From contig JANQQK010000062.1 in the NCBI GenBank assembly GCA_028289375.1, positions 49,825 through 113,824 of the forward strand: a stretch of 64,000 nt of DNA, given 5' to 3'. Within the stretch, counting starts at the first letter, position 1, and the number at the start of each line of letters is the position of its first letter. The notes under the pieces were generated by a model. That model did no database searches. It saw only the letters and a list, made by a program, of their open reading frames with translations, and was not told the DNA's origin. A program made the position numbers and the translations under genes. Source of the stretch: Phycisphaerae bacterium (GTDB taxonomy: Bacteria; Planctomycetota; Phycisphaerae; UBA1845). Shown one piece after another: positions 1 to 64,000 of this stretch.

Positions 1-1318
1 ATACGACGCATTCGATCTCTTCGCCCTTCTTGAGCATTTCGGACGGATGGCTGATCTTCTTGGTCCAGCTCAGGTCCGATATGTGCAGCAGCCCGTCGAT
101 GCCTTCCTCGATCTCGACGAAGACGCCGTAATTCGTCATGTTCCGAACGATGCCCTTGATGCGGGTGTTCGGCGGATACTTCTCAGCCACCTTCGTCCAC
201 GGGTTCTCCTCGACCTGCTTCATGCCGAGCGAGATCTCCTGCTTGTCCTTGTTGACCTCGAGGACGACGACCTCGATCTCCTGGCCAACAGACAGCATTT
301 CGGACGGATGGTTGATGCGGCGGGTCCAGCTCATCTCGCTGATGTGCACCAGGCCTTCAACGCCCGGCTGGAGCTTGATGAAAGCGCCGTAGTTCATGAT
401 GTTGACGACTTCGCCGGTGACCTTCTGGTTGACCGGATAGTTCTGCTCGATGCTCTCCCACGGGTTCTCGGTGAGTTGCTTGAGGCCCAGGGCGATCTTC
501 TCTTTTTCGAAGTCGATGTTGAGGATCTTGATCTCGATCTTGTCGTCGATTTTGAGCATGTCCGACGGATGGCCCACGCGGTCCCAGCTCATGTCGGTGA
601 TGTGCAGCAGACCGTCGATGCCTCCCAGATCCACGAAGGCGCCGAAGTTGGCGATGTTCTTGACGCGACCCGAGCGCGTCTGGCCAATCTCGATCTCCTT
701 CATCAGCTTCTCCTTGGCCGCTGCCCGATCCTGCTCGATCAGTTCGCGACGGGAGACGACGATGTTGCGACGCTCGGTGTCGATTTTGAGGATCTTGGCT
801 TCAATCGTCTGGCCGATGAACTCGCCGATGTCGCCGGGGCGGCGGACGTCGACCTGCGAAGCGGGCAGGAACACTGGCACGCCGATGTCGACGAGCAGGC
901 CGCCCTTGATCTTCCGCATCACGCGGCCGTCAACAACGTCGCCTTCTTTGTTGGTCTCAACGATGCGTTCCCAGTTGAGCTGACGGTCGGCTTTACGCTT
1001 GGAGAGAATAATCGTGCCGCTGTCGGACTCGATGGAGTCCAGCCACACGTTGACCTCATCACCGATGTCGACACTGCTCGTGTCGTCCCATTCATTCTTG
1101 GAGATCGTGCCTTCGCTCTTGAGGCCGACATCGACGACGAAATCGTCGCCGGCTTTGCCGATGACACGCCCCTTGATGATGGTTCCGGGCTTGAACATCG
1201 ACTCGTCGTCGTCGAATCCGACGCCGAGATTTCCGAGGTCGTCGTCAAGCCCGCCGAGTTCCTGCTCCAACTCGGCTTCCGAAAGGTCCAGTTCGCTGAT
1301 GAGGTTAAAGTCTACCAT
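1..1318 (-). CDS. rpsA: 30S ribosomal protein S1 (partial, 3' end beyond window)
   Basis: Reverse-strand translation from ATG at 1318 gives MVDFNLISELDLSEAELEQELGG... followed by repeated S1 motifs (GxVxxIxxFGAFVDLGGIDGLLHITDMSW, YGAFIKLQPGVEGLVHISEMSW, YGVFVEIEEGIDGLLHISDLSW). Open to window edge. Confidence 0.95.
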   Translation of the reverse strand, partial: MVDFNLISELDLSEAELEQELGGLDDDLGNLGVGFDDDESMFKPGTIIKGRVIGKAGDDFVVDVGLKSEGTISKNEWDDTSSVDIGDEVNVWLDSIESDSGTIILSKRKADRQLNWERIVETNKEGDVVDGRVMRKIKGGLLVDIGVPVFLPASQVDVRRPGDIGEFIGQTIEAKILKIDTERRNIVVSRRELIEQDRAAAKEKLMKEIEIGQTRSGRVKNIANFGAFVDLGGIDGLLHITDMSWDRVGHPSDMLKIDDKIEIKILNIDFEKEKIALGLKQLTENPWESIEQNYPVNQKVTGEVVNIMNYGAFIKLQPGVEGLVHISEMSWTRRINHPSEMLSVGQEIEVVVLEVNKDKQEISLGMKQVEENPWTKVAEKYPPNTRIKGIVRNMTNYGVFVEIEEGIDGLLHISDLSWTKKISHPSEMLKKGEEIECVV

Positions 1319-1584
1319 GAAAACTTTCCAAAATCCGACTGCCCACGCAGGCAGTGTTCATATGGGTGCGATCGCCGAACGCTAAACGGAGCTTTCGGAC
1401 GAAGCGGACCCTTGCCATCTCCGCCATCCGGAGCGGAACATCCGCTTGACCGTCAAAAATGGCGGGAAGCCGGGGAGTATATCCGATCGACTTGATAATG
1501 CCAGTGCACTACGGGATCTCACAGCGATCCAGGATTCGTCGGACGGGCCCAATCCCAACCGGGCTACAGCACGGGGGCATAAGA

Positions 1585-3018
1585 CTAGCTTCGAGTGGGT
1601 CGCCAAAGCGGGCGATCGAGGAATGCGTCCGGCACAGGTTCTCCAAGTGTATCTTCAGCACCCAGATTCATCTCTGCAATGACACGGCAATCAAATCTGA
1701 ATTGCTCGTGTAGCGCCTCAAATTGGCCTTCCGTGAGCAATCCCAGTTCGTGCCCATATTCCGGGTAAACGGCTTGGAACGGGTATTGAATTACGCTGTC
1801 CAAGAAGCAGCCGCTATTCGTCATGCCGTATACGTTGGCGAACCCTTGTTTGACTCCCATGATCATTCGTCTCGGCAGTTTATCGACTTGGTCTGCCAAG
1901 AGCAGTCTCGCTCGTTCAGGTGTCACGTCAGGATTGTAAGGTAGGTCGTCTACAAGAGCTTTGATCAGGAAATCGGTGTAGCCTCCGCCGATTTCTTTGC
2001 GTTCCTCGTACGTTACGAGAGGCCTCTTTCCGCAAGCAACATCGCGGGCAAGCTGCACGATTCCCTCGTGAAACGCACGATACTCCTCCCGATATTGCTC
2101 ACGAACGACATACTCCTCGTGTTCGAGGAATCGCTTGTAGCATCGGATGGCGACCGCAATGGCAGCGCGCTGTGGAAGCTTGGTCACAACGTCCGAGATT
2201 TCTTCCTGGATTTCGTGCAGTCGTTGCTGTACGTCGTTCTTGGGATATGGATCATCAACCCAGCCGAGTTTGATCGGGTCGTAAATCGAATCCGGATCTT
2301 TGAAATACTCCTCGACAAGGTCATTAAGACTGGCTCTTGCCGGAAGGCACTCCGGACAAAGCCCCCCCGTGTACCAGCCGAGTTGTCCATTGATGCCGAG
2401 GAGGTATCGATTCCACCCGGTGAATGCGACTTCAGCGAGGTAGTGTTCGTGACTCACCGGCAGGCAACCCTTTTCGACATCTGCCACGTCGTTGGGATCA
2501 ATCTCCAGTTTTTTCATGTACTCCAGAGGCCACGCAAGTGGATCCTCTAGAAAATCCATGTTTGCCAGCCCGACCGGGTCTCCCATCGGTTCGAAGTCGA
2601 TTCGGATACCGGGAGATGTACGCAGAATCTCGCGCAGGATCGCCGGCAACTCGTGTTTTTGCGACCTCCATGCGTTGTCGATGTGTTGATCTTGATAGGG
2701 TGCATACTGGGCGATTGGGTTTTCGCGTGTGTGAAGTGTGATGACGAGATACAACTCCGCGATCTGTATCTGGTCTTCCCACTCCGAATACAGGGCCATA
2801 AGCTCCACGTCGCGAACGTCATCTGCCCAGTCACGCAGCGGCAGTACGCTGTCGCGCCATGCGGCACACAGATCAGATTTGACGCTGTCGGGATCATTGC
2901 GTTCCAGAACCCAATTGCCCGTATGAACCAGATCAGTCACGCCTGCGGATTCGAAGGGGCGAAGGAGCTCCCTCATTTGGCGACGATTTAGCGGAAGTGG
3001 AAACGTGACAGCCTCCAT
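1585..3018 (-). CDS. hypothetical protein, no family recognised
   Basis: 477-aa intact ORF; no signal peptide or motif recognised. Confidence 0.7.
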   Translation of the reverse strand: MEAVTFPLPLNRRQMRELLRPFESAGVTDLVHTGNWVLERNDPDSVKSDLCAAWRDSVLPLRDWADDVRDVELMALYSEWEDQIQIAELYLVITLHTRENPIAQYAPYQDQHIDNAWRSQKHELPAILREILRTSPGIRIDFEPMGDPVGLANMDFLEDPLAWPLEYMKKLEIDPNDVADVEKGCLPVSHEHYLAEVAFTGWNRYLLGINGQLGWYTGGLCPECLPARASLNDLVEEYFKDPDSIYDPIKLGWVDDPYPKNDVQQRLHEIQEEISDVVTKLPQRAAIAVAIRCYKRFLEHEEYVVREQYREEYRAFHEGIVQLARDVACGKRPLVTYEERKEIGGGYTDFLIKALVDDLPYNPDVTPERARLLLADQVDKLPRRMIMGVKQGFANVYGMTNSGCFLDSVIQYPFQAVYPEYGHELGLLTEGQFEALHEQFRFDCRVIAEMNLGAEDTLGEPVPDAFLDRPLWRPTRS

Positions 3019-3190
3019 TCGTAACCTCCGAATTCACATTGGCGTCTGTTGTTGACCGCGCTGCTCGATCTCGAATTGCGTCCTCGATGATTGTCACCAT
3101 CGGAATGTATGCAATCAAGGGGGGACTGGCGATGTTCGGCTCGAGAATTGAGCGATTAATCGAGGCAGACGTGGGATGTCGCGGCTGATT

Positions 3191-4120
3191 TTAGGCAGGA
3201 ACGGGTTGCGTCCGTCGGCTGAGCAATTCGTCGAGGAGGTCGACGAGTTGGCCGAGCTGGGGCTTGGTGATCTGGGCGTTGGCACCGACTGCTTTGCATT
3301 TCTTCTCATTGTCACTGCTGACCAAAGAGCTGAAAATGACCACCGGCACGTCCTTCATGCGGTCGTCGTTCTTGATCAGCCACGTCAGCCGCAACCCGTC
3401 CACCTGCGGCATCTCGATGTCGGTGATGATCAGGTCATACGAGAGCGAGCCGTTCTCGGTGACGTCCTGCTCCAGTGCTTCCCACGCATCCTGCCCATCG
3501 TTACAGGCCTTCACATCCGTGAAACCGGCTTGATTCAGATTCGCCAGGATCACCTTGCGCATGGTGTGCGAGTCCTCGGCCATCAGGATCCGCTGCGCAC
3601 CGCGGTCCAGCCCTCCGCCGGTTCCGTCGCTTTCGAGGTCGAAGCTCGTGACACCGGCGATGTCAAATACGAGCTTCTCGAAGTCGACCATTTGCACAAG
3701 GTCTTCATCGATTTGCACGATGAACGTCACCGGCGCGTCGCGGACACCCTCGACGTCCGGGATCGGCTCGACTTTGTCCACGTTGACGCGATGGATGTAG
3801 TTCACGGCATCGACAAGGAACGCCACGCGCTGATCGTTGAATTCCATCACGATGATTTTGCCGTTGGTTTCGTCGCAATCGGCGGCTGTGCTGAGGCTGT
3901 TGGGCAAATTGACCAGCGGGATCACCGAATCGCGAAGCTGAAACACGCCGACAACATTCGGATGGCCCAGCGGCAGTTGTGTCACGGGTACGGGGTCGAT
4001 CACCTCGCGTACCTTGGCCACGTTCACGCCATAGCACTGGTCGGCGATCTTGAAGACAAGCAATTCCAGTTCGTTCGTACCCGATTCCAAGAGGATGTTG
4101 TGTAGATTGCCTTCGGCCAC
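3191..4120 (-). CDS. cheV: CheV-type chemotaxis coupling protein (CheW domain + receiver domain)
   Basis: N-terminal CheW-like (ELLVFKIADQCYGVNVAKVREVI...GVFQLRDSVIPLVNL) then REC domain (ILMAEDSHTMRKVILANLNQAGF...DLIITDIEMPQVDGL...VVIFSSL). Confidence 0.9.
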   Translation of the reverse strand: MAEGNLHNILLESGTNELELLVFKIADQCYGVNVAKVREVIDPVPVTQLPLGHPNVVGVFQLRDSVIPLVNLPNSLSTAADCDETNGKIIVMEFNDQRVAFLVDAVNYIHRVNVDKVEPIPDVEGVRDAPVTFIVQIDEDLVQMVDFEKLVFDIAGVTSFDLESDGTGGGLDRGAQRILMAEDSHTMRKVILANLNQAGFTDVKACNDGQDAWEALEQDVTENGSLSYDLIITDIEMPQVDGLRLTWLIKNDDRMKDVPVVIFSSLVSSDNEKKCKAVGANAQITKPQLGQLVDLLDELLSRRTQPVPA

Positions 4121-4285
4121 TGGTATCGGCTCCCTGCTTCAAGGTCGATGTCGCGCGCTTCCAAAGAGACTATCGGCCCAGCGAAGTGCACGCTTTGGCA
4201 TCTTTGCGAAGTGTGGATGGAATTGATGGGCTGGGACGCTGACAACTATCGGACGTGGCACAAGCGGGCGGCGGTTTCGAGCGGT

Positions 4286-5737
4286 TTAGAACTGCTTTCG
4301 TTGGCGGGCGGCGGGAATGTCGAGTTGAGCGCGATACTTGGCCACCGTGCGACGGGAAATATTGATGCCTTCCTTCGTCAGAAGCTCGACCACCTTGTCG
4401 TCGCTGTACGGTTTCTTGGGGTCTTCCGACTCGATCAGTTGGGCGACGCGACGCTTGATGCTGTCCCAACTGGCCTCGTGTCCATTGTCCGCATGGGTGC
4501 CACCAGTGAAGAAATGTCGCAGCGGAAACACGCCGTGGGGCGTCTCAACGTACTTGTCCGCCACGGTGCGGCTGATGGTCGACGGGTCGCAGCCCAGCGA
4601 CTCGGCCAAGTCATTCATCCGCAGCACCTGCAGATGGGCTGGTCCATGTTCGAGAAACTCACGCTGATGAATCGTGATCGCCTCAGCCACGTCCATCAGT
4701 CGGTTGCGACGGAAGCGAACAGCCTCTATCAGTCCGCCCGCGTTTTCCAACTGTTTCTTGAGGAACTCACGAACCTCCTTGGGATTCTGCCGGTCTTTCG
4801 ACTGATCGACGCAATCGGTCTTGACCCGCAGGTCGGGCACGTTTCCACGCGTCAGCTTGACAACAAAGCCCTTGCCCTTTTCGTCGTAGTCGATCACCAC
4901 GTCCGGATAAACACGCGGGACGCGCTTCTCGACCACCAGATACGCAGGATGGAGCACGAGTGTTTCGCGGATCGCCTCCACGGCCGCTGAAATTTCGCCC
5001 AGCGAGAAACCCGTCGCCTTGGCGATCGCGGGAAAGCGATTGCGCGCCATGTCTTCAAGATGGTTCTCAATCAACGTCCGCTCGATGCTGTTGTCACCCG
5101 GCAGCGCTTCAAGTTGCAACAGCAGACATTCTTTCGGATCTCGGGCGGCTACGCCGACCGGTTCCAGTTGCTGCACGAGCGTCAACGCTTCCTCAAGCGA
5201 CTCGACCGAAAGTGGATCAGGCGAGTCAGCCGCAATCGATTCAAGCGAGATGCGCAGATAGCCATCTTCATCAAGGTGATAGATGATGGCTTCGCCTGCC
5301 CGACTGATGTTCTCGTCAATGTCGAGCAGCGTCCATTGCTGCAGCAGGTGTTCGTCGAGTCCTTCGGGGCGGTCTGCGGTGTTGGCCATCGCGTCGATCT
5401 TGGCATCACGTTCGCCGTCGCCGATGCTCTTGCGGTAGCTCAGGCGCTCATTGAAATCGAGATCGTACTCGTTGGAAAACTTGTCAAGCCGGTTGAAGCT
5501 GTCGGTCTCGCCATCCTTGGGCGCTTCGGATTTTTCCTTCTGACGCTCCGAGCCAAGCTTGGGGCCTTCATCGTCAACGAGTTCGAGCGCGACGTTGCGT
5601 TCCAATTCCTCGGCGATGCGCTGCTCGAGCGCGGTCGTGGACATCTGCAAAATGTCCATCGACTGTATCAGTTGCGGTGTGAGCCTCTGCTCCATCCGCA
5701 TCTGCTGACCCATCACCTGTGACAGGAACTGCGACAT
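4286..5737 (-). CDS. rpoN: RNA polymerase sigma-54 factor
   Basis: MSQFLSQVMGQQMRMEQRLTPQLIQSMDILQMSTTALEQRI (region I) and C-terminal RpoN box-like ISRRTVAKYRAQLDIPAARQRKQF; ORF track start 5812 is upstream of the likely start at 5737. Confidence 0.95.
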   Translation of the reverse strand: MSQFLSQVMGQQMRMEQRLTPQLIQSMDILQMSTTALEQRIAEELERNVALELVDDEGPKLGSERQKEKSEAPKDGETDSFNRLDKFSNEYDLDFNERLSYRKSIGDGERDAKIDAMANTADRPEGLDEHLLQQWTLLDIDENISRAGEAIIYHLDEDGYLRISLESIAADSPDPLSVESLEEALTLVQQLEPVGVAARDPKECLLLQLEALPGDNSIERTLIENHLEDMARNRFPAIAKATGFSLGEISAAVEAIRETLVLHPAYLVVEKRVPRVYPDVVIDYDEKGKGFVVKLTRGNVPDLRVKTDCVDQSKDRQNPKEVREFLKKQLENAGGLIEAVRFRRNRLMDVAEAITIHQREFLEHGPAHLQVLRMNDLAESLGCDPSTISRTVADKYVETPHGVFPLRHFFTGGTHADNGHEASWDSIKRRVAQLIESEDPKKPYSDDKVVELLTKEGINISRRTVAKYRAQLDIPAARQRKQF

Positions 5738-5920
5738 GCCCGATCCATCACTCCCACGAAACCACGAACAGACAGGTGCCCGAATCTCACGATGCCCCGC
5801 TGTCGAACGCATCGGCTGGCGACGGTCGCATCAGCACCTCGGACCACTTCATTATACCGCAGGATCAACCAGGGTCGAAACGGGCGTGGCTGACGATGAA
5901 CAAAGGCGACTTTTTGCGGA

Positions 5921-6526
5921 CTACATCTCGCGACGTCCGCGAATGGCCGTTTCGAGCATGGCGGGGCTGGCGTATTCCAGCGGCGATCCGACAGCCAATC
6001 CGCGGGCGGGGCGGGTGATGGTCACGCCCGTGTCCATCATCGAACTTTGGATGTGCAACGCTGTCCCGTCGCCCTCAATCGTCGGATTGGTGGCCAGCAC
6101 GATCTCGCGGACGTCGCCTGATTTCACCCGCTCCAGGAGCGACGCGATGGTCAGGTCCTCCGCTTCAACGCCCTCCAACGGAGCGATGTGCCCCATGAGC
6201 ACATGGTACACGCCGCGAACCAGGCCGGTCGCCTCCAATGCGATGACGTCCTTGGGTTGTTCAACAACCCAGATTTCGCCACGATCGCGACCGGCGTCGG
6301 TGCAGATGCGGCATGGATCATGCTCGGTCAGGTTGTAGCAGATGCTGCAGTGGAAGATGCTGTCTTTGATGGCGAGGATGGCGTCGGCGAGTTTTTCCGC
6401 CTCTGCACGCGGCTCGCGGAGAAGGTGAAACGCCAGCCGTTCCGCACTCCGCGCACCGATGCCCGGCAACTTGCGAAACGCTTCTTTCAATCGTTCGAGC
6501 GTCGCGAGATGTTCGGACGACGGCAT
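5921..6526 (-). CDS. recR: Recombination protein RecR
   Basis: KLPGIGARSAERLAFHLL, zinc finger CSICYNLTEHDPCRICTD, TOPRIM WVVEQPKDVIALE; dnaX-ybaB-recR order. Confidence 0.95.
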   Translation of the reverse strand: MPSSEHLATLERLKEAFRKLPGIGARSAERLAFHLLREPRAEAEKLADAILAIKDSIFHCSICYNLTEHDPCRICTDAGRDRGEIWVVEQPKDVIALEATGLVRGVYHVLMGHIAPLEGVEAEDLTIASLLERVKSGDVREIVLATNPTIEGDGTALHIQSSMMDTGVTITRPARGLAVGSPLEYASPAMLETAIRGRREM

Positions 6527-6533
6527 GGTGTCA

Positions 6534-6884
6534 CTATTCGCCTGTGGCCGGCGGCGCGCCGAACATTTCATTCAACCCCGGAATGTTCAGCCCGCCCGTC
6601 AGTTTGCTCAACTCTTCCTGCATCGTTTCGCCGGCCTTCTTCGCCGCCACCGCGACCGCACCCTTGATGAGGTCTTCAAGCAGTTCGACATCGCCGATCG
6701 CGTTGGGCGAAATCTTGATGTCGATCAGCATGCCCCGTCCATCGACCGTCGCGACGACCGCACCGCCGCCGGCTTCGCCTTCGAATCGACGCGCCAGAAT
6801 TTCCTTCTGCATCTCGCCCCATTGCGACTGCATCTGCTTCGCTTGTTTCATCAGGTTCGTCAGGTTGCCAAGTCCGCCAAGCAT
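6534..6884 (-). CDS. ybaB: YbaB/EbfC family nucleoid-associated protein
   Basis: GGLGNLTNLMKQAKQMQSQWGEMQKEI... between dnaX and recR. Confidence 0.92.
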   Translation of the reverse strand: MLGGLGNLTNLMKQAKQMQSQWGEMQKEILARRFEGEAGGGAVVATVDGRGMLIDIKISPNAIGDVELLEDLIKGAVAVAAKKAGETMQEELSKLTGGLNIPGLNEMFGAPPATGE

Positions 6885-6925
6885 TGTTGCTCCGCCTTGT
6901 GTCAGGGAGTCGTGCGACTCACGCG

Positions 6926-8380
6926 TTATGTCGTTTCGTTGTTTTGTTCGTCCGCAGAATTCTTAGTGCCACCGGCTGACTCCGCCACCTTCGACACCGA
7001 CACCACCGTCGCATCGAACAGGTTCATCGCCTCCTGAACCGCCGGATCACGCTGGGCACGTGCCTGATCGGCTGAACTCACCTGCGGCGTGGCAGGAGCG
7101 CGCGATGCTTTCGGTGGTTGGGGTTGACGCGATGTGGGTGCAGCAGGTCCTGACGCCGTTTTCGCAGGTCGCGTCGGTGTTGGTGCAGATCGTGGCGGTG
7201 AAGACGGTGCGGCAGCCATCGGTCGATTGGCAGGCCCACCAGACCCACCGCCAACCTGGTCCAGCAGCGTCTGGATGGCCGAGAAGTTCTCCGCCATCGC
7301 CAAGCGCACGACGGCTGCGTCAATCAGCGCCCGCGCGACAGCACTGGTCCGCACGGACCGACGCACTTCCTCCATCAGCCCGATCATGTACACGTACGTC
7401 GGCGCATCAAACCGCTGCGACTGCTGCACCAGCTGATCCCGCACCGACTGCGGCACGTCGACCATATCCGTCTCACCACCGCACACATTCAGCAGCATCA
7501 GCGTCCGCAAATGCTCGACCAGCGCCTCGCAAAACCGCTCCATCGTCTGCCCGCCGGAAAGCGCCTGATCCACGCAGGTCAACGCGTCCGCCGGCTGACT
7601 GTCGGCCACGTGCTCGAACAACGCCGTGACAGCCGCGTCATGCGTCGCCGGCAGTACGTCTTCCATCACCTCGACGGTCAACGCCTTCGCACCAAACGAC
7701 AGCAACTGATCCAGAATCGACAGCCCATCGCGCATCGACCCATTCGCCAGCCTCGCCACGCGACGCACAACCGCATCGTCGGCTTCCAGTTCTTCACGCG
7801 ACAGCAGATCGCGCAGATGCCCGGCGATGGGATCGATCGGAATGCTGCGGAAATCGAACCGCTGACACCGGCTGACGATCGTCGCGGGCACTTTCTGGAT
7901 TTCCGTCGTGGCCATGATGAACTTCACATGGTCGGGCGGTTCTTCAAGCGTTTTGAGCAGGGCGTTGAATGCACCGGTGCTCAGCATGTGCACTTCGTCG
8001 ATGATGTAGATTTTGAAGCGTGAGCGTGCCGGTCGATACGACGCGTTGTCACGCAGGTCGCGGATGTTGTCGACGCCGGTGTTGCTGGCTGCGTCGATTT
8101 CGATGACGTCGATGTCCTCGCCTTCGGCGATCAGCCTGCACGATTCGCACTTGCAGCAGGGCGTTGGCGTGGCTGCTTCATACTTCGAGCAGTTCAGCGC
8201 CTTGGCCAGGATGCGGGCCGCCGACGTCTTGCCGACCCCGCGAGTCCCGGTGAACAGGTACCCATGGTGCACGCGATCGCCCGCCACGGCGTTCTTGAGC
8301 GTCGTGGCGATCGCCTCCTGCCCGACGAGGTCGTCGAACGTCTGGCTGCGGTATTTGCGTGCGAGAACGGTGTAGGACAT
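6926..8380 (-). CDS. dnaX: DNA polymerase III subunit gamma/tau
   Basis: MSYTVLARKYRSQTFDDLVGQEAIATTLKNAV...GYLFTGTRGVGKTSAARILAKALNC..., Pro/Ala-rich C-terminal linker. Track start 8488 is an upstream extension into the SRP RNA. Confidence 0.95.
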   Translation of the reverse strand: MSYTVLARKYRSQTFDDLVGQEAIATTLKNAVAGDRVHHGYLFTGTRGVGKTSAARILAKALNCSKYEAATPTPCCKCESCRLIAEGEDIDVIEIDAASNTGVDNIRDLRDNASYRPARSRFKIYIIDEVHMLSTGAFNALLKTLEEPPDHVKFIMATTEIQKVPATIVSRCQRFDFRSIPIDPIAGHLRDLLSREELEADDAVVRRVARLANGSMRDGLSILDQLLSFGAKALTVEVMEDVLPATHDAAVTALFEHVADSQPADALTCVDQALSGGQTMERFCEALVEHLRTLMLLNVCGGETDMVDVPQSVRDQLVQQSQRFDAPTYVYMIGLMEEVRRSVRTSAVARALIDAAVVRLAMAENFSAIQTLLDQVGGGSGGPANRPMAAAPSSPPRSAPTPTRPAKTASGPAAPTSRQPQPPKASRAPATPQVSSADQARAQRDPAVQEAMNLFDATVVSVSKVAESAGGTKNSADEQNNETT

Positions 8381-8447
8381 TTCGCCTGCGTCACTTGCGC
8401 GAGTGGAACCCGCTGACCCGGCTGTCAGCGTCGATGAAACGCGTGCT

Positions 8448-8583
8448 GGGCGGGGGCGTGTGATGGCGGCCAGGTTGAACCACGGCACCCGAATACGCCG
8501 AGTGGGCTGCTCTGTCTCCAGCCTGACCCGTTGCCCGCCGGATCCGCTGCATGGGACCCGACCGCCATCACACGCCGCCCCCC
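8448..8583 (-). ncRNA. ffs: Small signal recognition particle RNA (4.5S-type)
   Basis: Minus strand contains GGGTCAGGCTGGAGACAGAGCAGCCC (SRP domain IV: GGUCAGG / GNRA tetraloop GAGA / AGCAGCC) enclosed by a long terminal stem GGCGTGTGATGGCGG ... CCGCCATCACACGCC; located directly upstream of dnaX. Confidence 0.92.
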
Positions 8584-8643
8584 GCGACGCGACCGGCCAT
8601 CATAACGCCATTTCCGATTCCGCAAAACCTGCACGAAATGCCG

Positions 8644-8874
8644 CTAAAGAAGCTCCACGAATTTCTCGACGGTCAGTCCGGCGCTGCGAATCAATGCCCG
8701 AAGTGTCCCGCGACGGATTTCGCGATCATCTGGAATTGTCAAGATGCCCGGATGCCCGTCCTTCGCCATCACGGTATGGCTGCCCTTTCCGCGCCGCGGT
8801 ATGACAGCAAAACCTGCCTTCTCAAATGCGCGCACCGCGTCCTTCCCTGAAACGATGGGCAGGACATGACTCAC
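8644..8874 (-). CDS. hicA: HicA-family mRNA interferase toxin
   Basis: VSHVLPIVSGKDAVRAFEKAGFAVIPRRGKGSHTVMAKDG...LTIPDDREIRRGTLRALIRSAGLTVEKFVELL; conserved GSH motif; GTG start at 8874 overlaps the TGA of the upstream gene (GTGA). Confidence 0.85.
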   Translation of the reverse strand: MSHVLPIVSGKDAVRAFEKAGFAVIPRRGKGSHTVMAKDGHPGILTIPDDREIRRGTLRALIRSAGLTVEKFVELL

Positions 8875-9398
8875 TTGGCGTCCTCCCGTTTCTTTTTGGG
8901 CCACTTTTGGTCAAGCTCTTCCATGAACTTGATGAACGGAGAGAGATCAAAAGTGTTTGATTCATTTCGATGCCCAACTCTCTGTATATCCCCACGCCCT
9001 CGGTTTTGTTTGATCTTCAGCAGGCCCATCTTGCGCAGCTCGTAACCCCATTTCCGCACTGTTTCCGTGGAGACGCCCAAGTCGATTGCCAGATTTTCCC
9101 AGTACGCGCGAATTTGGTTTCGTTGGTACTTCTGGCTGCCTAATGCAAGTAGGAGCAAGAGGTGTCGCGGCTTGATCTTCGTCCCTAAGAGTTCCGAGTA
9201 CCTCCCAGCGCGTAGGAAGATTCGTGGTAGCTTGATCCATCTTCCGCTTTCGAGCGATTTCCCCCAGACGGCGGTCTTCGCATGGGTTGGCGTCTTCGCG
9301 GTCGCAACACCTTGTGGGGCCGACTTAGTGGTGCGACGCACGCTGGTCTTCTTGGTAGTTGATTTCCCAGTCATCTTGCAACAAGCATAGGAACGCAA
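8871..9398 (-). CDS. Winged/helix-turn-helix DNA-binding protein with Lys/Thr-rich N-terminus
   Basis: AYWENLAIDLGVSTETVRKWGYELRKMGLLKIKQNRGRGD resembles a wHTH; basic N-terminal tail TGKSTTKKTSVRRTTKSAPQ. Confidence 0.7.
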   Translation of the reverse strand: MRSYACCKMTGKSTTKKTSVRRTTKSAPQGVATAKTPTHAKTAVWGKSLESGRWIKLPRIFLRAGRYSELLGTKIKPRHLLLLLALGSQKYQRNQIRAYWENLAIDLGVSTETVRKWGYELRKMGLLKIKQNRGRGDIQRVGHRNESNTFDLSPFIKFMEELDQKWPKKKREDAK

Positions 9399-9574
9399 CA
9401 GCGCCGTTCAAGGTCGTGGGCGCGCGGGGGCATTATCGTGTACTTGTAGTCTCTTACTACGCTCGAAAATAACGTCTCTTATAGTTGGTGCGAATGTACC
9501 ATGGACCACGGGCGAAGTGAAGCAGTTAGGCTGGTGCATCTAGACCAGGCTGGATGGTGCAAAAAAACGCGCAC

Positions 9575-9784
9575 TCATACAACACAAATCTCGGCTGATT
9601 GCGGGTCATCGGGAACCTCGCGGCCAAGGGTCTGCGCTGCGTCGATCCACCCAGCAATGGCATCGCGAATGTTGTCGAGGGCTTCTTCCTTGGTCGCGCC
9701 GCCGCCGACGCAACCCGGTAGACTCGGCACTTCGCATACCCAGCCGCCGTCCTCGTTGTCCGGATAGATGATGACCTGTCTCAT
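9575..9784 (-). CDS. hicB: HicB-family antitoxin (short form, no C-terminal DNA-binding domain)
   Basis: 69 aa: MRQVIIYPDNEDGGWVCEVPSLPGCVGGGATKEEALDNIRDAIAGWIDAAQTLGREVPDD. Confidence 0.88.
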   Translation of the reverse strand: MRQVIIYPDNEDGGWVCEVPSLPGCVGGGATKEEALDNIRDAIAGWIDAAQTLGREVPDDPQSAEICVV

Positions 9785-9862
9785 ACCACTCAGTCTACCA
9801 ATTCAGTCCCAACAAGCCCACATCAAACGCATAATCGCACGTGATCGCCCAATAAGCCACTG

Positions 9863-12800
9863 CTACTTCGACGTCAGCTCAATCGCCGGCACCCAGTCGT
9901 CGCCCGGTGGGGACGTCTGCAAACGCTCGATGTTGGCTTCGAACAGGTCGATGGCGACGTCGTTCGTGCGGATCGCACGACACTTGGCCAAGATCGCCGC
10001 CGCAGCCGACCAGTCCCGCCGCTGAAACGCTGCCACTGCTTCGCCGAACTGCTCCGCATACGCGACCGCGTCGGCTTCCACCTCGCCCGCGCGGCCCAGC
10101 AATTCGTACACCTGCACAGCCTGCGTCTTGCCGACCACCTGCAACCCGCCCAGATGCCGCGTGACGAACGCGTCCTTGGCTGCCCGCTGCGTCGTCTCCG
10201 AAATCAAACACCGCACGCCGAACGCCTTGCAAGCAGGCTCCAACCGGGCAGCCAGGTTCACCGTATCCCCGATGCACGTGTAATCCAGCTTGCTGCTGCT
10301 GCCATAGTCGCCCACGAACACCTCGCCCGAATTCACGCCCACCCGCATCGACAACGCCCGCACCTCCGCATCCAGATCGCCGCCGGCCAACGCGTCTTTC
10401 AACGCGTCCAACGCCTCGAACGAGCGAACCGCAGCCTCACACGCCGCCATCGCATGATCCGTTACCGGGTGTACGGGCGGGTTGAAGAACGCGAAAATCC
10501 CATCGCCCATAAACTTGTTGATCATCCCGTCGCAGTCGATCAGCACCCGGCTCATGGCTTCGAGGTACGGATTCAAAATCTCCCGCGTCCGCGACGCCCC
10601 CAACCGCTCGCTGATCGACGTGAACCCCTTCAAATCACTGAAAAAACAGGTCACCTCACGCGGCACCGGCGACAAATCCATCGCACCCGATCGCTTCGCA
10701 ACCTTGTCGGCCAACTGAGCCGCGATCGCCGGCGACGTGTACTGGGCCAGACTCCGACCAAACGCCCGCTTCTGCCGCTCCTCGGTCAATTGCCGATACA
10801 GCGTTACAAACGTCCACGCCAAGAACGACGCAAGGAACGCCCCGACGATGTCGACATGCCACGACGCGTAGTAGAACGCTGCCACCGCCCCGACGTGCAG
10901 CAGGATCGCGATCACGAGCATCACAGCCAGGCTCACCCACGGATCGCGCGACGTCGTCACCAGTGTCGTCACCATTCCCGATGCCCCAATCAGCAACAGC
11001 ACCATCCAATGCGCCGCCGGCCAGGTGAACCGATTCTGCAACATGCTGTTGATCACGTTTGCATGGGCGAGCACGCCCGGCATCTCACCGAACACGGGTG
11101 AATTGACTGTGTCTGCCACCGCCGTCGCCGTGTATCCGAACAGGCAGATCTTCCCATCGATCAGCGGTCGCAACTGTTCGCGTTGCCGATCGACAGCCGC
11201 CGACAATTCCGCCCGCGCCCGCCTGGTCGCCGCCAACGTATCGCCGTTCTTGTGCTGCTCGACCAGCGACATCGCCAGCCGATCATCGTCCGACAACTCC
11301 GACGCATCGCCACCGTCAGCCAGATACTCTGCCACGGACGTGCCATACTCGGTCACGGTCGCGATCGCCTGCGCTTCGATCGTCTCGATCTCCGCCGTCA
11401 AGGTGTCCGCATCCTGCCCGTCGCGTCGCAGCGCGAACCGCCGGCGAATCAGTCGTTCATAATCCGCATACTTGGCCGGCGCCTCCGCGAGCGACAATCG
11501 CACAAACTGTGCGAGATGATTCGCTTCGATGCCTTCCTCGCGCTCGATGGCGTCACGCAACAGCGGCAATTCCATCACCCGCGACGCCGGCACGTGCTCG
11601 AAACTGTGCTGCCATTCGGGACGATCCGCATCGATGTGCCAGCTGATCAGCGTTCGGCCAGCTTCGTCGAAAGGCACCCGCCACGTCCGACCGCCTTCGC
11701 GATCGGCAAACGACAACACGCCGTCCGACATCGCCATGCCGGCGACGTCGATCTCCATGACATCCGCCGCGAGCGCAAACCCCAGATGCATCACCAGCCG
11801 ACCGCCCGCATCAGCCATCAGCGGCACCCGCCGCATCACCTGATCAACGTGATCCACTTGCAGCACCACCAGCCCCGCGTCTGCGTTTCGCGAAAACCGG
11901 TCCAATGGAAATACCGGCTGAGTCAGGATCTGAATCCGCCCGGTGAGCGCCTCCGGCACTTCCGCCGCCCGCGCCATCACCGCCCGCTCTGCCAACACCG
12001 CGCGATAACCGCGAAGCAAGTCCTCCCGGTCGGCTGACGTCGATTCGATCGACGCGTCTGGCAGTATCGCGGTAAAGGCTTCGGCAAATGTCATGTTCTC
12101 GTCCATCGCCAGCACCTCTGCCATGAGCCGCCGCGCCACGACACGTTTCGCCGGCGCCCACACGCGCTCGACGTCCCAGCCCAATCGATCCGCCGCCTCG
12201 CCCATCGTGGCGTTGAACTGTTCTGCAAGCAGACGTTCCACACGCATCGCATCCAGCAGCCGTTGTGCATCGCGCGTTTCCACGGAGCGCACGTCCGCCG
12301 CCGCGACCAGCGACGCCCGAACCAACGGCAGAATCTCGCCATCGGGTTTTTCAAGTTCGATCAACTCGTCCACGGCCGCCCGAAGTTGGGCCGACGCATA
12401 CCACGGTTCATACAACTGCCCGATCGCCCCGAGGTAGACGTTGCCCGCATCTGACAACGCGGCTGCGAACTCCCCATCGTCATCCACCGCATCGAGCAGG
12501 TTGACCTCTCCGACGATTTCGCCCGCCCGATCCACCGACCAGTCCGGATCCAGACGCGGATCGACGATCCGCTTGGCCGTCGGATCGGAAAAAAACATAT
12601 CCATCAGGATTGCTTGCGCACCAAGCTCGTTCAGTGTCGAAACGAGTTGAGCGTGGTACCGCCTCGGCCAAGGCCACGTGTGCACGTACTCCATCGCGAA
12701 GTCGTTGAGGTCGATCATCACGATGTCATCGTGGGCTTCGACGGGGTTGAAATGGCGGAACTGCCAGTCGAGAAATGCGTGGCTGAAACGTTGAAGCCAT

Positions 12801-12895
12801 CCAGCGTGGCAGACTTCGATCATCGCGAGCGTGATCGTCGTGCCGACAATCAGCCCCCACATCCGCGATCGAATCGTTCCAAGCCATCCACGCAT
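9863..12895 (-). CDS. CHASE2-domain membrane adenylate/guanylate cyclase
   Basis: N-terminal TM and CHASE2-like region (DIVMIDLNDFAMEYVHTWPWPRRYHAQLV...GAQAILMDMFFSD), TM cluster, then class III cyclase (REVTCFFSDLKGFTSISERLG...FMGDGIFAFFNPP...GVNSGEVFVGDYGSSSKLDYTCIGDTVNLAARLE). Confidence 0.93.
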   Translation of the reverse strand: MRGWLGTIRSRMWGLIVGTTITLAMIEVCHAGWLQRFSHAFLDWQFRHFNPVEAHDDIVMIDLNDFAMEYVHTWPWPRRYHAQLVSTLNELGAQAILMDMFFSDPTAKRIVDPRLDPDWSVDRAGEIVGEVNLLDAVDDDGEFAAALSDAGNVYLGAIGQLYEPWYASAQLRAAVDELIELEKPDGEILPLVRASLVAAADVRSVETRDAQRLLDAMRVERLLAEQFNATMGEAADRLGWDVERVWAPAKRVVARRLMAEVLAMDENMTFAEAFTAILPDASIESTSADREDLLRGYRAVLAERAVMARAAEVPEALTGRIQILTQPVFPLDRFSRNADAGLVVLQVDHVDQVMRRVPLMADAGGRLVMHLGFALAADVMEIDVAGMAMSDGVLSFADREGGRTWRVPFDEAGRTLISWHIDADRPEWQHSFEHVPASRVMELPLLRDAIEREEGIEANHLAQFVRLSLAEAPAKYADYERLIRRRFALRRDGQDADTLTAEIETIEAQAIATVTEYGTSVAEYLADGGDASELSDDDRLAMSLVEQHKNGDTLAATRRARAELSAAVDRQREQLRPLIDGKICLFGYTATAVADTVNSPVFGEMPGVLAHANVINSMLQNRFTWPAAHWMVLLLIGASGMVTTLVTTSRDPWVSLAVMLVIAILLHVGAVAAFYYASWHVDIVGAFLASFLAWTFVTLYRQLTEERQKRAFGRSLAQYTSPAIAAQLADKVAKRSGAMDLSPVPREVTCFFSDLKGFTSISERLGASRTREILNPYLEAMSRVLIDCDGMINKFMGDGIFAFFNPPVHPVTDHAMAACEAAVRSFEALDALKDALAGGDLDAEVRALSMRVGVNSGEVFVGDYGSSSKLDYTCIGDTVNLAARLEPACKAFGVRCLISETTQRAAKDAFVTRHLGGLQVVGKTQAVQVYELLGRAGEVEADAVAYAEQFGEAVAAFQRRDWSAAAAILAKCRAIRTNDVAIDLFEANIERLQTSPPGDDWVPAIELTSK

Positions 12896-12934
12896 GCGGG
12901 CATCGTAGCCGCACGGGTGGATGATGTTAACGCT

Positions 12935-13921
12935 TTATCGTTTCATCAGGAGACGCATGTTGCGGCGCTGCACACCACGCGGCTGCAGAACCGAGTATCG
13001 CGTCGCGCGTGAACCGCGAAGGATGTTGCCGGCAGAAAGCCGTCGAAGATTGAACGTGTTGCCGATACCGAAATCGCCCTCGGATCGCACCACGAACGGC
13101 GGACGAATGAAGGGAAGCGTTGGCGTGAACCCGATGAGGTCGATTCCGCCGACCGGGTTATCAAGCTGGGCAAACTCGCGCGCGGCGATCGTAGACCCCG
13201 GTACCAGCACGCCAGGCCCGCCCGGATTCCGAGTCGAGAACGACACTTCCTCATCGGTCAGGCCAATCGGATTGAAAAAGTCGACATACCGATCAAACAG
13301 ATCTTGCTCGACCCATGCCAGCATGGCTGTCTCGGTCGTCACATACTCGCTCGGTAACACCGATCGCTCGACATCTTCCTTCTTCAACGACGCCAACACC
13401 TCGCCAAGCCCCGACCGACTCAGCGAAATCTTCACGTAGTCAATCGTCGGATTGACCACGATCTCCCAGCCGTCCGTTCCCTTCTTGGCCAGTGTCGCGA
13501 CCGTTGAATCAACCACCAGATCAGTCCGACGCTCGCCCTCGGCTGACCCACCGCGAATCGCTCCGTAGCCAAGACCCAGGCGGATGGTTTCTTCGGTTTC
13601 GCTGCGGTAGAAATCGTCGATGCTCGCCAGCGTCACGCGGCGGACACTGATGACCGTGCTGTCCCCGAATTTCAACGTCACACGCGACCGAAACGACGTC
13701 TTGATCAGCGTCCCCGCAGACAACCGATCGTCCTTCTTCACCGCCGACCAGCCGTCCGACGTATCCGCAGCCGTCCCCATCGGCGCCTTGAGCACTTTGC
13801 CCTTCACCTCCATGACGACGGCTTCGCGATTCTCGGTCGCATCCGCATCCGCGTTCGCCTGCTGCGCCAGCAGCGGCGTCGCGAGTGTCATCAAAATGAG
13901 CAGCATGCCACGAACCATCAC
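12935..13921 (-). CDS. Secreted FecR-domain protein
   Basis: Signal peptide MMVRGMLLILMTLATPLLAQ; FecR-like VKKDDRLSAGTLIKTSFRSRVTLKFGDSTVISVRRVTLASIDDF. Confidence 0.85.
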   Translation of the reverse strand: MMVRGMLLILMTLATPLLAQQANADADATENREAVVMEVKGKVLKAPMGTAADTSDGWSAVKKDDRLSAGTLIKTSFRSRVTLKFGDSTVISVRRVTLASIDDFYRSETEETIRLGLGYGAIRGGSAEGERRTDLVVDSTVATLAKKGTDGWEIVVNPTIDYVKISLSRSGLGEVLASLKKEDVERSVLPSEYVTTETAMLAWVEQDLFDRYVDFFNPIGLTDEEVSFSTRNPGGPGVLVPGSTIAAREFAQLDNPVGGIDLIGFTPTLPFIRPPFVVRSEGDFGIGNTFNLRRLSAGNILRGSRATRYSVLQPRGVQRRNMRLLMKR

Positions 13922-13927
13922 GCGTTC

Positions 13928-14524
13928 CTATTTCGACCCATGCGCCGGTGCGAGCAGTTCCTTCTCGCCCGATTCGAACCGACCCGTCCTGGCCAGGTAA
14001 TCCTCAGCCGACCCCAACGCCCCGAGCACCTCATCACCGGTCACGACCTCATACGTCGGCCCGTAATTCATGATTCGGTAATGCACCACCTCGCGCAGGG
14101 CGAATCGACGATCGCTGAGGTGCTGATTCTGCGTCAAGAATGTACCCACCCCGTGCGGCAAGTCGCACATCTGAAAGATCATATACGCCAATGTGCTCCG
14201 ATCCAGCATGCTGTTCGATTTCAGCGTCCAGAACGACTTCACGAACCCACGGGACTCCAAATCGGCAAACCGGGCGTCGAAATCCTCATGCGGATCCTCA
14301 CCTTCCACCGCGATCAGCACCGCCCGACAACCCTCGTCAAACGTCAGCACCGGCTGCGTGGCCACGTAGTGAATAAACTCGACCTCACCCAACGTGGTGT
14401 GATCCTGCGACGGCTCGAACGTTGGCTGCACGACACATCCGACCGGCAGCAGCAGGGCGGTCACCGCAACTCCGGCCAACAACCCGCGCCGAATTGTCCG
14501 CAACCCGCCCATCAAAAGCTCCAC
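13928..14524 (-). CDS. Putative lipoprotein of unknown function
   Basis: GVAVTALLLPVGC lipobox-like N-terminus; overlaps 3' end of upstream barrel gene. Confidence 0.75.
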   Translation of the reverse strand: MELLMGGLRTIRRGLLAGVAVTALLLPVGCVVQPTFEPSQDHTTLGEVEFIHYVATQPVLTFDEGCRAVLIAVEGEDPHEDFDARFADLESRGFVKSFWTLKSNSMLDRSTLAYMIFQMCDLPHGVGTFLTQNQHLSDRRFALREVVHYRIMNYGPTYEVVTGDEVLGALGSAEDYLARTGRFESGEKELLAPAHGSK

Positions 14525-15939
14525 GTCATCCCGACCAGCAAGAACGTCCGCGTCGTCTGATCTTCAAACGCACGCCCTGGGAAAAACGTCCCCAACCGCG
14601 CCGTCGCAGACAAGTCCGACGACACCTGCCAATTGGCAAAATAGTCCATCTCCCAGCCAAGATAACCCGACGGCACCGTCGCCAGCGGATCGGAAACAGC
14701 CGCCCGATGACGATGCTTGTAATACAAGAACCAGTTCGTCCCCAGTTCCAACCCCCGCAGCCGTTCATGATCCGGGAACGGGAAGAACGATGCGCCCATC
14801 CGCCAGATGTGAATGTTGCTCAGCCGCGGTGCAAACGACAGGCCTGTATCGCGGTAGCCAAACCCGATGAAACTCTCGTCCCGAAGTCCCCGAGATACGC
14901 CACCCAGCGAGTCGGTCGGGCTGTCGACCCGATCGTCCTCCCCACTGGCGAACATATACTCGACGCCCACCCGAGGCCGCATCGGATGATCGAACAGGTA
15001 TTCCAATTCAATGTCCCACGCCCACGCGTTGATCCGGTTCTTGCGCTGCGTCCGACGATCGCCGTAACTCCGCCCGGTCTGAAAAACCCACTCCGTCGAG
15101 TAGGACAGATTGGGCACAATCTCACCGAGCGAACCCACGCCCACATAGAACGAGTCGTATTCGTAATTCTGAAGCCAACCCGGCACGTTGTCGGAAATCT
15201 GATCATCCTGCCAAAGCACGTAAGCGAAAGGCCGATGCCGCTCAAACCCGGTATACCGAACTTCCGCACCGGCGAAGTTCCGCCGCGTTCGCTCCGGATT
15301 CCGCGAAAGGTCGAAATCCTGCGAGCTGCCGATCGTCCGGCCAAACAAACCCGTTACCTGCACATCGCGATACGTCCCACGAATCCATACCTGATCCAGC
15401 GGTGTTGACAGCACATAACCGGTACCGAATTCCGTGAAGTCCCGCCCGACCTTGAACTCGACGTTGTATCCAAGCGATCCACCGCCATACGCGGCGTTCG
15501 CCCGCGCGAGATCAAACTTGTAAAACCCGCGCTCGAGGTTCATTCCCTCGGTGTCGTTCTCTTCGTCGATCTCAAATTGATCGCCGCCGTTGTAATCCAG
15601 ATAGCTCAGCCGCGACCGCACGTAGAATTCATGCGCCCCACGATCCAGCGACAGCCGGCTCCACAACCGCAGATCGGTACGCCGCAGCGTGCGGCTGCTC
15701 TCGATGCCGTCGTCGTACAACAGGGTGTAGAAGCTGAGATAACCGCCGTAGTCAAGCTCGACGCGCTGCGTGGCGGGGGCCAGCTTTTCTCGCTCAGCCC
15801 GGATCATGTCGGTGATGACACGCTGCTGATTCAGGAAGGCGTCGGGTTCGGGCTGCTGAGCGAGCGCGATCGTCGCCCAGCACGATGTCACCATCGCCAG
15901 CCAAAGCACGCGCCAATTGCCCGCAGATTGCAGCGTCAT
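14512..15939 (-). CDS. Outer-membrane beta-barrel protein, alginate-export-like
   Basis: Signal peptide; alternating aromatic beta-strand pattern (LSFYTLLYDDGIESSRTLRRTDLRLWSRLSLD...), terminates in ...LLVGMTWSF with C-terminal Phe typical of OM barrels. Confidence 0.75.
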   Translation of the reverse strand: MTLQSAGNWRVLWLAMVTSCWATIALAQQPEPDAFLNQQRVITDMIRAEREKLAPATQRVELDYGGYLSFYTLLYDDGIESSRTLRRTDLRLWSRLSLDRGAHEFYVRSRLSYLDYNGGDQFEIDEENDTEGMNLERGFYKFDLARANAAYGGGSLGYNVEFKVGRDFTEFGTGYVLSTPLDQVWIRGTYRDVQVTGLFGRTIGSSQDFDLSRNPERTRRNFAGAEVRYTGFERHRPFAYVLWQDDQISDNVPGWLQNYEYDSFYVGVGSLGEIVPNLSYSTEWVFQTGRSYGDRRTQRKNRINAWAWDIELEYLFDHPMRPRVGVEYMFASGEDDRVDSPTDSLGGVSRGLRDESFIGFGYRDTGLSFAPRLSNIHIWRMGASFFPFPDHERLRGLELGTNWFLYYKHRHRAAVSDPLATVPSGYLGWEMDYFANWQVSSDLSATARLGTFFPGRAFEDQTTRTFLLVGMTWSF

Positions 15940-16183
15940 GTCCTCGCCCCGTGGCCGCCCGCACCACGCCGACCACTCCGCTTAGGTACCACCGACCCCC
16001 GGCAAGGGCAAGACGCCGGTCCCAAAAAGTGATGCATTGACAAATGGCACGCGAACGCAGTTTGCATCCCGATTGAGGAATGTACGGAGTTGTGGTGCAT
16101 GCAGAGTTTGCGATTCGGATCACAGCACCGCTCGATATGATCGCATCCAACAGAACACCGCCACCTGTGAAAGGACGACGACC

Positions 16184-17209
16184 ATGCACACCGCGAGCCG
16201 ATTCCTCTGCACCATCATCACCGCCGCCTGCACCACGCACGCCGTCGCCGAAACGGAAAAGGCCGACCCACCCATCGAAGCCACCATTCGCAAGCAAGCC
16301 GAAAAACTCGACGCATTCGTCACGTCCCGCCTCGCCAGGGACTTTCTCAAAGCAGCCAAGCACCTGCCCGAGCAGACGCCCCGCATTGTGTATCGCAACG
16401 AGGACAAATCAGAATACTGGTCCGAGCACGCGGTTCAGCAACTGCCCGCCGACCAACGCGACAAACTGGAAAAACTCGAACTGCCGCAGCGCTTCTACTA
16501 CACCACCCGATTCGGCACGCCCATGGCCTACTGCCGCGCGATCGACCTCGCAGCCGGCGCAGGATTCACCTCCGTCGAGGGCATACGCATCCTCGACTTC
16601 GGCTACGGTGGCATCGGCCATCTTCGCACGCTCGCCTCCCTCGGTGCCGACGTCACCGGCGTCGAGGTTTACGCCATCCTGCCCGCGCTCTACGACAACC
16701 CCGGCGACCGCGGGTTGATCCAGGGTCCCAATGGCAAGACAGGTCACCTCAGCCTCGTGCAGGGTCGCTGGCCCGGTGAGTTCAACGCCCGATCAAGCGT
16801 CGGCAGCGGCTTCGATCTGTTCATGAGCAAGAACACGCTCAAGAATGGCTACGTCAATCCCGAAAAGGAAGTCGACCCGCGCATGCTGATCGATCTCGGC
16901 GTCCCGCCCGAGCAGTTCGCCCGCGCCGTCCACGCCGTCCTCAACCCCGGCGGCTTGTTCGTGATTTACAACCTCTGCCCGCCGCCCAACGAGGAAGGCA
17001 AGGACTACATCCCCTGGGCCGACGGCCGCTGCCCATGGTCGAAGGACCTGCTAAAGTCCATCGGCTTCGAAATCGTCGCCTTCGACGTCGTCGACAACGA
17101 CAAGGCCCGCCAAATGGGCAAACTCCTCGGCTGGGACGACCGCGACCCACCCATGGACGTCGACAACACGCTGTTCAGCATGTACACGATTCTCAGGAAA
17201 CCTAATTAG
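16184..17209 (+). CDS. Secreted protein with SAM-methyltransferase-like fold
   Basis: ATG at 16184 after AAGGACGACG; signal peptide MHTASRFLCTIITAACTTHAVAE; motif I-like IRILDFGYGGIGHLRTLASLGADVTGVEV and late FARAVHAVLNPGGLFVIYNL. Confidence 0.75.
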   Translation: MHTASRFLCTIITAACTTHAVAETEKADPPIEATIRKQAEKLDAFVTSRLARDFLKAAKHLPEQTPRIVYRNEDKSEYWSEHAVQQLPADQRDKLEKLELPQRFYYTTRFGTPMAYCRAIDLAAGAGFTSVEGIRILDFGYGGIGHLRTLASLGADVTGVEVYAILPALYDNPGDRGLIQGPNGKTGHLSLVQGRWPGEFNARSSVGSGFDLFMSKNTLKNGYVNPEKEVDPRMLIDLGVPPEQFARAVHAVLNPGGLFVIYNLCPPPNEEGKDYIPWADGRCPWSKDLLKSIGFEIVAFDVVDNDKARQMGKLLGWDDRDPPMDVDNTLFSMYTILRKPN

Positions 17210-17227
17210 GCTGAAGGTAAAGACACG

Positions 17228-17854
17228 CTAACGTTCAATGTGACCCGCAAATTCTGCGGAGACGTCGTCCGCAAAGTCCGCGAAGCCAGTGTGATTCGCA
17301 TGATTACACCGTCCCAAGTCAATCTCAGATGCGATTTCACCGGCAATAAGTGCAAACTTCTCGCCTGCTCGCGAAGAGGCTCTAACCATCGCGTCAAGCG
17401 TGTTCTTGGGTGAATCGTCGAGCTTGGTGACGGCTGGGACTTCGTGCGAGTTGTGAAGTCCAAGCGCTGTTTTGACCGCTTTGGGGTCGTCCAATAGCCA
17501 TACTTCGAGATGAGGATTGGCTTCGCCAATTGCCGTTGGGATACGATCTTGCGCTGCCCGCCCATCCTCACGTGCCGCACGGAGTTTGGCGAAACGGGCA
17601 TCCTTTCCTTTGTCGCGGTCAATGACTGCAACTACCCCGTCGCAATCTTGGTCTATCGCTTGTCGAACAACCAGCTTGAGCGTCCGCTCATAACCTCTTC
17701 CGAGTTTATGAAACCTGCGAGTTCGAAGGTGTTTGCCCTGTTTCCAAAAAGTGGTTTGAGCGACTGACACTTCCTTGTGGATAAGTGTTGTGACAAGATT
17801 CGGCACTGCCAGTTCGTCTCGCTCGCCGTCGAGAAGGAAGCTGATTCGAGTCAT
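17228..17854 (-). CDS. DUF4276/RloB-like (TOPRIM-like) protein
   Basis: MTRISFLLDGERDELAVPNLVTTLI...CDGVVAVIDRDKGKDAR...IPTAIGEANPHLEVWLLDDPKAVKTAL; start overlaps the stop of the AAA gene (ATGA at 17851-17854). Confidence 0.7.
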   Translation of the reverse strand: MTRISFLLDGERDELAVPNLVTTLIHKEVSVAQTTFWKQGKHLRTRRFHKLGRGYERTLKLVVRQAIDQDCDGVVAVIDRDKGKDARFAKLRAAREDGRAAQDRIPTAIGEANPHLEVWLLDDPKAVKTALGLHNSHEVPAVTKLDDSPKNTLDAMVRASSRAGEKFALIAGEIASEIDLGRCNHANHTGFADFADDVSAEFAGHIER

Positions 17855-18798
17855 TGTGGCTTTGCTACCATTCCATCTTCGCCCTGATTGTACCACACCT
17901 CGCCGAGCATGAACTCATCCAAGAAAATGTCGAGCCTTTCCTTGTCGGCTGGCTCGATCGTTCGACTCCCGTCCGAGTTTCTGCGAAAAACAAGCACCTG
18001 ATCTCGTGATAAGTCGACGGCGTCAAGCAGGTACGGCGAGTGAGTCGTGAGGATCACCTGCGACGGCCTGTCGCTATGTTGCCCAGTTACGATTCGCCTG
18101 AGTAAGTTTACGATATCGCAGAGTCGCTTTGGATGCACGCCGTTCTCGGGTTCCTCGATCATGATGACCGATGGCGGCTTTGGATGATAGCTCATTGTTA
18201 GGTAGAAAAGGATCGCACGGACGCCCACTGAAATATGGCTCGGCGGCAGTGGGTCAGCGCAATTCTTGATCTTCAGTACGATTTGGCGAGTGTCACGTGT
18301 CGGAGTGAGAACGGTCATTTGCTCAACATCGTCAATCGTTTGAATGAACTCGCTGACCAATTGGTCAAAACGGTGGCGATCATGACGTAATAGAAAATCG
18401 ACAAGTGCGGGGATCTCTCTCCCGTCACCCAAGATTTCGGGAACCACGCCTGGTTTTTCTTCGAAACCCAGGCTGCTTAGCGCCACTCCGTCAGCTGGTA
18501 GATTGAACACTTGGGGATGTCGGATCGATTGTAGTGGAGATGTATCTCCTTTCAGTCCGCCATTCTCGAACGTAATCGGTCCAAATTCGGTTTGTGCAAC
18601 GATTCTGATGGCCTTGGCTCTTAAGTCTCCCCAAGCATCATTGTGTTGAAAGGACTCTCCGCGCAAACACGCACGGCAACAGGACAGAAACGATGACTTG
18701 CCGGAGTCGTTGGGGCCGATAAGTACGGTAAGCGGCCGTAGCTCGACATCTAATTCTCGAAAACACCGAAAGTTCTGAATCGAAATACTTTTTAGCAC
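17851..18798 (-). CDS. AAA-family ATPase (RecF/OLD-like)
   Basis: ISIQNFRCFRELDVELRPLTVLIGPNDSGKSSFL (Walker A), VIMIEEPENGVHP (Walker B), ILTTHSPYLLDAV. Confidence 0.9.
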   Translation of the reverse strand: MLKSISIQNFRCFRELDVELRPLTVLIGPNDSGKSSFLSCCRACLRGESFQHNDAWGDLRAKAIRIVAQTEFGPITFENGGLKGDTSPLQSIRHPQVFNLPADGVALSSLGFEEKPGVVPEILGDGREIPALVDFLLRHDRHRFDQLVSEFIQTIDDVEQMTVLTPTRDTRQIVLKIKNCADPLPPSHISVGVRAILFYLTMSYHPKPPSVIMIEEPENGVHPKRLCDIVNLLRRIVTGQHSDRPSQVILTTHSPYLLDAVDLSRDQVLVFRRNSDGSRTIEPADKERLDIFLDEFMLGEVWYNQGEDGMVAKPQ

Positions 18799-18856
18799 AG
18801 TCCTACCAATGCTCCTTCACGAGAACCGTGGACTTGGCAGAGAATGGGGTACGACG

Positions 18857-20263
18857 TCATCGGTCGCAAGTGATTTCAACGATACAACGGAGGATTGCTT
18901 CATGATTCTCAGCTACCGTTGACCTCGCATCAAAGGTTATGGCTTCATCACCAATGCGACAGATTACCGCCGGATCACTATTCCGCAACCGCCTCGCCGC
19001 TTCACCCGCACCCATCCCCGACGGCTTCCACCGAACCACCACCGTCTCCAACGCCTGACCCGGCAGGGCACCGCCGCCGGTGAACGTCTCATCCTCGGCC
19101 ACCTCAAACGCCTCCCCCGGCAACGCCGTCGCCAACGCGTCCCGCAACCGCTCCGCCCGATCGCGAAGCTCATCCATCGACGCCGTCAGCATCCGCAACA
19201 CCGGCACGCCCGTCGTCGCCGTCTCCATATCCACAAACAACCGCAGCGTCGCCTCCAACGCCAGCAGAACCAGCTTGTCCACCCGAAACGCCCGCATCAG
19301 CGGATGCGACTCGATCCGTGAAATCACATCCGCCCGCCCCACGATCAAACCCGCCTGCGGACCGCCCAACAGTTTGTCCCCCGAAAAACAAACCACATCC
19401 ATCCCCGCCGCAATCGACGCCGGCGCATTCGGCTCCGCTGGCAGCCCAAGCGCCGCATGGTCGAAGATGGCCCCGCTGCCCAGATCATCAATCGCCAGCA
19501 ATCCCCGCCGATGCGCCGCCTCCGCCAGTTCTTCCAGCGTCGGCTCCTCGGTGAAACCCACGATCTTGAAATTGCTGTGATGCACGCGCACAAAAGCCGC
19601 CGTCGATTCCGTCACCGCCCCCTCAAAATCCGCGATCCGCGTCCGATTCGTCGTCCCCACCTCCCGCAACCGACAACCCGCCGTCGCCATGATGTCCGGC
19701 ATGCGAAACGACCCGCCAATCTCCACCAACTGCCCCCGCGACACCACCACTTCCCGATCCGCACACAACGCCGCCAGCGTCAGCACCGTCGCAGCCGCAT
19801 TGTTGTTCACAACGGTGGCTGCCTCCGCCCCGGTCATCCGACAGATCAGCTCCCGCACATGCGACGTCCGTTTCCCACGCTGCCCCGTCTCCAGATCCAA
19901 CTCGACGTTGCAATACCCACCCGCCGCCTCAGCCAGCGCAGCCACCGCCGCCGCACACAACGGCGCCCGTCCCAACCCCGTATGGATCACGATCCCCGTC
20001 GCATTGATCACCCGTCGCAACGACGGCTTCGACGCATCGGTCAAGCGACGCCGCGCCATCTCCAGCACCGCCGCAACATCCACGCTCGGCATCGCCGACC
20101 CGTTGGCCAACACCTTCGCCCGCGTCTCATCAATCGCCCCGCGCAACGCATCCACCACGAGCGACCGCGGATGCGCCTCGCACCACGCAGCCACCTCCCC
20201 GTGCGACAGCAATTCACCCACCGCCGGCAACGATCGCAGCAATTCGGTCTGCTCAGGCGTCAT
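18857..20263 (-). CDS. selA: L-seryl-tRNA(Sec) selenium transferase
   Basis: LRRVINATGIVIHTGLGRAPL..., VNNNAAATVLTL, GDKLLGGPQAGLIVG (PLP Lys); ATGA overlap with selB. Confidence 0.95.
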   Translation of the reverse strand: MTPEQTELLRSLPAVGELLSHGEVAAWCEAHPRSLVVDALRGAIDETRAKVLANGSAMPSVDVAAVLEMARRRLTDASKPSLRRVINATGIVIHTGLGRAPLCAAAVAALAEAAGGYCNVELDLETGQRGKRTSHVRELICRMTGAEAATVVNNNAAATVLTLAALCADREVVVSRGQLVEIGGSFRMPDIMATAGCRLREVGTTNRTRIADFEGAVTESTAAFVRVHHSNFKIVGFTEEPTLEELAEAAHRRGLLAIDDLGSGAIFDHAALGLPAEPNAPASIAAGMDVVCFSGDKLLGGPQAGLIVGRADVISRIESHPLMRAFRVDKLVLLALEATLRLFVDMETATTGVPVLRMLTASMDELRDRAERLRDALATALPGEAFEVAEDETFTGGGALPGQALETVVVRWKPSGMGAGEAARRLRNSDPAVICRIGDEAITFDARSTVAENHEAILRCIVEITCDR

Positions 20264-22206
20264 ACCGTCACACCATCAGCCAACACGCGTCTGTCACCAT
20301 CCCGCACGGTGAATTTCACCCGATCCAGATGCTCCATCAGCGGCACCGCATACTTGCGACTCGAGTTCAATCGCTCCCGAACCTCGGAAACCGTCGCTCC
20401 GCCACCCGCCTCAATCATATCCGCCACGACCTGTCGCATGTTGCGTTCGTGCTCGGCTGTCAGAAAAATCGCACCGTCAATTTCCACCAGGTCACCATAC
20501 GCCGTCGCGATCTTCACCAGTTTCTGCACGCGTTTCACGTCCGACCCCGCCCCCTTCGCCACGTCCGCCAAACTCGGCGGCTGATAGGCCCCGGCGTCAA
20601 ACGCTTTCATCATTGCGTCATAGACCTTCTGATCCTGCCCCGACATCGCCGGTGCAAACGCAGCCGCACAGACATATCGGCCACGCACGACGATCGACTT
20701 TTTCTTCAACAACAATTCCAGCATCGCCCGACCCAAGCCAGCGCTCGTTTTTCGCTCCAGCCAACCCACAAACGCATCCGTCGCGCAGCCCGGATCGTCA
20801 GGCCTCTGCTTGTGAAACCGCTCCAACCACCGATGCGCCCGATCCGAGAGCGACTCGATCACAGCCGGATGCACGCGGCGATCCCAGCCGTTCAGCGATA
20901 TCCACTTTTTGGCATCGGCAAGCTGTGCACCGACGTGCGTTATCTCCACCACGCCAACCCCCGTCCACGCCGACAATTGCAAGTCCGACACATCCCCAAA
21001 CCCTGTCTCAATCAGCACCTGCTCAACACGAGCCGTCGCGTCGCCCGTCCGCAACGCATCCATCGCCGCCAGTTCCATATCACGATCGCGCGACCATCGC
21101 TTCCCGATTGGCCGCAGCACCACGCCACCGCCGATCGTACGCGCGTCGTTCTCCTCGCGCACGATGAACCGCTGACCATACGCCGCCAGGAACCGTTCGC
21201 GCGTCCGCAACTGTACGTACGCACTCGCCCCAGGTTCGATTGCACATCGGTCCAGCGGCACGACACGGGCTGCCACGTCATGCGTCCCCATGCAGACACG
21301 CACCGTCGCATACGGTTTCAACGCCCGCGTCGCATTGGCCAGTACTTCCAGCCACACGTCCATCCGCTTCGTAGGTACGACAAACCCCGGCGTCGCCAAC
21401 TCCTGCCCGCGTTCGATCCGGTCCTTGTCCACGCCGATCAGATTCAACGCCGCCCGCTGCCCCAATTGCAACTGCTCGGTGTCCGTTCCGTGCGATTGCA
21501 TGTCCCGCACCCGACACGTTTCACCGGCCGGCAGCAATGCCAACGCATCTCCCGACGACACCTGCCCCGACAGCACCGATCCCGTCACCACCGTGCCACG
21601 ACCCTGCACCGAAAACACCCGATCGATCGCCATGCGAAATGGCCGATCGCGCGCTGCGTATTCGTCCACGGTCGCCGCATCCACCAACGCAGTCTTCAGC
21701 GTCTCGATGCCAGCCCCTGTCACCGATGACACCGGCACCACGCTCGCCGCTTCAAACGCCGACCCTGCCAGCAACTCGCGCACCTCCTCGGTCACGATCT
21801 CGACCATCGTCTCATCCACAACGTCACACTTTGTGACCGCCACCACCGCCCGCGAAATCCCCATCAACTTGAGAATGTCGACATGCTCGACGGTCTGCGG
21901 CATCACCGAATCGTCCGCCGCCACCACGATCAACGCCACGTCCACCCCCGTCGCCCCAGCCACCATCGTCCGCACGAACTTTTCATGCCCGGGAACATCG
22001 ACTACGCCAAAATCGACGTCGCCCACGGTCAGGTGCGCAAACCCCAACTCGATCGTCATCCCGCGCTTCTTCTCTTCCGGAAGACGATCCGTGTCGACCG
22101 ACGTCAACGCCTTCACCAGCGACGTCTTGCCATGATCAATATGCCCAGCCGTCCCGAGAATCAGAAACCGCCGCGAGGAATCCTCCGATGTCGATGCTGC
22201 ATCCAT
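20260..22206 (-). CDS. selB: Selenocysteine-specific translation elongation factor
   Basis: FLILGTAGHIDHGKTSLVKALTSVDTDRLPEEKKRGMTIELGFAHL...VDVPGHEKFVRTMVAGATGVD; winged-helix C-terminus. Track start 23175 is an artefactual extension. Confidence 0.95.
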   Translation of the reverse strand: MDAASTSEDSSRRFLILGTAGHIDHGKTSLVKALTSVDTDRLPEEKKRGMTIELGFAHLTVGDVDFGVVDVPGHEKFVRTMVAGATGVDVALIVVAADDSVMPQTVEHVDILKLMGISRAVVAVTKCDVVDETMVEIVTEEVRELLAGSAFEAASVVPVSSVTGAGIETLKTALVDAATVDEYAARDRPFRMAIDRVFSVQGRGTVVTGSVLSGQVSSGDALALLPAGETCRVRDMQSHGTDTEQLQLGQRAALNLIGVDKDRIERGQELATPGFVVPTKRMDVWLEVLANATRALKPYATVRVCMGTHDVAARVVPLDRCAIEPGASAYVQLRTRERFLAAYGQRFIVREENDARTIGGGVVLRPIGKRWSRDRDMELAAMDALRTGDATARVEQVLIETGFGDVSDLQLSAWTGVGVVEITHVGAQLADAKKWISLNGWDRRVHPAVIESLSDRAHRWLERFHKQRPDDPGCATDAFVGWLERKTSAGLGRAMLELLLKKKSIVVRGRYVCAAAFAPAMSGQDQKVYDAMMKAFDAGAYQPPSLADVAKGAGSDVKRVQKLVKIATAYGDLVEIDGAIFLTAEHERNMRQVVADMIEAGGGATVSEVRERLNSSRKYAVPLMEHLDRVKFTVRDGDRRVLADGVTV

Positions 22207-22425
22207 GGAAACATTATTGTCGTCACCTTCCACACAAGCCAGCGCTTCGGATGTCCCATCACTTCGGCGGGTGTCCCACCCCCGGCGCGCCGGGATTGGG
22301 GGAGTCGAATCCTGGACTCCCGCAAGCAAATGGTTGCGAAACACGCCGACCACGTGTGCAATGCTGTACATCGACGGAAAGTACGGATCAGACCCACACA
22401 AGTTGAGTACCCTTACGGGCGAGAT

Positions 22426-24135
22426 ATGAAGCAAGTACTCAAGATCACCATTGTTGGATTGCTCGCCATCATCGGCTGTCAGCCGTCGCATCCGGAATGG
22501 ATCGCGATCGAGCAGAACGGCATGGTCGCAGCCGACTCGCATTACGCCTCGGAAATCGGCATGGAAGTCCTGCGGGCCGGCGGGAATGCGATCGATGCCG
22601 CGACGGCTGTGTCGTTCGCTCTGGCGGTCACGCGCCCCTACAGCACCGGTCTCGGCGGCGGCGGATTCGCCCTGTACTACGACGCCAGGTCGCAACAGGC
22701 GCACGCATACGACTTCCGCGAGATGGCGCCAGCGGCTGCGACGGCGGACATGTTCGAGGTCGCGCTTGCGGAAGGGCGGTTTGGCCGGGAACCAAGTCAA
22801 CGTGGTGCGCTCGCCGTTGCGGTTCCGGGGTTGGTGGCGGGTCGACTCGCGATGCACGAACGCTTCGGTACCTGGTCGCGCGCGGAACTCATCGCGCCGG
22901 CCATCCGTCTGGCGCGTGAGGGATTCAACATCGACGCCGATTACATCAAGCGGTGTCGCGAGGTCGTGAAATACTATCGCCGCGACCCGAGCATGAAGAT
23001 CACGCACCGCTACATCTGGCAGCGCCATCTCCGAGAAGGAAAGATTCGCAAGCCCGACTCGCCGTTGGTTCAGCCAACGCTGGCCCGGTTGCTCGATGTG
23101 ATCGCCAGCGACGGCGCGGATGGGTTCTATCAGGGCGCGGTGGCAGACGCGATCGTCGCCACGATGCGGGAACATGGCGGGATCATCACCAAGGAAGACC
23201 TCGCAAACTATCGGGTCATCGAACGCGAACCGATCCGTTCAACCTACCGCGATTACGATCTGATTCTGATGCCGCCGCCATCGTCGGGCGGTGTTTGCAT
23301 CGCCGAGGCGTTGAACATTCTGGAGAATGTCGATCTGCAGGCCATCTGGCGTCGCGATCGCACCGAAGCGCGTCACTACATCATCGAAGCGCTCAAGCAC
23401 GCCTTCGCCGATCGTGCGCGGCATCTTGGTGACACCGATTACGCATCAGCCCCGATCGACCAGATGCTCAGCAAGACGTACGCGTTGAGCCTGTCGGCTG
23501 AGATCGGTCCCGAATCGTCGCATGAGTTGGACGGGTACGGCACGATCCGCTTTCTCGACGATGCCGGCACGAGCCACTTCAGCATCATGGACCGCTGGGG
23601 CAACGTGGTGGCCAGCACCGAGACAATCAACACGTCGTTCGGTTCGCTGCTGGCGGTCGAGGATTGGGGATTGATCCTGAACAACCAGATGGATGACTTC
23701 GCCGCGTATCCCGACCGCGCGAACTACTACGGATTGAGCCAGTCCGCCAAGAACGCCCCGGTCCCCGGCAAACGCCCGCTGTCGAGCATCTCCCCGGTGA
23801 TCGCCCTGAAAGAGGGCGATGCGGTGTTGGCGCTGGGCGCATCGGGCGGCCCGCGGATCATCAGTTCCGTCCTGCAGGTTTTCCTGAATCTGACGGATTT
23901 TGAACTGCCGCTGGAGGATGCGGTTGATTTTGTGCGGGTGCACCATCAGTGGCGCCCGAACGAGGTTTACTTCGACAAAAAGCCCGCTGAGGAGCTGGCA
24001 GAGGGGCTTCGCAGACGAGGGCATTTTCTGTCTTCGCAGCGTAAGACGGGTGTCGTGCAAGTGATCTTACGAAATCGCTCTCAATTGAGTGGCGCGTCGG
24101 ACCCGAGAAAGGGCGGCAGGCCTGCTGGGCACTAG
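22426..24135 (+). CDS. ggt: Gamma-glutamyltransferase (lipoprotein)
   Basis: MKQVLKITIVGLLAIIGCQPS lipobox; GMEVLRAGGNAIDAATAVSFALAVTRPYSTGLGGGGFALYY; autocatalytic GTSHFSIMDRWGNVVASTETINTSFGS. Confidence 0.93.
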   Translation: MKQVLKITIVGLLAIIGCQPSHPEWIAIEQNGMVAADSHYASEIGMEVLRAGGNAIDAATAVSFALAVTRPYSTGLGGGGFALYYDARSQQAHAYDFREMAPAAATADMFEVALAEGRFGREPSQRGALAVAVPGLVAGRLAMHERFGTWSRAELIAPAIRLAREGFNIDADYIKRCREVVKYYRRDPSMKITHRYIWQRHLREGKIRKPDSPLVQPTLARLLDVIASDGADGFYQGAVADAIVATMREHGGIITKEDLANYRVIEREPIRSTYRDYDLILMPPPSSGGVCIAEALNILENVDLQAIWRRDRTEARHYIIEALKHAFADRARHLGDTDYASAPIDQMLSKTYALSLSAEIGPESSHELDGYGTIRFLDDAGTSHFSIMDRWGNVVASTETINTSFGSLLAVEDWGLILNNQMDDFAAYPDRANYYGLSQSAKNAPVPGKRPLSSISPVIALKEGDAVLALGASGGPRIISSVLQVFLNLTDFELPLEDAVDFVRVHHQWRPNEVYFDKKPAEELAEGLRRRGHFLSSQRKTGVVQVILRNRSQLSGASDPRKGGRPAGH

Positions 24136-24292
24136 ATATCGCCATGGTGAGCCGATACAGTAAAAATCGAGGCTCCAACAATTTTGTGCAAATACCGCAG
24201 GTGGTTGCCGGTGTTTGTGTTGGAGGTCGAAAGGTGGTTGCATATCCAGACGCTGGCGGGTCTTACGATGCGAAGGCGGATGGGGTATTGAA

Positions 24293-25096
24293 ATGACACT
24301 TCACGGGTCGACATTCATGCAGTCTCCGTGCATCCCTGATGGGGCACCGGAGATTTCCGCAACGATCATCGCCGGTCCGGGCGTCGGGCAGACGATCAAG
24401 CTGCGGCGTGTGGCGTCGCTGTTCGGTGGGAAACGTGGCTGCAAAGTCGTGCTTCAGCACGCAACGGTCGGGCGTCGGCACTGTGTGATTGTCAACACAG
24501 GCCAGCAGTTGATTCTGCGTGACCTCAATACCAAGGGACAGACGCTGCGCAACGGGCTTAAGGCCGAGGAAGAAGTCCTCGCCGATGCCGATCGCTTGAA
24601 GGTTGGCCCCTGGGAGTTCCGCCTCGACATTACCATGCGGGAAGTTTCCGGTGCGAGTGACAGCCCGGTGATTGTGGATCTCGAACCGGATCCGACCATC
24701 TTCGCCATGGAACGCGAGGGCAAGCCGCTGACGAAGCTGTCGCGGGCCGTTTCCGTGATTGGTCGCTCAGCTGGCGTGGACTATCAGGTTGAGGACCGCG
24801 AGGTTTCCGGTACCCACGCGATCATTTTCACCTACCTGCACAAGCCTGCGATCTTCGATCTCGTCAGCGAGAACGGCACATTCGTCAATGGCCAGCGCGT
24901 GATGTTCAGCATGCTCAATGACGGTGATGAGATTTCCCTTGGGGCGTGCAAGATGCTGTTCCGTGCCCACGTGCCAGGCCAGTCAGCCAAACCAAGCGGC
25001 GACAAAACCAAAACGCTCAAGCCCACTCCCTTTGCCACCCCAGAGGGCACCTATTCCGACCTGATCGATCTGTCGAACGAATCGATCTCGCGCTAA
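24293..25096 (+). CDS. Protein with two FHA domains
   Basis: GKRGCKVVLQHATVGRRHCVIVNTGQQLILRDLNTKGQTLRNG and VSVIGRSAGVDYQVEDREVSGTHAIIF...DLVSENGTFVNGQRV...LNDGDEISLG. Confidence 0.88.
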   Translation: MTLHGSTFMQSPCIPDGAPEISATIIAGPGVGQTIKLRRVASLFGGKRGCKVVLQHATVGRRHCVIVNTGQQLILRDLNTKGQTLRNGLKAEEEVLADADRLKVGPWEFRLDITMREVSGASDSPVIVDLEPDPTIFAMEREGKPLTKLSRAVSVIGRSAGVDYQVEDREVSGTHAIIFTYLHKPAIFDLVSENGTFVNGQRVMFSMLNDGDEISLGACKMLFRAHVPGQSAKPSGDKTKTLKPTPFATPEGTYSDLIDLSNESISR

Positions 25097-25128
25097 CCCC
25101 ATCCTTGCTTTGGATTCATGTTGGCTTC

Positions 25129-25180
25129 CCTGTGCGCAAAGATTCTGCGCTTTGGAGTTTGCTGCACAGGAACTTATAAT
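25129..25180 (+). promoter_or_regulatory. Putative hutH promoter with 7-bp inverted repeat around the -35 region
   Basis: TTGGAG (25152-25157) - 17 nt - TATAAT (25175-25180), ATG at 25189; CCTGTGC (25129-25135) / GCACAGG (25164-25170) inverted repeat. Confidence 0.5.
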
Positions 25181-25188
25181 CTGCGGCG

Positions 25189-26736
25189 ATGACAGAATCG
25201 GCCAAACGTGCGGTGGAAACGGTACTGATCGATGGTTCGTCGCTGACGATCTCGGCGTTGGATGCGGTTTATCTGCACCCGTTGTCGGCGGCGCTTTCGG
25301 CGGATGCGTGGGGGGCGGTGGATCGTTCGCGCGCGCGGGTGGTGGCGATTGCGGAGAAGGGCGATCCGGTTTACGGGGTTAATACCGGGTTTGGAAATCT
25401 GTGTCGCAAGCGTGTCGGGTCGGATGACCTTGATCGGCTTCAGTACAACCTGATCCGGTCGCATGCTGTCGGGGTCGGCCCCGAGGCGCCCGCCGCTGTG
25501 GTGCGTTGGATGTTGTTGTTCAAGATCGTCGCGTTGGCGAAGGGATACAGTGGTGTTCAACGCAGCACGATTCAGTGTCTGTGTGACATGCTGGCGCATG
25601 ACATTCTGCCGGTGATTCCGAATCAGGGATCGCTCGGGGCGAGCGGGGATTTGGCGCCTCTGGCGCACATGGTGTTGCCGCTGATCGGCGATGGGCGCGT
25701 CAGGGTTTCCGGTGAAAAACTCAACGCAGTTGACGCGTTCAAGAATGCGGGGATCGAGCCGGTCACGCTCGGGGCCAAGGAAGGGCTTGCGCTGATCAAT
25801 GGCACGCAATTCATGAGCGCGTACGGTGCTGCGATTCTCGTGCGAGCAAAGCGTGCACTGAAACAGGCGGACATCATCGCTTCGATGTCGCTCGAAGCGC
25901 TGCGCGGCAGTATTCAGCCATTCGACGCGCGGCTGCACGAGGTGAGGCCTCACCCGGGGGCGATCGAGACGGCGGCCAACTTCCGCGCGTTGTTGCGAGA
26001 CAGTGAGGTATTGGCGTCGCACGCCGATTGCGACAAAGTGCAGGATCCCTATTCGCTGCGGTGCATTCCGCAGGTGCACGGGGCGATACGCGATGTTGTG
26101 CGCCATGCCATTGAAGTTGTCGAACGCGAAATCAATGCGGTGACCGACAATCCGGTGATCTTCGAGGATGGGACGGCCATCAGCGGTGGGAATTTCCATG
26201 GCGAGTCGATTGCGTTTGCGTTGGATTACCTGGCCATCGCGCTGTGCGAATTGGCGAGTATATCCGAGCGGCGGATTTATCTTCTGCTGAGTGGGCATGA
26301 CGGGTTGCCATTGCTGCTGATGCAGGACACGGGGCTGAACAGTGGGTTCATGTTGCCGCAATACACAGCGGCTGCTTTGGTGAGCGAGGCGAAGATTCTG
26401 GCGTCGCCGGCGTCGGTCGATTCGATTCCGACGTCGCTGGGGCAGGAGGATCATGTCAGCATGGGGGCGACGTCTGCGACGAAGGCGTGGCGGACGATGA
26501 ACAGTGTTGAGACAGTGTTGGCGATTGAGCAGATGTGTGCGGCACAGGGGATGGACTATCGCGCGCCGCTGAAGGCAGGAGTTGGTCCGCAGACGGCGCT
26601 GGAGACGATACGCGAGCGGATCACGCACACGGAAGAGGATCGGCTGTTCGGGGAGGACATCGAGGTGTCGCATGAGCTGTTGCAATCGTGCGCGGTGTTG
26701 CGTCGGGTGGAGAATGTGGCTGGGAAACTGGCGTGA
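25189..26736 (+). CDS. hutH: Histidine ammonia-lyase
   Basis: VYGVNTGFGNL, GSLGASGDLAPLAHM (MIO-forming ASG), SIPTSLGQEDHVSMGATSA. Confidence 0.97.
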   Translation: MTESAKRAVETVLIDGSSLTISALDAVYLHPLSAALSADAWGAVDRSRARVVAIAEKGDPVYGVNTGFGNLCRKRVGSDDLDRLQYNLIRSHAVGVGPEAPAAVVRWMLLFKIVALAKGYSGVQRSTIQCLCDMLAHDILPVIPNQGSLGASGDLAPLAHMVLPLIGDGRVRVSGEKLNAVDAFKNAGIEPVTLGAKEGLALINGTQFMSAYGAAILVRAKRALKQADIIASMSLEALRGSIQPFDARLHEVRPHPGAIETAANFRALLRDSEVLASHADCDKVQDPYSLRCIPQVHGAIRDVVRHAIEVVEREINAVTDNPVIFEDGTAISGGNFHGESIAFALDYLAIALCELASISERRIYLLLSGHDGLPLLLMQDTGLNSGFMLPQYTAAALVSEAKILASPASVDSIPTSLGQEDHVSMGATSATKAWRTMNSVETVLAIEQMCAAQGMDYRAPLKAGVGPQTALETIRERITHTEEDRLFGEDIEVSHELLQSCAVLRRVENVAGKLA

Positions 26737-26790
26737 TGCACGAGGCCAAGTCGGCGTGCGTTGCGAATTGGATGAGATTCAGGAGGTTGA

Positions 26791-28464
26791 ATGATGTCGC
26801 AGACGGCTGAGGTGGGAATCGCAGGAGCACGTGAAGTTCGGGCGCCGCGCGGGACGGAGATTACGTGCAAGAGCTGGCTGACCGAAGCGCCGATGCGGAT
26901 GATCATGAACAACCTCGATCCCGAGGTGGCCGAGAACCCCGACGAGTTGGTGGTCTATGGTGGGACGGGCAAGGCCGCTCGAACCTGGCAGGACTTCGAT
27001 CGCATCGTTGGGGCGTTGAAGGAGTTGGAGGTCGACGAGACGCTGCTTGTTCAGTCGGGGCGACCGGTGGGCATCATCAAGACGCACGCTGACGCACCGC
27101 GTGTGCTGATTTCCAATTCGATGCTCGTGCCGAACTGGGCCAACTGGGATGAATTTCGTCGGCTGGAACAGCTTGGCCTGACGATGTTCGGGCAGATGAC
27201 GGCGGGCAGTTGGATTTACATCGGCACGCAGGGGATTTTGCAGGGGACGTACGAGACATTCGGAGCGGCGGCGCGGCAGCACTATGGCGGCGACTTGTCG
27301 GGCAAGCTGGTCGTGACGGCTGGTCTGGGAGGCATGGGCGGTGCTCAGCCGCTGGCGGTCACGATGAACAACGGCGTCTGTCTTGCGGCTGAGATCGATC
27401 CGGTGCGTGTTGATCGCCGTTTGCAGACGCGGTACCTCGACAAGAGCACCACCGATTTCGACGAGGCAATGGCGTGGTGTCGGGAAGCTCAAGCGGCGAA
27501 GAAGCCGTTGTCGGTCGGCTTGGTCATGAACGCGGCTGACATGTTGGCCGAGATGATCGCCCGCGACATTCTGCCCGACATGCTGACCGATCAGACGTCG
27601 GCCCACGATGCGCTTGTTGGCTACTACCCGAACGGCATGACGTTCGACGACGCCAACGCACTGCGCAAGAGCGATCCGGACAAATACGTGACCGAATCGA
27701 TGCGGACGATGGGCGAGCACGTGTCGTCGATGCTCGAGTTGCAGAAGCGTGGGGCGATCACGTTTGATTATGGCAACAACATTCGCGGGCAGGCGCTCAA
27801 AGTCGGCGTCGACAACGCGTTTGATTTCAAGGGATTCGTACCGCTGTACATCAGGCCTCTGTTTTGCGAAGGGTCGGGGCCGTTCCGATGGGTGGCGCTC
27901 TCCGGCGATCCGAAGGACATTGCCCGTACCGACCAAGCCGTGCTCGAGACTTTTCCGGAGAATGACCATCTGTGTCGCTGGATTCGGATGGCGTCCGAGC
28001 AGGTGGCCTTTCAGGGGTTGCCGTCGCGGATTTGCTGGCTGTCGTATGGCGAGCGGGCGAAGATGGGGCTCGTGTTCAACGATCTGGTGGCCAAGGGCGA
28101 GATCAGTGCACCGATCGTGATTGGCCGCGATCATCTGGATTGTGGCTCGGTCGCATCGCCGAATCGCGAGACGGAGGGCATGAAGGATGGGTCGGACGCT
28201 ATTGCCGATTGGCCGATCCTGAACGCGTTGGCCAACACCGCTTGCGGAGCGACGTGGGTGAGCGTGCATCATGGCGGTGGTGTGGGCATGGGCTATTCGA
28301 TCCACGCGGGGCAGGTGATCGTGGCCGACGGTACGTCCGAGGCGGCGAAGCGATTGGAACGCGTCCTGACGACCGACCCCGCCATGGGCGTCTTCCGCCA
28401 CGTCGACGCCGGTTACGACAAGGCGCAGACGGTCGCCGAGGAACGGGGCGTGAAGTTGCCCTAA
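26791..28464 (+). CDS. hutU: Urocanate hydratase
   Basis: [70 protein letters not shown]. Confidence 0.97.
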
Positions 28465-28512
28465 CAAGAAAGAGCAGCGGACGATTGCATTGACTTTGGT
28501 CCAAATAGATCC

Positions 28513-29763
28513 ATGCTCGTTATTCGCAACATCGGTGAACTTGTCCTCTTCGACGCCGACGCTGCGCCGATGGTCAACTCCGCAGCGCTGCGGCGTATCA
28601 ACGACGCTTATGTCACTGTTGATGAACACGGCAGAATCGTCACGTTCGGGCCGGATGCGGACTGCGTGGCCCTTGATTGGTTCGAGGTGGTCGATGCCGA
28701 AGGTGGATGCGTCGTTCCGGGCCTCGTCGATTTTCACACGCACACCGTTTTCGCCGGCACGCGCGAGCATGAATTCGTCATGCGCATCGAAGGCCGAAGC
28801 TACGCCGAGATCGCAGAAGCCGGCGGCGGGATCAAGACGACCGTCAAATCCGTCCGAGCTGCGTCGGAAGACGAACTTGTCAACCTCGCACTGCCGCGAC
28901 TGCATCGCATGCTTGGCTACGGTGTCACCACGGTCGAGATCAAGAGCGGATATGGGTTAAGCGTCGAAGACGAACTCAAGATGCTTCGGGCGGCCAAGCG
29001 GCTCAACGACCTTCAGCCCATCGAAGTCGTCGGCACATACCTCGCCGCCCATACCGTCCCGGCTGAATACACCGACAACCGCGAAGCCTACCTCGACCTC
29101 GTCTGCAGTGACGAACTGATGGGCAGGGTGGTGAACGAAGGGTTGGCCGAGTTCTGCGACATCTTCACCGAACGGACCGCCTTCACGATCGACGAATCGC
29201 GTCGCGTCCTGCTCGCCGGTAAGGAGCAAGGCCTGATCCCGCGCCTGCACGCCGATCAAATCACGCAGATCGGTGCATCGAAACTAGCGGCGGAGGTTGG
29301 CGCGATGTCAGCCGACCATCTGGAGACGATCGACGACGCTGGTATTGATGCGATGAAATCCGCCAATGTCATCGCCGGCTTGCTGCCCGGTTGCTCGTGG
29401 TATCTTGGCGTCGAGCAAGCCCCCGCCCGCAAGATCATCGACGCAGGACTGCCCGTCGCATTGGCGACCGACTTCAACCCAGGCTCCTCCGTTGTCGAGT
29501 CGCTGCCTTTGTGCATGAACATCGCCTGCACGCAGATGAAGATGACGCCAGCCGAGTGCCTGATCGGTGCGACCGCCAACGCCGCCGCCGCGATCAACCG
29601 AGGCCAACGTCTCGGCGCCATCCGCGAGGGGATGCAGGCCGACCTCGTCATCCTCGACGTGCCCAACCTCGAACGCTGGATGTACGAAGCCGGTCGAAAC
29701 TGCGTCCGCACCGTCATCAAGAATGGTCGGGTCGCATTCGATCGTGACGCCCGTAATTCATGA
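28513..29763 (+). CDS. hutI: Imidazolonepropionase
   Basis: VVPGLVDFHTHTVFAGTREHEFVMRIEGRSYAEIAEAGGGIKTTV; ATDFNPGSS. Confidence 0.96.
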   Translation: MLVIRNIGELVLFDADAAPMVNSAALRRINDAYVTVDEHGRIVTFGPDADCVALDWFEVVDAEGGCVVPGLVDFHTHTVFAGTREHEFVMRIEGRSYAEIAEAGGGIKTTVKSVRAASEDELVNLALPRLHRMLGYGVTTVEIKSGYGLSVEDELKMLRAAKRLNDLQPIEVVGTYLAAHTVPAEYTDNREAYLDLVCSDELMGRVVNEGLAEFCDIFTERTAFTIDESRRVLLAGKEQGLIPRLHADQITQIGASKLAAEVGAMSADHLETIDDAGIDAMKSANVIAGLLPGCSWYLGVEQAPARKIIDAGLPVALATDFNPGSSVVESLPLCMNIACTQMKMTPAECLIGATANAAAAINRGQRLGAIREGMQADLVILDVPNLERWMYEAGRNCVRTVIKNGRVAFDRDARNS

Positions 29764-30290
29764 AAGTCAAAAAACTCATCGATAACCGCCTGATCCTGCA
29801 GGGCATTCCGCAGGGTGACACGGGCATGTGGCTGCCGCCGCTGGTCGGGTTGATCTTCTGCATCGTGCCGGGGTTGCTGTTCCGCGAAGTAGACATGATC
29901 GGGCCGCGAATCATGGTCTGGCTGTTCTTCGTCATCGGTCTGGCCATTCTGGCGTTCTTCGTCCACGTCATGTGTCGTCGCGAGCGGCTGACCATCGAGA
30001 AGAACGGCGCCTGCGTGCATGAAACGTGGAACATTCTGGGCGGTGAGCGGAAGCGAAACGAATACGCAAGCCAACGCGTCGCCGCCGTCCGTTTGAACCA
30101 TCGGGAAAAATCCGTCGGCTCCGGTTCAAACGGTGGATCCTCGACCGTCGATATCTGGGAAGCCGCTCTGCTCATCGACAAACCCCGCCGCAAAATCGTT
30201 CTGGCCGAAGACAACTCCGCCGACGGCAAGCATTCCCGCAGCATCGCCAGCACCACGGCCACGTTCCTCGACGTCGAATTGCGCGACTGA
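29760..30290 (+). CDS. Small membrane protein of unknown function embedded in the hut cluster
   Basis: 176 aa, two hydrophobic segments (PPLVGLIFCIVPGLLF; VWLFFVIGLAILAFFVHVM); ATGA overlap with hutI. Confidence 0.75.
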   Translation: MKVKKLIDNRLILQGIPQGDTGMWLPPLVGLIFCIVPGLLFREVDMIGPRIMVWLFFVIGLAILAFFVHVMCRRERLTIEKNGACVHETWNILGGERKRNEYASQRVAAVRLNHREKSVGSGSNGGSSTVDIWEAALLIDKPRRKIVLAEDNSADGKHSRSIASTTATFLDVELRD

Positions 30291-30333
30291 CCCGTTCAGC
30301 ATCGGTTGCCGTTTCGGGTAGGATGCGTGCACC

Positions 30334-31617
30334 ATGAGCGACAGAATCATCGAAGCCGATTGGACGTATCTCGACGGGCAGTTTGAGGCTGGGCTGCGGG
30401 TGCAGGTTGGGGCTGACGGGCGGATTTCGCGCGTCGGCAGTGGGGGGGATGAGCCGACCGAGCGGCTGAGCGGCTGCGCGCTGATCCCCGGATTCGTGAA
30501 TGCCCATTCGCATGCGTTTCAGCGCGGTCTGCGCGGGATGGCGGAGACGTTTCCGCAGAAGAGCGGCAATTTCTGGGTCTGGCGGGATGAGATGTATCGG
30601 CTTGTCGGTGAGTTGGGGCCTGAACGGTTTCACGACGTCTGCGTGCAGTGTTTCCGCGAGATGCTGCGATGCGGCATCACGACCGTCGGCGAATTTCACT
30701 ACTTTCACCATGACGAGACTTGCGGCGGGTTTGCGTTTGACGAGCTTGTTCTATCAGCCGCGCGGCATGCCGGCATTCGCATCGTGTTGCTGAACGCCTG
30801 CTACATGACCGGCGACATCGGTCAACCACTCGAAGGCGGGCAGCGTCGGTTTGGCAGTGTGTCATATGAGCAGTTCATCGAAAACGTCGAACGCATCGAC
30901 ACACTTCTCGACGGCGACACGCAACGGCAGGGGCTCGTCGCCCACAGCATCCGCGCGGTGCCGATCGACGACATCGTCCGGCTGCACGCATACGCGTCGA
31001 AGCGGTCGATGGTCCTGCACATGCACGTCGAGGAGCAGCAACGCGAGATCGACATGTGCCTGCTGCATCACAAGATGCGACCGATGGAATTGCTTATCGA
31101 GCGCATGCCGTTCGGTCGCGAATTCACAGCCGTCCATTGCACGCACACCGACCCGGGGGACATGACCCAGTTCATCAATCGCGGCGCCAATATCTGCATC
31201 TGCCCGCTCACCGAAGCCAATCTCGGCGATGGGATTTCCGCAGCCGCGAAGATGTGGGCCGACGGCGGGGCGATCTGCCTCGGCACCGACTCCAACAACC
31301 GCATCGACATGCTCGAAGAAATGCGTCTGCTCGAATATGGCCAACGTCTGCGTCACGAGGGTCGCGGCGTGTTCAAGGGTCGTGGCGGGTCGGTGGCAGA
31401 GGGCTTGATGCGGTGCGCCACGGAGGTCGGTGCCCGATCACTCAACATCGACACCGGCAGCATTGCCCCCGGCCAGCACGCCGACGTCGTCGTCATCGAT
31501 TTGAATGCACCGCAATTGGCCGGCTGGACGCGGGAGTCGCTTCTGACATCGCTCGTCTTCGGCTGCGACGCCGGCGTGATTAAGAACGTCTGCGTCGGCG
31601 GGAACTGGGTGTTTTAA
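30334..31617 (+). CDS. hutF: Formimidoylglutamate deiminase
   Basis: ALIPGFVNAHSHAFQRGLRGMAE...NFWVWRDEMYRLV...ITTVGEFHYFHHD; amidohydrolase fold, hut context. Confidence 0.88.
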   Translation: MSDRIIEADWTYLDGQFEAGLRVQVGADGRISRVGSGGDEPTERLSGCALIPGFVNAHSHAFQRGLRGMAETFPQKSGNFWVWRDEMYRLVGELGPERFHDVCVQCFREMLRCGITTVGEFHYFHHDETCGGFAFDELVLSAARHAGIRIVLLNACYMTGDIGQPLEGGQRRFGSVSYEQFIENVERIDTLLDGDTQRQGLVAHSIRAVPIDDIVRLHAYASKRSMVLHMHVEEQQREIDMCLLHHKMRPMELLIERMPFGREFTAVHCTHTDPGDMTQFINRGANICICPLTEANLGDGISAAAKMWADGGAICLGTDSNNRIDMLEEMRLLEYGQRLRHEGRGVFKGRGGSVAEGLMRCATEVGARSLNIDTGSIAPGQHADVVVIDLNAPQLAGWTRESLLTSLVFGCDAGVIKNVCVGGNWVF

Positions 31618-33260
31618 GGTTTGGCTTCGGGTTCCAGCGACTGCAAGTCACCGGCGGTCTTTAGCAGGCCGGGGAAGCGTGCGATGGCTGAACCTGCCGG
31701 CGCGTCTTTGGCGGCTTTCTCGAGATTCTTGATGCCGAACTCTTCCAGCCCCAGATAGTACTCCATGTACCCCAACAGGAACCGGTAGCGGTGGTCTTCC
31801 TTGTCAGCCAGCTTCTGTTCGAGGTCAGCACGGCGGACATCAAGCATGTTCACGTCCTTGATGAACTCGGTCAGGTCGAACCTGAAGTAGGCCACCTCCG
31901 GGAACAGGTCGATCGCCCGTTCGATGCGGCGAACCGCACTGTAATATTCACCAGCCCCGACGTACGCGATGCCCTGCCCGAGGTAGATCAGCGGGTTCAT
32001 CCGATCGCCGGCCAGCGCAACCTCGTAATGTGCCAACGCGCGGTAGTATTGTCCGTCGCGAAGATGCCGCTCTGCCGACGAAATGAACTGTTCGGACGGA
32101 TTGACATTGCCGGCTGAAAACGTTGTGAGCGGTTGCTCGTTCGTCTCGATCAGGAACGAGCGCGACTGATCCACTTCATCACGCACCGAAGGCACTTCGC
32201 CCGCACCGGTCTGAAGCTGATCCGTACGGGTCTGGATCGACTTGACCATCGACACCGTTTCACGCATTTGGCCATAAAGGCTTCCCGGCATCGCCGGGGT
32301 CAGGTCACCGGCTGGTCCCTGCCGCGGAATCAGCGGATTGTCATCCCACGCCGACGCCCCGGGAGCACGCCCATCATCGAGCAGGCCGTCCGTCGTGGCG
32401 AAGATGTCGGAGCGGGTTGAACCATCAATCCCGCCGGCCGGCTGATCGAATCGCGGCAGCCCGGAGACGAGCGGATCGAGTCGGCCGGTCTGGCCTGATT
32501 CTTCGAGCGTGGGGAGTTTCAAGTCGAGATCGCCGCTGAGCGATCCCAGATCCTGGTACGCGAGGTTCGATGGCGGCGACAACTCCGTGATGGACGACCA
32601 GGGCGACAGGCCGAAATTGGCCGACCCGCGTGGATCAAGTTGCAGGCGTTTTGCGAACTCGATGTTCTGGATGTTCAGCCGCTGATCGACTTGGAATCCG
32701 AGGTTGTTCGACGGGCCGAAAATGGGGCTGGCCCCGATCAGCTCTTCCTCGTCGAAAGACAGTCCACCGATCGCCGTCGTGATTTGCGGCAGCGTGGGAA
32801 ACGACGCACCTGGTATTGTGGAACTCAGCGTCGAACCCGGCAGCGTGCTCGTGGGTGAAGTAAACGAGGGAATCTGAAGCGAACCGGCTGGAATCGGCGA
32901 TACCGACAGCGACGGTGCCGACCCGAACGACGGCGTGATCGTGTTGATCGTGCCAAAGTCCAGCGGACCACCGAAGTTCGTCGACTGAATGTTCGCAAAC
33001 GTTGGCGACGTAAAGGAGTTCAGCGACGTCGGCGCGTTGAACGTCGAATTGAACCGCAACGGCTGAGCAATCTGAATGATGTCCGTGTCCGCAAGACTCT
33101 GGCCGCCGAAAGGCCCCAGCGAGTTCACACGCGGCACATTGCTGGACGCCGATCCGATGTTGCTGCTGACCCGGTTGTTGACGCGAACCTGAGCATGCGT
33201 GACAAGTGAAGCTGCGGCAACAAAGCCCGTGGTCAGAATGAGGCAACGGCAAGTGGTCAT
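31614..33260 (-). CDS. Secreted Ser/Thr-rich protein with C-terminal TPR-like region
   Basis: Signal peptide MTTCRCLILTTGFVAAASLVTHAQ; FISSAERHLRDGQYYRALAHYEVALAGDRMNPLIYLGQGIAYVGAGEYYSAVRRIERAIDLFPE. Confidence 0.75.
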   Translation of the reverse strand: MTTCRCLILTTGFVAAASLVTHAQVRVNNRVSSNIGSASSNVPRVNSLGPFGGQSLADTDIIQIAQPLRFNSTFNAPTSLNSFTSPTFANIQSTNFGGPLDFGTINTITPSFGSAPSLSVSPIPAGSLQIPSFTSPTSTLPGSTLSSTIPGASFPTLPQITTAIGGLSFDEEELIGASPIFGPSNNLGFQVDQRLNIQNIEFAKRLQLDPRGSANFGLSPWSSITELSPPSNLAYQDLGSLSGDLDLKLPTLEESGQTGRLDPLVSGLPRFDQPAGGIDGSTRSDIFATTDGLLDDGRAPGASAWDDNPLIPRQGPAGDLTPAMPGSLYGQMRETVSMVKSIQTRTDQLQTGAGEVPSVRDEVDQSRSFLIETNEQPLTTFSAGNVNPSEQFISSAERHLRDGQYYRALAHYEVALAGDRMNPLIYLGQGIAYVGAGEYYSAVRRIERAIDLFPEVAYFRFDLTEFIKDVNMLDVRRADLEQKLADKEDHRYRFLLGYMEYYLGLEEFGIKNLEKAAKDAPAGSAIARFPGLLKTAGDLQSLEPEAKP

Positions 33261-33416
33261 GACAATGTCCCTCGATTGCGAATTCAACATCGGCGCGGAC
33301 GTCGCGTACTCAGACGAATCCTGCAATTTCAGTATAGGAATCGCCGACACGCCCTTCAATGGCTATCGACCGGATCGCCACAAGAGGCTGAGCGGAATCA
33401 GCGGGATGGGTGTTGC

Positions 33417-33800
33417 ATGACCAGTGAGCAGGATTGCACGTTTCCCCAAAGCCACCGATTGCGACTCAGACGCGACTTTGACCGCGTGTTCGAGGTGCGA
33501 GTCGCCGCCGGCAATGGTCACCTCGTCGTCTTCGTCTGCCGCAACGGGCTGGACCACCCCCGCATCGGTTTGAGCGTCGGGAGACGCATTGGCAATGCCG
33601 TGAAACGCAACCGCGTCAAGCGGCTGCTGCGTGAAGCATTCCGGCTGGAGCAACATGGTCTGCCCGCCGGCGTCGACATGGTCTGCGTGGTCAAAAGTGC
33701 CGAGAGCGCCGCGCTCGATCGCTACCGGGCCACACTGCCCAAACTCGTCGACCGGGCGGTCCGCAAGCTCCATGCATCCGAATCGTCCCGCGACGTCTAA
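33417..33800 (+). CDS. rnpA: Ribonuclease P protein component
   Basis: SHRLRLRRDFDRVFEVR...PRIGLSVGRRIGNAVKRNRVKRLLREAFRL (RNR motif). Confidence 0.93.
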   Translation: MTSEQDCTFPQSHRLRLRRDFDRVFEVRVAAGNGHLVVFVCRNGLDHPRIGLSVGRRIGNAVKRNRVKRLLREAFRLEQHGLPAGVDMVCVVKSAESAALDRYRATLPKLVDRAVRKLHASESSRDV

Positions 33801-36800
33801 TTCAACGTCATCGACACGAAGTCGACAGCCATCTGCCCCGTGGCTGGGTTGGTCACCAGGATGCGGAACGTATACTCGCCTTGCATGACCGGCAGGTTGA
33901 TGATGAATCCGGTGTCGAACGCATCGGGATCGACCAGTGTGATGTTGAACCCGTTTGGCGGGGCATCGAAAACGGTCCACCGCACGGTGAAGTTGCTCGT
34001 GTCGAATCCGAATTCGCAGCCATCACCGTTCAGGTCGTTGTTGTTCAACGTGCTCTCGTAGACCGATCCCGGTGGTGGCAAAACGTCATCGTTCAGCGTG
34101 CCCGCCTCAGCCACAAGACCAAGACCCGCGTCGTCGGTTGTGCAACCGTCATTGTCCGAATTGACTGCCAGCGGATCGCACGCGTTGAGCGAGCAGACCG
34201 ACTGGTCATCGCAGAAGGTATCGTTCGGCGACGAAACACAGACCCCGTCGCTGCAGACATCGGTCGTGCAGCCGACATCGTCGCCACATTGATTGGCGTT
34301 GTCGTTGAAGATGATGCAGCCGCGCGCGTCCGCGCCGGATTCTCCCGGATCGCAGACTTCACTGGTGCACGGATTGTTATCGGCGCAGTCGGCAGCGTTT
34401 TGACATTCCACAACCTGCACCTCAAACGCCCCCATGTCGACGATGGGCGGGAAGTCCTCGCCGGTGTCATCGGTGTTCAGATCGTCGACGTAGCGTGGCA
34501 TCTCTGCGAGATCGACCGGCAGCGGTTCCTTGACCGAACCATCGCCGTCGAGGTCGAGAAAGTCCGTGGTGATCAGCAGATTCGTGCCCGCATCGATGCA
34601 CGGCGAATTGGGGCCAAGACGGAAGTTCTGTGCGTCTGCATTGACGAACTGCGGATCGACATCGATGTTGCCGTTGCCCGCGAATCCACCACCCTCGATG
34701 TTGCTGAAGAACGCGAGGCCGATATCGCCAAGCTGCCCAGGACTGTTGTTGTAGACGATCGAACTGAAGAACTCGTAACGTCCGCTGAATGGCTGGTCGA
34801 TCAACGCGCCATCCGACGCCTGATTCTGCGAAACGGTGCAGTTGAAGAACTTCACCTGTGGATTGGTGTCCGGATCGAAGCCAAGACCGGCGAGACTTCC
34901 GCCAACGTCGGCTGTGTTCTGCGTGAAAAGCGAATTGGCGAATTCGGCCTGTGCGAAATCCCGAATCTGCATCGCACCGTGTGTGCCGAAGTTCTCACGG
35001 AACTGGCAATTGTGGAACGTTGCTGTTGCGTTGTTGGCCATGGCGAGTCCGCCGCTCGTTCCCTGATTCAGCTCAATCGTGCATCTCGAGAACTCAGCCA
35101 CACTGTTGCAGCGAAGTGAAATGCCACCACCGTCGCCGCCGACGTTGTTGCTGATGAACGTTCCCTTGACGACTGGCTGAGCGTTGTCGCACGCTGCGAA
35201 TCCGCCGCCGAACGGGACGGGTCCACCATTGAAGTCGCCGTCGTTGAAGGTGAACGCACAATTTTCAAACAACGGCTGACTTGAGCCGAAGCATGCAGCC
35301 CCGCCGCCGCTTCCAGTCCGGGCCATGTTGTTGATGAAGCTCACGTTGTCGAATGTCGGAGCGGACGTGTCGGCGATGTAAACGCCGCCGCCGCTGTTGA
35401 ATGCGGTACTGTCGCGGACGACAAGATTCTCGAACGTGGGGTTTGATCCATTCCGAACAATGATCCCACCGCCGTCAAACTCCCAGCAATCCTCGATCAG
35501 GAATCCGGAGACGAGCGTCGTCGGCGGTTCACCATTTTCGAATACCCATGCACGACGGGGGATCTTGGAGTTGCCCTGACATTCGATGATTGTGAATTCG
35601 AACCCGAGACTCTCAGACTCCAACCCGTTCTCCGCGATGATCTGCAAGTCCTTGCCGTTCGTGTTCAGGTCGAAGTTGCCGACATCCGTATACCGACCCG
35701 GGGCCACGAGAATCGTATCGCCGTCCAACGCAACATCGATCGCTTCCTGAATCGCATCGAACGGATGCACGATCGACCCATCCTCGTCCGGATCGCTGAT
35801 CAGCGGATCCTGTGGTGACGGATCAAACTGCCCGTTGTCGTCGACGTTCCAGATGTTCGGCCCCTGGCAATCGTCCGGAATGCCATCGCCGTTCTCATCG
35901 TTCGAACCCCGGCCACCGAGATCGCACTCGTCCGGCTGCCCATTCTCATTGCAGTCATCGCAGGATGGCTCACCCTGGCAGAAGGCGATGTCGCAATCGT
36001 CCGGGAACTGGTTGCCATTGCAGTCGTTGCCGGCCAATTCACAGTCGTCGGGGATGTTGTTCTGGTTGCAGTCGAATTCCACGGCGTCGCACTCATCGGG
36101 GATCTGATTGTCGTTGCAGTCGTTCTCTGCGAGTTCGCACTCGTCGGGAACGCCCGATTCGTTGCAATCGTTCTCCACCAACTCGCACCCATCCGGGATG
36201 TCGTTGTTGTTGCAGTCGAGACACGAAGGATCGGACGTGCAGAAGAAAATGTCGCATTCATCCGGGAACTGATTGCCGTTGCAATCATTGCCCCCAAGCT
36301 CGCACTCGTCGGGAATGAAGTTCTTGTTGCAATCGTTCTCAACGATGTCGCAGATGTCGGGCCTGCCATTCTGGTTGCAGTCGTCACAGGTCACGCTGTC
36401 GCAGAACAGGATGTCGCACGCATCGAAAATCTGGTTGTTGTCGCAGTCGTTGCCCTCGATCTCGCATTCATCTGGGACATTGTTCCCATCACAGTCATTG
36501 GCCGGGTTCTCGCACTCGTCGAGGAAGCCATTCTTGTTGCAGTCATTCTCCGGCAGTTCGCACCCGTCGGGGATGTTGTTTTCGTTACAGTCGGAACAGG
36601 AAGTATCCTTGATGCAGCCGTCGATGTCGCAATCGTCGGGAACGTTGTTCTGATTGCAATCGTTGTTCACCAGCTCGCAAACGTCGGGAATGGAGTTCTC
36701 ATTGCAGTCAGAGAATTTCTCGCAGCCATCGAGCGTGCCATTGCCGTTGCAATCGGAGCAACCAGGTGATTCGCAATTGGCTTGTTCAACGGCATCGTCG

Positions 36801-37702
36801 ATACCGTTGCCATTGCAGTCCGTGATCGGCGGATCGTCCGCCGGTGGCGGAGCTGGCGATGGCGTCGGGATCACGGCTGGATCAAACTCGTCATCGCACG
36901 CATCGCCAAGCCCATCGTCGTCGACATCATCCTGGTCCGGATTGTTCACGCCCACGCAGTTGTCGACATTGTCCGCAACCTCATCGCCGTCGGCGTCCGT
37001 ATCGCAGTCATCTCCGGTACCGTCGCTGTCCAGATCCGCCTGATCGGCGTTCACCACTTCGGCGCAGTTGTCACATGCATCACCAACACCATCTCCGTCG
37101 CCGTCCACCTGATCCGCGTTGGGCACGTCGGGGCAGTTGTCGCAAACGTCCCCGCGACCGTCACCATCGCGATCCTGCTGGTCGGCGTTCGAGATGTCGA
37201 CGCAGTTGTCCGTCGCATCGTCGACGCTGTCCGCATCCCCATCGGGCGACGGCGTCTCCGGATCACGAATGATGTAGTCAAAGACGAGGTCGTCCTCGAA
37301 ATCACGACCAAAGAGCAGGCTTGCCGGCACGGTCGCACTGCCGTCGGGGAACGTGCCGCTGATGCTCACGCTGTCCGTGAGTTCCGGGCCGATGGGAATC
37401 GGGGGCATCTCTGTTCGTGTGCGCAGGAACGCTTCATGCACCCGCCGACTTTCCAGCAGGAATTCGATCGAGACGTCGGCATCGCGGCTGCTCTCGTTGA
37501 TCACGCGCACGGTCACGTTCGCGGCCGTGTCGATCTGCCGACCCGGAAGATCGGGAAACGCGCTATCCTGCGTCGGCGGCGATCCAGCGCCTGCCAGGAA
37601 TTCGAACAACGCCGTTAAATCGCATCCCGTCATGCACAACGCCAACCCGATGGTGGCTGCGATGAACAATCGCTTCTTCACGGATGTATCACTCCCATTC
37701 AT
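33797..37702 (-). CDS. Large lipoprotein-like surface protein: TSP3-like Ca repeats, 17 DCNxNxxPDxCE repeats, right-handed beta-helix region, Cys-rich tail
   Basis: MNGSDTSVKKRLFIAATIGLALCMTGCDL lipobox; DRDGDGRGDVCDNCPDVPNADQ repeats; DCNENNIPDGCE repeats; parallel beta-helix-like GGGVYIADTSAPTFDNVSFINNMARTGSGGG. Confidence 0.85.
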   Translation of the reverse strand: MNGSDTSVKKRLFIAATIGLALCMTGCDLTALFEFLAGAGSPPTQDSAFPDLPGRQIDTAANVTVRVINESSRDADVSIEFLLESRRVHEAFLRTRTEMPPIPIGPELTDSVSISGTFPDGSATVPASLLFGRDFEDDLVFDYIIRDPETPSPDGDADSVDDATDNCVDISNADQQDRDGDGRGDVCDNCPDVPNADQVDGDGDGVGDACDNCAEVVNADQADLDSDGTGDDCDTDADGDEVADNVDNCVGVNNPDQDDVDDDGLGDACDDEFDPAVIPTPSPAPPPADDPPITDCNGNGIDDAVEQANCESPGCSDCNGNGTLDGCEKFSDCNENSIPDVCELVNNDCNQNNVPDDCDIDGCIKDTSCSDCNENNIPDGCELPENDCNKNGFLDECENPANDCDGNNVPDECEIEGNDCDNNQIFDACDILFCDSVTCDDCNQNGRPDICDIVENDCNKNFIPDECELGGNDCNGNQFPDECDIFFCTSDPSCLDCNNNDIPDGCELVENDCNESGVPDECELAENDCNDNQIPDECDAVEFDCNQNNIPDDCELAGNDCNGNQFPDDCDIAFCQGEPSCDDCNENGQPDECDLGGRGSNDENGDGIPDDCQGPNIWNVDDNGQFDPSPQDPLISDPDEDGSIVHPFDAIQEAIDVALDGDTILVAPGRYTDVGNFDLNTNGKDLQIIAENGLESESLGFEFTIIECQGNSKIPRRAWVFENGEPPTTLVSGFLIEDCWEFDGGGIIVRNGSNPTFENLVVRDSTAFNSGGGVYIADTSAPTFDNVSFINNMARTGSGGGAACFGSSQPLFENCAFTFNDGDFNGGPVPFGGGFAACDNAQPVVKGTFISNNVGGDGGGISLRCNSVAEFSRCTIELNQGTSGGLAMANNATATFHNCQFRENFGTHGAMQIRDFAQAEFANSLFTQNTADVGGSLAGLGFDPDTNPQVKFFNCTVSQNQASDGALIDQPFSGRYEFFSSIVYNNSPGQLGDIGLAFFSNIEGGGFAGNGNIDVDPQFVNADAQNFRLGPNSPCIDAGTNLLITTDFLDLDGDGSVKEPLPVDLAEMPRYVDDLNTDDTGEDFPPIVDMGAFEVQVVECQNAADCADNNPCTSEVCDPGESGADARGCIIFNDNANQCGDDVGCTTDVCSDGVCVSSPNDTFCDDQSVCSLNACDPLAVNSDNDGCTTDDAGLGLVAEAGTLNDDVLPPPGSVYESTLNNNDLNGDGCEFGFDTSNFTVRWTVFDAPPNGFNITLVDPDAFDTGFIINLPVMQGEYTFRILVTNPATGQMAVDFVSMTLN
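35920..36830 (-). repeat. Coding tandem repeats encoding 17 DCNxNxxPDxC(E/D) units
   Basis: On + strand seen as recurrent (g/a)ttgcagtc...tcgcactcgtcgggaa; each unit is a 12-residue D-C-N-x-N-x-x-P-D-x-C-E loop separated by 3-12 residues. Confidence 0.85.
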
Positions 37703-38124
37703 GACAGCCCGACCCGGGCATTGCTTGCGGATGAATTCCCCCAACGACCCCTCGCCGCATGAACGCAGCGAGCCGCACTGGAAATCGCGCGATTCCAGTA
37801 CGTTACGTTCACCCCACACTGAGCCTATCCATGCCGATGATTGCAGTCAATGGAACAATACTTTCATCCGCACTGAATGCATCTGCTTGGTCCGGTAGCC
37901 ATCGCCATCGCGAAACCAACGCCACGCAATTGGCAATTCTGGCGTCATTGCAAAGTTTCCCGTCACAGCGTCAACGGCCCCATAATCACCGCCCCAAACG
38001 CAAGTCGCGATTGCGTCGCCGATCGCCCGACCGGTATACTCGGGAGTCGAGCCTCCAAGCAAGATCGCGACGCACCGAAGCAGCGTCGTACCGCAGCAAA
38101 TTCCCAGCCAATGGAGCCACGCCG

Positions 38125-40746
38125 ATGCAGCGTCCCGTCCTGTCGTTCACCCTCATGCTTTTCGCCCTCAGCGCCATCAACGCATCGGGCGAGGACTGCC
38201 CCATCACGCTTGATCTCGTCAGCCAGCTCGACATCGACGACGGCGCGTATGCCGACATCTGGGCCGACGGCGACATCGCATTCGTCGGGCAGTTCAACGA
38301 CAACAAGGTCCACTTCTTCGACATCTCCGATCCGACCCAGCCAGATCGTTACCTGGAGTGGGTTGTCCAGTCACCCAATCAGTTCGCCTCGGCGCAGGAT
38401 GTGAAAACCGCCAATGGCCTGCTCTTTATTTCGCTGGAAGGCGACGGCAACGACGGCGTTGAAATCGTCGACATCCGCGATCCTTTCAACCCGCAGCACC
38501 TGACGTGGATTTCAACCCCCGGATATGCCGACACGCACAACGTCTTTTACGACCAGGGCTATCTGTACTTGAGCGACAGTCGCGACCCAACCGTCGGGAT
38601 TGTCGATCTCACGAACTACGACCCCGACAACCCGCCTGCACGCATTACCGAGAATCTCTGGTTCATCGATGTCGGCAGCAGCTTCGTGCACGATATCACC
38701 GTGGTTGATGGACTCCTTTTCGCATGTGCCTGGAACAGCGGTATCTGGGTATACGATGTCACCGACCTGCAAGGGCAGGGGCCTCAATTTCTCGGTTCCG
38801 GCACCGGCACCTCGACGCACGCAGCCTGGCCATCGGAAAATGGTCGCTGGATCGTCGTCGGCGAAGAGCGCAGCGGCGGGCCGATCAGGCTGTATGAGAT
38901 GATTCCCGAACTCGGCGGCAGCATCAGCGTCGTTCTTCGCCACACGTACAACGTTTCGCCGTCGCAAGCCAACAGCGCCCACAACGTGATCGTTATCGGC
39001 AATCGCGCCTACGTCTCCTGGTATCAGGCCGGCCTGATCATCCTCGACATCAACGAAGATCAGAAAACGCTCGAATTCGCCGGCCAGTACGACACATCCT
39101 CGACGCAGCCATTCGGTTTCTCCGGTGCGTGGGGTGTCTATCCGTTGCTCGGCGAGGATCGCCTGTTGATCAGCGACATGCAGGAAGGCTTGAACATCAT
39201 CGGTGCAGGCGAGGTGCTCCTGTCTCTGGACTACCCGGAAGGCATTGTCGAAACAGTCGATCCGCTGGCCGGCGCGACGCTGACCATTCAGATAGACCCG
39301 TCATGTGATGAGCCTGATCCCAGCGACGTCACACTCGTCGTTGAGACCATTTCGGAAGACGGCGGAACCCTGACGCCCGTTTCCCTCCCGTTCACGCAAG
39401 TCTCAGACGACACGTTTGAAGTGCAGATTCCCGGTGCCCCATGCGGTTCATTCGTCAGCTACTACGTCGAGGTTGGTACCGCAGGTGGCGGTCTCTTCAT
39501 TGATCCGCCTGGCGCACCGCAAAGCACCTTCGTGGCCGAGGTGATCTCGGGTGTTGAAATCTTCTTCGAAGATGCGTTCGACAGCGATGAGGGCTGGACC
39601 GTGTCCGCGGATGATTGTGACTCTGTGGACAACGAAATCGGCGGCTGGGAACGCGTCGAGCCGATCGGGACGTCTGCTGCCCCAGAGGGCGATTTTGATG
39701 GCGATGTCGGGACGTTCGCGTTTGTGACCGCTCAGGGTGAAGGCGGTGCCGGTGCAGGCCAAGCCGACGTGGACGGTGGTCCGTACTATCTCACCTCGCC
39801 AACCATTCAGATCGACCGACAGGACGTCGTCATCAGTTTCGCAAGCTGGGTGAATTGGAACGGTATCGGCACCGAGGACCGCCTGCTTGTTCAGATTTCC
39901 GACGACGACGGTGAATCGTGGCAGGTCATCGCCGCCATTCCCTCAGGCGGTCCTGCGTGGTTCGAACGCGAATACCGACTCAGCGACTCCGCCGAACCAA
40001 GCGAGACGCTGACCGTCCGATTCTCAATCAGTGACTGTCCAAACGACTCGATCACCGAAGCAGCCATCGACAACGTCATGGTCCAGGTCATCGAATGCAT
40101 CGACGAGGACACCATCGCCCCCGCAATCCGCCACGACGCGGCTGGCATGGCCACCAGACCCTACAGCGGCTACATCGATCCCCGCTTGGAGAGCACCAAC
40201 GGCGTATCGTTTGATCTCGGTACCGATCGTCTCGTCGTCGAATTCACTGAGCGGGTGCGATCGATCGGCGGCGCGGAGCTGACAGCCGCCGACTTCCGCC
40301 TGGAATCCTCTGGTGCGGCGCCACCCGGCATTCTTTCCGTGGAAGCGTCGGACAACCCTGCGGTCGTCATCACGCTCGACGGTCCGATCGCGCCGGGGAA
40401 CTGGTACACGCTCATCGCCGACGTTGAGGATATGGCCGGCAACCGAATCCCCGACATGGGCAACATGGGTCAGGGGATCAACGAGCCGGACCGCGTCGAC
40501 ATCGCGGCATTGCCAGGTGATGTTGACCAGAGCGGTGACGTGCAACCGCTCGACCTGTTTGAGTTCCGGCGATTCGCATTGGGACTCGACACACCCGAGC
40601 AGGGCATGGTGCTGGATTTCGCGGACATGGACCGCAACGGACAGGTCAATCCGCTCGACCTCTTCGTGTTTCGGCAGATCCTCGACGGAGCCGGAACCGC
40701 CACCCAGCCATGGGCAACCGAGTCCCTCGACGCCGTTCGCCCCTAG
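38125..40746 (+). CDS. Secreted LVIVD-repeat/beta-propeller protein with jelly-roll-like module and C-terminal dockerin-like module
   Basis: Signal peptide MQRPVLSFTLMLFALSAINASG; FFDISDPTQPDRYLEWV / VEIVDIRDPFNPQHLTWISTPG repeats; C-terminal GDVDQSGDVQPLDLFEFRRF...DMDRNGQVNPLDLFVFRQIL. Confidence 0.85.
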   Translation: MQRPVLSFTLMLFALSAINASGEDCPITLDLVSQLDIDDGAYADIWADGDIAFVGQFNDNKVHFFDISDPTQPDRYLEWVVQSPNQFASAQDVKTANGLLFISLEGDGNDGVEIVDIRDPFNPQHLTWISTPGYADTHNVFYDQGYLYLSDSRDPTVGIVDLTNYDPDNPPARITENLWFIDVGSSFVHDITVVDGLLFACAWNSGIWVYDVTDLQGQGPQFLGSGTGTSTHAAWPSENGRWIVVGEERSGGPIRLYEMIPELGGSISVVLRHTYNVSPSQANSAHNVIVIGNRAYVSWYQAGLIILDINEDQKTLEFAGQYDTSSTQPFGFSGAWGVYPLLGEDRLLISDMQEGLNIIGAGEVLLSLDYPEGIVETVDPLAGATLTIQIDPSCDEPDPSDVTLVVETISEDGGTLTPVSLPFTQVSDDTFEVQIPGAPCGSFVSYYVEVGTAGGGLFIDPPGAPQSTFVAEVISGVEIFFEDAFDSDEGWTVSADDCDSVDNEIGGWERVEPIGTSAAPEGDFDGDVGTFAFVTAQGEGGAGAGQADVDGGPYYLTSPTIQIDRQDVVISFASWVNWNGIGTEDRLLVQISDDDGESWQVIAAIPSGGPAWFEREYRLSDSAEPSETLTVRFSISDCPNDSITEAAIDNVMVQVIECIDEDTIAPAIRHDAAGMATRPYSGYIDPRLESTNGVSFDLGTDRLVVEFTERVRSIGGAELTAADFRLESSGAAPPGILSVEASDNPAVVITLDGPIAPGNWYTLIADVEDMAGNRIPDMGNMGQGINEPDRVDIAALPGDVDQSGDVQPLDLFEFRRFALGLDTPEQGMVLDFADMDRNGQVNPLDLFVFRQILDGAGTATQPWATESLDAVRP

Positions 40747-40767
40747 GCGTCTGTCGAGCGGCACCGC

Positions 40768-40799
40768 CAGGCAGGATCGCGTCACAGGCAGGATCGCGT
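40768..40799. repeat. Two exact copies of CAGGCAGGATCGCGT
   Basis: Copies at 40768-40782 and 40785-40799, period 17 nt. Confidence 0.85.
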
Positions 40800-40890
40800 A
40801 AATTGATCACCGCGATCACGGCAAACGTCCCAATAGGCCCGCAGGACTTGCGTGGATCGCCCCGGTCCGCTATACGACACGGTGGAAGAA

Positions 40891-40947
40891 GGTCCGGGGG
40901 AATGGCAGCGCCCGGCATGCGGTTCTGCCGGCAGCCTCCGGCGGACC
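40891..40947. other. Predicted extended hairpin upstream of the coiled-coil/mreB locus
   Basis: GGTCCG(GGGG)...CCGGCA-tgcggttc-TGCCGG...(CCTCC)GGCGGACC: nested inverted repeats. Confidence 0.45.
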
Positions 40948-41104
40948 GATACAAGCCAGTTGGGTAGGGACCAGCGTGTGTCGCTGCGGTTTGGCTGCTT
41001 GCGGGCGGAATGGCACCCTGATCCTGAGATCGGCCCGCCGACTGTTGCGGTCGGCTTGTCCCGCCTTACCGACGGCTTGAGAACTCCCTCAACGGAGATG
41101 ATTC

Positions 41105-41983
41105 GTGAGCGCGATTACGAAAATACTGGTGGTCGTATTGGCTGTGTTTTGCATCGCCTTTTCGATGGCATCCGTTAGCCTCGTCGCCCAGCAGACCAAC
41201 TGGAAGAATCTTGCCGAGGACTACCGACAGCAGGCACAGATCAGCGCTGCCCACCAGCGCTCCCTTACCGCTGCCCATGCAGCCGAGTTGGCCAGCGTCC
41301 GCGATCAGGCCAGTGCTCGTCTCGACCGCATCGGCGATCTCGAGCAGGAGGTTCAGGAGCAGGCCGACACCCTCGCCCAGCAGGAAGGCACCATCGCGCA
41401 ACTGACGGTCGACCGTCGCGGAGCCGAAGCACTCGCCCAGCGTCTGACCAACGAATTAAGCATCGCTCAGGAATCCCGCAAACGCATCGACGAGCAGCGC
41501 GGGCAACTCGAAGCCCGCAATATCGAACTCGAACGCCGCAACATCGACCTCAACGAGCGCGTCAATGAGCTATCCAGCCAGGTGACCGTCCTCGTCCAGC
41601 AGGGCCGTCAGCAGGAACAACAGATCAACATTCTCCGTGACGAGAATCAAAAGCTCTCGCAGCAGACCGGCATCGCGCCATCTGCACCGTTCGAACCGAC
41701 CCTGAAGAATGTCATGCCCCGTCAGCCTGTGACCACGCCACGCATCAACGGACGCGTCGTCGAGCTTGCCGGCGACTATGTGACCCTCAGCGTTGGCTCT
41801 TCGGACAATGTCGCCCGCGGCATGGTGTTTGTCGTCTATCGTGGCGATCAGTATGTCGGAGACGTGGAAATATCGGACGTTCAGCCAGAGCTGTCCGCAG
41901 GCCGGCTGGTCGGTTCCGCACGTGGGCAGGCCCCGCGTAAGGGTGATAGCGTTGTGGATGAGTTCCACTTCGCCGAGCCGTAA
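41105..41983 (+). CDS. Membrane-anchored coiled-coil protein with C-terminal beta-domain
   Basis: N-terminal TM (ILVVVLAVFCIAFSMASVSLVA), long Gln/Glu/Arg coiled coil, C-terminal GRVVELAGDYVTLSVGSSDNVARGMVFVVYRGDQYVGDVEI. Confidence 0.8.
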   Translation: MSAITKILVVVLAVFCIAFSMASVSLVAQQTNWKNLAEDYRQQAQISAAHQRSLTAAHAAELASVRDQASARLDRIGDLEQEVQEQADTLAQQEGTIAQLTVDRRGAEALAQRLTNELSIAQESRKRIDEQRGQLEARNIELERRNIDLNERVNELSSQVTVLVQQGRQQEQQINILRDENQKLSQQTGIAPSAPFEPTLKNVMPRQPVTTPRINGRVVELAGDYVTLSVGSSDNVARGMVFVVYRGDQYVGDVEISDVQPELSAGRLVGSARGQAPRKGDSVVDEFHFAEP

Positions 41984-42104
41984 GCATCTTTGAATTCATC
42001 AGCATCCGCTCCGCCGGTGCCGTATGCACGCCATTGTGTTTTGTGTATCATGTCGGCTTCGGGAGTGGTGCTTGACGTACTCCTGAGAAAGCGGAGAAGC
42101 AACC

Positions 42105-42254
42105 ATGAGCGAAGGCCCACAGTCATCCCCCGGCAGCGATGTTTACACCATGTTGCTGGCGATTGCCTGCGTGTTCGTTCTGACAGCGACCATTCTGCTG
42201 CTCGTTCGCGGTCAGCAGTTGTTCGGCTCGTGGTTGCCCTTTGGCGGCGTGTAA
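42105..42254 (+). CDS. 49-aa single-pass membrane microprotein (absent from ORF track)
   Basis: ATG 42105 to TAA 42254: MSEGPQSSPGSDVYTMLLAIACVFVLTATILLLVRGQQLFGSWLPFGGV; upstream GAGAAGC; lies between coiled-coil gene and mreB. Confidence 0.7.
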   Translation: MSEGPQSSPGSDVYTMLLAIACVFVLTATILLLVRGQQLFGSWLPFGGV

Positions 42255-42290
42255 ACCCGCACGTCTGACCACAACAAAGGACACGGCTGC

Positions 42291-43346
42291 GTGATTTTCG
42301 ACTCCTTACTTGGCGCGTTCAGCGTCGATATGGGTATCGATCTCGGTACCTGCAACACGCTCGTCTGCGTGAAGGGGGAGGGTGTCGTCCTCAACGAGCC
42401 GTCCGTCGTTGCCGTCCGACGCGGCACCAACCAGGTCCTCGACAACGGCAACGCCGTTGGCCTCGTCGCAAAAGAGATGCTCGGCAAGACACCCGAGTCC
42501 ATCGAAGCCATCCGACCGCTCAAAGACGGTGTCATCGCCGACTTCGACATCACCGAAGCCATGCTCGGCTACTTCATCCGCAAGGTTCACGGCCGAAGTC
42601 GTTTCGTGAAACCACGCGTGGTCATCGCGATTCCCTCGGGCATTACCGCCGTCGAAAAGCGCGCGGTGTACAACTCCGCAGAACGGGCAGGCGCTCGTCG
42701 CGTCTATCTGGTGGAAGAACCGATGGCTGCGGGTATCGGGGCGGGTTTGCCCATCGCCGAACCGACCGCCTCCATGATCGTCGACATCGGCGGCGGTACC
42801 ACCGAGGTCGCCATCATGTCCCTGGCCGACATCAGCATCTGCGAGTCGATTCGCGTCGCCGGCGACAAACTCGACGAAGCCATCATCAACCACATGCGTC
42901 GCACGTACAACCTGATGATCGGCTACCAGACCGCCGAGCGCATCAAGATTCAGATCGGCTCGGTGGCGGAGTTCCCCGACGGCGAAAAGGAAATGGAAGT
43001 TCGCGGTCGCGATTTGATCAGCGGCCTGCCGCGTCGCACGATGGTCAGCAGCAACGAAGTTCGCGACGCACTCCGCGAACCGGTCGGCAAGATCATCGAA
43101 TGCACTACGCGCGCCCTGGAACAGGTCGAACCTGAACTCGCCGCAGACCTCGTCGAACGCGGCATTCACCTCGCAGGCGGTGGGGCGTTGCTCCACGGGT
43201 TGGCCGACGCGATGAACGGTGGAACCGGTCTCGACTGTTACGTTGTCGAAGACGCACTCAGCTGCGTTGCACGGGGTACGGCTGTTTACCTCGAAAACCT
43301 CGCTGTCTGGAAAGACACGATGGAATCCGATGCCGACGACGAATGA
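42291..43346 (+). CDS. mreB: Rod-shape-determining protein MreB
   Basis: FSVDMGIDLGTCNTLVCVKGEGVVLNEPSVVAV; VDIGGGTTEVAIMSL; LAGGGALLHGL. Confidence 0.95.
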   Translation: MIFDSLLGAFSVDMGIDLGTCNTLVCVKGEGVVLNEPSVVAVRRGTNQVLDNGNAVGLVAKEMLGKTPESIEAIRPLKDGVIADFDITEAMLGYFIRKVHGRSRFVKPRVVIAIPSGITAVEKRAVYNSAERAGARRVYLVEEPMAAGIGAGLPIAEPTASMIVDIGGGTTEVAIMSLADISICESIRVAGDKLDEAIINHMRRTYNLMIGYQTAERIKIQIGSVAEFPDGEKEMEVRGRDLISGLPRRTMVSSNEVRDALREPVGKIIECTTRALEQVEPELAADLVERGIHLAGGGALLHGLADAMNGGTGLDCYVVEDALSCVARGTAVYLENLAVWKDTMESDADDE

Positions 43347-43460
43347 TCCCGCCGATCAATCGACCGCCTCCAAACAACTCACAGTTTTGAATGCTGAATC
43401 CCATTGCGAATTGTCGCATGAGCGGTTGCAAGTGCGCGCGTTCGGTGTTACGAAAACGAC

Positions 43461-44372
43461 ATGAGGACGCAAGCATGTTCAAGACGCGCAATCGCATCCA
43501 AACGCCTGATTGGCTTTGTCGGCGTTGCCGCATTGATCGCGATCATGCTCCCCACCGCCATCACCCACCGCGCGGGGGGTTTGCTACAGGTTCTTTCGCC
43601 GTTCCAGGATGCCGCGACGCGCGTTGCCGATGACGCCACCGCGTTGATTACCGGCGACGACAACAATGCCCGCCAAGATTCGTCGACGGATGTCACCGCG
43701 TTGCAGCGAGCGGTGGCGTCGCTGACCGCACAAAATGCCCACCTCCGCCACGAGGTCGACCAACTCACCGGCCTGCGCAATCGCAGCCTTGGCGCAACAG
43801 GTCGACTGATCCCCACCCGCGCCATCGCCGACGATGCGAGCGTCTGGCGACGATCCAAACTGATCCTCGGTGGCATCCGCCGTGGCGTGAACAACGCCGA
43901 CGCCGTCATCACCCGCATGGATATCGACGCCACGACCGATAACGGCACACGCAACGGTCTGGCCGTCCTCGCCGGCGAGTCGCTCGTTGGTGTCATCGAG
44001 CACGCCGGTACCTTCACCTCCCGTGTCCGGCTGCTCAGCGACCCTGCCACCCGTATTCCTGTCGCCGTCGGACGCACGAAGGACGATGCGTTCGTCGGCC
44101 CTGACGCGGTGTTCTGGCTTCTGGGACGTGGCGAGAATCGGATCGAGATGCGTGACATTCACCACCGCTACGTCGACGACGGGACCATTCGCGTCGGTGA
44201 TATCGTTCTGACCCTTCCCGACGACCCCGAACTGCCCCCATCGCTCGTCATCGGGTCCATTTCCCGCATTTATCCGGACCCGGACAACGCACTGCTCTAC
44301 ATCTTTGAGGTCGACACAGGCCTCGATCTCGCCGCCGTCAGGCGACTCTACGTCGTCGATCGCGACGGCTGA
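43461..44372 (+). CDS. mreC: Rod-shape-determining protein MreC
   Basis: TM, coiled coil (LQRAVASLTAQNAHLRHEVDQL), beta domains (GLAVLAGESLVGVIEHAGTFTSRVRLLSDPATRIPVAV). Confidence 0.88.
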   Translation: MRTQACSRRAIASKRLIGFVGVAALIAIMLPTAITHRAGGLLQVLSPFQDAATRVADDATALITGDDNNARQDSSTDVTALQRAVASLTAQNAHLRHEVDQLTGLRNRSLGATGRLIPTRAIADDASVWRRSKLILGGIRRGVNNADAVITRMDIDATTDNGTRNGLAVLAGESLVGVIEHAGTFTSRVRLLSDPATRIPVAVGRTKDDAFVGPDAVFWLLGRGENRIEMRDIHHRYVDDGTIRVGDIVLTLPDDPELPPSLVIGSISRIYPDPDNALLYIFEVDTGLDLAAVRRLYVVDRDG

Positions 44373-44458
44373 CCGCCAACTCCGCACCAAGGCGAATCGC
44401 CACATTTCTGATCGCAACGCAACCTGCCGATAAGACCCGCAACCGGTAGGGAGTTGCC

Positions 44459-46642
44459 ATGGTCATTCTGTTCTCCGTCTCGCTGCTGATCAGCGCGTCG
44501 CTGCTGTTCGTCGTTCAGCCCATGGTCGGCAAGATGTTGCTGCCCACGCTCGGCGGCACGCCAGCCGTCTGGAACACCTGCATGGTCTTCTTCCAGGCAG
44601 CCCTGCTGGCCGGTTACGCCTACGCACACGGGTCCATCCGACTGTTGGGCGTGCGCAAACAAATCGTGTTGCACGTACTCGTCCTGCTTGCTCCGCTGGT
44701 CGTGCTGCCCATCGGATTGGCTGAGACGCGCGGGCCTTCCGTTGACGATGCCCCGATCATCTGGCTGCTGACCTGCCTCGCCTACCACGTCGGCCTGCCG
44801 TTCTTTGTCGTCTCCAGCTCCGCACCGCTGCTGCAGCGATGGTTCTCCGCAACAGACCATAAGGACGCAGCCGACCCCTACTTCCTCTACGCCGCCAGCA
44901 ACGTCGGCAGTCTCGTTTCCCTTCTCGGCTACCCCTTGCTCATCGAACGCGTCTCAACACTCGATCAGCAAGCGTCGGCATGGTCAGCCGGCTACGTCGC
45001 GCTCGTGGGGATGTTCATCGTCTGCGGTGCTGTCCTGATGATCAGAACGCGTCATGGCCTGTATCACGCGGCGCCAACCAATGTCAGCAACACCGCGACT
45101 TCCATCGCATGGCGGCAGCGTCTTTGGTGGGGCCTGCTGGCCTTTGTCCCATCGAGTCTGATGCTTGGCGTCACCACGCACATCACCACCGACGTCGCGG
45201 CCGTGCCGCTGCTCTGGGTGATCCCGCTCGCTCTCTACCTCACCACGTTCATTCTCGTGTTCGCCAAACGCCCACCGATCCCGACTGCCCTCATGGCCCG
45301 CATCATGCCGTTGATCGTCCTGCCGCTCGTATTGCTGATGTTCGAGGAACTCGGCATGCCGTGGTTGCTGATCATCGTTCACCTCGCGGCCTTTTTCGTC
45401 TGTTCGATGGTCTGCCACGGGCAACTGGCCGACGACCGACCTGCAGCCTCCCATCTCACCGAGTTCTTTCTCTGGATGTCGATCGGCGGCGTGCTTGGCG
45501 GCATTTTCAACGCCGTCATCGCACCGATGATCTTCGACACGATCATCGAGTACCCGCTCGTGGTTGTTCTCGCCTGCCTTGTGCGTCGGCCTTCGCGTTC
45601 CGTCGGCCTGCCCAGGCTCGACGATGTGGCCTACCCGACGGCGTTGGCCATCACCCTCGCCGTCATCATCGCCATTCTCTCCTGGTCCGACACGTCGGTC
45701 AGTCGCGGTGTCTTCGCCATTGTGTTCGGCGTACCTGTCGTCATCTGCGTCACCGCCAGAAGACGTCCGGTGCGATTTGCCCTCTGTTTCGCAGCCGTCA
45801 TGACCGCCATCGGCATCTACATCGGCGGCAACGCCGGCGACCAGATCCACGTCGAGCGCAACTTCTATGGTGTCAAGCGCGTGCTCGTCGACGCCGAACG
45901 TGGCTACCGCATGCTCGTCCACGGTGGTACAGATCATGGAAGGCAACGTCTCGAACCGGACCGCGCCCGCGAACCGCTCTCCTACTACCACGAGACCGGT
46001 CCCATCGGCGACGTATTCAAACTGATGGGGACGCAAAAGCGCAAACCACCCATTGCGGTGATTGGACTCGGCGTCGGATCAGTCGCGGGTTATGTCCAGG
46101 AGGGGCAATCACTGACCTTCTTTGAGCTGGACCCTGCCATCGAGCGTCTCGCCCGCGACGAGCAGTATTTCACGTTTCTCACCCATTCACCAGGCGACGT
46201 CGACGTGGTGCTTGGCGATGGCCGACTCACCCTGGCTCGCGAGGACGACGGATTCTATGGCCTCATCCTGCTCGATGCGTTCAGCGGTGACGCCGTCCCG
46301 ACCCACCTGATCTCCCTCGAAGCCATCCGCATGTACCTCTCCAAACTCGCGGACGATGGCCTGATCGCGTTTCACATCTCCAACCGCTACTTCGACCTCG
46401 AACCAATCCTTGCCCGCGCTGCCGCCGAGCTGAATCTCACATGCGTCAGACGCCTCGATGCAAGAGTCTCCGAGCGATTACGCGAAGCCGGCAAGATGGG
46501 CTCCCATGTGGTGGTCCTTGCGAGACACGAAGACACGACGGTCCAATTGCGCAATCAAGGTCACTGGCAGCCGGTTGCGTCCGCGGGCATCGCCCCCCTG
46601 TGGACCGATCAATATTGCGATATCTTTAGCGTTCTGCGATGA
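44459..46642 (+). CDS. Fused multi-pass membrane protein + spermidine-synthase-like domain
   Basis: N-terminal TM bundle (LLISASLLFVVQPMVGKMLLPTLGGTPAVWNTCMVFFQ), C-terminal IGLGVGSVAGYVQEGQSLTFFELDPAIERLAR...VVLGDGRLTLARED...LIAFHISNRYFDLEPIL. Confidence 0.85.
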   Translation: MVILFSVSLLISASLLFVVQPMVGKMLLPTLGGTPAVWNTCMVFFQAALLAGYAYAHGSIRLLGVRKQIVLHVLVLLAPLVVLPIGLAETRGPSVDDAPIIWLLTCLAYHVGLPFFVVSSSAPLLQRWFSATDHKDAADPYFLYAASNVGSLVSLLGYPLLIERVSTLDQQASAWSAGYVALVGMFIVCGAVLMIRTRHGLYHAAPTNVSNTATSIAWRQRLWWGLLAFVPSSLMLGVTTHITTDVAAVPLLWVIPLALYLTTFILVFAKRPPIPTALMARIMPLIVLPLVLLMFEELGMPWLLIIVHLAAFFVCSMVCHGQLADDRPAASHLTEFFLWMSIGGVLGGIFNAVIAPMIFDTIIEYPLVVVLACLVRRPSRSVGLPRLDDVAYPTALAITLAVIIAILSWSDTSVSRGVFAIVFGVPVVICVTARRRPVRFALCFAAVMTAIGIYIGGNAGDQIHVERNFYGVKRVLVDAERGYRMLVHGGTDHGRQRLEPDRAREPLSYYHETGPIGDVFKLMGTQKRKPPIAVIGLGVGSVAGYVQEGQSLTFFELDPAIERLARDEQYFTFLTHSPGDVDVVLGDGRLTLAREDDGFYGLILLDAFSGDAVPTHLISLEAIRMYLSKLADDGLIAFHISNRYFDLEPILARAAAELNLTCVRRLDARVSERLREAGKMGSHVVVLARHEDTTVQLRNQGHWQPVASAGIAPLWTDQYCDIFSVLR

Positions 46643-46666
46643 CGGCGATGCACGACATCTTCCGCG

Positions 46667-46704
46667 CAAAAAGAAAGCCCCGGTGATTCGTGAACCACCG
46701 GGGC
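46667..46704 (-). terminator. Rho-independent terminator of the 46730-48037 gene
   Basis: GCCCCGGTG...CACCGGGGC stem with A-rich tract on its left on + strand (T tract after hairpin on - strand). Confidence 0.85.
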
Positions 46705-46729
46705 CTGGAAAGACGAATGGGCTGGTGTA

Positions 46730-48037
46730 CTACGGACGCGAACCGATCGACTGAAGCGACCAGGACTGTGTTGCCGGCGGAACACCATTGACCAGCTGAC
46801 GGAAGCGGAACAGGTCGGTCGGGAAGATCAACCCGTCGCGGTTCATATCGAGGAAGTCCTCACGCGTGCCCTGATCCGGCTGCATCATCGTGTTGTTCAC
46901 AAGCACGCGGAAGCGGAACAAGTCGAGTGGGCTGCACTGACCATTCTGATCCACGTCGCATGGCAAGAAGCCGATGTCGACGCGATCAACCTCGTCGACG
47001 CCTGGGCCTTGATTGCCATTGTCCGCAATCTGATTGCCCGCCGAATCGAACGCCACCACGCGAATGGTCGTCCACACTTGAGTCGAGAACGGACGATCAA
47101 AATCAACCTGGAAGTACGTGCGATCACCATCCAGATCCGTCAAGCCTGTCACGTCCGGAGCAGGATTGCCATCAGACTGCTCAACGAAGAAATTGAACGT
47201 CGTCAGATCAAAGCCCTGCGGCGAACCGAAGGCCGGACCATTGAAGCGGATGTTGATGCTCGTAATACCTGCGGGAGACGAATCATTATTCGCCTCGCCA
47301 CGCGGATCAATGTACCCGGTGAACGGACGGGTCTGACCATCGAGCCCATCCTCGTGCAGGATCTCAAGTGCCGGACCCGGAAGTTGAATCGTCAGACCAT
47401 CAATGTTGAACGGGATGGTGCCGTTGACAGTCGAAATACTGGTGTCAATGGCGGTGCATTCAGCGGTGCCCTTTTCGGTGCAAGACGGAAGGAACGTGTA
47501 CTCGCCGGCCGCGTCATTGGGGATGGTGAAATCGAATTCGCCGATGTAGGCGGCCCCTGAAACGCTCACTGCTGCCAATGCGACGATGCCTGCCCGCGGG
47601 CGCACGATCGTGCAAGTACCATCCAAACAAGTTGAATTCCCCGGGCATTCCTCTGGTAGCGTACAGGCAATCGAATCATCACACTGACCTTGGTCAAGCG
47701 CCGGAAAACCCGCAGCGCCGGCGAGGATGTAGTCCGAACGATTCGTATCAACGCTGGTGCTGTTTGCTACATACGACAAATCACCGCCGTCCGTTGAGCT
47801 TGTGTACGAACAGAATACACCCACCTGCGTTGCGTTGACGTCGTCCGCAATATTCTCGACAAATGCGGCGATGGTAATGGTCTCACCTGGAAGACCCTGG
47901 ACGACGAAGTTTTCACCCGGCGTGGTGTTCGACGGATCTTCATCGACGGGAATGAAAAACATGCGTTCGCCACCCCCAAACGCGGTTCCGCCTCCCAAAA
48001 CCAGACAGCCAAGAAGACAGTAATGCGCAAGTTTCAT
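46730..48037 (-). CDS. Secreted protein with cohesin-like N-terminal domain carrying a Cys-rich insert and C-terminal dockerin-like module
   Basis: Signal peptide MKLAHYCLLGCLVLGGGTAFG; PGETITIAAFVEN...GEFDFTIPNDAAGEYTF; CDVDQNGQCSPLDLFRFRVLV...DMNRDGLIFPTDLFRFRQLVNG. Confidence 0.8.
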   Translation of the reverse strand: MKLAHYCLLGCLVLGGGTAFGGGERMFFIPVDEDPSNTTPGENFVVQGLPGETITIAAFVENIADDVNATQVGVFCSYTSSTDGGDLSYVANSTSVDTNRSDYILAGAAGFPALDQGQCDDSIACTLPEECPGNSTCLDGTCTIVRPRAGIVALAAVSVSGAAYIGEFDFTIPNDAAGEYTFLPSCTEKGTAECTAIDTSISTVNGTIPFNIDGLTIQLPGPALEILHEDGLDGQTRPFTGYIDPRGEANNDSSPAGITSINIRFNGPAFGSPQGFDLTTFNFFVEQSDGNPAPDVTGLTDLDGDRTYFQVDFDRPFSTQVWTTIRVVAFDSAGNQIADNGNQGPGVDEVDRVDIGFLPCDVDQNGQCSPLDLFRFRVLVNNTMMQPDQGTREDFLDMNRDGLIFPTDLFRFRQLVNGVPPATQSWSLQSIGSRP

Positions 48038-48417
48038 GCTTACTTTCCTTTCCTCTTTCCTTTTGCAGCCAGCCACCAGTTCCGTTGGCGCCGGCGAAGA
48101 CATTTCTTGTTGATGAGTGAACCAACTCATGACAGTGTCGTAACTGAGAACGCAAGCCTCACTGCCCTGGAAATTCTGAACTCTAGGTGGGAGCAACCAT
48201 ACCGATGACGAGGAGCAACGCGCGTTGCCCATCACCCGGACGCGGTTTTCCTGGTGAGACCGACCAAAAGGCCAGCCAACCCCTCCATTTCCTTTCCTCC
48301 CACGCGCAGCGCGGTGCTCCGCTCTGCCTTCCTTCCCCAGACAGTATCCCCGAATCGCCGTCAGAATTCAAGGTCGCGACAGTTTTGAATCCTGCTTGAA
48401 TTATTGTTCGAATACGC

Positions 48418-48455
48418 AAAAAGGCTGCTCGGCAGCGTTCTTCTGCCGAGCAGCC
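48418..48455 (-). terminator. Rho-independent terminator of the 48480-53516 gene
   Basis: 13-bp stem GGCTGCTCGGCAG / CTGCCGAGCAGCC with AAAAA on + strand left side. Confidence 0.9.
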
Positions 48456-48479
48456 CCGCATCATCAGAGTGTGATGTGT

Positions 48480-51400
48480 TTATCGGACGTTAAGTCTCCG
48501 GCCAGCATCAGCATTAGTCAACCGCGAAGAGCGAGTCGAAATCGGAATCAGCAACTCGCCCCCATCTGCGTCAATGGCCAAACGGTCGATCGAAGACGCC
48601 CACATCGCCGTATCGGACATCCGCAACGATACGCGGAGGACGCCGGCAGCCTTATCGGGCACGTTCAATGTGAATGTCCCGAGGTAGCGTCGTTCGCGCG
48701 CTGCCACCGACACCGCGCCCGACGTCGAGACGCTGCCCAGGCGATCAAGCTCATCATCCTTGGCGTCGAGAGCGGTCATGCCGGCAAACACGTAATCCAA
48801 GCGATCCGCATCAACGGACTTCACCGCAACCGACACATCCAGCCCGCGACCAGCCGTCGCATCCAATGCCAATTCGTAGGATCGCAGTCCATCGGCGTTT
48901 GAGACAAACGCATCGATTGCAATCGTACCACCCGGGACAGCAGCAGCCTGTCGGGCGATCAACCGGATCTCCGCGGCTGGCCCCGCGACGACCGATTCAA
49001 TCGGTGCACCGGAAGCAGCCGTCGGACCTGGCGTCACGCCACAACCACATGGATCGGCACCGCCAAACGCATCAACGAGTGCCAGAATGTCGTTCGTGCC
49101 AATCGGGATACCACTCGGGCTGCAGCCGGCGAGATCGGCATTGGGGCAGGAACAGTAATTACCGAACCCAGCCACACCACAGAGAATGTCCGACGTCTGA
49201 ACCTGTCCGACGAACGGCTCTTCAATGTCGCCGTATCGAGGAGCCGCGAAATTGTCGCATAGGTTCTCGCTGCAAATGTTGACGCTGCAGACATCGGCAT
49301 CGGTGCAGTCACAGTCATTCCCGCAGAATGCAGAGCACTCATCGGGGCGACCATCCAGGTCGGCGTCGAGGCTCGTGCCGTCGAGAATGTCCGTCAGATC
49401 CAGAACGCTGTTGCCGTTGCAATCTTCCTGCAACCCATCGAACGCCAGCAGGAACGCTTCGTAGTCCACAGCGTCCACGTCACCATTCTGATCAAAATCG
49501 GAAATGGCACATGGATCGTCCGGCGTGATGGCCACCACCTCGTCGTAGCACTGATGGAACGAAACGAAGTCCGGAATCTCCACGACGTTGTCACCGTCAT
49601 GATCAAACTCCGCCCGCCCCAGTGAGTCGAGGAACGCGATCACCGCGTCCTGATCGCCGACACTCAACGCTGCGAAGTTGGCAGCGGAGAGGGCACCTTC
49701 ACCGCCATGCTCGGCCACCGCGTCGACAATTCGCGAGGAGAATGTCCCGCCTGCCACTCGGGCATCATGCAGCAAAACATCGCGGATACGCACGCCCCAA
49801 AGCGCCGGCGTCCGCATCTCGCGTTCCGTACCTGCACCCTGGACGATACCATCACCCAGCGCACCCATGTCGTGCAACAGGAAGTCCGAGTAGGGCTTGA
49901 TCGTTCGATCCGAAAGGCTGGCGATGTCGGTGATGCCGGTGTTGAACGAATCAGCAATGTGGCAATCGGCGCAGCCAATGTTGATGAAGAGTTGCTCACC
50001 GGTCATGCCGGAGCGCGGCGTCTGCGGTGGGGCGGCAAGCATGCGCTGGAAGTGCGTGATGCGATCGATGAAGTGGAACCCTTCACCATCCGGACCGTCT
50101 TCAGGATCGGGAATCGCATCGCACGCCGCCAACGCGACCATGTCGCCATTGGGCGCATTCTCATTGGGAACGAGGCGGTTCGTAATGCCCATCTCGTTCA
50201 ACGCCGCATCACCCGCGAACGTCAGAATTGTCGCCACCTGTGCTTTCCAGCCGAATCGACCAACACGCATCGTCCCGCCGATATCCTCCAGCGGCTCGAC
50301 CATGTGCGCGATACCACTGACCGCAGGGCTTGGTGGACTGCTGACATTCTCAAGCAGATCCGCATCGGAAATCGCCTCGATCAGGCCGCCACCGAAAATC
50401 GACGGCGTCAGGCGGTTGGTCATGACGTTGGCCTGTGGCGGAACCGTCTCGAAACACTCCGCGCTCAATCCGTTGAATTGGAGCAGTGAGCCACCGAGTG
50501 AGTCGAGCGGATCAAAGCCGGACTTCGTCGCTTGACCAAAACGCATCACCTGGATCGTCCCGGACCCGCCGACCGCCGGCACGGCGTGACACGATCCGCA
50601 ACTGTCCTGGTTAAAGATCGGACCGAGACCTTCGCCCTCATCAAAGTCGCGATTGAACTCGGCCAGACCCGCCGTGAACAAGTCTAGGTCTTCCGGTGAC
50701 AAACCGCGCACCGGCTGACCCATTCGCGGCTGCAATGCCAACGTACAGGAATCAAAATCCTCGTCGCAGAACCCGCTGCACGGACTGGTTCCTGCTACGC
50801 AAGACCCGGCTGCACAGCTTTCGACGCCGTTGCAGAACAAGCCATCGTCGCAGTCCAGCGCCGAACCGACTTGGCACATTCCGCCGGAGCACGTTTCAAT
50901 GCCGTTGCAGTCGTCGCCATCGTCGCAGTCGCCGTCGCCAAGACAGTCGACACATGCGTCCGACGCTTCGTCACACAACTGACCCGGACACGGGTCGCTG
51001 CCCGTGCCACACGTGTTGCCGCCGCAAGACTCAGCGCCGTTGCAGAACAACCCGTCGTCGCAGTCGCCCGCGTCAAGGCAGTCCACGCAGGTGTCATTCG
51101 CTTCGTCGCAGACTTCGTCAAAATTGCACGGTGATGAACCGGCCGTGCACGTCGCACCCTGACAGGTCTCCGCACCGTTGCAGTAGAGGCCATCGTCACA
51201 GCTCTCGTTCGTGCAGCCCGCACAGATCAATTCTTGCACCTGTACGTTGTCGATGCCCGCTTCGGTGATCGAGTTGTTCGGCGAATCCGACGCGGTAAAC
51301 CGAACACGAACCTGATCGCTCGGCGTGACAAAATCGCTGACCGTAAACGATGCCGATTCCCAGCCATCCGTGCCATCGGTCGACAGCGCGAGCACCCAGT

Positions 51401-53516
51401 CGGCGTCGCCGGGCGTGTTGGTCACGTACACGTCGAGCGTGTCCACCGTTCCAGACGCACTAAAGAACCACTGCTGCCAAGAGATGGTCGCATCTGTGCC
51501 TGCCAATGCGAACGTCGGTGTGATCAGGTGCGTCGGGCCACCGTCCACGTCGGCAGCACCCGCCGTCGCGCCCGGGGCAGCGTTCTCTGTAACGAACGCC
51601 TGCACCGCGCTGGCCGCCTGAGTCGCGTCGTCGTCTGGTGCAGCCGGTGTGGCGCCCGAGAAGGTGCCGTTCGGATCCGCCTGCTCCCATGCTCCCGACG
51701 TCAACGAGGCGTCACTGACGATCGACCACCCGCTCACGTCGCCTTCAATGTCATCCGAGAAGGTAATAGCCGTCCCCTCCGCAACCGAAGCGTTGTATCG
51801 CCCAATCGGCGCATCGGAAGGATCATTGGTTGTACCCCCGCCCTGCAGTGCAGCACTGAAGTAAAAGGAGAACCGCGTCGAGCAGACATCTGCCGGAAGC
51901 GTCGCCTCATACAAGCCGCCGCCAAGGTGATTCAACGGCGTAACCGTGCTGAACCCGCCATCTACGGACAGCGTCATCTGTGCGGACGATGTATCAAGCG
52001 TGCCGCCTCCGATCGCGTCAATCTGAACCTGGAACGTGAAGGGCTGATTCGGTGTGACGAACGCCGGAAGACCCTGCGGATACGTAAATGCCAATCCCGT
52101 CGGCGGCTGATTGATCCATACCTCCGTGCTGTTGCAACGACCGATGAACATGTCGTCCCAGCCATCGCCATTGATGTCGAACACGGCGATGTCGTGCACG
52201 CCCACCAGCATCGCGGGCGGGATGTTGCCTGTTCCCTGCTCCTGCAGGGTGATGTTCGGCAGGTCACCCAAATTGCGATAGATGTGCGTCTGGCGCGCAC
52301 AGCCAAAACCGTCAACATCCACGTCGCAAACGATGACATCCTTGTGGCCATCGTTGTTCAAATCCGAAATGATCGAGTTGCTGCCGAATTCACCGTCGGT
52401 TCCCACCTCGCGGAGCAACACGCTGTTGCTGAACGTCGCCATGTTGCTGCCGTCGTTGCCCTGATTGAGGAAGTAACGGTCGGCCCCGTCATCGGTGATC
52501 ACGATGTCGAGATTGCCGTCCTGATTCAGGTCATCCACCGAAATGAAATACGGCGCGATCTCGTAAATGATGTCGAACTGATTGAACAAGCCTTCGTTGG
52601 CCGGGTTGTTGTAGCTGATCGAAATCCGCTGAGGCGGATTCAACGCCGTGTCCTTGACGATGTCATTTACACCGTCGCGGTTCATGTCTGCGATCACGAC
52701 AGCCGTGCCGAACGCCGACAGCAGCATCTCGGATGTCATCCGCTGGGTGCTCTGGTCCGCAAAGAACCCGTTGCCGTCGTTGATCAGAAGGCGATCGTTC
52801 ATGTCCGTGTGCGGCTGTGGACCGGAGTCGTAGTCGCCGAAGTACAGATCGGGGTAGTTGTCGCCCGATACGTCACCCTCGTCGACGGAACAGAAACGCG
52901 GCGGTGCCGGCGTTCCATCGGGAATCGACAGCAACTGCGGAAAGCGACCATCCTCGTAGCGGAAACCCTGCCACACGCCTCCCGTTTCACCGAGATTGAT
53001 GTACACGCGAGGGTGCGAAATGTGCTTGGGCTGTCCGTCGCTCAGCGTCGGGGCTGTAATGATGTCCAACCAGCCATCCCGGTTCACGTCCGACAGCACG
53101 ACATCGCGATCGTTCGTGGGCGTGTTGAATCCCTCGTCGCCCGGAACATCCGACGCGGTCATGTACAGATCCGTCCGGTCAACCAGAACGCCGTTGACCG
53201 CGTGGCCTTCCGCGATGCCTTCGTTGAGAAACAGAATGTTCCCTCGGCGACCCGCCGTTGTGAACGGCTGCTTCCGTACGCAGACGATGTCCGTATCGCC
53301 GTCGTTATCCACGTCGCCCCAGGCGTAGTCCTTCTCCTCAACGTCGGCTGTTCCGACTGCGGGATCCGCGACCAGACGCAACGACGTCTGGTCCGTGAAC
53401 TGCACCCATTGAGCCGTGGCAGTCGTACCCACCAACGCAATCAGCACCGCACTCGCGACAAGTTGTCGTGATCGACCTAGCATAGACTGCGAATGTACAC
53501 GCCGTGTCCAAGGCAT
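48480..53516 (-). CDS. Giant secreted multidomain protein: FG-GAP/VCBS repeats, jelly-roll-like module, Cys-rich repeats, di-heme oxidoreductase (DUF1111-like), EF-hand/dockerin-like and cohesin-like C-terminus
   Basis: SD GGAGG 6 nt before ATG 53516; VDNDGDTDIVCV / DVNRDGWLDIITA / DLNQDGNLDIVITDDG; CGSCH and CADCH haem motifs; CDDGLFCNGAESC repeats. Confidence 0.87.
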   Translation of the reverse strand: MPWTRRVHSQSMLGRSRQLVASAVLIALVGTTATAQWVQFTDQTSLRLVADPAVGTADVEEKDYAWGDVDNDGDTDIVCVRKQPFTTAGRRGNILFLNEGIAEGHAVNGVLVDRTDLYMTASDVPGDEGFNTPTNDRDVVLSDVNRDGWLDIITAPTLSDGQPKHISHPRVYINLGETGGVWQGFRYEDGRFPQLLSIPDGTPAPPRFCSVDEGDVSGDNYPDLYFGDYDSGPQPHTDMNDRLLINDGNGFFADQSTQRMTSEMLLSAFGTAVVIADMNRDGVNDIVKDTALNPPQRISISYNNPANEGLFNQFDIIYEIAPYFISVDDLNQDGNLDIVITDDGADRYFLNQGNDGSNMATFSNSVLLREVGTDGEFGSNSIISDLNNDGHKDVIVCDVDVDGFGCARQTHIYRNLGDLPNITLQEQGTGNIPPAMLVGVHDIAVFDINGDGWDDMFIGRCNSTEVWINQPPTGLAFTYPQGLPAFVTPNQPFTFQVQIDAIGGGTLDTSSAQMTLSVDGGFSTVTPLNHLGGGLYEATLPADVCSTRFSFYFSAALQGGGTTNDPSDAPIGRYNASVAEGTAITFSDDIEGDVSGWSIVSDASLTSGAWEQADPNGTFSGATPAAPDDDATQAASAVQAFVTENAAPGATAGAADVDGGPTHLITPTFALAGTDATISWQQWFFSASGTVDTLDVYVTNTPGDADWVLALSTDGTDGWESASFTVSDFVTPSDQVRVRFTASDSPNNSITEAGIDNVQVQELICAGCTNESCDDGLYCNGAETCQGATCTAGSSPCNFDEVCDEANDTCVDCLDAGDCDDGLFCNGAESCGGNTCGTGSDPCPGQLCDEASDACVDCLGDGDCDDGDDCNGIETCSGGMCQVGSALDCDDGLFCNGVESCAAGSCVAGTSPCSGFCDEDFDSCTLALQPRMGQPVRGLSPEDLDLFTAGLAEFNRDFDEGEGLGPIFNQDSCGSCHAVPAVGGSGTIQVMRFGQATKSGFDPLDSLGGSLLQFNGLSAECFETVPPQANVMTNRLTPSIFGGGLIEAISDADLLENVSSPPSPAVSGIAHMVEPLEDIGGTMRVGRFGWKAQVATILTFAGDAALNEMGITNRLVPNENAPNGDMVALAACDAIPDPEDGPDGEGFHFIDRITHFQRMLAAPPQTPRSGMTGEQLFINIGCADCHIADSFNTGITDIASLSDRTIKPYSDFLLHDMGALGDGIVQGAGTEREMRTPALWGVRIRDVLLHDARVAGGTFSSRIVDAVAEHGGEGALSAANFAALSVGDQDAVIAFLDSLGRAEFDHDGDNVVEIPDFVSFHQCYDEVVAITPDDPCAISDFDQNGDVDAVDYEAFLLAFDGLQEDCNGNSVLDLTDILDGTSLDADLDGRPDECSAFCGNDCDCTDADVCSVNICSENLCDNFAAPRYGDIEEPFVGQVQTSDILCGVAGFGNYCSCPNADLAGCSPSGIPIGTNDILALVDAFGGADPCGCGVTPGPTAASGAPIESVVAGPAAEIRLIARQAAAVPGGTIAIDAFVSNADGLRSYELALDATAGRGLDVSVAVKSVDADRLDYVFAGMTALDAKDDELDRLGSVSTSGAVSVAARERRYLGTFTLNVPDKAAGVLRVSLRMSDTAMWASSIDRLAIDADGGELLIPISTRSSRLTNADAGRRLNVR
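50745..51215 (-). repeat. Coding Cys-rich repeats (CDDGLxCNGxExCxGxxCxxGxxPC...CDExxDxCVDCL)
   Basis: About four imperfect units readable in the 48480-53516 protein. Confidence 0.8.
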
Positions 53517-53834
53517 TCCGTTCCTCCAAATGTTCTATTCCGTGAATCAGCCCACGACCCTGGGCTGAAGGCTTACTGGCCACCCTGCTTGGCCGAACTG
53601 TGTGGAGTTCGGCACCTCTGAGTCGATTAACCCGTTACTTTGACAAAAAGGGTCCGAAAACTCAAGTGGAATGTCGCCTGCGAAACGTGCACACGGGTTG
53701 CCACGTAACTCAGTTAGAACTCATCCTAGTTGCCCAAAACTCCCGCACTGCGATCCCGTAACGGTAGTCCACCCACTTTTCCCAGAGCGCAAACCCCACC
53801 GCAGTCCGTGACGGAAAAAATGTCCCTTCGGCGC

Positions 53835-53873
53835 AAAAAAAAAGGACCCGCGCTGCGTCAACAGCGCGGGTCC
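53835..53873 (-). terminator. Rho-independent terminator of the 53928-56045 gene
   Basis: AAAAAAAAA (+ strand) then GGACCCGCGCTG cgtcaa CAGCGCGGGTCC. Confidence 0.92.
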
Positions 53874-53927
53874 GTGTGAATCAGTCACCATCGAGCGATG
53901 GCCCGATGGTTGGGAATGTTCGCTGTA

Positions 53928-56045
53928 CTAGAGCGATTTGCCGTCCAGCAGCTTCTGGATGTCCTTCTTGAGGCTGCCGTCGTTGACCGAACCGGCGCCG
54001 ACATACGCCTTGGCCACCTTGCCGTCCTTGTCGATCAGCACCATCGTCGGGAAACCGCTGACCTTGAACTTCTGCTTGCCGGCCTTTTCCGGGTCAAACG
54101 CCTGCGGGAAGCTCGCCTTCAAGTCGCTCCACTGCTTGATGACGTCGGCCTTTGCCTTGGCACGCCGTCCAGTGGCACCGTCTTCCTTCAAGCTGTCCTG
54201 CGAGATGCCCACAAAATTGACACCCTTGTCCTTCATGTCGTTGTAGATCGTGCTCAGGCCCGGCAGCGATTTCTTGCAGAAACCGCACCACGAAGCGTAG
54301 TACATCTGCAACGTCACGTTGCCGGTGTCCTTCGTACTCATCGTCCCGCCATCGGCCAACTGGAACGTCGCAGCCGGTGCAGGCTTACCGACGAGCTCCA
54401 TCACCGGACGCTGCCTCGGCTTCTGAGTGGGAGCAGCCGCAACCTCCTGAGGCTTGAGCGACTTGCCGGCCACGACATCGGCGATGTCCTTCTTGAGCGA
54501 GCCATCGTTAACCGCACCAGCGCCGACGTACACACGCTCGACCTTGCCATCCTTGTTGATCAGGAACATGGTCGGGAAGCTCGATACCTTGAACTTGCCG
54601 CGACCTGATTTCTCGGGGTCAAACAACTGCGGGAATGTCACCTTCAGGTCGGTCCACTGGTCCGTGACCTGCTTCTTCGTCCGGGCACGGCCACCGGTGG
54701 CGCCCTCTTCCTTCAGCGAGTCCTGATTGACTGCAGCGAACATGATGTTCTGATCGCTCATTTCCTGGTAGATCTTGTCAACCGCAGGCAGTGAGCGCTT
54801 GCAGAAGCCGCACCATGATGCGTAGAAGAACAGGAACTTCGGCTTGCCGTCATTCACGCTGACCTTCTTGCTCTCGTCGCTGGCCATCACGAACGTCGCA
54901 TCCGGTGCCTTCTTGCCCGAAAGCTGCATGGCAGGACGCTGTGGCTTGCTCTTGGCCGCTGCCCGACGCTGGGCCACTTTGACCTTGAGTTCCTTGTTCT
55001 TCGGATCATCGGTCTGGATCTTCAGCATGCGGCCGTTCGCCGGCGGCAGGTAGTTGGCTGGCAGATCCATCGAGACGTAGAACTGGCCGCGGTTGTTGTC
55101 GCTGACCGAGACCTTCACGTTGGGATCGTCGATCGTCGCCCCCGTGACCTTGAACGGCTCTACCGTGTTGAACCGAACCGAAACACGCTGCGTCCGCTCG
55201 CGATCGACAGCCTTGGGAATGATGATTTCAGGCGGATTCACCTCGAGACGAGGCGGAAGGTATGCAGACGCCGACACGTCGATGATAGGTGCTTCCTTCA
55301 TGTCCGTCGAAATGCGGAAGTTGGCGCGGTTGACCTTTTCCTGCCAAGGACCTTCGCCCTTAAGCGTCAGTGTGTAGACCTGACCTGGCTCCTTCTCGAC
55401 CAACTCGCCGACGAATGGGCCTTCCTTCGCAGGGTTCTTCGGCAGCGAGAGCTTGACCGGCGTGTCCATGTTGTTGGTCAGCGTCAGGATGCGCTCGACC
55501 TTGGCGCCCGCCTGAACGCGGCCAAATGAACCGGCATTGGGCGGATCGATCACGAAACGCTCCTTGATCTGCCCTTTAACCGACAAACGCAGCTTCGGAT
55601 TGGCCGAGTCGTTCGACTCAACGTTGACGTTCTTGTTGATCTTCGCACGCAGCTTCTTGGTGCTGATGCGGATCGGAATCTTACCCTTGCCGCCCGGTGG
55701 GATTTCCTTGTCGTAGGCGCCAGCCAGCGTGCAGCCGCAGCTTGGTTTCACCTTGGTGATCTTCAGGATTTCGGTACCGGTGTTCTCGATGGTGAAGGTG
55801 TGCTCGATGTTGTCACCCTTCCAAATCTCGCCGAAGTCGTGGACCGGATCGACCGCCTTGATCTGCGGGCCGGCGTTGCTGCCCGCCGACTTCGTGTCGG
55901 CGACCTTCGCCTGACCTTTAACGCTCGCGCCACCCTTGCGGACTTCCATCTTCTGCTGGGCGACGAGCGTCGGCGCTGCCACCAGCATCGCCACGATCGC
56001 AGCCACCCAGCCGCCGCGTTTCACCATACCTGACTGATTCATCAT
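53928..56045 (-). CDS. DUF1573 protein fused to two tandem TlpA/thioredoxin-like domains
   Basis: DUF1573-like FGEIWKGDNIEHTFTIENTGTEILKITKVKPSCGCTLAGAY; two redox motifs FFYASWCGFCKRSLPAV and MYYASWCGFCKKSLPGL; SD TTGGAGAG before ATG 56045. Confidence 0.9.
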   Translation of the reverse strand: MMNQSGMVKRGGWVAAIVAMLVAAPTLVAQQKMEVRKGGASVKGQAKVADTKSAGSNAGPQIKAVDPVHDFGEIWKGDNIEHTFTIENTGTEILKITKVKPSCGCTLAGAYDKEIPPGGKGKIPIRISTKKLRAKINKNVNVESNDSANPKLRLSVKGQIKERFVIDPPNAGSFGRVQAGAKVERILTLTNNMDTPVKLSLPKNPAKEGPFVGELVEKEPGQVYTLTLKGEGPWQEKVNRANFRISTDMKEAPIIDVSASAYLPPRLEVNPPEIIIPKAVDRERTQRVSVRFNTVEPFKVTGATIDDPNVKVSVSDNNRGQFYVSMDLPANYLPPANGRMLKIQTDDPKNKELKVKVAQRRAAAKSKPQRPAMQLSGKKAPDATFVMASDESKKVSVNDGKPKFLFFYASWCGFCKRSLPAVDKIYQEMSDQNIMFAAVNQDSLKEEGATGGRARTKKQVTDQWTDLKVTFPQLFDPEKSGRGKFKVSSFPTMFLINKDGKVERVYVGAGAVNDGSLKKDIADVVAGKSLKPQEVAAAPTQKPRQRPVMELVGKPAPAATFQLADGGTMSTKDTGNVTLQMYYASWCGFCKKSLPGLSTIYNDMKDKGVNFVGISQDSLKEDGATGRRAKAKADVIKQWSDLKASFPQAFDPEKAGKQKFKVSGFPTMVLIDKDGKVAKAYVGAGSVNDGSLKKDIQKLLDGKSL

Positions 56046-56402
56046 CACACTCTCCAATGGGTTGAAAAGAACCTGTTCAATGGCCGTTGAGGCCATGCAA
56101 TGTCACCTTCGGGACTTCCAAGACGGGTCCGCCGCAATGTCGGCAATCCTCGTAGAACGATCGGATGATACGTGACGCTTCCTGACCCATTCAACCGCAT
56201 CCACCCCGCTCGTTACGAACAGGTTACGTCCCTGTCGCCCCAGATTTCAGCCGGCAGTCCGCCCCAGGGCATGCTTGCGGCCATGGTCGTCGGTAGGTTG
56301 GGTCACCACGCACACGGGCAGATTGCTGGCAATTATCGGCCATCCCGATACGATCCTCTGGGCGATCGGCACCACAGCGAACAACAACGGTGATCACCAC
56401 TC

Positions 56403-57008
56403 GTGAGCCAGACAGACCAGCCCCAATCAGCCCCCGACGAGAAACCAGGTCACGCGGCACCCGATTCGGGCGTTGCTGACGACCAGGCTCGTTATCCGCT
56501 CGGCAAGCGACCGGTTTTCACGTTCGTCGTGACGTTCGCCGTGATCATGATTCCGTTCACCGTCTTCTTCTTCGCGTGGTTCTCCAAGACCGACATCTTC
56601 AACACTTACCTCAATTGGAATGCATCGCTGTCGGGGTGGCTGCTGAACGTATTCGGCGAAGACATCCGCGTCACCGGCGCCAGCGTCATCGGAAAAAACT
56701 GCTCATTGCAGATCAAGCACGGTTGCGATGCGATCTTTCCATCGGCGTTGTTCGTGGCGGCGGTCGTGGCCTCACCGTTGCGGTTTCGCCTGAAAATTCC
56801 GGGCATTCTGATCGGATCGGTCGTGCTGTTGTCGATCAACCTGGTGCGCATCATCAGCCTGTACTATGTCCGTTTGCACCTTTCCGAGAAGTCGTTTCAC
56901 ATCATGCACGTGGACGTCTGGCAACCGGCTTTCATCATCCTGGCGCTGCTCTTCTGGATCATCTGGGCGCTTCGGGCGACGAAGCAGCAGGTAAGGTTGG
57001 CGTCGTGA
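56403..57008 (+). CDS. xrtH: Exosortase (exosortase H-like)
   Basis: Multi-pass; conserved Cys/Arg/His pattern KHGCDAIFPSALFVAAVVASPLRFRLKIPGI...INLVRIISLYYVRL...FHIMHVDVWQPAFIILALLFWIIW. Confidence 0.78.
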   Translation: MSQTDQPQSAPDEKPGHAAPDSGVADDQARYPLGKRPVFTFVVTFAVIMIPFTVFFFAWFSKTDIFNTYLNWNASLSGWLLNVFGEDIRVTGASVIGKNCSLQIKHGCDAIFPSALFVAAVVASPLRFRLKIPGILIGSVVLLSINLVRIISLYYVRLHLSEKSFHIMHVDVWQPAFIILALLFWIIWALRATKQQVRLAS

Positions 57009-57742
57009 GTACGCGTGCTGCCGTTGCGCTCTTTGCCGGCAAACTCATCGGCATCTACGTCGCACTCGCCATTATTCCCTGGCCGGGCTGGCAGGAAGCA
57101 TGCTCGGAGACCGTCGCGGGCGTTGTGAATTACTTTTCGAGCGATGTCTGGGGTGGACTGGAAGCCATGACGGAAGGCCGAGGCATCTTTGGCACGTCCG
57201 CAGCCGCCCAAGTCAAGTCAATCGCGCGTGGCGCACCCGAACATGGCGTTGACGCGGACATCGAGCACGACTTGCTGATTGCGGTGGCCAACCTTGATGC
57301 CATCAATCGCAAAATTCCACCGCCAACCCCGAAAAGGGCCGACAGCATGCTGCTCGCGATCGCTCCGTTGTCGTTCCTTTTCGCCCTGATCGTGGCCACG
57401 CCAATGACTTGGAAACGCCGAATGATCGCGCTCGCAAGCGGCGGCATCGCGTGTTGCGTCTTCATTCTTCTGCGATTCTCCATTCTCATTGTCGTGCTCT
57501 TCTACGGGGCTGCTCCGCACCACGTGATCAAGCCAACCGACCTCTGGAACGCCGTTCTGCCACGTGTCAGTGGCTTCCTCACCGAGACGATGGCCACGTC
57601 GTTTCTCGTCCCGCTGCTGATCTGGGTCGTCGTCGCGTTCCGCCGTTCGGACTTGGAACGCGTCGTCCAGTGGTTGGCTCTGCAGGCGGGCGACGAGCGA
57701 GAAAACGCTGAGACAACGGGCAAGAAGCACGATTCATCGTGA
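57005..57742 (+). CDS. Exosortase-associated multi-pass membrane protein
   Basis: GTG start 57005 overlaps TGA of exosortase (GTGA); MSTRAAVALFAGKLIGIYVALAIIPWPGW..., several TM segments. Confidence 0.7.
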   Translation: MSTRAAVALFAGKLIGIYVALAIIPWPGWQEACSETVAGVVNYFSSDVWGGLEAMTEGRGIFGTSAAAQVKSIARGAPEHGVDADIEHDLLIAVANLDAINRKIPPPTPKRADSMLLAIAPLSFLFALIVATPMTWKRRMIALASGGIACCVFILLRFSILIVVLFYGAAPHHVIKPTDLWNAVLPRVSGFLTETMATSFLVPLLIWVVVAFRRSDLERVVQWLALQAGDERENAETTGKKHDSS

Positions 57743-58044
57743 TGTTTGGGCAAGATTGGCGACGTTGGGGGTTGAGTTGCGAAGCGGGTTCTTGTTAACT
57801 TCGTGTTACGGAGGTGAAACTTCCGTGAACTTGTCTGTGGCGATCGTCTGTGGTCTGACGGGCCCGTTCAAGTGGGCCTGAAAACAAAAGCGGCAATGCA
57901 ATATATGTGCCCTGGGGCGACAAAAAGCATTCGTTCGGTCCGAATTGAAGCGGGAGTGAAATTCGCCGTTATTCCGATTCTGGGAAATCGCTGGAACGAA
58001 TGCTTGCATCGCGTCCCCGCATTTGGTAAAAAGCAAGCCATATT

Positions 58045-58141
58045 AGGACCAGTTCGCAAGGAGGGGTATATCCCAAGAAACGCGAAAAACCGACCTTCAA
58101 CACGCATGCAGGGGCGTTGGAAGTGCGGTTTTCTTGGTCCT
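58045..58141 (+). other. Structured leader with mutually exclusive inverted repeats
   Basis: AGGACCA (58045-58051)/TGGTCCT (58135-58141) versus CCAAG (58073)...AAAACCG...CTTC AAC / GTT g GAAG...CGGTTTT CTTGG (to 58137). Confidence 0.4.
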
Positions 58142-58528
58142 CGCGTCGATAGCTTCAGTTCGAGTTGCGTTTTTGGAGTGGAAAGAACGTCGATCACGCG
58201 ACTAGGGGATTTGGTCACAACAGTGGGGCAACTCAGTCGTCATGGTCGTGTCTTTCAACGGTCAATCGGAAACCGTGTCAAAGTGAATCAAGGCGGGAAG
58301 ATGGAATCATTGATCAGATCAATGCATCCACAGAACGGCGGGGCGGCAACGATGAGAGGTGCTGCGCCCGTGTTCTTCCCTTTAACATGTGCTCAGCAGA
58401 AAGTGGCGATGCCACGGTCATCCTTCATGAGGGGGACAACCCGCTGAGCAACGTGCCCGTGCGACGTGTCAACGCTGTCGCAGGGGCAGGCCCTATTTTG
58501 GTGCTGACAGGAAGGTATGGAGGTAGTG

Positions 58529-61500
58529 ATGGGTGAATCGAGTGGTGCAAAGTCGATCTTGAAGGTCACAGCCATTGTGGCAGTCGTCGGGGTTATGGCG
58601 GTCCTCGCCACGGTATCCGACCGCACAGTCAATGCTGCGGATCCGGCTGCTGCAAAGCATGAGCATGTCGACGCTTCGGCAAACGCCGCGGCCGTCAATC
58701 TGAATGGCGAACTGGTCGGCGTCGTCGTCGAATCGAAGAGCAAAGCCGTTGCAGCGTCCGTCGTTCAGGATGTGGTGTCGCCTGTGTTGCTGCAGTCCGA
58801 TGTTCGGCCCAGCAATGCGGTGGCCAGCGAAGTTGCATCGAACAAGCTGACAATCCCCGCTTTGCGACAACTCGATGGTGCGCGCGTCATCGAGACCGCC
58901 AAGGGTGGTGCGATTGCATTGCTGAATGGTCATGATTTGGAGGGCATCGAAGAGTATCAGCGTTCGCTCCTGCGTCAGCGTTTTGAGGCGGAAGGACCGT
59001 CCGCGGCGAGCCCGACCGGATCAACCTACGATCTGTCACTTGGCCTCATCTCCGAGAACGGGGCCGGCGACTTGTTCCTTTGCGGCGGTTACGCCGTCAA
59101 CGGCGATGGAATTGGTGTTCCCAATGATGATGACAACGTCACGTTTGACGGTGTCGCCGAGGATTTGGACACCTACGAATTCCTGGGTGACGTCCTCGGT
59201 TACTGTGACGATGGCTCGCTTTGTGCTCCTTCCGCCGCTGGATTTGACTGTGCCGTCGGCACCTGCAACGGCGTTGTTCCAAACGTGAATGAGACCGCAA
59301 CTGCCGGCACGCCGGCCGACAAACTCGATATCACGCTGAACGTGACCGGCTCGGCTGGTGTTTCGCCGAACGTCGATCTTTTCTGGCCACTGCTCACCTG
59401 TGCCCCAACGGGCACGGGAGTCGCGGACTACGCGTTGGTGCTCGTCGGTGGTAACGACGCGCTGTTTGCAACCGCGACCGTCTGCGATACCGGCACCCCG
59501 ATGGATGGCGATGCCTGTGATCCGATGGATGATGATCCATGTGGCAACGGACCCGGAACGTCGGCAGATTGCGTTGAGGCTCCGAGTGACGCGTTGGACT
59601 GGATGCCAGCTCCAACTGTTCTGATTTCTGCAACCCTCGACATGCTCAGTGGTGGTGTCTCTGTCTTTGCTGGCGGCCCCCAGGATGTCACGGGACAGTT
59701 TGGTGGCGCTTTCACCGTATGGGATGGCTTGGCTGCGATCGTCGTCATTGATCCTGAGGGTGAAACCGGTCAGAACGTTGATGAGGTTGTCGTGACCATC
59801 AGTGTCGCCAAGAACCCGACAACGGCCTGCTGCCTCGGCCCAGCTATGTGTCAGGATCTCCCATTCCAGGATTGCATTGACATGGATGGCGAGCCACAGG
59901 CTTTGGGCACCGATTGCACGAACAATAGCGACCTTTGCGATCCGCCTGCCAATGACGATTGCCCGAATGCGATTCCGTTGACCATCGGTTCGCCACTCTT
60001 GGCGCAGCAAAATCAGTCGGCAACGACCGAGATCAATCAGGATTGCGGAAGTGGCTCGAGTGGATTCGGTGGTGTGTGGTATTCCGTGGTCGGTGACGGC
60101 AATTCGCTCACCGTCTCGCTGTGTGACAGCACGCAGACCGTCTTTGACTCGGTGATCAACGTTTACTGCGATGATTGTCTCGATCCGTTCTGTGCTGCTG
60201 TCGGCGACGACGAGTGCACGCCAGATGTGATCAATGAGCACGGCGTCGCAACCTGGTGCTCGGCCCCGGGCACGACCTACCTGATCGAGGTCGGTGGCTT
60301 TACCAATGTTGATCGCGGCGAATTCGACATCGTCGTCAATTCTGATAGTACCGCCTGTGACAACCCACCGCTCTGTGACTTCCCGACGATTGCATGCTGC
60401 AACGAGGGTGGTGAGGTGAAGGAATTCAAGATTGGCATCGGTCAAGGTACCCCACCGATTCCGGGCGATGGCAATGGCCTCGCTCTGGTCGACGGTGGTT
60501 CGCTAACGCATGAGTTCCTCGTGCCGGACACCGGCATCATCGGTGACGTCGATCTGGGGCTGATTCTGTCGCACCCGGATCGCAGTGAGTTGACCGTGAC
60601 GCTGACGTCGCCAAACGCGACCAGTGTTGTCCTCCATCAGAACAATCACATGGGCAACGAGAATATCGGTGCTCCAGACTTCTGCTCCGACGCAGGTTGC
60701 GTCGTCGATGGAAAGTTCTTCTTCACTGACGAATCCGGTTCTGACTGGGCCGTCGACGCCGAAGGCCTTAACTCACCGATTGGTGGTGCTCGCCCTGTGA
60801 ATCCGCTCTCCGCCTTTGACGGCGAAGAGAAGAACGGGACGTGGAGCATCACGATTGATGACAACAACAACAACGGCAACACCGGCGCCCTGTTCCAGTG
60901 GTCGCTCGAGATTGCCAACGATATTGGCGGTGGTTCCAAGCAGTGCAGTGAGCTGACGTTTGGCGACTGTGTCACCATCGGTGGTACGCCGCACCCGGAT
61001 GCCAACTGCTCGGACACTGGCTTTGTCTGCCAGGAAGGCTGCAGCTGGGACAATGGTATGTTCCTCGATGACGCTGGCGGCCCATCCAGCCAGTTCATCA
61101 CGGATACGGATCTCGCGCCTCCAGGCACTGACCGTGTCATCATCGCGGCAGACGACTTCATTTTGAATGACGGCACGGACAACCCGTGTGAGGTCACGAT
61201 GGTGGAAACGTCCGTTTCGTTCGGCGATGCGGACGAAGGTGTCACCGATGCCGATCTTGAAGGTCTCACGATCGTCGTTTGCGAGGACAATGGTCTGCCA
61301 CTCGGTGGTGGCAAGGGCCCGGCTTGCACGCCGGTCGTCAACGACACCGAAAACGAGTTGAGCTTCACAGGCGGCGTTGTGTACCAGCAGTTCTTTGCTC
61401 CGGGCACCTACGCATCAACACTCAATCCTGGCCCGCTTTGTCAGGATCTCGGTCCATTCCTGTGTGCTCCGGGCACCGACAATGAGGGTGAGCCATGCGA

Positions 61501-64000
61501 TCCTGCCGAAGGCGACGCTGATCAGTGCAGCCAGGGTGGAACGCTCGCCGACTGCGTGCAGCTGCCGGGTACGCCGAGTGTCTACGACCTCGATATTCCG
61601 GTCAGCATGAAGTTGAAGAAGAACACGAAGTACTGGATCGCCGTGATCCCGCACCTCAGCTTCGTCAACTTTGGCCAGACGTTTATCCCACTTTCTGATG
61701 TCGCCTACCTGAACCGTGCCCAGCAGTACTTCCCTGCTGCCTTCGGCGGAACGAGTTCGTTCGCCGACGCGGGTGGTAACGCGGGTGATATTGGAGCGCC
61801 CGGCGATTGCGGCACGGGCTTCGATCCGGGAACCCTGTTCGGCCTGAACATTCAGCTCACGGGTATCAAGCAGTTGGCTCCGTCAAATGATGACTGTGCC
61901 AATGCGACGCCCGTTGGCGATGGTGTCGTTCACTACGACAACACCGGTTCGACGACCGACGGAACGCTCGCATCGTGTGCCGCTTCGGCATCAGACGATG
62001 TCTGGTTCGCGTATACCGCCACTTGCAGTGGTACGCTTACCGCGAGCACCTGCGACACGTCGGAATTTGATACGGTTGTGACCATCGGCGAAGGTGCCTG
62101 CCCGGGCAGCGAGCTGGGTTGCAACGATGACGATGCTGGTTGCATGGGCGGCACGTCCATTGCGACGGCCACCGTGGTTGACGGAAACGTTTACCTGATT
62201 CGTGTTGCCAGTGCCGACGGTAGCACCGGCAATGGGTCGCTCTCGCTTCAGTGCGAGCCGGCTCCGGGTTGCTGCTGTGACGATCTTTCCGGTGATGCCC
62301 AGGATGGCATCTTTGGATTCGATTGCCCAGCCACCTCGCGATTTACATCGGGTCTTGCATGCAGCGCCCTGATGCCTGCGTGTGGTGCCGGTGCGTGCTG
62401 CTTCTCGGCTGATGGATCGTGCCAGGTGCTGCTTGAGTCAGAGTGCATCAGCATGGGTGGTCAGTTCACCGCTGGTGGCATCGACTGTGCCAATGCAACC
62501 TGCCCGGTGGCCGACGAGTGCTCAGTCGACAACGGTGCACCGGATGGCCCATTGGCGGTCAGCTCGAACTTCGCCAGTGGTGATCTTCCGGGCCTCGCGC
62601 CTGGGTTGTACTTCGCCACGGCAGATGACTTCACGCTGAAGGGAACATCGGAGAACCCGTGCTTCCTGAGCGAAATCACGGCCTACTTCGTCCACTTCAA
62701 CGACGAGGGCTGCGGTACGACGGGTATCTGTACGAATGATCCTGCCTGTGCACTTTGCGACGTCAATGCGGCTGAGCCGTGTGGCGCCGGCAGTGTTCCG
62801 GGTGACTGCGATCCGATTCCGTGCAACAACGATCCGTCGGACTACTTCGGGATTAATGTGGAAATCGTCAATGACGCCGCCGCGCCGCCTGTCACCAAGG
62901 ACATCGACAGTGACACGACGCCGGTTGCGATTCCGGACAACAGTGCTGCTGGTGCGAGCAAGACAATCACGATCGCTGAAAGCGACAACATCCTGGATGT
63001 GAACGTGACGTTGAACATCACGCATCCATTCATCTCAAATCTCCTTATTGAGCTTGAGCATGATGGTACGACCGTGATCCTGTTCGACGGCAATGCGGTG
63101 ACCGATTGTGCCCTCTTCCCGGGCGCGGCCAACTTCGCAGGTTCCATCTTCGATGACGAGTCTGCCAATGCATTGGATTGCGTCGACGGCATGCCGGGCG
63201 ATTGGAACCCGATCGAAGCACTGGCTGCCTTCGATGGTCTCGACAAGATGGGTGACTGGACGTTGACCGTGACCGACAACGCTGCTGGCGATACCGGCAC
63301 GATTGACTCTTTCTCACTGTCGATCAACCAAGGTGGCAGTGGTCCGGCACCGATCGGTGTACCGAGCGTCGGTCCGGTGCTCTGTGCGGATGCGGCCGAA
63401 TGTCGCTGCGATTTCGGTGACGACTCGCTTCTTTGCGATCCGAGTCCGTCGCTGATGGGCGCACCGAACACCTGCCAGCTGAGCAGCGGTGTTGAGTTGA
63501 TTCGTCCTGATGGTTCGTTTACCGAGACCAAGAACTCGTTCGACGCACCATACACGTTCTCTGATTCAGGCTTGGTCTTCGCCGGCAACCCAATTTGGGA
63601 AGTCGTGATGGACTTCACGGGCTTTGATGACAGCCTGCGTGAGATCGAAAAGAACAAGAAGAATTGGCTGGTCGTGGCTCCGGTTTCGCCGACGCTTGGT
63701 CGATACAACATCGGATGGTTGACAACGCTCAACTCGAATGGCGAACCAGCACAGCAGATCGTTTCGGGCGGTGCCGCTGCCGACTGGGATATTGCCGACG
63801 AAGATGATCGGCTCGACATGGCCTTCCGTCTCGACGGAACCAAGACGCTTGGCCCGCCTCCAGTCGCCTGTCAGCGTGATTGCGACTGCTACTTCGACGC
63901 TGTCGACAACGGCACGCCGTTCGACGTTTGCGATTACCACTACTGCGACATCCCGATGGGCGAGGTCGACGGCGTCTGTGCGTCGTGCACCCGTCGCTGG
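58529..64000 (+). CDS. Giant secreted surface protein, partial (runs off right edge), with at least two P/Homo-B-like domains and repeated Cys-rich segments
   Basis: GGAGG SD before ATG 58529; MGESSGAKSILKVTAIVAVVGVMAVLATVSDRTVNA signal; frame is open at the end (...DVCDYHYCDIPMGEVDGVCASCTRRW, last codon 63998-64000, same phase); P-domain segments GLALVDGGSLTHEFLVPDTGIIGDVDLGLILSHPDRSELTVTLTSPNATSVVLH...NGTWSITIDDNNNNGNTGALFQWSLEI and VAIPDNSAAGASKTITIAESDNILDVNVTLNITHPFISNLLIELEHDGTTVILF...GDWTLTVTDNAAGDTGTIDSFSLSI. Confidence 0.87.
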   Translation, partial: MGESSGAKSILKVTAIVAVVGVMAVLATVSDRTVNAADPAAAKHEHVDASANAAAVNLNGELVGVVVESKSKAVAASVVQDVVSPVLLQSDVRPSNAVASEVASNKLTIPALRQLDGARVIETAKGGAIALLNGHDLEGIEEYQRSLLRQRFEAEGPSAASPTGSTYDLSLGLISENGAGDLFLCGGYAVNGDGIGVPNDDDNVTFDGVAEDLDTYEFLGDVLGYCDDGSLCAPSAAGFDCAVGTCNGVVPNVNETATAGTPADKLDITLNVTGSAGVSPNVDLFWPLLTCAPTGTGVADYALVLVGGNDALFATATVCDTGTPMDGDACDPMDDDPCGNGPGTSADCVEAPSDALDWMPAPTVLISATLDMLSGGVSVFAGGPQDVTGQFGGAFTVWDGLAAIVVIDPEGETGQNVDEVVVTISVAKNPTTACCLGPAMCQDLPFQDCIDMDGEPQALGTDCTNNSDLCDPPANDDCPNAIPLTIGSPLLAQQNQSATTEINQDCGSGSSGFGGVWYSVVGDGNSLTVSLCDSTQTVFDSVINVYCDDCLDPFCAAVGDDECTPDVINEHGVATWCSAPGTTYLIEVGGFTNVDRGEFDIVVNSDSTACDNPPLCDFPTIACCNEGGEVKEFKIGIGQGTPPIPGDGNGLALVDGGSLTHEFLVPDTGIIGDVDLGLILSHPDRSELTVTLTSPNATSVVLHQNNHMGNENIGAPDFCSDAGCVVDGKFFFTDESGSDWAVDAEGLNSPIGGARPVNPLSAFDGEEKNGTWSITIDDNNNNGNTGALFQWSLEIANDIGGGSKQCSELTFGDCVTIGGTPHPDANCSDTGFVCQEGCSWDNGMFLDDAGGPSSQFITDTDLAPPGTDRVIIAADDFILNDGTDNPCEVTMVETSVSFGDADEGVTDADLEGLTIVVCEDNGLPLGGGKGPACTPVVNDTENELSFTGGVVYQQFFAPGTYASTLNPGPLCQDLGPFLCAPGTDNEGEPCDPAEGDADQCSQGGTLADCVQLPGTPSVYDLDIPVSMKLKKNTKYWIAVIPHLSFVNFGQTFIPLSDVAYLNRAQQYFPAAFGGTSSFADAGGNAGDIGAPGDCGTGFDPGTLFGLNIQLTGIKQLAPSNDDCANATPVGDGVVHYDNTGSTTDGTLASCAASASDDVWFAYTATCSGTLTASTCDTSEFDTVVTIGEGACPGSELGCNDDDAGCMGGTSIATATVVDGNVYLIRVASADGSTGNGSLSLQCEPAPGCCCDDLSGDAQDGIFGFDCPATSRFTSGLACSALMPACGAGACCFSADGSCQVLLESECISMGGQFTAGGIDCANATCPVADECSVDNGAPDGPLAVSSNFASGDLPGLAPGLYFATADDFTLKGTSENPCFLSEITAYFVHFNDEGCGTTGICTNDPACALCDVNAAEPCGAGSVPGDCDPIPCNNDPSDYFGINVEIVNDAAAPPVTKDIDSDTTPVAIPDNSAAGASKTITIAESDNILDVNVTLNITHPFISNLLIELEHDGTTVILFDGNAVTDCALFPGAANFAGSIFDDESANALDCVDGMPGDWNPIEALAAFDGLDKMGDWTLTVTDNAAGDTGTIDSFSLSINQGGSGPAPIGVPSVGPVLCADAAECRCDFGDDSLLCDPSPSLMGAPNTCQLSSGVELIRPDGSFTETKNSFDAPYTFSDSGLVFAGNPIWEVVMDFTGFDDSLREIEKNKKNWLVVAPVSPTLGRYNIGWLTTLNSNGEPAQQIVSGGAAADWDIADEDDRLDMAFRLDGTKTLGPPPVACQRDCDCYFDAVDNGTPFDVCDYHYCDIPMGEVDGVCASCTRRW

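Follow-up and report, generated by a model that had tools for sequence, protein, structure and literature searches.

A two-gene cassette, genes A and B, is located behind the gene pair selB and selA in a 64,000-nucleotide stretch of the genome of a Phycisphaerae bacterium (hereafter, the window). It encodes an OLD-type ABC ATPase and a small acidic protein, probably with a TOPRIM fold. In our opinion, at a probability of about 0.6, these genes constitute a horizontally mobile defence cassette, abortive-infection or toxin-antitoxin-like in character, of the AAA + DUF4276 kind that is represented by the candidate system HEC-01. We infer the role in phage defence, as well as the toxicity, the substrate and the phage trigger of the pair. 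If defensive, the cassette would be a minimal module consisting of an ATPase and a TOPRIM-like protein (315 and 208 amino acids, respectively) from a phylum with little-studied immunity, and would offer a simple test bed for the restraint and release of a nuclease by an OLD-type ATPase.

Genes A and B and their products

The source genome comprises 4.99 Mb in 94 contigs. According to the ORF calls in the window, the order of genes on the minus strand is selB, selA, a gap of 58 bp, gene A and gene B. The host gene selA (18,857–20,263, minus strand; Pfam SelA, 2.2e-137) lies outside the module and forms its conserved flank, being found in 52 of 60 relatives. A consensus promoter or terminator was sought in this gap (18,799–18,856), which separates the stop of selA from the start of the codirectional gene A, and neither was found. 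Gene A (17,851–18,798, minus strand) begins with GTG and encodes 315 amino acids; gene B (17,228–17,854, minus strand) begins with ATG and encodes 208. The stop codon of A and the start codon of B share the tetranucleotide ATGA (17,851–17,854, minus strand), and the same −4 overlap occurs in most homologues, which suggests translational coupling of the two genes. Both reading frames, their overlap and every motif cited in the preliminary description were confirmed. On the other side, gene B ends 18 bp from a convergent methyltransferase-like gene (16,037–17,209, plus strand; weak match to Methyltransf_23), which is also outside the module. This flanking gene has an apparent signal sequence and is patchily distributed, occurring in 11 of 60 relatives.

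Gene A is an OLD-type ABC ATPase with all motifs intact, in agreement with the RecF/OLD-like identity proposed earlier. This compact protein of the RecF/OLD/PtuA type contains GPNDSGKSS and IMIEEPENG, and its functional elements are Walker A (residues 28–35), the signature (S190/G192), Walker B with two glutamates (215–216) and the THSP switch (252–255). Walker A, the signature, Walker B together with both its Glu residues, THSP and a C-terminal GExW are invariant across 24 homologues of A. Pfam assigns the protein to AAA_15 (9.7e-26) and AAA_21 (2e-24), and the best among PADLOC models is HEC-01A (3e-39), while AbiLi is matched at 1.4e-18. The closest solved proteins by sequence are OLD of Thermus and PtuA. 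Foldseek with the AlphaFold2 model (pLDDT 93.6) retrieved PtuA, retron PtuA, OLD and SMC heads with E-values down to 1.5e-14.

Gene B carries GVVAVIDRDKGKDAR and NPHLEVWLLDD, and its set of acidic residues includes D9, D13, D79, D81, E117 and D123, accompanied by W119 and K150. In TOPRIM enzymes, acidic motifs follow strands 1 and 3 of the fold, and the first motif acid is usually Glu. The AlphaFold2 model of B (pLDDT 93.5, pTM 0.90) shows this layout, with D9-G10-x-x-D13 at the end of strand 1 and D79-x-D81 at the end of strand 3. The corresponding motifs, [DE]Gxx[DE] and DxD, are kept in 39/39 homologues of B, whose mean column identity is only 31%; an acid at position 117, W119, D123 (38/39) and K150 (38/39) are kept as well. 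In 18 of these 39 proteins, including B of the window, the acid that opens the first motif is Asp. The match of motifs and predicted topology indicates that B probably has a TOPRIM fold. The acidic TOPRIM-like core described earlier agrees with the invariant acids and the confident model, but Foldseek with this model against PDB and viral models gave nothing at E ≤ 0.001. When PDB sequences were searched with a profile of B, the hits were limited to unrelated or designed proteins.

The family of B is less clear-cut. The preliminary description regarded it as an RloB/DUF4276-like protein. In Pfam, RloB (PF13707) was found at 0.012 and 16.2 bits, below the gathering score of 31.5, and B itself passes no cut-off, including that of DUF4276; the DUF4276 model is, however, matched by 27 of the 39 homologues. 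In PADLOC, B matched HEC-01B (3.3e-5), and one HEC-01B model matched 28/39 homologues. In profile comparisons, the probability was 90.8% against canonical DUF4276, 21% (weak, with both motifs in register) against OLD-TOPRIM, 2.7% against DUF4435/AriB and 0.2% against an unrelated control. B is described here as a DUF4276/RloB-related TOPRIM-like protein and a candidate metal-dependent nuclease.

Comparison of homologous loci indicates that the A-B pair is one unit. In 52 of 53 loci, the gene directly upstream of the B homologue is an A homologue, and the two genes mostly overlap by 4 bp; the set includes some genomes twice, from two collections, and the single B locus without A upstream is on a short contig. 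The recurrence of the pairing in 52/53 loci and the retention of the acidic residues in 39/39 homologues show that these features are not due to chance. The distances within the A and B families covary (r = 0.926, a value reached in 0 of 2000 permutations), with shared ancestry contributing to this correlation. At canonical DUF4276 loci, an ATPase of the family of A was present in 20/20 examined.

Distribution and genomic context

The cassette is accessory, compositionally foreign and horizontally acquired. Its GC content is 0.52 versus 0.60 and its GC3 is 0.51–0.55 versus 0.73–0.79; it lies close to the 1.5-kb segment of the window that is lowest in GC. Homologues of B were found in 7/60 near relatives, 36/397 genomes of the class and 12/392 genomes of the phylum, the own genome being counted in each case. 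The named relatives of B in the genome_contigs collection all belong to Planctomycetota, mostly to Phycisphaerae or Phycisphaerales, and the module is absent from the same-genus relative. This presence/absence pattern excludes universal housekeeping conservation. The selA flanks of 11 relatives contain neither A/B nor the methyltransferase-like gene behind selA, and no exact empty site can be defined because 0/11 of them keep the order of the window beyond selA. The earlier view of a cargo-like insertion behind selA is thus well founded on low GC3, patchy presence and a site not seen in the 11 relatives read. A search for tRNA genes in the window gave none, only short chance repeats border the cassette, and no homologue of B was found in phage records, plasmid records or IMG/VR.

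In other genomes, the cassette stands alone near alaS, recR, acs, rho, metH, argG and other genes, the names being derived partly from Pfam and partly from reading the sequence. When 94 neighbours were examined with PADLOC, most hits fell into one-member families, many of them general in kind, such as kinases, a DinG helicase and a sigma-54 regulator. The argument from defence islands fails: these neighbours are mostly housekeeping, and no island surrounds the cassette in the window. If the cassette is defensive, such modules can stand alone behind conserved genes and would be missed by scans restricted to defence islands.

Several individual loci deserve mention. In three genomes (L050, L071 and L073), alaS lies about 60–90 bp upstream of A-B and is codirectional with it, as selA is in the window, and in another genome the pair is at the end of the codirectional recR (L051, 6325–6975). 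A preference of the cassette for tRNA-related neighbours (selA, alaS, lysS) was considered and dropped, because the alaS cases come from a single lineage and the cassette is found elsewhere at recR, acs, rho and metH. In four genomes of one family (L116, L117, L120 and L125), a HAD phosphatase gene directly follows A-B, sometimes overlapping it; its product reads like a phosphoglycolate phosphatase, and the gene may belong to the host and be co-transcribed with the pair, or may be a third member. At L052 (3335–5367), the pair is behind an ORF with ParB-like and methyltransferase parts and another ORF, perhaps a mobile element. In one neighbour set (A6), a protein matches the PADLOC Drt8 model (DRT-type) at 5.4e-157.

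Relation to known systems

Judging by sequence, the pair fits the candidate system HEC-01 best and is a diverged representative of candidate anti-phage pairs whose family is widespread. HEC-01, a PADLOC candidate of the AAA + DUF4276 type embedded in Hma, has the same two-gene order, and both members of the pair match its models with the E-values given above. In contrast to HEC-01, B of the window is divergent, falling below the Pfam DUF4276 threshold, and the pair is alone behind selA, with no embedding in an Hma system observed. Several HECs were reported to have antiviral activity (PMC12988326); in the open literature, no report of HEC-01 itself being tested was found.

The bicistronic pairs AbiL (AbiLi/AbiLii) and RloA/RloB likewise combine an AAA ATPase with an RloB-type TOPRIM_OLD effector (PMC10440598), whereas B of the window remains under the RloB threshold. 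Resemblance to mad3/mad4 of MADS was also noted (A scores 112.7 bits with MAD3 and B 17.3 bits with MAD4), but these scores compare with NCBI curated cut-offs of 420 and 160 bits, respectively, and no other mad genes were recognised beside the pair, so that full MADS membership was rejected.

The preliminary description compared the pair with PARIS and with OLD/Gabija-type defence and suggested a PADLOC check, which gave HEC-01 as the best match. PARIS (AriA/AriB) likewise has a split OLD-type ATPase and a TOPRIM effector, generic AriA models match A, and the DUF4435 motif string EG..D, DRD, E resembles that of B when compared by eye. Membership in PARIS was nevertheless discarded: PADLOC returned no AriB model for B at E-values up to 10, no DUF4435 match was found in the genome, and hhalign gave the low probability mentioned above. 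By analogy, the pair may still work like PARIS. Septu and retron I-A attracted attention because the best solved-structure matches of A are PtuA chains (E 1.5e-14). However, A of the window is shorter than PtuA, its partner B has no HNH match and so is not PtuB, and no Rfam RNA was detected in positions 9000–27000. Gabija and single-chain OLD proteins were rejected as well, since A and B are separate genes of 315 and 208 amino acids, no GajB helicase stands beside them, and the neighbours are selA and the methyltransferase-like gene.

Possible mode of action and competing explanations

In the mechanism that we propose, the two genes would be co-translated and their products would function as a unit, as their linkage and covariation suggest. 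By analogy with PARIS, Septu and AAA:TOPRIM toxin-antitoxin pairs, the ABC-type ATPase head of A most likely dimerises on ATP, keeps B inactive and senses a cue of infection. Freed B would then cut nucleic acid using an acidic metal-binding pocket formed by D9, D13, D79, D81 and probably E117. The most plausible target would be a host RNA such as tRNA, with growth stopping before phage release. There are precedents for individual parts of this scheme. In Escherichia coli, toxic TOPRIM_OLD/RloB-like proteins are neutralised by the AAA ATPases with which they are paired, and AbiL is an abortive-infection pair built on the plan of an ATPase plus effector (PMC10440598). AriA releases AriB, which cleaves tRNA (PMC12409363), and pairs of an ATPase with a TOPRIM protein were described with BREX (PMC12839542). 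On the other hand, an ATPase of the OLD class can have a role outside defence, as reported for Cran1 (PMC12796447). The defence reading is weakened by the failure of B to pass Pfam or to find a Foldseek match, by Asp in place of the usual Glu in motif I in 18 of 39 homologues, by the housekeeping neighbours, by the lack of a phage or plasmid homologue in the records searched, and by the status of HEC-01 as only a candidate.

A stand-alone toxin-antitoxin or addiction pair, in which the ATPase A would act as antitoxin to the toxic nuclease B and the pair would persist through self-maintenance and not through phage defence, is an unlikely explanation, although the most probable of the rivals. 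In E. coli, pairs of the AAA:TOPRIM_OLD and RloB-like kinds have been validated as toxin-antitoxin systems (PMC10440598), and patchy insertions of a single cassette outside defence islands agree with such a role; however, its mechanism overlaps abortive infection and is inseparable from it by sequence, and in PADLOC the family counts as candidate defence. It is doubtful, to a similar degree, that the pair represents a Planctomycetota-centred split OLD subfamily, distinguished by Asp for Glu in motif I and an extra E-x-W...D, with a distinct nucleic acid target, such as a specific tRNA, and a habit of forming lone cassettes behind housekeeping genes and not in defence islands.

It is improbable that A and B are the two parts of a split OLD nuclease acting in DNA-targeting OLD-like or anti-plasmid restriction, where phage or plasmid DNA would be nicked as in Gabija or by JetD of Wadjet. 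Both the sequence and the fold of A align with OLD and PtuA, and the motif register of B fits OLD-TOPRIM, but Pfam does not find the signature of the OLD TOPRIM family in B, the profile probability of B is only 21%, and no helicase (GajB), HNH (PtuB) or SMC partner is nearby.

A housekeeping pair for DNA repair or RNA processing that is merely often lost is very improbable. It would account for vertical stretches such as the order alaS-A-B, shared by three genomes of a family, and A-B before the HAD phosphatase, in four genomes of another, but the pair is present in less than 10% of the class genomes, has a foreign composition, is missing from the same-genus relative and occupies different sites in most lineages. 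Least credible is a catalytically dead B, a TOPRIM-derived regulatory or binding protein: Asp indeed replaces the usual Glu in motif I and no significant fold match was obtained, but an acid is retained at every motif position in all the homologues despite their low column identity.

With regard to the proposed two-gene defence cassette, one further element of A may be pointed out: the C-terminal sequence LGExW at residues 298–302 is invariant or nearly so in A homologues and is a candidate contact to B.
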